This document shows, piece by piece, positions 1-20,687 of a stretch of 20,687 nt of DNA. A program made the translations under genes and the position numbers. How positions within the stretch are numbered: position 1 is the first letter of the stretch; each line of letters begins with the position of its first letter. The notes beneath the pieces are model-generated. The model did no database searches. It was not told where the DNA came from and saw nothing but the letters and a program-made list of their open reading frames with translations. The DNA is from Bdellovibrionales bacterium (GTDB taxonomy: Bacteria; Bdellovibrionota; Bdellovibrionia; Bdellovibrionales; UBA1609), in NCBI GenBank assembly GCA_020435085.1, contig JAGRAB010000029.1, forward strand, positions 1-20,687. Direction: 5' to 3'.

Positions 1-2
1 TT

Positions 3-230
3 AAAGATTGGCCTCAACATAATGGACCAGAACAAATGGAGATGATTAAAAAATCATCCATTGAACTCTTTGCCCTTCAAAAAGATGAAAAAAAACCTGT
101 GACCACACCCTTAAGTGAAATTGTTTTCGATGCCTGTGGAAAGATTCTGCTCAATGAAGCTGCCTCACCAAGAAAACCAGTTTGGTGGATAGGTCATGAT
201 GCTGTAGCAAAGCAGACGTGCCTTTTCTAA
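3..230 (+). CDS. 3' end of an unrecognised gene (partial)
   Basis: The reading frame is open from the left edge of the window and ends at TAA 228-230, giving about 75 C-terminal residues. An internal ATG at 36 exists, but no Shine-Dalgarno precedes it and the frame continues upstream, so this is most likely the tail of a longer gene that starts outside the window. The visible residues are mixed polar and hydrophobic, with a Trp-Trp near the end (KPVWWIGHDA) and a terminal QTCLF. I recognise no domain and see no signal peptide or membrane segment in this piece. Its stop codon overlaps the stop of the convergent lipoprotein gene by a few bases, so no room is left for a separate terminator. Function unknown. 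Confidence 0.6.
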   Translation, partial: KDWPQHNGPEQMEMIKKSSIELFALQKDEKKPVTTPLSEIVFDACGKILLNEAASPRKPVWWIGHDAVAKQTCLF

Positions 231-2605
231 TTACATTGTCTTTGGAGATGACCGCTGTTTGACAGACTTCCCATAAAGTCACCAATAATTGCTGCTAAGA
301 CAGAGGTAATATGAACACGGTCAAATTGAGGATTCCAACTTTGCTTTCTTCTTCTTTTAAACTCCTGATAGAGTTGCCAATTATGAATCCAACCTTTTGA
401 TTGAGGAATTTCACCAGTTTCGACAATATGTCGAAACACATCAATAACTCTTTGATCGTCCATAGAATCCATACATAATTTCTTACCCATTTCTCGTATG
501 AAACCTGCAAATAAAGGAATCGCTGCGTTGACTTCCTCTCGTTGTAAATAATTATCTCCATTAATATTGAATCTGGTCATTATCGACTCAGAATAATGGG
601 CAACCACTCCCACCACATCGAGCTCTGCTTTTTCAACCCAGGTCTTTGAGCTATTTTTACTTACTGATGCTGCTAGAAGACTATTTCCGTAATATCCAAG
701 CGTTGCTTGTGACAATGAAGACAAATACACCCAAAGCGAAGGCATGTTCACTACATTTTTTAATAAAATTTCTCCAATGTGACTTTCAACACAACTTCTT
801 TTAACTTTAATTTCACCTCGAATATCTAAAGATCCTTGCTCACAAATTTTAAGAAAATCATTATAAATTTCTCTCGACAAAGTAGAGCCTGACTTCAAGT
901 AAGCCAAGAGTAACATGCCTTCAAAAAAGTTCATATTGGCTTTTTCCCCAAGACCATTAGAAACGTAAGTGAACAAATTGGATTCAATAAAACTCCTATG
1001 CCCAGCATTGTCTGAACGAGGGTCCATAATACCAATTTTCACACCAATAGGCTTTAAATCATCATAGACAGATTGCAGCTCTGATGACGTCATCGTAGAC
1101 TTTAAAATGTCGTCTTCATTAAAGTTTGATGCATAACCTCGAGTGGCAAGACGAACAAGTGTTCGATAAAAATTCATTTCCGTAAGATCATAATAATCAT
1201 GAGAAACATCATATTCGTAGAGTTTTTTTAATTCGACAAGAATAATTTTTTTACTTGTTTTTTTATGAAGCGGAGGAATATGACGAATAATTTTTTTAAT
1301 TTCATCAATAGATTGAGATGTACCACTTTCAACTGCAAAACTAGATGCGATATCAGAAGATTGCATTTGTGAATATAAGTTTGCCTGATCGGTAGAATGA
1401 GTGAATGATTTTGATATGTAAAGCTGTGCTTCAAACCAGCTATTATAAACTTTAAAGGCTTCATAAAGCTGTTTCTCATCAAAAAATGGATTCACTCGCT
1501 TTTTTGGAGAAAGTCTTCTGTCTCCTGTCATTTTTTCTAAAACTATTGGTAAAGCGTCTTTTATATCTTCTGTCTTCAATCCAAATGGAAACTCAATCAT
1601 CTTCTCTAAAGACTCTGCTAAACTAATTAATTTTGTGTATTCAATTTTTTTATCTGACTGACGGCTCAGTGCTGTTGCAATATTTTTAAAGACTTCAATC
1701 ACCCATTCATTAAAATGACTCACTCCTTCAACACCTAAAATATCTTTACCCTTCACAAAGTACTGGTATTTCACAAGTATCCCGAACCAAGAGCCAATTT
1801 CATTTAAAAAGTCACCGAGTTCTCTTCCTCGAATTTTTGTATCTTCAACACCAAAACTCACAACTCTGAATTTATATAAAATCTCTTTAAGTAAAGACTC
1901 AGAAATAGAATCTGAATTTATTAAATTCCAATTTGCAAATACTCTAAATTCATGAATGAGTGTTTCAAAATCATTGAGATCATATTCAATATCTTTCCCT
2001 CTGAAAGTTTCTACAACCGTCATAATTGATGATTTCAAAGCGACAAGGGCCGTATCAACAACATGTTTTGGGTATTCTCTTTTTAATTTTAAGCTCTCTG
2101 ACCACTGATAAATTTTAACATACCTATTCACTCTTAAGATTTCATCTTTCCAAACAGGAACAAGATGGATAAAGTCTTTTAATTCTTCACGTGTAATATT
2201 TGTCTCCCCCCCCCCTAAGACAACCACTTTCACGTTCATAATTTGCTTTAACAACTCATCACTGATTGTTTTATCTTTTAGAAAGTAAAGTTGTAAAAAA
2301 TGTCGAATCTCTTCTGGATGATAACCATTAGGATCTTCCCCTACTGTGTACTTTTCGAAAGATTGCATTGAATAAACAGCACATTCTGAAAATTCTTCCA
2401 ACTCTGCATCTTGTAACTCGCCATCAAGAAGTTTTTTTACGATAATTCCCATATTGGATAAACATCCCACTTTATTACCAAACTCAATATTTGTATTTTC
2501 AGCAGGATTCTCCCCCACTTTTAAACTGCATGCGGCAAACAGTATTGTGAAAACAACAAAGCTAACAAAGGAAATAGGGCGTTTCAAACGTGAACTAAAA
2601 GACAT
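227..2605 (-). CDS. large outer-membrane lipoprotein with repeated helical motif and an EF-hand-like loop (lipoprotein B)
   Basis: The 792-residue product begins with a basic n-region, a hydrophobic segment and the lipobox LFAAC, so Cys26 should be lipidated by Lgt after export. Ser at +2 predicts sorting to the outer membrane (inference from the E. coli rule). The mature part is helical and repetitive. Residues about 97-155, 211-277 and 324-393 look like diverged copies of one unit: helix, then LLK-x-I, then a Gly-rich or polar loop, then an acidic helix. The first loop is GGG at 131-133, encoded by a run of ten G. Residues 680-691 (NINGDNYLQREE) match an EF-hand loop at positions 1, 3, 5, 8 and 12, with Asn replacing the usual Gly at 6. 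The start ATG lies inside the last codons of the barrel gene (11-nt overlap), with GGGGA 7 nt upstream. It is a paralogue of lipoprotein A (4213-6504). No family recognised. Confidence 0.85.
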   Translation of the reverse strand: MSFSSRLKRPISFVSFVVFTILFAACSLKVGENPAENTNIEFGNKVGCLSNMGIIVKKLLDGELQDAELEEFSECAVYSMQSFEKYTVGEDPNGYHPEEIRHFLQLYFLKDKTISDELLKQIMNVKVVVLGGGETNITREELKDFIHLVPVWKDEILRVNRYVKIYQWSESLKLKREYPKHVVDTALVALKSSIMTVVETFRGKDIEYDLNDFETLIHEFRVFANWNLINSDSISESLLKEILYKFRVVSFGVEDTKIRGRELGDFLNEIGSWFGILVKYQYFVKGKDILGVEGVSHFNEWVIEVFKNIATALSRQSDKKIEYTKLISLAESLEKMIEFPFGLKTEDIKDALPIVLEKMTGDRRLSPKKRVNPFFDEKQLYEAFKVYNSWFEAQLYISKSFTHSTDQANLYSQMQSSDIASSFAVESGTSQSIDEIKKIIRHIPPLHKKTSKKIILVELKKLYEYDVSHDYYDLTEMNFYRTLVRLATRGYASNFNEDDILKSTMTSSELQSVYDDLKPIGVKIGIMDPRSDNAGHRSFIESNLFTYVSNGLGEKANMNFFEGMLLLAYLKSGSTLSREIYNDFLKICEQGSLDIRGEIKVKRSCVESHIGEILLKNVVNMPSLWVYLSSLSQATLGYYGNSLLAASVSKNSSKTWVEKAELDVVGVVAHYSESIMTRFNINGDNYLQREEVNAAIPLFAGFIREMGKKLCMDSMDDQRVIDVFRHIVETGEIPQSKGWIHNWQLYQEFKRRRKQSWNPQFDRVHITSVLAAIIGDFMGSLSNSGHLQRQCN
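2206..2215. repeat. C10/G10 homopolymer inside lipoprotein B
   Basis: Ten consecutive C on the plus strand read as GGG GGG GGG G on the coding strand, at codons 131-134 of the lipoprotein B gene. Loss or gain of one G would shift the frame about 100 residues after the lipid-anchor Cys. Poly-G tracts of this length are typical sites of slipped-strand mispairing in surface-protein genes of other bacteria. At the same protein position, paralogue A encodes Gly-Gly with mixed codons (GGC GGA), so the run is not required by the protein. Confidence 0.9.
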
Positions 2606-4055
2606 AAGTCATCCCCACAGCCACCCTGTCATTTGATCGATATCGTGTCATCAAACCAGATCCTGCTTTATCCGCAGACTCATTGGCACCCAAGACATCA
2701 AGGCCCAAGTCAAAGATAAAGTTTTCTCCAACAAGGTATTCTATCTTTGTTGAAAAAAGACCCGCCTCATCAGGAATCGAATAAAGATATTTAATGCCAT
2801 ATCTCAAAGAATAGTGATTTGAAATAAAAAACTGTTGCATGTACTCCGTTGAAAATACTTTATCAAACATGAAACGATCTAAAGAAGAATCTACGGTATC
2901 CCCAAGCAGCGTTGAAGGAGCAAGGTTTTTTCTTTTATCAATTTGCATATAACTATAACGGATATGTGAGTTTCTTAAACCTATCCAACGCAGTGAATGC
3001 TGAAGCATCCCACTAAAAATATTAATTTCCCTGAGTTCTGATTGAACCCAGTCTTCTGGTTGCCCAGATTCTTCTGGACGATCATTGGTAACAGAACCCC
3101 AAAAGGAAAGATCTTCCGTTTTATAACCAGCTTCCACAGTGGCCACATTATGATAAACCACGATAGGGTGCACTGTGACTTGCGTCCTATTGTCTTTAGA
3201 AATTTGGAGTTTTCCCTCAATCCCTAAATGAAGTTGATTTCTTGGTTTTCTTGAGTAAGAAAACCGACCCCATCCTCCTGAGTGGGGATGCCCTACCTCT
3301 AATGCACCTGCAAACCCATCATGCATAATAACGTCTTGTTCACTCGGACGATCTAAATCATAATAAAGATGACTTGGTTGTGATAAAATTGTTGTTTGGT
3401 TTTGTGGCGTCCAAAACCACCTGTTATTAGATGAAAATCGACCATCTTTCAGTTCAAAGTTGGGCCCTTGATCTGGAAGAAAAAAAGGTGTTCCAAATAA
3501 TTTGACTCGCATCCATTCATTACCAACATTTAAAAATGCCCCAGTAAGTCCCAGAGTTTCTGGATGAATATAATCCCAACGAGCAATTGGCTGCCAAACT
3601 CCCAGCTTCCAAAGGTCATCAAATGCGGACCACTCCTCTCTCTTTCGACCTAGATAAAACTGAATCAAAGATGTTTGATTATCATATCCTGTATAAAAAT
3701 CAGGAATATTTAAATAGGGTTTTTCAGATTCACGTTCTGCAGAAATGACTTTAATATCTGAGACGAAGACCCATTGTGAATAAGTTCTTTGATAATAATT
3801 CATTCGACCTGAAAAAGAATAAATCTGATTCGGTTGGTCCGAGTTGGGAGGTTCTGCCAAATACTCATGCTCACGCATTTTAAGTTCAATATGAAAATTT
3901 TTATCAGCAGGCACTTTGGTGAGATCTTCAATTTTTATTTTTTCTTTTGAGTTGGGTAAAGATAATGACGACGACTGCCCAAATGCAGAAAAATAAAAGA
4001 GACCCCCCACAAGTATCCCTATAAATGCAAAGCACTTATTCTTTGTTAAATTCAA
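2595..4055 (-). CDS. outer-membrane beta-barrel-like protein of pair B
   Basis: The product has 486 residues. I accept the TTG start at 4053-4055 because AAGGGA lies 8 nt upstream and it opens a clean signal peptide (MNLTKNK, a hydrophobic core, then FSAFG before QSSS). The mature protein has many alternating polar and hydrophobic stretches rich in Tyr, Trp and Arg, and it ends in TYVF, the C-terminal aromatic signature recognised by the BAM complex. It shares landmarks with barrel A: an [LF]GRK...W...D.LW block near residues 135-150, then GLTG.F, a [TS]P.F.P..GP block, and a terminal YRSNDRV. The last codons (TAT GTC TTT) contain the ATG of the lipoprotein B gene. I do not recognise a porin family. 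A role as a porin or as a partner that places the lipoprotein is inference. Confidence 0.8.
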   Translation of the reverse strand: MNLTKNKCFAFIGILVGGLFYFSAFGQSSSLSLPNSKEKIKIEDLTKVPADKNFHIELKMREHEYLAEPPNSDQPNQIYSFSGRMNYYQRTYSQWVFVSDIKVISAERESEKPYLNIPDFYTGYDNQTSLIQFYLGRKREEWSAFDDLWKLGVWQPIARWDYIHPETLGLTGAFLNVGNEWMRVKLFGTPFFLPDQGPNFELKDGRFSSNNRWFWTPQNQTTILSQPSHLYYDLDRPSEQDVIMHDGFAGALEVGHPHSGGWGRFSYSRKPRNQLHLGIEGKLQISKDNRTQVTVHPIVVYHNVATVEAGYKTEDLSFWGSVTNDRPEESGQPEDWVQSELREINIFSGMLQHSLRWIGLRNSHIRYSYMQIDKRKNLAPSTLLGDTVDSSLDRFMFDKVFSTEYMQQFFISNHYSLRYGIKYLYSIPDEAGLFSTKIEYLVGENFIFDLGLDVLGANESADKAGSGLMTRYRSNDRVAVGMTYVF

Positions 4056-4072
4056 AAAATTAATCCCTTGTT

Positions 4073-4108
4073 TTAGGTAAGATTATTGATTTCAATAAAC
4101 TTACCTAA
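4073..4108 (-). promoter_or_regulatory. 36-bp near-perfect palindrome in the presumed 5' leader of pair B
   Basis: The outer arms TTAGGTAAG (4073-4081) and CTTACCTAA (4100-4108) and inner arms TTATTGA (4083-4089) and TCAATAA (4092-4098) pair perfectly. A single A/A mismatch separates them and the loop is 2 nt. On the minus strand the element sits between the candidate promoter (4129-4158) and the Shine-Dalgarno (4065-4070), so it would be transcribed as a stem-loop ending 2 nt before the ribosome site. No U-run follows on either strand, so a simple intrinsic terminator is unlikely. It could equally be an operator for a dimeric DNA-binding protein. Confidence 0.75.
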
Positions 4109-4128
4109 GCTCATCAAATCCTTTAAGA

Positions 4129-4158
4129 ATTTTACCTTCTCTGTATGGAAAATCACAA
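4129..4158 (-). promoter_or_regulatory. candidate sigma-70-type promoter of pair B
   Basis: Reading the minus strand, TTGTGA (4158-4153) is followed by an 18-bp spacer and TAAAAT (4134-4129), matching the -35 consensus at 4 of 6 positions and the -10 at 5 of 6. Transcription would start near 4122 and include the palindrome at 4073-4108. If real, pair B does not depend only on read-through from pair A. Sequence match only. Confidence 0.45.
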
Positions 4159-4212
4159 TTCTCGAGGAGGGGGTATGAAATCATTCCATAGTGGTGACAA
4201 TTTTTGAGCAAT

Positions 4213-6504
4213 TTAATGCGAGTTGGGACTTATTTTTAGAATTTTTTCGCCCCAAATGCTGTTTTGAATACTTGATAAGGAGGCAAGAATCTGTACCAAT
4301 CTCAGTCGATCAGCTTCATATTCCCACCGAGACTCACTCAGCATCCAACCTATAAACTTTAAAGATCCACCAATAGCATCATCGAAATAATGAATTTTCC
4401 CATACTTCATTAGGTAAGTAAAAATCGCTCGGCGGACTTTTTCACTTATTGGATAGCCTTTTAAAAGAACGGCAAGATAGGGAGCATATACCTCATAGGC
4501 TTGTAAAGAATCAGGAACATTAATTGTACCCATTGGGGCCGACTGATCAAAACGTCCAAAAAAAGTCTCAATGTATTGAAGCAAAATCCACATTTCCATA
4601 ATGTCAGACCTAAGAATGGGGAGCTGGCTATATCCCTCTTTTCGCACAGTGATCTCTAAGTATTTCTCAAACTGGATCCATAAACCTTTTGAATGATCTG
4701 GCTCAAAATATTTTGCCATTTCTGGTAAATGATGGATCCAACGCAGTAACTGAGATGAACTCTCTTTTCTAAAACAACTGGCCTCAATAAGTTTTTTTCC
4801 ATCAACTTCAGAAATGGAACAGCTGGTGCTCAATTCTGAAAATATTTGCTTTTCAATACTGAGACCACTGAGGACATAAACTAAATACTCAATGCCTTCT
4901 TCAAAGGTAATCGTTTGTTTGCCATCAGATCTGGGCATAAATAAACTAGCCTCGCGTATAATTCGTTGAGCTAACTTTTCATCTCCAGGGTTAAAAATTC
5001 CAAGCGCGACCCCTAAAGGTTCTAATGCCACTTGAACTTCTTTTAACTCTTCAAGTGTTAAGTACGACAGCTGCTGACGACGCTCTGGATCTGCGGCAAA
5101 GCTCCTGAGAAGAATGCGAATAAGCTGTCGCTGCCAATTGAGCGATGTTATGCTGTGCAAATCATAAGAGGTCTTCTTTTTAAAATTCATTTGTAAAATA
5201 CCATTTTCATCAATAATTAAAGGCCAGGGGGCTTGAAAAGCCACTCGATACAATTCATCTTCTGCCGGCAAAATAGGAGATACTCCTTCTCCCCCACCCT
5301 CAATAATCCGAATGGCATATTTCTGTGATGTGATCCAGTATTTAAATTCATTTTTCAGAACTTCCAACTGAGGAAACCCCAGTCCTTCTATATTTTTATG
5401 TCGATCATCATCTTTAGGGGTAAGAACTTTTCGGATCAACATTTCTACAATTTCTTTTCCTTGTTGAGCGGACAGCCCCAAAGGTAGCCCAAAAAGTCCA
5501 TCACTGATTTCAATAAACTCATTAATAAGTTGAAAGGAAATTACATTTCCAGGGTGAACAACAAGAACATCAGAAATCATTTTTTCAATGTATTGGCCAA
5601 TTTTTTCTAGATGAAAAATATTTTTGGCATCTCCAAAACGAGAGTCCAAAATAAAATACTGTAAGCGTGCTAATGTTTGTGTGAAATAAGAAAATATATT
5701 AAAAACTCTTTCCCACTCATTTCCTTCAATTCGCTCTTGAGTTCCGCCAATAAAAATTTGCTTTCCCTTTTCAAGAAGTGGCACATATTTTTGCCAGTCC
5801 TCTGGGCTTGTTGATTTTGTTGGCTGAATAAGAAGGAAAATTTCTCTCAGTAAAATATCTAAATCAGAAAAACGATAAAACTCACCTTTGATAATAAGTA
5901 ATTTTCCTAACTGCTGAGCAACCTTATGAAAAGCGACAAGAGCGTCTTCAAATCGGTCTGTTGATATCTGTTTATTTTTTGCTCTTCCTGTTAGGCCATC
6001 ATAAAAAACTTTGACATGAGGGTTTAAAATGATCGTTAATTCTTTAAGTTCAAGAATCAAACTCTTTGCCTTTTCCATTTCTTGACGACTAAAATGCACA
6101 TCACTTCCGCCAAGAAACACCCTTTTAATTTGCATAATTTGATTCAGTAAAGGATCTGTAATAATAATTTTCCCTAAGAAAAATTTTGAAAGAAATGCTC
6201 GAACTTCACGGGCTGTATATACTTCTGAGCTGGATCCTTTTGTGTAGTCTGTAAAGGTTATTAATGCTTCTCGAAGACAATCCCAAAAAGCTTCAAGGTT
6301 TTTTTGAGGCAACTCCCCTCGAATATATAAATCAATAGTCTTATTAATATCACTGAGGCATTGTTGCTTTTCAGGACCACCTAATTTTAAATTTGGAGGT
6401 TCTGTATAGGGCTGATCTTCTCCTGCACATTGAATTAAAAATGGGATGAAAGCAACGATGAGTAAACCTAACAAAAGTGAAGAGCCCTTGCTTTTAAAAA
6501 ACAT
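4213..6504 (-). CDS. large outer-membrane lipoprotein of pair A (lipoprotein A)
   Basis: The 763-residue product has a lipoprotein signal peptide (MFFKSKGSS, hydrophobic core, lipobox LIQC). The modified Cys is residue 26, the same position as in lipoprotein B, and Ala at +2 suggests the outer membrane. It aligns with lipoprotein B along most of its length, for example a CLSDI/CLSNM block after the N-terminus, the repeated LLNQIM...FLGG motif and a second copy at IFIGG. The C-terminal region corresponding to the EF-hand-like loop of B (here around EGYSQLPILRSD) has lost the calcium-ligand pattern. The start ATG overlaps the end of the barrel A gene by 11 nt, with AGGAG 7 nt upstream. No domain recognised. 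Partnership with barrel A is inferred from overlap and co-duplication. Confidence 0.85.
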   Translation of the reverse strand: MFFKSKGSSLLLGLLIVAFIPFLIQCAGEDQPYTEPPNLKLGGPEKQQCLSDINKTIDLYIRGELPQKNLEAFWDCLREALITFTDYTKGSSSEVYTAREVRAFLSKFFLGKIIITDPLLNQIMQIKRVFLGGSDVHFSRQEMEKAKSLILELKELTIILNPHVKVFYDGLTGRAKNKQISTDRFEDALVAFHKVAQQLGKLLIIKGEFYRFSDLDILLREIFLLIQPTKSTSPEDWQKYVPLLEKGKQIFIGGTQERIEGNEWERVFNIFSYFTQTLARLQYFILDSRFGDAKNIFHLEKIGQYIEKMISDVLVVHPGNVISFQLINEFIEISDGLFGLPLGLSAQQGKEIVEMLIRKVLTPKDDDRHKNIEGLGFPQLEVLKNEFKYWITSQKYAIRIIEGGGEGVSPILPAEDELYRVAFQAPWPLIIDENGILQMNFKKKTSYDLHSITSLNWQRQLIRILLRSFAADPERRQQLSYLTLEELKEVQVALEPLGVALGIFNPGDEKLAQRIIREASLFMPRSDGKQTITFEEGIEYLVYVLSGLSIEKQIFSELSTSCSISEVDGKKLIEASCFRKESSSQLLRWIHHLPEMAKYFEPDHSKGLWIQFEKYLEITVRKEGYSQLPILRSDIMEMWILLQYIETFFGRFDQSAPMGTINVPDSLQAYEVYAPYLAVLLKGYPISEKVRRAIFTYLMKYGKIHYFDDAIGGSLKFIGWMLSESRWEYEADRLRLVQILASLSSIQNSIWGEKILKISPNSH

Positions 6505-7975
6505 AATTGGCTCCTAAACTCACTCGGTCATTCGATCGATAAAGACTTGTAAAACCATTATCAATAGAATTTTCATTACTCATACGACCAATCAGATCCA
6601 CAGAAAAAAAACATTGCCAAAACTGCGAAAGAAAATAAGTGCCTTGTAAAGAGAAGATACCTCCATTTTGAGAAATATCATAAAGAACCGATGACGAAAC
6701 TAAAAGAGGACGGGAGAAGACTCCTGAAAACTGGCGACGAACCCCTAATTGAAAGGCGTTTTGAAACTGAAAACGTCTTTCAAAAAGTGACTCATCCGGT
6801 GCAAACTCACCATAGTCCTTACCATCCCCCCCCAATAAGCGAGAATAACTCAACCACAATTTTGTGCCATGAAAACCCGAAAGGTTTTCTGATGTTTCCA
6901 CAGTCCCTGTAAAAATATGAGTTTCATTCATTGTTTGAGTGATGTGTTTATAATTATATTCTTCTGTCGCCGGCTTTTCATAGTTCCACTCTAACCATGA
7001 ATGAACAATGCTTGAATTTTTACCCATCGCTAAAGATGCCACATGCTGATATTCCACCCGTGGCACAATATCAGCGTCAATGCTAACATCTGAAGTCACA
7101 TCCGTTAAATTTAAAACAAATGGAACCTCTAAAAGAAATTGATTCATAGGTTTATATGCATAGGAACTCGCAAAAAACCAATCCTGCCATTGTCTTTGTA
7201 AGTGAAATCCTACAGAAGGATGAAGAATCACATCTTCTATATCAGGAGTGACAATGCGGTAATTCATCTCTACCTTACTTTTATTGAGTAAAATTTCATC
7301 AGAAGGTGGCCGAAACCAGGGGTTTTTAGAGGTGAGTTTATTGTTTTCTACCGTTGCTTGAGGCCCAAACTCAGGAATAAATAAAGGAGAAGTAAAAATC
7401 ATGAATTCATTATTATTTTGACGAAAGACCCAAAACAGCCCTGTTAACCCAGCTGGCTTTGCCTCAAGGGGATCATCCATAAATCTTGATTCAAACAAGC
7501 CACGATGCCAAAGTCGATCGGCCTGGGACCATGGCTGAAGTTTTCTTCCAAAGTATAAGTGGGAGGAGCCCACATCAAATTTATAATAAGCTTCAGAAGG
7601 TCTAAAATAGTTAACACCCTCTCCCCCTTGAAATTTTGTTTCAATATCAAATCCACCACCACGAGTCCCTGGTTCTGAACGAAGCCCTAATGTATATTCT
7701 GTCTGCTGGTCTTCAGCCCCTTCACGATAAAACTGTGCTTGTGAACTTTGATAATATCGCCCGGTAAAGCCCAAAGCCCCTTTCACCATGGGGTTATTAT
7801 TTCCTAACACGGTTTTTTGTTTGAGAGAGCTCTGACCTTGAAGGTCATTTAAAGGAAGATTTTTTATTTGTAGAGTTTCTTCTGCAAATAAAAATGGGGC
7901 CTTAAAAGATAAAAAGCCTAATACGAAAAAGATGCCCCACAATCCCTGTGGGACCTGTCTCAACCTTAAGTTCAT
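6494..7975 (-). CDS. outer-membrane beta-barrel-like protein of pair A
   Basis: The 493-residue product begins with a Sec signal peptide (basic start MNLRLR, hydrophobic core, likely cleavage after FLFA before EE). The mature part has the alternating, aromatic-rich pattern of a transmembrane beta-barrel and ends NYVF, a BAM-type C-terminal signal. Shared blocks with barrel B include YFGRK...W..AD.LW, GLTGLF, a SPLFIPEFGP block and terminal YRSNDRVSLG. The start is ATG 7975-7973, with AGAGGGGG just upstream at 7978-7985. It is the first gene of pair A and precedes lipoprotein A with an 11-nt overlap. Codons 381-384 contain a G8 run. Family unrecognised. A porin-like or lipoprotein-partner role is inference. 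Confidence 0.8.
   Translation of the reverse strand: MNLRLRQVPQGLWGIFFVLGFLSFKAPFLFAEETLQIKNLPLNDLQGQSSLKQKTVLGNNNPMVKGALGFTGRYYQSSQAQFYREGAEDQQTEYTLGLRSEPGTRGGGFDIETKFQGGEGVNYFRPSEAYYKFDVGSSHLYFGRKLQPWSQADRLWHRGLFESRFMDDPLEAKPAGLTGLFWVFRQNNNEFMIFTSPLFIPEFGPQATVENNKLTSKNPWFRPPSDEILLNKSKVEMNYRIVTPDIEDVILHPSVGFHLQRQWQDWFFASSYAYKPMNQFLLEVPFVLNLTDVTSDVSIDADIVPRVEYQHVASLAMGKNSSIVHSWLEWNYEKPATEEYNYKHITQTMNETHIFTGTVETSENLSGFHGTKLWLSYSRLLGGDGKDYGEFAPDESLFERRFQFQNAFQLGVRRQFSGVFSRPLLVSSSVLYDISQNGGIFSLQGTYFLSQFWQCFFSVDLIGRMSNENSIDNGFTSLYRSNDRVSLGANYVF
6826..6833. repeat. C8/G8 homopolymer inside barrel A
   Basis: Eight C on the plus strand read as TTG GGG GGG GAT on the coding strand (Leu381-Gly-Gly-Asp384). 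A one-base slip would frameshift the last quarter of the barrel, remove the terminal aromatic signal and move the stop relative to the overlapping lipoprotein start. It is shorter, so probably less mutable, than the G10 run at 2206-2215. Confidence 0.85.
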
Positions 7976-7977
7976 CT

Positions 7978-8022
7978 TCCCCCTCTTAAAAGAGATAGTA
8001 GTTTTAGCTACTATTCTTTAAG
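7978..8022 (-). promoter_or_regulatory. inverted repeat plus Shine-Dalgarno in the leader of pair A
   Basis: ATAGTAG (7995-8001) and CTACTAT (8008-8014) form a perfect 7-bp stem with a 6-nt loop. Outside it, CTTAAAAGAG and TTCTTTAAG continue the pairing with two bulges, out to 7985 and 8022. On the minus strand this stem-loop abuts the Shine-Dalgarno AGAGGGGG (7978-7985) of barrel A. This mirrors the hairpin-then-SD layout of pair B, although the two stems differ in sequence. It could act as a translational control hairpin, as an operator, or as a weak terminator for the hydrolase gene upstream. Confidence 0.55.
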
Positions 8023-8055
8023 CAAACTACACAAAAGACCAAATACACAACACAA

Positions 8056-8085
8056 ATATTATGACACACACGCGCAAATTTTTAA
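8056..8085 (-). promoter_or_regulatory. weak candidate promoter of pair A
   Basis: On the minus strand TTAAAA (8085-8080) and TAATAT (8061-8056) are spaced 18 bp apart, each matching consensus at 4 of 6 positions. It would place the leader hairpin at 7985-8022 inside the transcript. The region is AT-rich, so chance matches are likely. Confidence 0.25.
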
Positions 8086-8101
8086 GAATTTCCAAGAATG
8101 C

Positions 8102-8860
8102 CTATTCTTTAAGCCAAAGATGGAGTTCATTAAGGACCCACTCAGGGTCATCAATAGTTAAATCATGACCGCCCCAAGGGTGCTTTCTAATGGGAGCTTG
8201 GGTCATTTGAGCTAAATCCATCGTGCAACGAGGTTCAACGAAGCGATCTCCTAAACTCACCAAAAAAAGTACTTTTTCTTTTAGCGACATCTCTGGATGC
8301 GAAAACCGAGAGGCTGCAACCAATTGAATAAGTGCTGTTCTTAAAGGGATCGTTTGTTCATTCGCCAATTTTACCCATAAAGGTAAAAAGGCTTTGCGAC
8401 GCTCTGGAGAGTTGGAAATAATATTGAGAACTCCTTCTTCTCTTTTTTTGTGGTCTGTTTGACTGATTTGCGCAATAAAATCTTTCCAGATTTCCCAACG
8501 GAGACGCTGATAAAATGGAGACTTCCGACTGCTAGTATTTATAATCACTGCTTTCTGAATTTCATTTGGATATGAGGATATCCAATCAAGAGCGACCATT
8601 CCACCTAAAGAAGTAGCAAATACGTGAAATTCATTTTTATCCGATTTTTGCATAGCTCTTTTTCTGACTTTTTTCATCATTCCATGAATAGACTTAGGAG
8701 AGATTTCATTTTTATTTTCTCCTACACCTGGCAGATCAATCGTGAAGACTTGATCCTGGGAAAACGTTTTTTGAAATTGCTCGATAAATGTACCCCAATG
8801 TCTTGCTTCTCTTGCAAGTCCTCTTAAGAAAATCCAATTTCTTTTTTTTTGTTCACTCAT
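8102..8860 (-). CDS. alpha/beta-hydrolase fold protein
   Basis: The 252-residue protein has the usual length and order of a small alpha/beta hydrolase, with no signal peptide, so it is probably cytoplasmic. The nucleophile elbow is FATSLGGMVA with Ser84. The acid is probably Asp205 in SLGDRFVEP and the base His232 in GGHDL. The oxyanion strand is LRGLAREARHW at 12-22, where the usual His-Gly is Arg-Gly. The elbow has Ala82 instead of the first Gly of G-x-S-x-G. It resembles the BioH/esterase group in layout, but the substrate cannot be told from sequence. The start codon overlaps the end of the upstream carboxypeptidase gene by 8 nt, so the two are probably translated together. Confidence 0.85.
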   Translation of the reverse strand: MSEQKKRNWIFLRGLAREARHWGTFIEQFQKTFSQDQVFTIDLPGVGENKNEISPKSIHGMMKKVRKRAMQKSDKNEFHVFATSLGGMVALDWISSYPNEIQKAVIINTSSRKSPFYQRLRWEIWKDFIAQISQTDHKKREEGVLNIISNSPERRKAFLPLWVKLANEQTIPLRTALIQLVAASRFSHPEMSLKEKVLFLVSLGDRFVEPRCTMDLAQMTQAPIRKHPWGGHDLTIDDPEWVLNELHLWLKE

Positions 8861-9884
8861 ACCAAGCCTCTAATGCTTTCTTTCGATGATCTTCTTTGAC
8901 GCTATTTTGTAGATTTCTCCAGGAATCCGGCGATAAACAACTTCGATGAACAAAATCAAATAAGGGCATATGACGCCTTAGTGTTCGTGAACGACGATGG
9001 GGTTTGATGGGATGATAAATGCCCCATGGATTAAAAATTTGAAAAGGATTTTTTCGTAGCCAATTCCAAGAGCCCATTTCAAGTGTCCAAGGAAGAAAAA
9101 AGTTTTTATTGGGATTTTGTTCGTTCTTTAAATAAAGATAATCCCAGAGGTCTCCTTGAATTGTATACTGCCTGGAAACAGGCTCAATTTCATAGACATG
9201 ATGAGGATATGTTTGATTTAAAAGCTGTGTAAACGCGTAAACCTCGGCAAGATCAGGAAATGGCTTTTTTGAATGGGCATAAGGAAACCAAAATCGATCC
9301 CTGGCCCCAAAGCCTGAGTGAACATCAATGGCCATAGATAACTTTGAGGGAAATAAATATGTCTCTACAACATGGCATAAAGCTTTCGCTTCAATTTCCA
9401 TCCCCTCTTGATAATCGCCTCGATACCAAGGCAGTTTTGATGAGTAATTTTGTCCACTCACTAATGGATATTGGGATTCTTCGCAGTTAATGGGGGAGTT
9501 TCTCATAAGATCCACTCCATTTCCATTGGACCGACTTCTTCGCGCAATGCCAATAGGGTTCACAATAGGCATAAATACCAAAGTCGACTCTTGAAGTCGT
9601 TGCTGAAAAGACTTATCCCACTTCACGAGCTCAAGAATGGTTCGCATATAAGAGAGGATAACATCTGATCCAATGCGCTCTAATCCATGAACACCTCCGA
9701 AAAAACCAACTGTTGGAGATTTTGGAGTTCTATTGCCTAAAATGACAGTATAAATAGGAAACTCAATATTTTTATAATTCACAGTTTCAATAACTTCCGT
9801 ATGCGCATGACTCCCAAAAGCCGCAATCAACTCTTCTAATTCTTTCATTTCACGGAAATTTCGATCGACGAATGTCTGACGCAT
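8853..9884 (-). CDS. M14-family zinc carboxypeptidase
   Basis: The 343-residue product has the zinc-carboxypeptidase signature: His66 and Glu69 (GGVHGLER) as the first two zinc ligands, His189 (DVHSGFG) as the third, the substrate-binding stretch SNGNGVDLMRN at 119-129, and catalytic Glu269 in TLEMGSW. Members remove C-terminal residues from peptides or cleave murein peptides (MpaA-like). Which applies here is unclear. No signal peptide is seen from this start, suggesting a cytoplasmic enzyme. The frame is open further upstream to 10031, but I chose ATG 9884 because GGAGGA lies about 10 nt ahead and the extension crosses the divergent promoter region and overlaps acs. It overlaps the hydrolase gene by 8 nt and diverges from acs. 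Confidence 0.85.
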   Translation of the reverse strand: MRQTFVDRNFREMKELEELIAAFGSHAHTEVIETVNYKNIEFPIYTVILGNRTPKSPTVGFFGGVHGLERIGSDVILSYMRTILELVKWDKSFQQRLQESTLVFMPIVNPIGIARRSRSNGNGVDLMRNSPINCEESQYPLVSGQNYSSKLPWYRGDYQEGMEIEAKALCHVVETYLFPSKLSMAIDVHSGFGARDRFWFPYAHSKKPFPDLAEVYAFTQLLNQTYPHHVYEIEPVSRQYTIQGDLWDYLYLKNEQNPNKNFFLPWTLEMGSWNWLRKNPFQIFNPWGIYHPIKPHRRSRTLRRHMPLFDFVHRSCLSPDSWRNLQNSVKEDHRKKALEAWYE

Positions 9885-9916
9885 AGAGGTCAGTTCCTCC
9901 CTACAACTAAAATGGA

Positions 9917-9945
9917 ATTGTATCCTGTTTTGCAATAGGAACCAA
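9917..9945 (-). promoter_or_regulatory. candidate sigma-70-type promoter of the carboxypeptidase-hydrolase operon
   Basis: On the minus strand TTGGTT (9945-9940) is followed after 17 bp by TACAAT (9922-9917), a 5-of-6 match to the -10 consensus. Transcription would start near 9910, upstream of the ATG at 9884. One TTGCAATAG box (9930-9938) lies in the spacer, which suits a repressor or activator site. Confidence 0.5.
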
Positions 9946-9976
9946 TGAAAGAAACAAAGGTAATTTTCTATTGCAA
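9930..9976. promoter_or_regulatory. inverted TTGCAATAG boxes between the carboxypeptidase gene and acs
   Basis: TTGCAATAG (9930-9938) and its exact reverse complement CTATTGCAA (9968-9976) are 29 bp apart in the 149-bp divergent region. The left box overlaps the candidate carboxypeptidase promoter and the right box lies about 60 bp before acs. A TTGCAA core is also found in boxes of RamB/ScfR-type regulators of acetate and short-chain acyl metabolism. That link is an inference from a short core only. Confidence 0.5.
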
Positions 9977-10033
9977 GGTGGCAATAACTGTTCGATGCTG
10001 ACGAAGGGTGCATGAGAAACGTTGGAGGCAAAA

Positions 10034-11974
10034 ATGAGCGAAACCAAAGTATTTCCAGTGACGAAAAGTTGGCACGATTCCGCCTATATTGATCGAGAAA
10101 AATATGAATCCCTTTATCAGCAATCCATCAAAAATCCTGAAGAGTTTTGGGCCGAACAAGCCAAAAGATTAGACTGGTTTAAACCCTGGCAAAAAGTTAA
10201 AGATGTTTCTTTTCATAGCCCTGTTCACATTCAATGGTATCAAGGTGCTGAACTCAATGTGGCCTATAATTGTGTCGACCGCCATTTGAAAGATAAAGAA
10301 GATCAGGTGGCTATTATTTGGGAGCCCGATAACCCCAAAGAAGCGTCTTTAAAAATTACTTATGGTGAACTCCATGAAAAAGTTTGTCGACTTGCAAATG
10401 TTTTAAAAGATATGGGTGTAAAAAAAGGAGATCGAGTCACCATTTATCTTCCTATGATTCCTGAGGCCGCCTACTCAATGCTTGCCTGTGCACGTATCGG
10501 TGCAGTTCACAGTATCGTCTTTGCTGGTTTTTCTCCTGATGCTCTTGCTGACCGCATTGATAATTGTGAAAGCGAGTTTCTTATTACTGCTGATGAGGGG
10601 CTTCGTGGTGGAAAACCCATTCCTTTAAAGAAAAATGCCGATGCCGCCATTGCAAAAGCTCCTCATATAAAAAAATGCCTTGTTGTTCAACGAACTGGAG
10701 CAGAAATTAACTGGAACCCCTCAAGAGATATTTGGTACCATGAAGCAGTAAAGCAAGTCAGTTCAGACGCCCCAGCGGAAGCTTTTTCGTCAGAAAGCCC
10801 ACTTTTTATTTTATACACCTCGGGGTCAACAAGTAAACCCAAAGGCGTTCTCCACACGTCTGGAGGATATCTTGTTTATGCATCTCTGACTCACCAATAT
10901 ATCTTCGACTATAAACCTGGAGATATTTATTGGTGTGCTGCTGATGTTGGCTGGGTCACTGGACATTCTTATATGATTTATGGACCCCTTTGTAATGGAG
11001 CAACAACTCTCTTATTTGAAGGCGTTCCTACTTGGCCAAGTGTTTCTCGCCTCTGGGAAATTATTGATAAGTACCAAGTCAATATTCTCTATACAGCACC
11101 AACCCTTATACGATCATTAATGGCCCATGGTGAAAAGCCTGTAAAGTGTACATCTCGAAAATCACTCAAACTTTTAGGTTCCGTTGGAGAACCCATCAAC
11201 CCTGAAGCTTGGTTATGGTATTACCATGTGGCTGGTGACGATCGTTGTCCTATTGTCGACACTTGGTGGCAGACAGAAACGGGCGGGATTATGATCACCC
11301 CTCTTCCAGGTGCCACAGATCTCAAACCTGGTTCTGCGACAAAACCTTTTTTTGGGATTGAACCTGTTGTTTTGAATGAAAAAGGAGAAGAAGTTCAAGG
11401 TGAAGCGGAAGGTGTTCTTGCCATTAAAGGTTCTTGGCCAGGCCAAATGCGAACAGTTTATAAAGATCATCCTCGTTTTGAACTCACATATTTTTCTCAA
11501 TATAAAGGTTATTACTTTTCTGGGGATGGCTGCCGTCGCGACAAGGACGGAGACTTTTGGATTACGGGACGCGTGGATGATGTCCTCAATGTTTCTGGGC
11601 ACCGCATGGGAACAGCAGAAATTGAAAGTGCATTGGTCGAGCATCCAAAAGTGGCTGAAAGTGCTGTTGTTGGTTTTCCTCACGATATTAAAGGACAGGG
11701 CATCTATTGTTACGTCACCCTCATTGATGACACCGAACCAACGGAAGCCTTAAAAAATGAACTCATTCAGTTTGTAAGAGCAGAGATCGGAGCCTTTGCA
11801 AAGCCTGATTATATCCAATGGGCTCCACAACTTCCTAAAACAAGAAGTGGAAAAATCATGCGAAGGATTTTAAGAAAAATTGCTGAAAATCAATTTGACC
11901 AACTCGGTGATACCTCTACTTTGGCTGATCCACAGGTTGTGCAGAATTTAATTCAGGAGAGACAAAATAAATAA
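10034..11974 (+). CDS. acs: acetyl-CoA synthetase (AMP-forming)
   Basis: The 646-residue protein matches the length and motif order of Acs, which converts acetate, ATP and CoA to acetyl-CoA, AMP and diphosphate in the cytoplasm. Visible motifs are the phosphate-binding loop [10 protein letters not shown] (262-271), the acetate-pocket Trp412 in [10 protein letters not shown], the hinge and A8 region [18 protein letters not shown] followed by [18 protein letters not shown], and the C-terminal SGKIMRR with Lys607, the residue acetylated to switch off known Acs enzymes. Residue 267 is Ser where the loop usually has Gly. An in-frame TTG at 10022 is possible, but GGAGG at 10024-10028 is correctly placed for ATG 10034. 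It is monocistronic and divergent from the carboxypeptidase operon. Confidence 0.97.
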
Positions 11975-12058
11975 AAACTGCTTTGCTTAATGAGAGTGCA
12001 AGATTTTTTTAATTTTGATGAGCATTTAAGCATGTCTGCGATGTCTACATTTCGTTAA

Positions 12059-12090
12059 AATGAGTCTGTCAGTTTTTTGTCAGACTCATT
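12059..12090 (+). terminator. hairpin downstream of acs, possible terminator
   Basis: AATGAGTCTG (12059-12068) and CAGACTCATT (12081-12090) form a perfect 10-bp stem with a 12-nt T-rich loop, 85 bp after the acs stop. The nearest T7 run begins about 20 nt later, so it is not a textbook intrinsic terminator. Position and stem strength still make it the best candidate for acs. Confidence 0.45.
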
Positions 12091-12620
12091 GCCTCTGTCA
12101 AAAACTTGTTTTTTTACAATTAAAACTCGTCAAATCCTTGTCTATAGGGCGTTTCAAAGGACTGGTTTTTCAAAAAAAAAATTTCTCACTCTTTACAAAA
12201 ACTTTTGTGAATGCATAAGATCTAAGCAAGATGACTCTGTTAGGAAATACAGATTTTTTTGGTTCCTTACAGCCCCATCAATAACACTTGGAGTTGAATC
12301 GCAAGTGCTTGAAAAAGGGAGTAAAATTTGAACTGCCTGAAATATCAAAGCAGAAACAAAACCCCTGGGGCAAAGGCCATTGACAGGTTTGTAAATCCCA
12401 CGATAGCGTCAATGTTAGTAAGAATCTGTTCACGAAGGGATCACCTTTTTGAACGCGGACCTCAGCCAATAGTTGACACAATCTTCGTCACCGGATGGCA
12501 AAAGGTATTTCGACAGGATGTCAATCGATTCAGAAACAAATTTTATAAGGGGTTGTTTCTTGAGTTCGACTTCCGCAATTTCTTAAAAAATAGAGGGGAA
12601 TTCCTCAAAAGAAAAACGTG

Positions 12621-12660
12621 ACTCTTAAGAGTTTAACTCTCTTAATAGCTCGTCTATTCT
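12621..12660 (+). promoter_or_regulatory. nrdA promoter candidate with overlapping palindromes
   Basis: TTTAAC (12632-12637), a 17-bp spacer and TATTCT (12655-12660) form a plausible promoter ending about 30 bp before the nrdA ATG. The perfect palindrome ACTCTTAAGAGT (12621-12632) touches the -35, and a second pairing TTAAGAG/CTCTTAA (12625-12631, 12639-12645) overlaps it. A partial direct repeat ACTCT-TAA occurs 15 bp further on. These could be operator boxes, but they do not match the NrdR box consensus I know. Confidence 0.4.
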
Positions 12661-12691
12661 TTAAAAACAGTTAAACACCCACGGAGGCGGC

Positions 12692-15163
12692 ATGAGCTTG
12701 CAACAAGATAATCACCTGCATGATGCAAAATCACAAAAATCAGAATTCCTTGTTAATTCTGATTCAGATACAGGCTTAACATCGTCATCAGAGCGAACAC
12801 CTGTTGAGGACTCCACCGATGGCCCAAAAGTTATGCGTGTAACAAAACGGGATGGAAGTCTTGAACCTGTCAATGTAAACAAAATTGTTAATGTAACCCT
12901 CGCCTGTTCCACTGGCCTTCACCAAGTGGATCCCATGCGTGTAGCTACAAAAGTTATCAGTGGCCTTTACGATGGTGCTTCTACTCAAGAACTGGATAAA
13001 CTTTGTATACAAACAGCTGCTCTTCTTATTGGAGAAGAGCCTCAGTATTCTAAACTCGCGTCTCGACTCCTCGGTCGATTTATTGATGAAGAAGTCCACA
13101 ACCAGGGAATTCGCAATTTTGTTGAGTCCGTTAAACGCGGATATGAAAATGGTCTGATTTCTGAAGAGAAATATAAATTTGTTATTGAGCACAAAGAACC
13201 TCTTAATATTATTGTTGATAAAACAAGAACTCATAAGTTTGAATATTTTGGTTTAAGAACTGTCTATGACCGCTACTTGCTCAAAGATCCAAAATCTCGA
13301 CAAGTCATTGAGACACCTCAGTACTTCTTCTTAAGAGTGGCTTGTGGATTAGCAAATACCTTTCAAGAAGCAAAAGAATTTTATGATCTCATTAGTAGTT
13401 TAGACTATATGCCAAGTTCGCCAACTTTATTTAACTCAGCAACTCTTCGCTCGCAACTGAGTAGTTGTTACCTTCTCGACTCTCCTGATGATGACCTTTC
13501 TAGCATCTACGATAAATATAAAGACATCGCACTTTTATCAAAGTTTGCTGGGGGCATTGGCGTTTCGTTTAGCCGTGTTCGTTCGCGTGGATCATTGATT
13601 AAAGGAACAAATGGTCACTCCAATGGGCTCACTCCTTGGCTCAAAACCTTGGATTCATCTGTTCAAGCTGTGAACCAAGGTGGACGACGAAAAGGGGCTG
13701 CATGTATTTATTTAGAAACTTGGCATGCCGATATCGAAGAATTTCTTCAATTAAGAGATAATACCGGTGATGAAGCTCAGCGCACGCACAATCTCAACCT
13801 TGCCAACTGGGTCCCTGATCTCTTTATGGAACGAGTGGAGTCCGATCAAATGTGGTCTTTATTTGATCCAAAAGCAGTTCCTTACTTTGTTGATACTTAT
13901 GGCGAAGAATTTAGAAAAGCCTATTTAAAAGCGGAAACCGAAGGTCTTTTCACAAAGCAAGTCAAAGCTCGAGACCTCTATAGTCGCATGATGAAAACTC
14001 TTGCTCAAACCGGAAACGGCTGGATGACTTTTAAAGATGCTGCCAACTCTAAAGCCAATCAAACACTTCGTCCTGAAAATGTGATTCATTTATCCAATTT
14101 GTGTACCGAAATTTTGGAAGTCACAAGTAATAAAGAAACCGCTGTTTGCAACCTTGGCTCAGTAAACTTAAGCCAACATATTCAAGATGGAAAATTTGAT
14201 TTTAAAAAATTAGGACGTACTGTTGAAGTGGCTGTTAAGTATTTAGATCGCGTGATTGATATTAATTTTTATCCTATTGGAACAGCTTCCTCTTCAAACT
14301 CAAAGTGGAGGCCTGTAGGTCTTGGTGTTATGGGACTTCAAGATGTCTTCTTTAAATTGGGACTGCCTTTTGACTCGAAAGAAGCCCAAATGCTTTCAAC
14401 AAAAATTCAAGAAGAAATTTACTACCATGCTCTCAGAACTTCTGTAAGTCTGGCTGAAAAATACGGCCCTCATGCCGCCTTCCAAGACACACGCGCAGCT
14501 GAAGGTCAGCTTCAATTTGATCTTTGGAACGTAGTTCCTGAAGATATGGAACGATGGGAAAAACTGCGTCGACAAATTAAAAAGACTGGCTTAAGAAACT
14601 CATTGATAATTGCCATTGCACCAACAGCCACAATCGCTTCTATTGTTGGATCTTATGAAGCCATTGAACCTCAGATTTCTAACTTGTTTAAACGTGAAAC
14701 ATTGTCTGGTGAGTTTATTCAAATCAACCGCTACTTAGTTGATGCTCTTAAGAAACGAAATCTTTGGACCGAAGAAATTCGAAACAAAATTAAAGCCGCA
14801 GAAGGGTCTATTCAGGATATTCAAGAAATCCCCGAAGATATCCGACGTACATTCCGTACTGTTTGGGAAATTCCACAAAAATCATTAATTGATATGGCGG
14901 CAAAGCGCGGCCCTTATGTCGACCAAGCCCAATCTTTGAATCTATTTTTAGAGAGTCCAACAATTGGCAAGCTTTCAAGTATGTACATGTATGCTTGGAA
15001 ATCAGGTATTAAGACGACCTATTATTTGCGCAGCCGACCAGCAACAAAAATTGCAAAGACAACACTGAGTTCTTCATCAACAACACCCAAAAAACAGTAT
15101 ACTGATGAAGAAGCTTTAGCATGTTCTTTAGAAAACCCCGAACTTTGTGAGGCTTGTCAATAA
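12692..15163 (+). CDS. nrdA: class I ribonucleoside-diphosphate reductase, alpha (large) subunit
   Basis: The 823-residue subunit reduces ribonucleoside diphosphates to deoxyribonucleotides, using a radical passed from NrdB. A Ser/Asp-rich leader of about 45 residues precedes an ATP-cone domain (about 47-135, starting MRVTKRDGS), the allosteric site sensing ATP/dATP. The catalytic core has Cys259 (SSCYL) and Cys486 (AVCNLGS) as the redox pair, the triad Asn469-Cys471-Glu473 (SNLCTEI), and the radical-path Tyr777-Tyr778 (KTTYYLRSR). Cys819 and Cys822 in the tail CEACQ would be re-reduced by thioredoxin or glutaredoxin. There is no intein. GGAGG lies just ahead of ATG 12692. nrdB follows after 49 bp, so the two probably form an operon. 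Confidence 0.97.
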   Translation: MSLQQDNHLHDAKSQKSEFLVNSDSDTGLTSSSERTPVEDSTDGPKVMRVTKRDGSLEPVNVNKIVNVTLACSTGLHQVDPMRVATKVISGLYDGASTQELDKLCIQTAALLIGEEPQYSKLASRLLGRFIDEEVHNQGIRNFVESVKRGYENGLISEEKYKFVIEHKEPLNIIVDKTRTHKFEYFGLRTVYDRYLLKDPKSRQVIETPQYFFLRVACGLANTFQEAKEFYDLISSLDYMPSSPTLFNSATLRSQLSSCYLLDSPDDDLSSIYDKYKDIALLSKFAGGIGVSFSRVRSRGSLIKGTNGHSNGLTPWLKTLDSSVQAVNQGGRRKGAACIYLETWHADIEEFLQLRDNTGDEAQRTHNLNLANWVPDLFMERVESDQMWSLFDPKAVPYFVDTYGEEFRKAYLKAETEGLFTKQVKARDLYSRMMKTLAQTGNGWMTFKDAANSKANQTLRPENVIHLSNLCTEILEVTSNKETAVCNLGSVNLSQHIQDGKFDFKKLGRTVEVAVKYLDRVIDINFYPIGTASSSNSKWRPVGLGVMGLQDVFFKLGLPFDSKEAQMLSTKIQEEIYYHALRTSVSLAEKYGPHAAFQDTRAAEGQLQFDLWNVVPEDMERWEKLRRQIKKTGLRNSLIIAIAPTATIASIVGSYEAIEPQISNLFKRETLSGEFIQINRYLVDALKKRNLWTEEIRNKIKAAEGSIQDIQEIPEDIRRTFRTVWEIPQKSLIDMAAKRGPYVDQAQSLNLFLESPTIGKLSSMYMYAWKSGIKTTYYLRSRPATKIAKTTLSSSSTTPKKQYTDEEALACSLENPELCEACQ

Positions 15164-15212
15164 TCACCACTAGCAACCAAGAGCATTTAACTACTTAGAG
15201 GAGTACAAAAAC

Positions 15213-16211
15213 ATGTTATTAAATCCAGGCTTTGAATTAACCCTTCGCCCAATGAAGTATCCTGAGTTCTACGAAATGTATAAAGATGCTATTAAAAACA
15301 CGTGGACAGTGGATGAAGTGGATTTTAGTTCAGACGTGATTGACCTTAACTCAAAACTCTCATCCAGCGAAAGACATTTGATTAGCCGTCTTGTAGCCTT
15401 TTTTGCTACAGGTGACTCGATCGTTGGAAACAACTTAGTTTTAAATCTCTATAAGCATGTGAATGCTCCTGAAGCCAGACTTTACCTTTCTCGTCAGCTC
15501 TTTGAAGAAGCTCTTCATGTTCAGTTCTATCTCACTCTTTTGGATACATACATCCCTGATCTTAAAGAACGAGAACAAGCTTTTGCAGCCATTCACAATA
15601 TTCCTTCTATTAAGAAAAAAGCTGACTTTAGTTTTAAATGGATGGATAGCATTAATGACCTTCATCGCATTGAAACAAAAGAGGATCGACGCAAATTTTT
15701 AATGAACATGATCTGTTTTGCAGGAACTATTGAAGGTCTTTTCTTCTTTGCCGCCTTTGCTTATGTTTATTATTTACGTTCAAAAGGCCTTCTTAATGGT
15801 TTAGCTACTGGGACTAACTGGGTCTTTAGAGATGAAAGTGCTCATATTGATTTTGCTTATAAAGTCATTGAAGTGGCTTGCCGTGAAGAGCCAGACCTCT
15901 TCAATGATGGCATGAAAGACATGGTGATTGCGATGTTTAATGATGCTATTGATTGTGAACTCACTTTTGCTGAAGATATTTTAGAAAATGGCATTGCTGG
16001 GCTCAGCAAAAAAGATATGAAAACATATCTTCAATACGTCACTGATCAACGTTTGGAACGTCTTGGTATTGCCCACCAGTACAACGTTAAAAATCCATTT
16101 GATTTTATGGAACTACAAGATACCCAGGAACTTGCAAACTTTTTTGAGCGCAGGGTTTCTGCCTATCAAATTGGAGTTTCAGGCGAAGTCAGTTTTGACG
16201 AGTCTTTTTAA
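15213..16211 (+). CDS. nrdB: class I ribonucleoside-diphosphate reductase, beta (radical) subunit
   Basis: The 332-residue subunit houses the metal site that generates the radical for NrdA. Metal ligands are visible in the expected order: Asp68 (ATGDSI), Glu99 and His102 (FEEALH), Glu174 (GTIEGL), Glu208 and His211 (RDESAH). Tyr106 sits four residues after His102, where the radical tyrosine is expected, so this is a tyrosyl-radical type, not a Tyr-less class Ic enzyme. The C-terminal tail with Tyr318 should dock onto NrdA. AGAGGAG precedes the ATG by about 10 nt. It follows nrdA by 49 bp on the same strand. The stop codon lies 10 bp before the long palindrome at 16221. Confidence 0.96.
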   Translation: MLLNPGFELTLRPMKYPEFYEMYKDAIKNTWTVDEVDFSSDVIDLNSKLSSSERHLISRLVAFFATGDSIVGNNLVLNLYKHVNAPEARLYLSRQLFEEALHVQFYLTLLDTYIPDLKEREQAFAAIHNIPSIKKKADFSFKWMDSINDLHRIETKEDRRKFLMNMICFAGTIEGLFFFAAFAYVYYLRSKGLLNGLATGTNWVFRDESAHIDFAYKVIEVACREEPDLFNDGMKDMVIAMFNDAIDCELTFAEDILENGIAGLSKKDMKTYLQYVTDQRLERLGIAHQYNVKNPFDFMELQDTQELANFFERRVSAYQIGVSGEVSFDESF

Positions 16212-16220
16212 ATTGATATG

Positions 16221-16418
16221 AAACTGGCCCCTTTAATTGCGGATATTGAATACCTACCGTCTCGAAAAGTCTGGTAATTCTAATAAGCTCTCATGCTCGT
16301 TAGTGTTTCTCGAAAACTTTGTTTTCGAGAAAGCCGTCCGATCACCAAAATTTATTAGTAAATCAAAATATTTAGAGGACGGAGAGGTAAGATCCTCCGC
16401 AATTAAAGGGGCCAGTTT
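16221..16418. repeat. 198-bp nearly full-length palindrome after nrdB
   Basis: The outer 23 bases (16221-16243) and their exact reverse complement (16396-16418) contain the core ACTGGCCCC/GGGGCCAGT. The centre is a perfect 12-bp stem, TTTCTCGAAAAC (16306-16317) and GTTTTCGAGAAA (16321-16332), with a TTT loop. Between them the arms still correspond with mismatches: TACCT/AGGTA, CCGTC/GACGG, CTAATAA/TTATTAG. So the whole element is two arms of about 98 nt around a 3-nt loop. A further short inverted pair, AAATTGATAT (16210-16219) and ATATCAATTT (16462-16471), encloses it. It resembles a miniature palindromic mobile element or a long-hairpin RNA. This also fills the 356-bp gap between nrdB and the next gene. 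Confidence 0.85.
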
Positions 16419-16432
16419 GAATGCGATATGAG

Positions 16433-16473
16433 AGCCTCGAGCGCAACGAGGGGCTTTAATTATATCAATTTTT
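16433..16473 (+). terminator. candidate intrinsic terminator for nrdAB
   Basis: AGCCTCG (16433-16439) pairs with CGAGGGGCT (16447-16455), with two extra G, around the loop AGCGCAA. TTTAATT and, after ATATC, a T5 run follow on the plus strand. The position after nrdB and the palindrome suits termination of the reductase transcript. The U-tract is interrupted. Confidence 0.45.
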
Positions 16474-16567
16474 GTCATTAACTATAAATAGTTCAAAATC
16501 ACTCGGCACACCAGTTGCTATTAAAACCTCTGAATATCAAACCAATGAGGAACGTTTAGAGGTTTTT

Positions 16568-17152
16568 ATGGTTTTATTGAAGATAAGATGGTTCATTTTG
16601 TGGTTTTCCATGAGTTTAGGGGCTGTTTCCTATGCAATGGGGGACGGAAATTGGCAAGATTTTGAAAAAAATAACTCTTCTCTAAAAGAACTCTTTTATT
16701 GTTCTTTAAAGGTAACCAATGCCTATAGAGAGGGGTACCGGTTAAGAACTTATGTTGACATTAAAAACCAACCTGTAATTCTTGGAGAAAGCCAAGATGT
16801 CAGTGATCTTCAAACAATCTTTACAGGTAAACCTATCAACCATATTTTTGGAAATAACCTGGCTTTTATGGCTTCTCTTTTTAAAAGTGAAAATAATCAT
16901 GGGCAGTACAAAATAAAATATGGAATCTATCAATTTAAAGTCAATAAAGGTCAGTTTACAGGATCAGAGTTCACACCAATCCCAAATACTCATTATTATA
17001 TAGTTCCCGTTGTAGAGAACAAACTCCAATTTCAACCAAAAGATACTATTACAATGGAGTTTCATCGACCTATTGGCAATAATACAAATGCCAGTTTTAT
17101 TGATTTCTCTTGTCAACATGCCAAATCTATTGGATCTCGAGGTGTCAAATGA
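16568..17152 (+). CDS. small secreted protein, unknown family (paralogue 1)
   Basis: The 194-residue product begins with a Sec signal peptide (MVLLKIRWF, hydrophobic core, likely cleavage near SYAMG). The frame is open back to 16472, but ATG 16568 has AGAGG about 5 nt upstream and gives the clean signal peptide, so I prefer it. The mature protein has two Cys (45 and 182) that could form a disulfide in the periplasm or outside. It shares a pattern with the next gene: an aromatic or polar residue then CSL, IDIK or VDIK, DLQTIF, a small residue-S-L-[FY] strand and GI[FY]Q. No known domain recognised. The stop overlaps the next start as ATGA, so the two are co-translated. Confidence 0.75.
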   Translation: MVLLKIRWFILWFSMSLGAVSYAMGDGNWQDFEKNNSSLKELFYCSLKVTNAYREGYRLRTYVDIKNQPVILGESQDVSDLQTIFTGKPINHIFGNNLAFMASLFKSENNHGQYKIKYGIYQFKVNKGQFTGSEFTPIPNTHYYIVPVVENKLQFQPKDTITMEFHRPIGNNTNASFIDFSCQHAKSIGSRGVK

Positions 17153-17619
17153 TTAAGAAACTCAACTTACTCTCTCTTATTACATTAAGCTTTATCCATG
17201 TGAGTACTTTTGCCTTTGAAGAATCTCAAGGAGAAACTCTTCAAGAAACTTTTCGATGTTCCCTTGTTGTTCGAGACTCTCTCATGAACCGTAACTCTCC
17301 ACCAAGAATTGATATTAAAGACCGTGTTGTCACACTTTCAAAATCAATGAATCGCTATGACTTACAGACAATTTTTTCATCTGAAGAACTTTCTCGTGAA
17401 GTTGGAGCTAAAATTCAAATTATGGGGAGTCTCTACGGAAAAGTCTCTGGGCAACCTCGAAAACTCAACTTAGGAATTTTTCAACTTCAGGCTCCTGACT
17501 CTAAAAGACTCATTACCTCAAAGAATCATTGGTTCGCACCAAAAGACAGTACGAATTCTGGTCTTTATGCACAACCTATTTCAGAAACTATTTTTAATTT
17601 TGAAAAGAATCAAAATTAG
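17149..17619 (+). CDS. small secreted protein, unknown family (paralogue 2)
   Basis: The 156-residue product starts at ATG 17149, inside the ATGA overlap with the previous gene. It has a Sec signal peptide (MIKKLNLLSLITLSF, cleavage likely near STFA). A longer frame from 17110 would bury the signal peptide inside the protein and was not chosen. The mature part aligns with paralogue 1 (RCSL at 36-39, RIDIK at 53-57, DLQTIF at 71-76, GSLYG at 93-97, GIFQ at 109-112). It is shorter and lacks the second Cys, so only Cys37 remains. Tandem duplication with loss of the C-terminal part is the simplest explanation. Function unknown. Confidence 0.75.
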   Translation: MIKKLNLLSLITLSFIHVSTFAFEESQGETLQETFRCSLVVRDSLMNRNSPPRIDIKDRVVTLSKSMNRYDLQTIFSSEELSREVGAKIQIMGSLYGKVSGQPRKLNLGIFQLQAPDSKRLITSKNHWFAPKDSTNSGLYAQPISETIFNFEKNQN

Positions 17620-17641
17620 GACATGGAGTTGAGGCTTCGAG

Positions 17642-17677
17642 GGCTCGGAATGAAAGAACGAGCCAATCACGTGATTG
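17642..17677. terminator. two inverted repeats between convergent genes
   Basis: GGCTCG (17642-17647) and CGAGCC (17659-17664) form a 6-bp GC-rich stem with an 11-nt loop. CAATCACGTGATTG (17664-17677) is a perfect 14-bp palindrome directly after it. They lie in the 72-bp gap between convergent genes, which suits a bidirectional terminator. No T-run follows, and the second palindrome could instead be a protein site. Confidence 0.4.
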
Positions 17678-17691
17678 TAAATTGTGAAAGC

Positions 17692-18045
17692 TTATAAAGC
17701 AAAACAAAGCTGAGTGGTTCTCTCAACCACTTGACCTTCTATGCGATTTCCCCCAACCCATTGAGTTTGCAGGAAATCTTCTTTTTTTGCTTCTTCACGA
17801 ATAGTTAAAAGTACATAACTTGAGTATTTTTTTTCTTTGTCATGAAGAGAGCAATCCTCATTGGACGTCATCTCTTGAAAAAGCTCTGATTGATGAAGTT
17901 CCAGTTCGCCTTGAATGTTTTCAATTTTATAGAGAATGGTTTGATTACGAATCAAGGTGTGTGTAAGAACAAGTTCAGCAAGTTCTGACTCCGCAAAAGC
18001 CGATGTAGAAAAAACAAAAAATGATAGTAAAAGTATTTTTGCCAT
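17692..18045 (-). CDS. small secreted protein, unknown
   Basis: The 117-residue product has a clear Sec signal peptide (MAKILLLSFFVFSTSAFA, cleaved before ES). The mature 99 residues are polar and acidic, with two Cys (in NEDCSL and near the end in TTQLCFAL) that may pair. No similarity to the two secreted paralogues to its left is evident. The start ATG is supported by the signal peptide; the ribosome site (GGTAAG about 9 nt upstream) is weak. It is convergent with the secreted pair and follows lgt on the same strand after a 122-bp gap in which I see no strong promoter. Function unknown. Confidence 0.7.
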   Translation of the reverse strand: MAKILLLSFFVFSTSAFAESELAELVLTHTLIRNQTILYKIENIQGELELHQSELFQEMTSNEDCSLHDKEKKYSSYVLLTIREEAKKEDFLQTQWVGGNRIEGQVVERTTQLCFAL

Positions 18046-18167
18046 AATGATTGTCTTACCCTTTAACAGTTACTGACTAGAAACTATCCAAATTTTTAGC
18101 TAAAATCCAATTTTTTAAAGGTTCACTGAAATAGTTACTTGTGTGTAAAAAGAATTTTCAATGGATG

Positions 18168-19334
18168 TTAAGAATCTGTCTGTGTTTCTTTTGTCCAGCC
18201 ACCCATTTTAGGAAGATTTTGTTTTTTAGAAATATAGAAAATCACTGCTAAAATAGCAAAGTAAGCAATACTGAGCCACTGCCCTCGAGTGAGCCCTAAA
18301 GCTTGATAGCCAATCTGTACATCAGGCATTCGAAATTGCTCTCCAATGATTCGAACAACAAGATAAGTGAGTCCAAAAAAAACAGAAACCACACCCGGAC
18401 GACGCGGTTTTCTCCAAACAATACAAACGACAACGAAGACTAAAAAACCTTCCATGAAGCTTTCATAAAGTTGAGAGGGATGGCGAGCAGAAAGAAAAGG
18501 AGCCAACGCCTCTGTCACCTGCTGATTGCCATTTTGAATAGCTTGAATCAGTGATTCTACCACACGATTGACCCCATGATAGGCCATCGAATCATAACGG
18601 TAATTGGAGACCCATTCCTTCCACATCTCAGGAGTGACTGAAACCATTTCCCCTTTTGGAAAGGAAACGCCAGAAAACAGAGACTTTATCCGCAATAAAA
18701 ACTCAGTAAAAAATGACATTTGTGGAGGGTATAACTCCACTTCTTTTAAGGCCTTCACTGCAGGTTCAATTTTATAAAGCTCACTGACCTTTTGAGAAGT
18801 CCAAAGATACATCTCTGATGGAAACTTCACCGCCCAAGGAATTGCCGATTGGACAACTCTCCCAAATAATTCTCCATTAATAAAGTTGGCAATTCGTCCA
18901 AGAAAAATCCCCAAAGCTCCCCCTGCACAGGTGAGATCCATCAAATGAAGGATAGGAACCTTATGGATGCGAGAATATAAAACGGTGGCAATAATAATTC
19001 CAACAATACCACCGTGACTTGCCATACCACCTTTATGAACAGCCAATACGCCCCAAAAAGGAAATTGATTTGAAAAATCTGTGAGAAGATCTGGCGAATA
19101 AAAAACAGCATACCCTAAACGACCGCCAGCAAGAGTTCCTATAGCCATCCAAGTAGTAAAATCTGTCAACTTATCAATAGAAAGTCCAATGCCGGCTCCC
19201 CGTGGGGCCATTTTAGCTACATAAACCAATCCAGCAATAAAGCCGGTGAGATAAGCAAGGCCATACCATCGAATTCCAAAATCGCCCCAAAAATGAATAA
19301 AGAATGGGTCTAAATTGTGAACATAAACATCCAT
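18168..19334 (-). CDS. lgt: prolipoprotein diacylglyceryl transferase with a long insertion
   Basis: Lgt transfers diacylglycerol from phosphatidylglycerol to the lipobox Cys of prolipoproteins in the inner membrane, the first step of lipoprotein maturation. The multi-pass protein shows the N-terminal IRWYGLAY, the essential His107 in ASHGG, the family signature GRIANFINGELFG at 146-158 with the essential Arg147, and RHPSQLYE at 284-291. At 388 residues it is about 100 longer than E. coli Lgt (291). The extra sequence lies between WAVKFPSEMY (167-176) and ARHPSQLYE. It is mostly polar and helical-looking, with no obvious membrane segment. The ribosome site is weak (GGGT next to the ATG), but the N-terminus matches the family. 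The two lipoproteins in this window would be substrates. Confidence 0.95.
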   Translation of the reverse strand: MDVYVHNLDPFFIHFWGDFGIRWYGLAYLTGFIAGLVYVAKMAPRGAGIGLSIDKLTDFTTWMAIGTLAGGRLGYAVFYSPDLLTDFSNQFPFWGVLAVHKGGMASHGGIVGIIIATVLYSRIHKVPILHLMDLTCAGGALGIFLGRIANFINGELFGRVVQSAIPWAVKFPSEMYLWTSQKVSELYKIEPAVKALKEVELYPPQMSFFTEFLLRIKSLFSGVSFPKGEMVSVTPEMWKEWVSNYRYDSMAYHGVNRVVESLIQAIQNGNQQVTEALAPFLSARHPSQLYESFMEGFLVFVVVCIVWRKPRRPGVVSVFFGLTYLVVRIIGEQFRMPDVQIGYQALGLTRGQWLSIAYFAILAVIFYISKKQNLPKMGGWTKETQTDS

Positions 19335-19432
19335 ACCCAGTATCTTATCGACCTCACTTTTGATGACAAGAAAGAATTCATGGAATCATTGGTCTTTGAC
19401 ACGTACTGGCTTATGTCATAGGTAATATTCAT

Positions 19433-20002
19433 ATGATAACACTCGCAAGCACCTCTCCTTACCGAAGACAGCTTCTCAAAACCGCTGGTTTTGATGTAGA
19501 GGTGGTTTCACCAGAAATTGATGAATCGGCTCTCAAAATGCAGATAAAAGATCCTAAAGCTTTGGCGAGGGAACTGGCACAATTAAAAGCTCGTGCTGGC
19601 CAACGGAAAACCAAAAACCCATGGGTGGTTGGCTCGGATCAAGTCGCCGCCCTTGAAACTCAAATTTTTGACAAACCTCTAACAAAAGAAAATGCCTTTA
19701 AAACTCTGCTCGCTCTCCAAGGACGCACTCATACACTCTTAACTGCAGTTTGTTTAATCACTCCTCAAGGCGAAGAGAACTGGTGCAATGAGACCCGCCT
19801 GACAATGAGACCACTTTCTGAAGCTCAAATTCGCCAATACATTACTGAGGATTCACCTCTTGATTGTGCAGGAGCTTATAAGTTAGAAAAAGCAGGAATT
19901 CGCTTATTTGAATCTATTGAATCTTCTGATTTTACAGCCATCCAAGGACTGCCCATGATTGAATTATGTAATCGACTCTATGCCTCTGGGTGGATGTTAT
20001 AG
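19433..20002 (+). CDS. maf: Maf-family nucleotide pyrophosphatase, YceF-like
   Basis: The 189-residue cytoplasmic enzyme has the Maf hallmarks: LASTSPYRRQLL at 4-15, WVVGSDQ with Asp69, FDKPLT at 79-84, and the C-terminal ESSDFTAIQGLP at 163-174. Maf proteins hydrolyse non-canonical nucleoside triphosphates to monophosphates. The segment DCAGAYKLEKAGIRLFESIE resembles E. coli YceF, which prefers m7GTP, more than the dTTP/UTP-acting YhdE branch. Specificity is inferred from this resemblance. It is divergent from lgt, with 98 bp between the starts. TTGACA at 19396 is a good -35, but the paired -10 (TAGGTA) is poor and would leave almost no leader. Confidence 0.93.
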   Translation: MITLASTSPYRRQLLKTAGFDVEVVSPEIDESALKMQIKDPKALARELAQLKARAGQRKTKNPWVVGSDQVAALETQIFDKPLTKENAFKTLLALQGRTHTLLTAVCLITPQGEENWCNETRLTMRPLSEAQIRQYITEDSPLDCAGAYKLEKAGIRLFESIESSDFTAIQGLPMIELCNRLYASGWML

Positions 20003-20021
20003 TTCTTTAGTTAAATGACAC

Positions 20022-20040
20022 TGGTCTATACTCAAGACCA
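20022..20040. terminator. short hairpin between convergent maf and envelope-protein genes
   Basis: TGGTCT (20022-20027) and AGACCA (20035-20040) form a 6-bp stem with a 7-nt loop in the 53-bp convergent gap. No T-run follows in either direction. Weak bidirectional terminator candidate. Confidence 0.3.
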
Positions 20041-20055
20041 TGCCCATGTAAGTTA

Positions 20056-20595
20056 CTAAAAATCCAGTTTTAAACCTATTCCAAAATTTGACTGGCTTGT
20101 TGGCAGGATAGCTACTTGCAATTTTGACGGTACAGCGGCCGTAGAGCCAGCTGATGGGTAACTCCAAACATCCACAATCTCCCAAATTTTTATTCCAAAA
20201 AAAACGGCCGTTGCAACTTTCAAAGCATCCTCTGTTCCAAAAATCTGCTTTCTTTTTCCTGAACATGAATTATGGCTTCCAGCATCGCCAGAGCAAGGGT
20301 CAAGCATCCACTCCCACATGGCACCCATTAATAAAATGGCAAATGGTGCTGGCTCTGCAACGGTAAATAAAAACCCTTTTCCCTTCTCTCCTGTGTAACG
20401 ATCCTGCATAAGGTGACCCATACCAAAACCAACGACTGTGCCAACAACCGCTCCCGCTCTATATTGATCGTTTGAAATCTGAGAAGACGGCTTTTCTTCA
20501 AGTTGAGTTTCCTCATTTGCAAACACTTGAAACGAAAAAAACACAAGTGTAGCAATAATTTGAAGAAAAGTTATAGACTTAATATTCATACTCAT
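20056..20595 (-). CDS. small envelope protein with signal peptide and C-terminal Phe
   Basis: The 179-residue product has a Sec signal peptide (MSMNIKSITF, hydrophobic core, cleavage likely after QVFA). The mature part begins with a polar stretch, then YRAGAVVGTVVGFGMGH (45-61), a Gly-rich hydrophobic segment, then HLMQDRYTG, further hydrophobic segments (about 75-96 and 124-142), and two Cys at 101 and 111. It ends FGIGLKLDF, compatible with a final outer-membrane strand. The Gly-rich segment followed by a YTG motif recalls the Borrelia P13 outer-membrane family and similar small channel-like proteins. That is recollection of pattern, not a match I could run. The frame is open to 20643; I chose ATG 20595 for a GAG-type ribosome site and the better signal peptide. 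ATG 20589 is also possible. Confidence 0.65.
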   Translation of the reverse strand: MSMNIKSITFLQIIATLVFFSFQVFANEETQLEEKPSSQISNDQYRAGAVVGTVVGFGMGHLMQDRYTGEKGKGFLFTVAEPAPFAILLMGAMWEWMLDPCSGDAGSHNSCSGKRKQIFGTEDALKVATAVFFGIKIWEIVDVWSYPSAGSTAAVPSKLQVAILPTSQSNFGIGLKLDF

Positions 20596-20664
20596 AACGC
20601 TCACAAATTTATTTAATTGAGTCAATAAAGTACACAAACACACATAGATAGATAGGAAATTATA

Positions 20665-20687
20665 ATGCAGGGCGACCTCTACCGCGG
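20665..20687 (+). CDS. 5' end of a gene running off the right edge
   Basis: AGGA (20654-20657) lies 7 nt before ATG 20665, which opens MQGDLYR and stays open to the window end. The codons are more GC-rich than the AT-rich spacer before them, as expected at a gene start. TATAAT at 20661-20666 overlaps the start codon and is not informative. Too short to identify. It diverges from the envelope-protein gene. Confidence 0.45.

Follow-up and report, generated by a model that had tools for sequence, protein, structure and literature searches.

Two tandem barrel-lipoprotein pairs in the window

The window, by which we mean the whole 20,687-nucleotide stretch of DNA analysed here (contig JAGRAB010000029.1 of assembly GCA_020435085.1, Bdellovibrionales bacterium), derives from an incomplete bin, 62% complete and in 421 contigs. 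Along its minus strand run genes for an M14 carboxypeptidase and an alpha/beta hydrolase, followed by a barrel (B1), a lipoprotein (L1), a second barrel (B2) and a second lipoprotein (L2) (Table 1). The first-pass annotation had proposed a tandem duplication of barrel and lipoprotein here, and the four open reading frames do lie at this place, in the same order within each pair, and are true paralogues by BLASTP: B1 and B2 share 26% identity over 388 columns (E = 5e-33) and L1 and L2 share 23% over 699 columns (E = 2e-40), values that rule out chance similarity between the two pairs. B1 and L1 are unrelated to each other (BLASTP E = 0.64). The motifs quoted at first pass are likewise present, namely Y[FL]GRK, GLTG and YRSNDRV in the barrels and Cys26, LL[NK]QIM and GG in both lipoproteins. 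To that description we add the 11-base overlaps, the EF-hand nature of the lipoproteins, and the M14 peptidase and hydrolase upstream. A hairpin of two stacked stems (window positions 4073-4108, minus strand; z = -2.9 in a 166-base region) sits between the two pairs, ~20-50 bases upstream of the B2 start.

Table 1. Positions of the genes and features described, numbered along the window
Feature	Position	Strand	Description and basis
L2	227..2605	-	EF-hand-repeat lipoprotein of pair 2, 792 aa; Cys26
EF-hand loop of L2, residues 680-691, NINGDNYLQREE	533..568	-	Loop pattern and modelled loops
B2/L2 11-base overlap	2595..2605	-	B2 end (YVF-stop) encloses L2 ATG
B2	2595..4055	-	Outer-membrane barrel of pair 2, 486 aa; TTG start
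L1	4213..6504	-	Lipoprotein of pair 1, 763 aa; Cys26 after signal peptide
B1/L1 11-base overlap	6494..6504	-	B1 end (YVF-stop) encloses L1 ATG
B1	6494..7975	-	Outer-membrane barrel of pair 1, 493 aa; ORF, paralogue of B2
Alpha/beta hydrolase	8102..8860	-	252 aa; Pfam Abhydrolase_1, 1.4e-10; upstream gene of type-1 locus, position kept in relatives
M14 zinc carboxypeptidase-like protein	8853..10031	-	Pfam Peptidase_M14, 1.4e-14; gene no. 1 of type-1 locus, position kept in relatives

None of the four proteins matched a Pfam, NCBIfam or PHROGs family at cut-off, and a search of PDB sequences gave a best E of 0.2 for B1 and no match at E 10 for L1. The barrels thus belong, as first suggested, to a family that none of these collections describes. 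Their sole family trace, Pfam BBP2 at E 0.1 in one of 21 B members scanned, was set aside as likely chance, and the same judgement was made of the Fur_reg_FbpA and SCD matches in L1, both below the Pfam cut-off, and of an NCBIfam PspA match in one of 19 L members (E 0.009). Searches of the open-access literature returned no paper recognisable as describing the pair, which is no proof of absence; the Bd2400 primers given in the available part of PMC11271337 are absent from the loci sampled.

Distribution and gene order

Of 196 related genomes, 146 were positive for L and 150 for B with profiles built from the window (two L and two B sequences), and a 19-member L profile detected L in 151. Both genes occur in 149 of the 196 genomes and neither in 44, leaving two with L only (G133 and G134) and one with B only (G183). 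In G133 the start of the contig truncates the barrel, in G183 an L gene adjoins the barrel, and the remaining one-gene genome, G134, is 72% complete. Three genomes of 91-98% completeness (G027, G061 and G068) lack both genes although their families otherwise carry the pair; in the window's family it was found in 46 of 47 sampled genomes. Several further families of the phylum gave no sign of the pair, few genomes representing each. Among named genome contigs, a scan with Bdellovibrionaceae-type motifs yielded 18 loci, whose sources are Bdellovibrio bacteriovorus strain kdesi together with 17 metagenome bins; the labels are Bdellovibrio, Bdellovibrionaceae, Bdellovibrionales, Oligoflexia and, in one case, Proteobacteria. 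B2, as sole query, had no match at E 0.001 in 72,556 plasmid records.

Adjacency was scored in 110 regions from whole genomes plus the window: 40 from L or B profile rows (many showing both genes), 40 from barrel rows only and 30 from a barrel search. Removal of duplicates left 133 barrel genes at loci of 102 genomes, from which L075 and L154 were dropped, as their barrel ends are cut by the contig or stretch end and the sole visible L is that of the preceding pair. An L gene adjoins the barrel in 120 of the 131 informative cases: directly downstream on the same strand in 112, upstream in one (family f6) and head-to-head in seven (all in f18). This recurrence of the same two genes, which the first-pass annotation had named as support, also answers the opposite possibility raised there, that the lipoproteins are mostly encoded elsewhere. 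Every barrel is L-adjacent in 8 of the 11 families, the others being f1 (53/54), f17 (3/4) and f10 (0/9). The 11 barrels without an adjacent L comprise all nine of f10, one in G015 and one in G188; the last overlaps a downstream 861-aa ORF with a lipoprotein-like start that the L profile does not match. This arrangement, with a barrel of greater divergence (profile E 1e-46; L097, 1920-5992), perhaps represents a third, distant type of the pair. As for wider gene order, the B-L pair stands alone, within the stretch read, at 57 loci, and the peptidase and hydrolase precede two pairs at 8 loci (the window included), one pair at 11 and a barrel without L at 8 (f10), with rarer orders besides.

Several other observations concern neighbouring genes. 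G071 carries its pairs at about 2.320-2.325 and 2.266-2.269 Mb, and beside the second lies a gene that by eye resembles glycosyltransferase 9 (L194, 11532-12578). Another contig of the window's own bin (L197, 4565-7872; G000:C380) holds a second M14-hydrolase gene pair followed, with no barrel in between, by a third, truncated L-family lipoprotein (E 3.3e-19); these genes, which had no match in two congeners searched, represent either a paralogue or a foreign contig. A MutM-like gene, recognised by eye from its [ML]PELPEVET start, lies near this L-only locus (L197, 3708-4532) and near head-to-head f18 pairs (L195, 13429-14241; L196, 13260-14087).

A lipoprotein start codon within the end of the barrel gene

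The overlap seen twice in the window recurs widely. An ATG begins 11 bases before the barrel end in 102 of the 112 pairs with L directly downstream, and in 100 of them it is in frame with L. The terminal tyrosine codon of the barrel is TAT in 104 of 105 cases, as against 1384 of 2222 (62%) for other tyrosine codons of the same genes, and in all 22 barrel genes that otherwise prefer TAC. Barrels with no downstream L (n = 19) have the ATG in one case and a terminal TAT in 4 of 10. Just upstream of the L ATG, GGAG, GAGG or AGGA occurs in 56 of 112 pairs, compared with 12.2 at random positions. Fisher tests on these start-codon counts treat related sequences as independent, so that their p values are too small. 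Selection for retaining the L start site within the barrel's terminal strand is the simplest reading, and because the L ATG lies within the barrel's last codons, translation of the two genes may well be coupled.

Co-duplication of the two genes

Trees of B and L were built from 62 pairs. Six named-contig loci were omitted, four of which repeat genomes already included; there was no need to exclude the other two, the Bdellovibrio loci L108 and L109. The two trees share 31 of 59 splits, a number reached in none of 2000 runs in which the two L labels were randomly swapped within genomes at 14 tandem loci (mean 19.0, maximum 30). First and second tandem copies stand apart in 28 of 28 cases in the B tree and 27 of 28 in the L tree; L084 alone departs, its two L sequences grouping together, and there a label swap changes nothing. 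Since the tandem copies stay separate whichever tree is taken, both genes were duplicated together, which supports the co-duplication described in the first-pass annotation. B and L distances correlate with r = 0.939 and, given the peptidase and hydrolase, with a partial correlation of 0.739, the top of six gene pairs (peptidase-hydrolase 0.597 given B and L; the rest ≤ 0.375), all over 18 loci whose rows are not independent and with no significance test attached.

On the L tree, a duplication confined to the window's family is rejected: f1 pair 1 groups with the Bdellovibrionaceae pair that is linked to the M14 and hydrolase genes, and f1 pair 2 with the second Bdellovibrionaceae pair. Orthology of the pairs thus rests on the L tree and gene order, since the B tree leaves it unsettled (support 0.02-0.24, with f1 pair 1 shifting once f10 is added).

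L as a predicted EF-hand lipoprotein

The body of L comprises about ten EF-hand-like motifs, which pair as helix-loop-helix units into about five EF-hand lobes in the predicted fold. A relaxed calcium-type loop pattern occurs in 82 of 90 complete L sequences, against a mean of 17.4 and a maximum of 28 in 100 shuffling runs, and a strict PROSITE-type pattern in only 16 of 90. There is usually one calcium-type loop per protein, near the C-terminus; L1 of the window has no EF-hand loop pattern. Loop position 12 is acidic in 9 of 11 modelled loops, Pfam EF-hand models match up to 8 of 19 L members, and matches in the PDB include secretagogin and PDCD6. Beyond the lipid cysteine, which a proline-rich stretch follows, L has four invariant cysteines. 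Taken on sequence and predicted fold, L is an EF-hand-superfamily lipoprotein with a putative calcium-type loop.

The barrel model

The modelled barrel has about 20 strands, in any case more than 16, with an odd number of long strands that start at residue 52, and no domain is visible in it outside the strands. By the model, B resembles OprD and AlgE in fold only: the OprD family profile matched none of 21 B members at E 1. The suggestion that the barrels might turn out to be members of a common porin family therefore fails by sequence, although their predicted fold is that of an ordinary OprD/AlgE-like barrel.

Unlinked genes in family f10

Family f10 departs from this arrangement. One confident barrel occurs in each of its 11 genomes, and all eight stand-alone L loci read (6 genomes) lack a barrel in the 9-15 kb covered around them. 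The f10 L genes lie on both sides of the L tree and so include both L types. Reciprocal loss, with a type-1 barrel and a type-2 lipoprotein kept, is ruled out by this presence of both types. Because f10 combines one barrel with unlinked L genes of both types, a strict one-to-one pairing is disfavoured, and this family is the main evidence against it. Beside the stand-alone L genes of L204, L206, L207 and L209 we noted, by eye from sequence starts, a gene like glycosyltransferase 9 (heptosyltransferase type).

Interpretation and alternatives

What emerges is that a porin-type barrel and an EF-hand lipoprotein occur as a conserved pair, duplicated jointly, in which the start codon of the second gene lies inside the end of the first; the earlier interpretation, that each barrel works with its own lipoprotein in a two-part surface system, is partly supported. 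B and L probably form one outer-membrane complex. That L would serve within such a complex as a lid, plug or regulator possibly responding to calcium falls somewhat short of an even chance, and the overall reading of two subunits of one outer-membrane device, with EF-hand L in one of these roles, we regard as evenly balanced. On that reading, B would be an OprD/AlgE-like barrel of about 20 strands in the outer membrane, and L, anchored beside it, a chain of about five EF-hand lobes, the two being made together through the L start codon in the barrel's last codons. L would rest against the barrel, and calcium or substrate might alter its shape, opening or stabilising a channel that would take up small substrates, export being less likely. 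Calcium binding, gating and the direction of transport are all read from these features. The peptidase and hydrolase beside type-1 pairs could mean that a peptide, amide or ester is taken up and broken down, although this is only a guess. A bolder version, in which a poly-EF-hand lipoprotein is the dedicated gate of a calcium-switched conduit and the ratio of the two subunits is fixed by a start codon, often with its ribosome site, in the terminal membrane-insertion strand, seems rather unlikely.

The same co-duplication and overlapping start codon would suit a carrier with a single client, and the barrel might therefore be an export or assembly machine, akin to Slam or LptD-LptE, that surfaces L or is itself folded with the help of L; the invariant cysteines and the proline-rich stretch after the lipid cysteine fit this idea as well. 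However, Pfam reveals no Slam, LptD or TPR domain, the barrel model shows nothing beyond its strands, and in f10 L is present away from any barrel, so that we hold such a function to be unlikely. The uncoupling in f10 also speaks for an operon that serves expression only, in which case B would be a specific porin of the ordinary kind and L would act in the envelope independently of it. The common porin-type fold of B would agree with this, as would the peptidase and hydrolase, which are conserved neighbours too, with no obvious contact to B. Yet the linkage outlasts changes of order and strand (f6, f18), the genes were duplicated together with little sign of partner exchange, and G027, G061 and G068 lack both at once within families that otherwise have them, all of which makes mere co-expression improbable.

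A pair found in B. bacteriovorus and other Bdellovibrionaceae, undetected in several families of the phylum (few genomes each) and carrying an EF-hand loop in L could also form a surface for prey contact or invasion, through adhesion or attachment to the prey envelope with a calcium-dependent grip. But the operons described in the available part of PMC12034629 differ in size and order, and we consider this very unlikely.

The pair is near-universal among the sampled genomes of some families of the Bdellovibrio phylum, is doubled in many genomes and lies outside the family libraries searched. The present data give concrete grounds for taking B and L as one two-part outer-membrane device, with calcium as a possible regulator, and codon bias at the end of the barrel gene keeps its partner's start site. 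Were the calcium-switched conduit to prove real, this phylum, B. bacteriovorus included, would have a class of gated transporter in its outer membrane.

Comparison with known systems

OprD/Occ porins, which are 18-stranded barrels, AlgE and Campylobacter MOMP have about 10% identity to B and no Pfam family in common with it, and a dedicated lipoprotein is what sets B apart from them. Closer in organism is PopA (Bd0427) of B. bacteriovorus, like B a porin-like outer-membrane protein of Bdellovibrio (PMC12228718). It is, however, a 16-stranded pentamer with a helical plug, and the available part of that source describes no lipoprotein partner (PMC12228718). The PopA superfamily is marked by 16 strands, a helical plug and an oligomer that encloses a lipid chamber; the B model has more than 16 strands, and no PDB sequence matches B.

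LptD-LptE, and Slam with its client lipoproteins, are dedicated partnerships of a barrel and a lipoprotein, in which respect they are like B-L. L is far larger than LptE, though, and the lack of homology to these systems noted at first pass is upheld by domain searches: LptD/OstA and LptE domains had no Pfam or NCBIfam match in the window proteins or the B and L members scanned, and neither the Slam barrel domain nor its N-terminal TPR had one in Pfam, the barrel strands of B starting at residue 52. In SusC-SusD and kindred importers, a lidded barrel and a lipoprotein work as a pair; they share with B-L the combination of a barrel with an all-helical lipoprotein, encoded by neighbouring genes and, for B-L presumably, functioning together, whereas L is EF-hand based rather than TPR based. 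Neither the TonB-dependent receptor plug nor the SusD domain had a Pfam match among the window proteins, 21 B and 19 L.

EF-hand modules are best known from eukaryotic calcium sensors. L differs from the known EF-hand proteins in being a bacterial lipoprotein with about ten motifs, most of their loops degenerate, and four invariant cysteines, but the calpain penta-EF-hand, sorcin, URE3-BP and secretagogin are like it in their repeated strand-helix loops, the acid at position 12 and, usually, one calcium-type loop.
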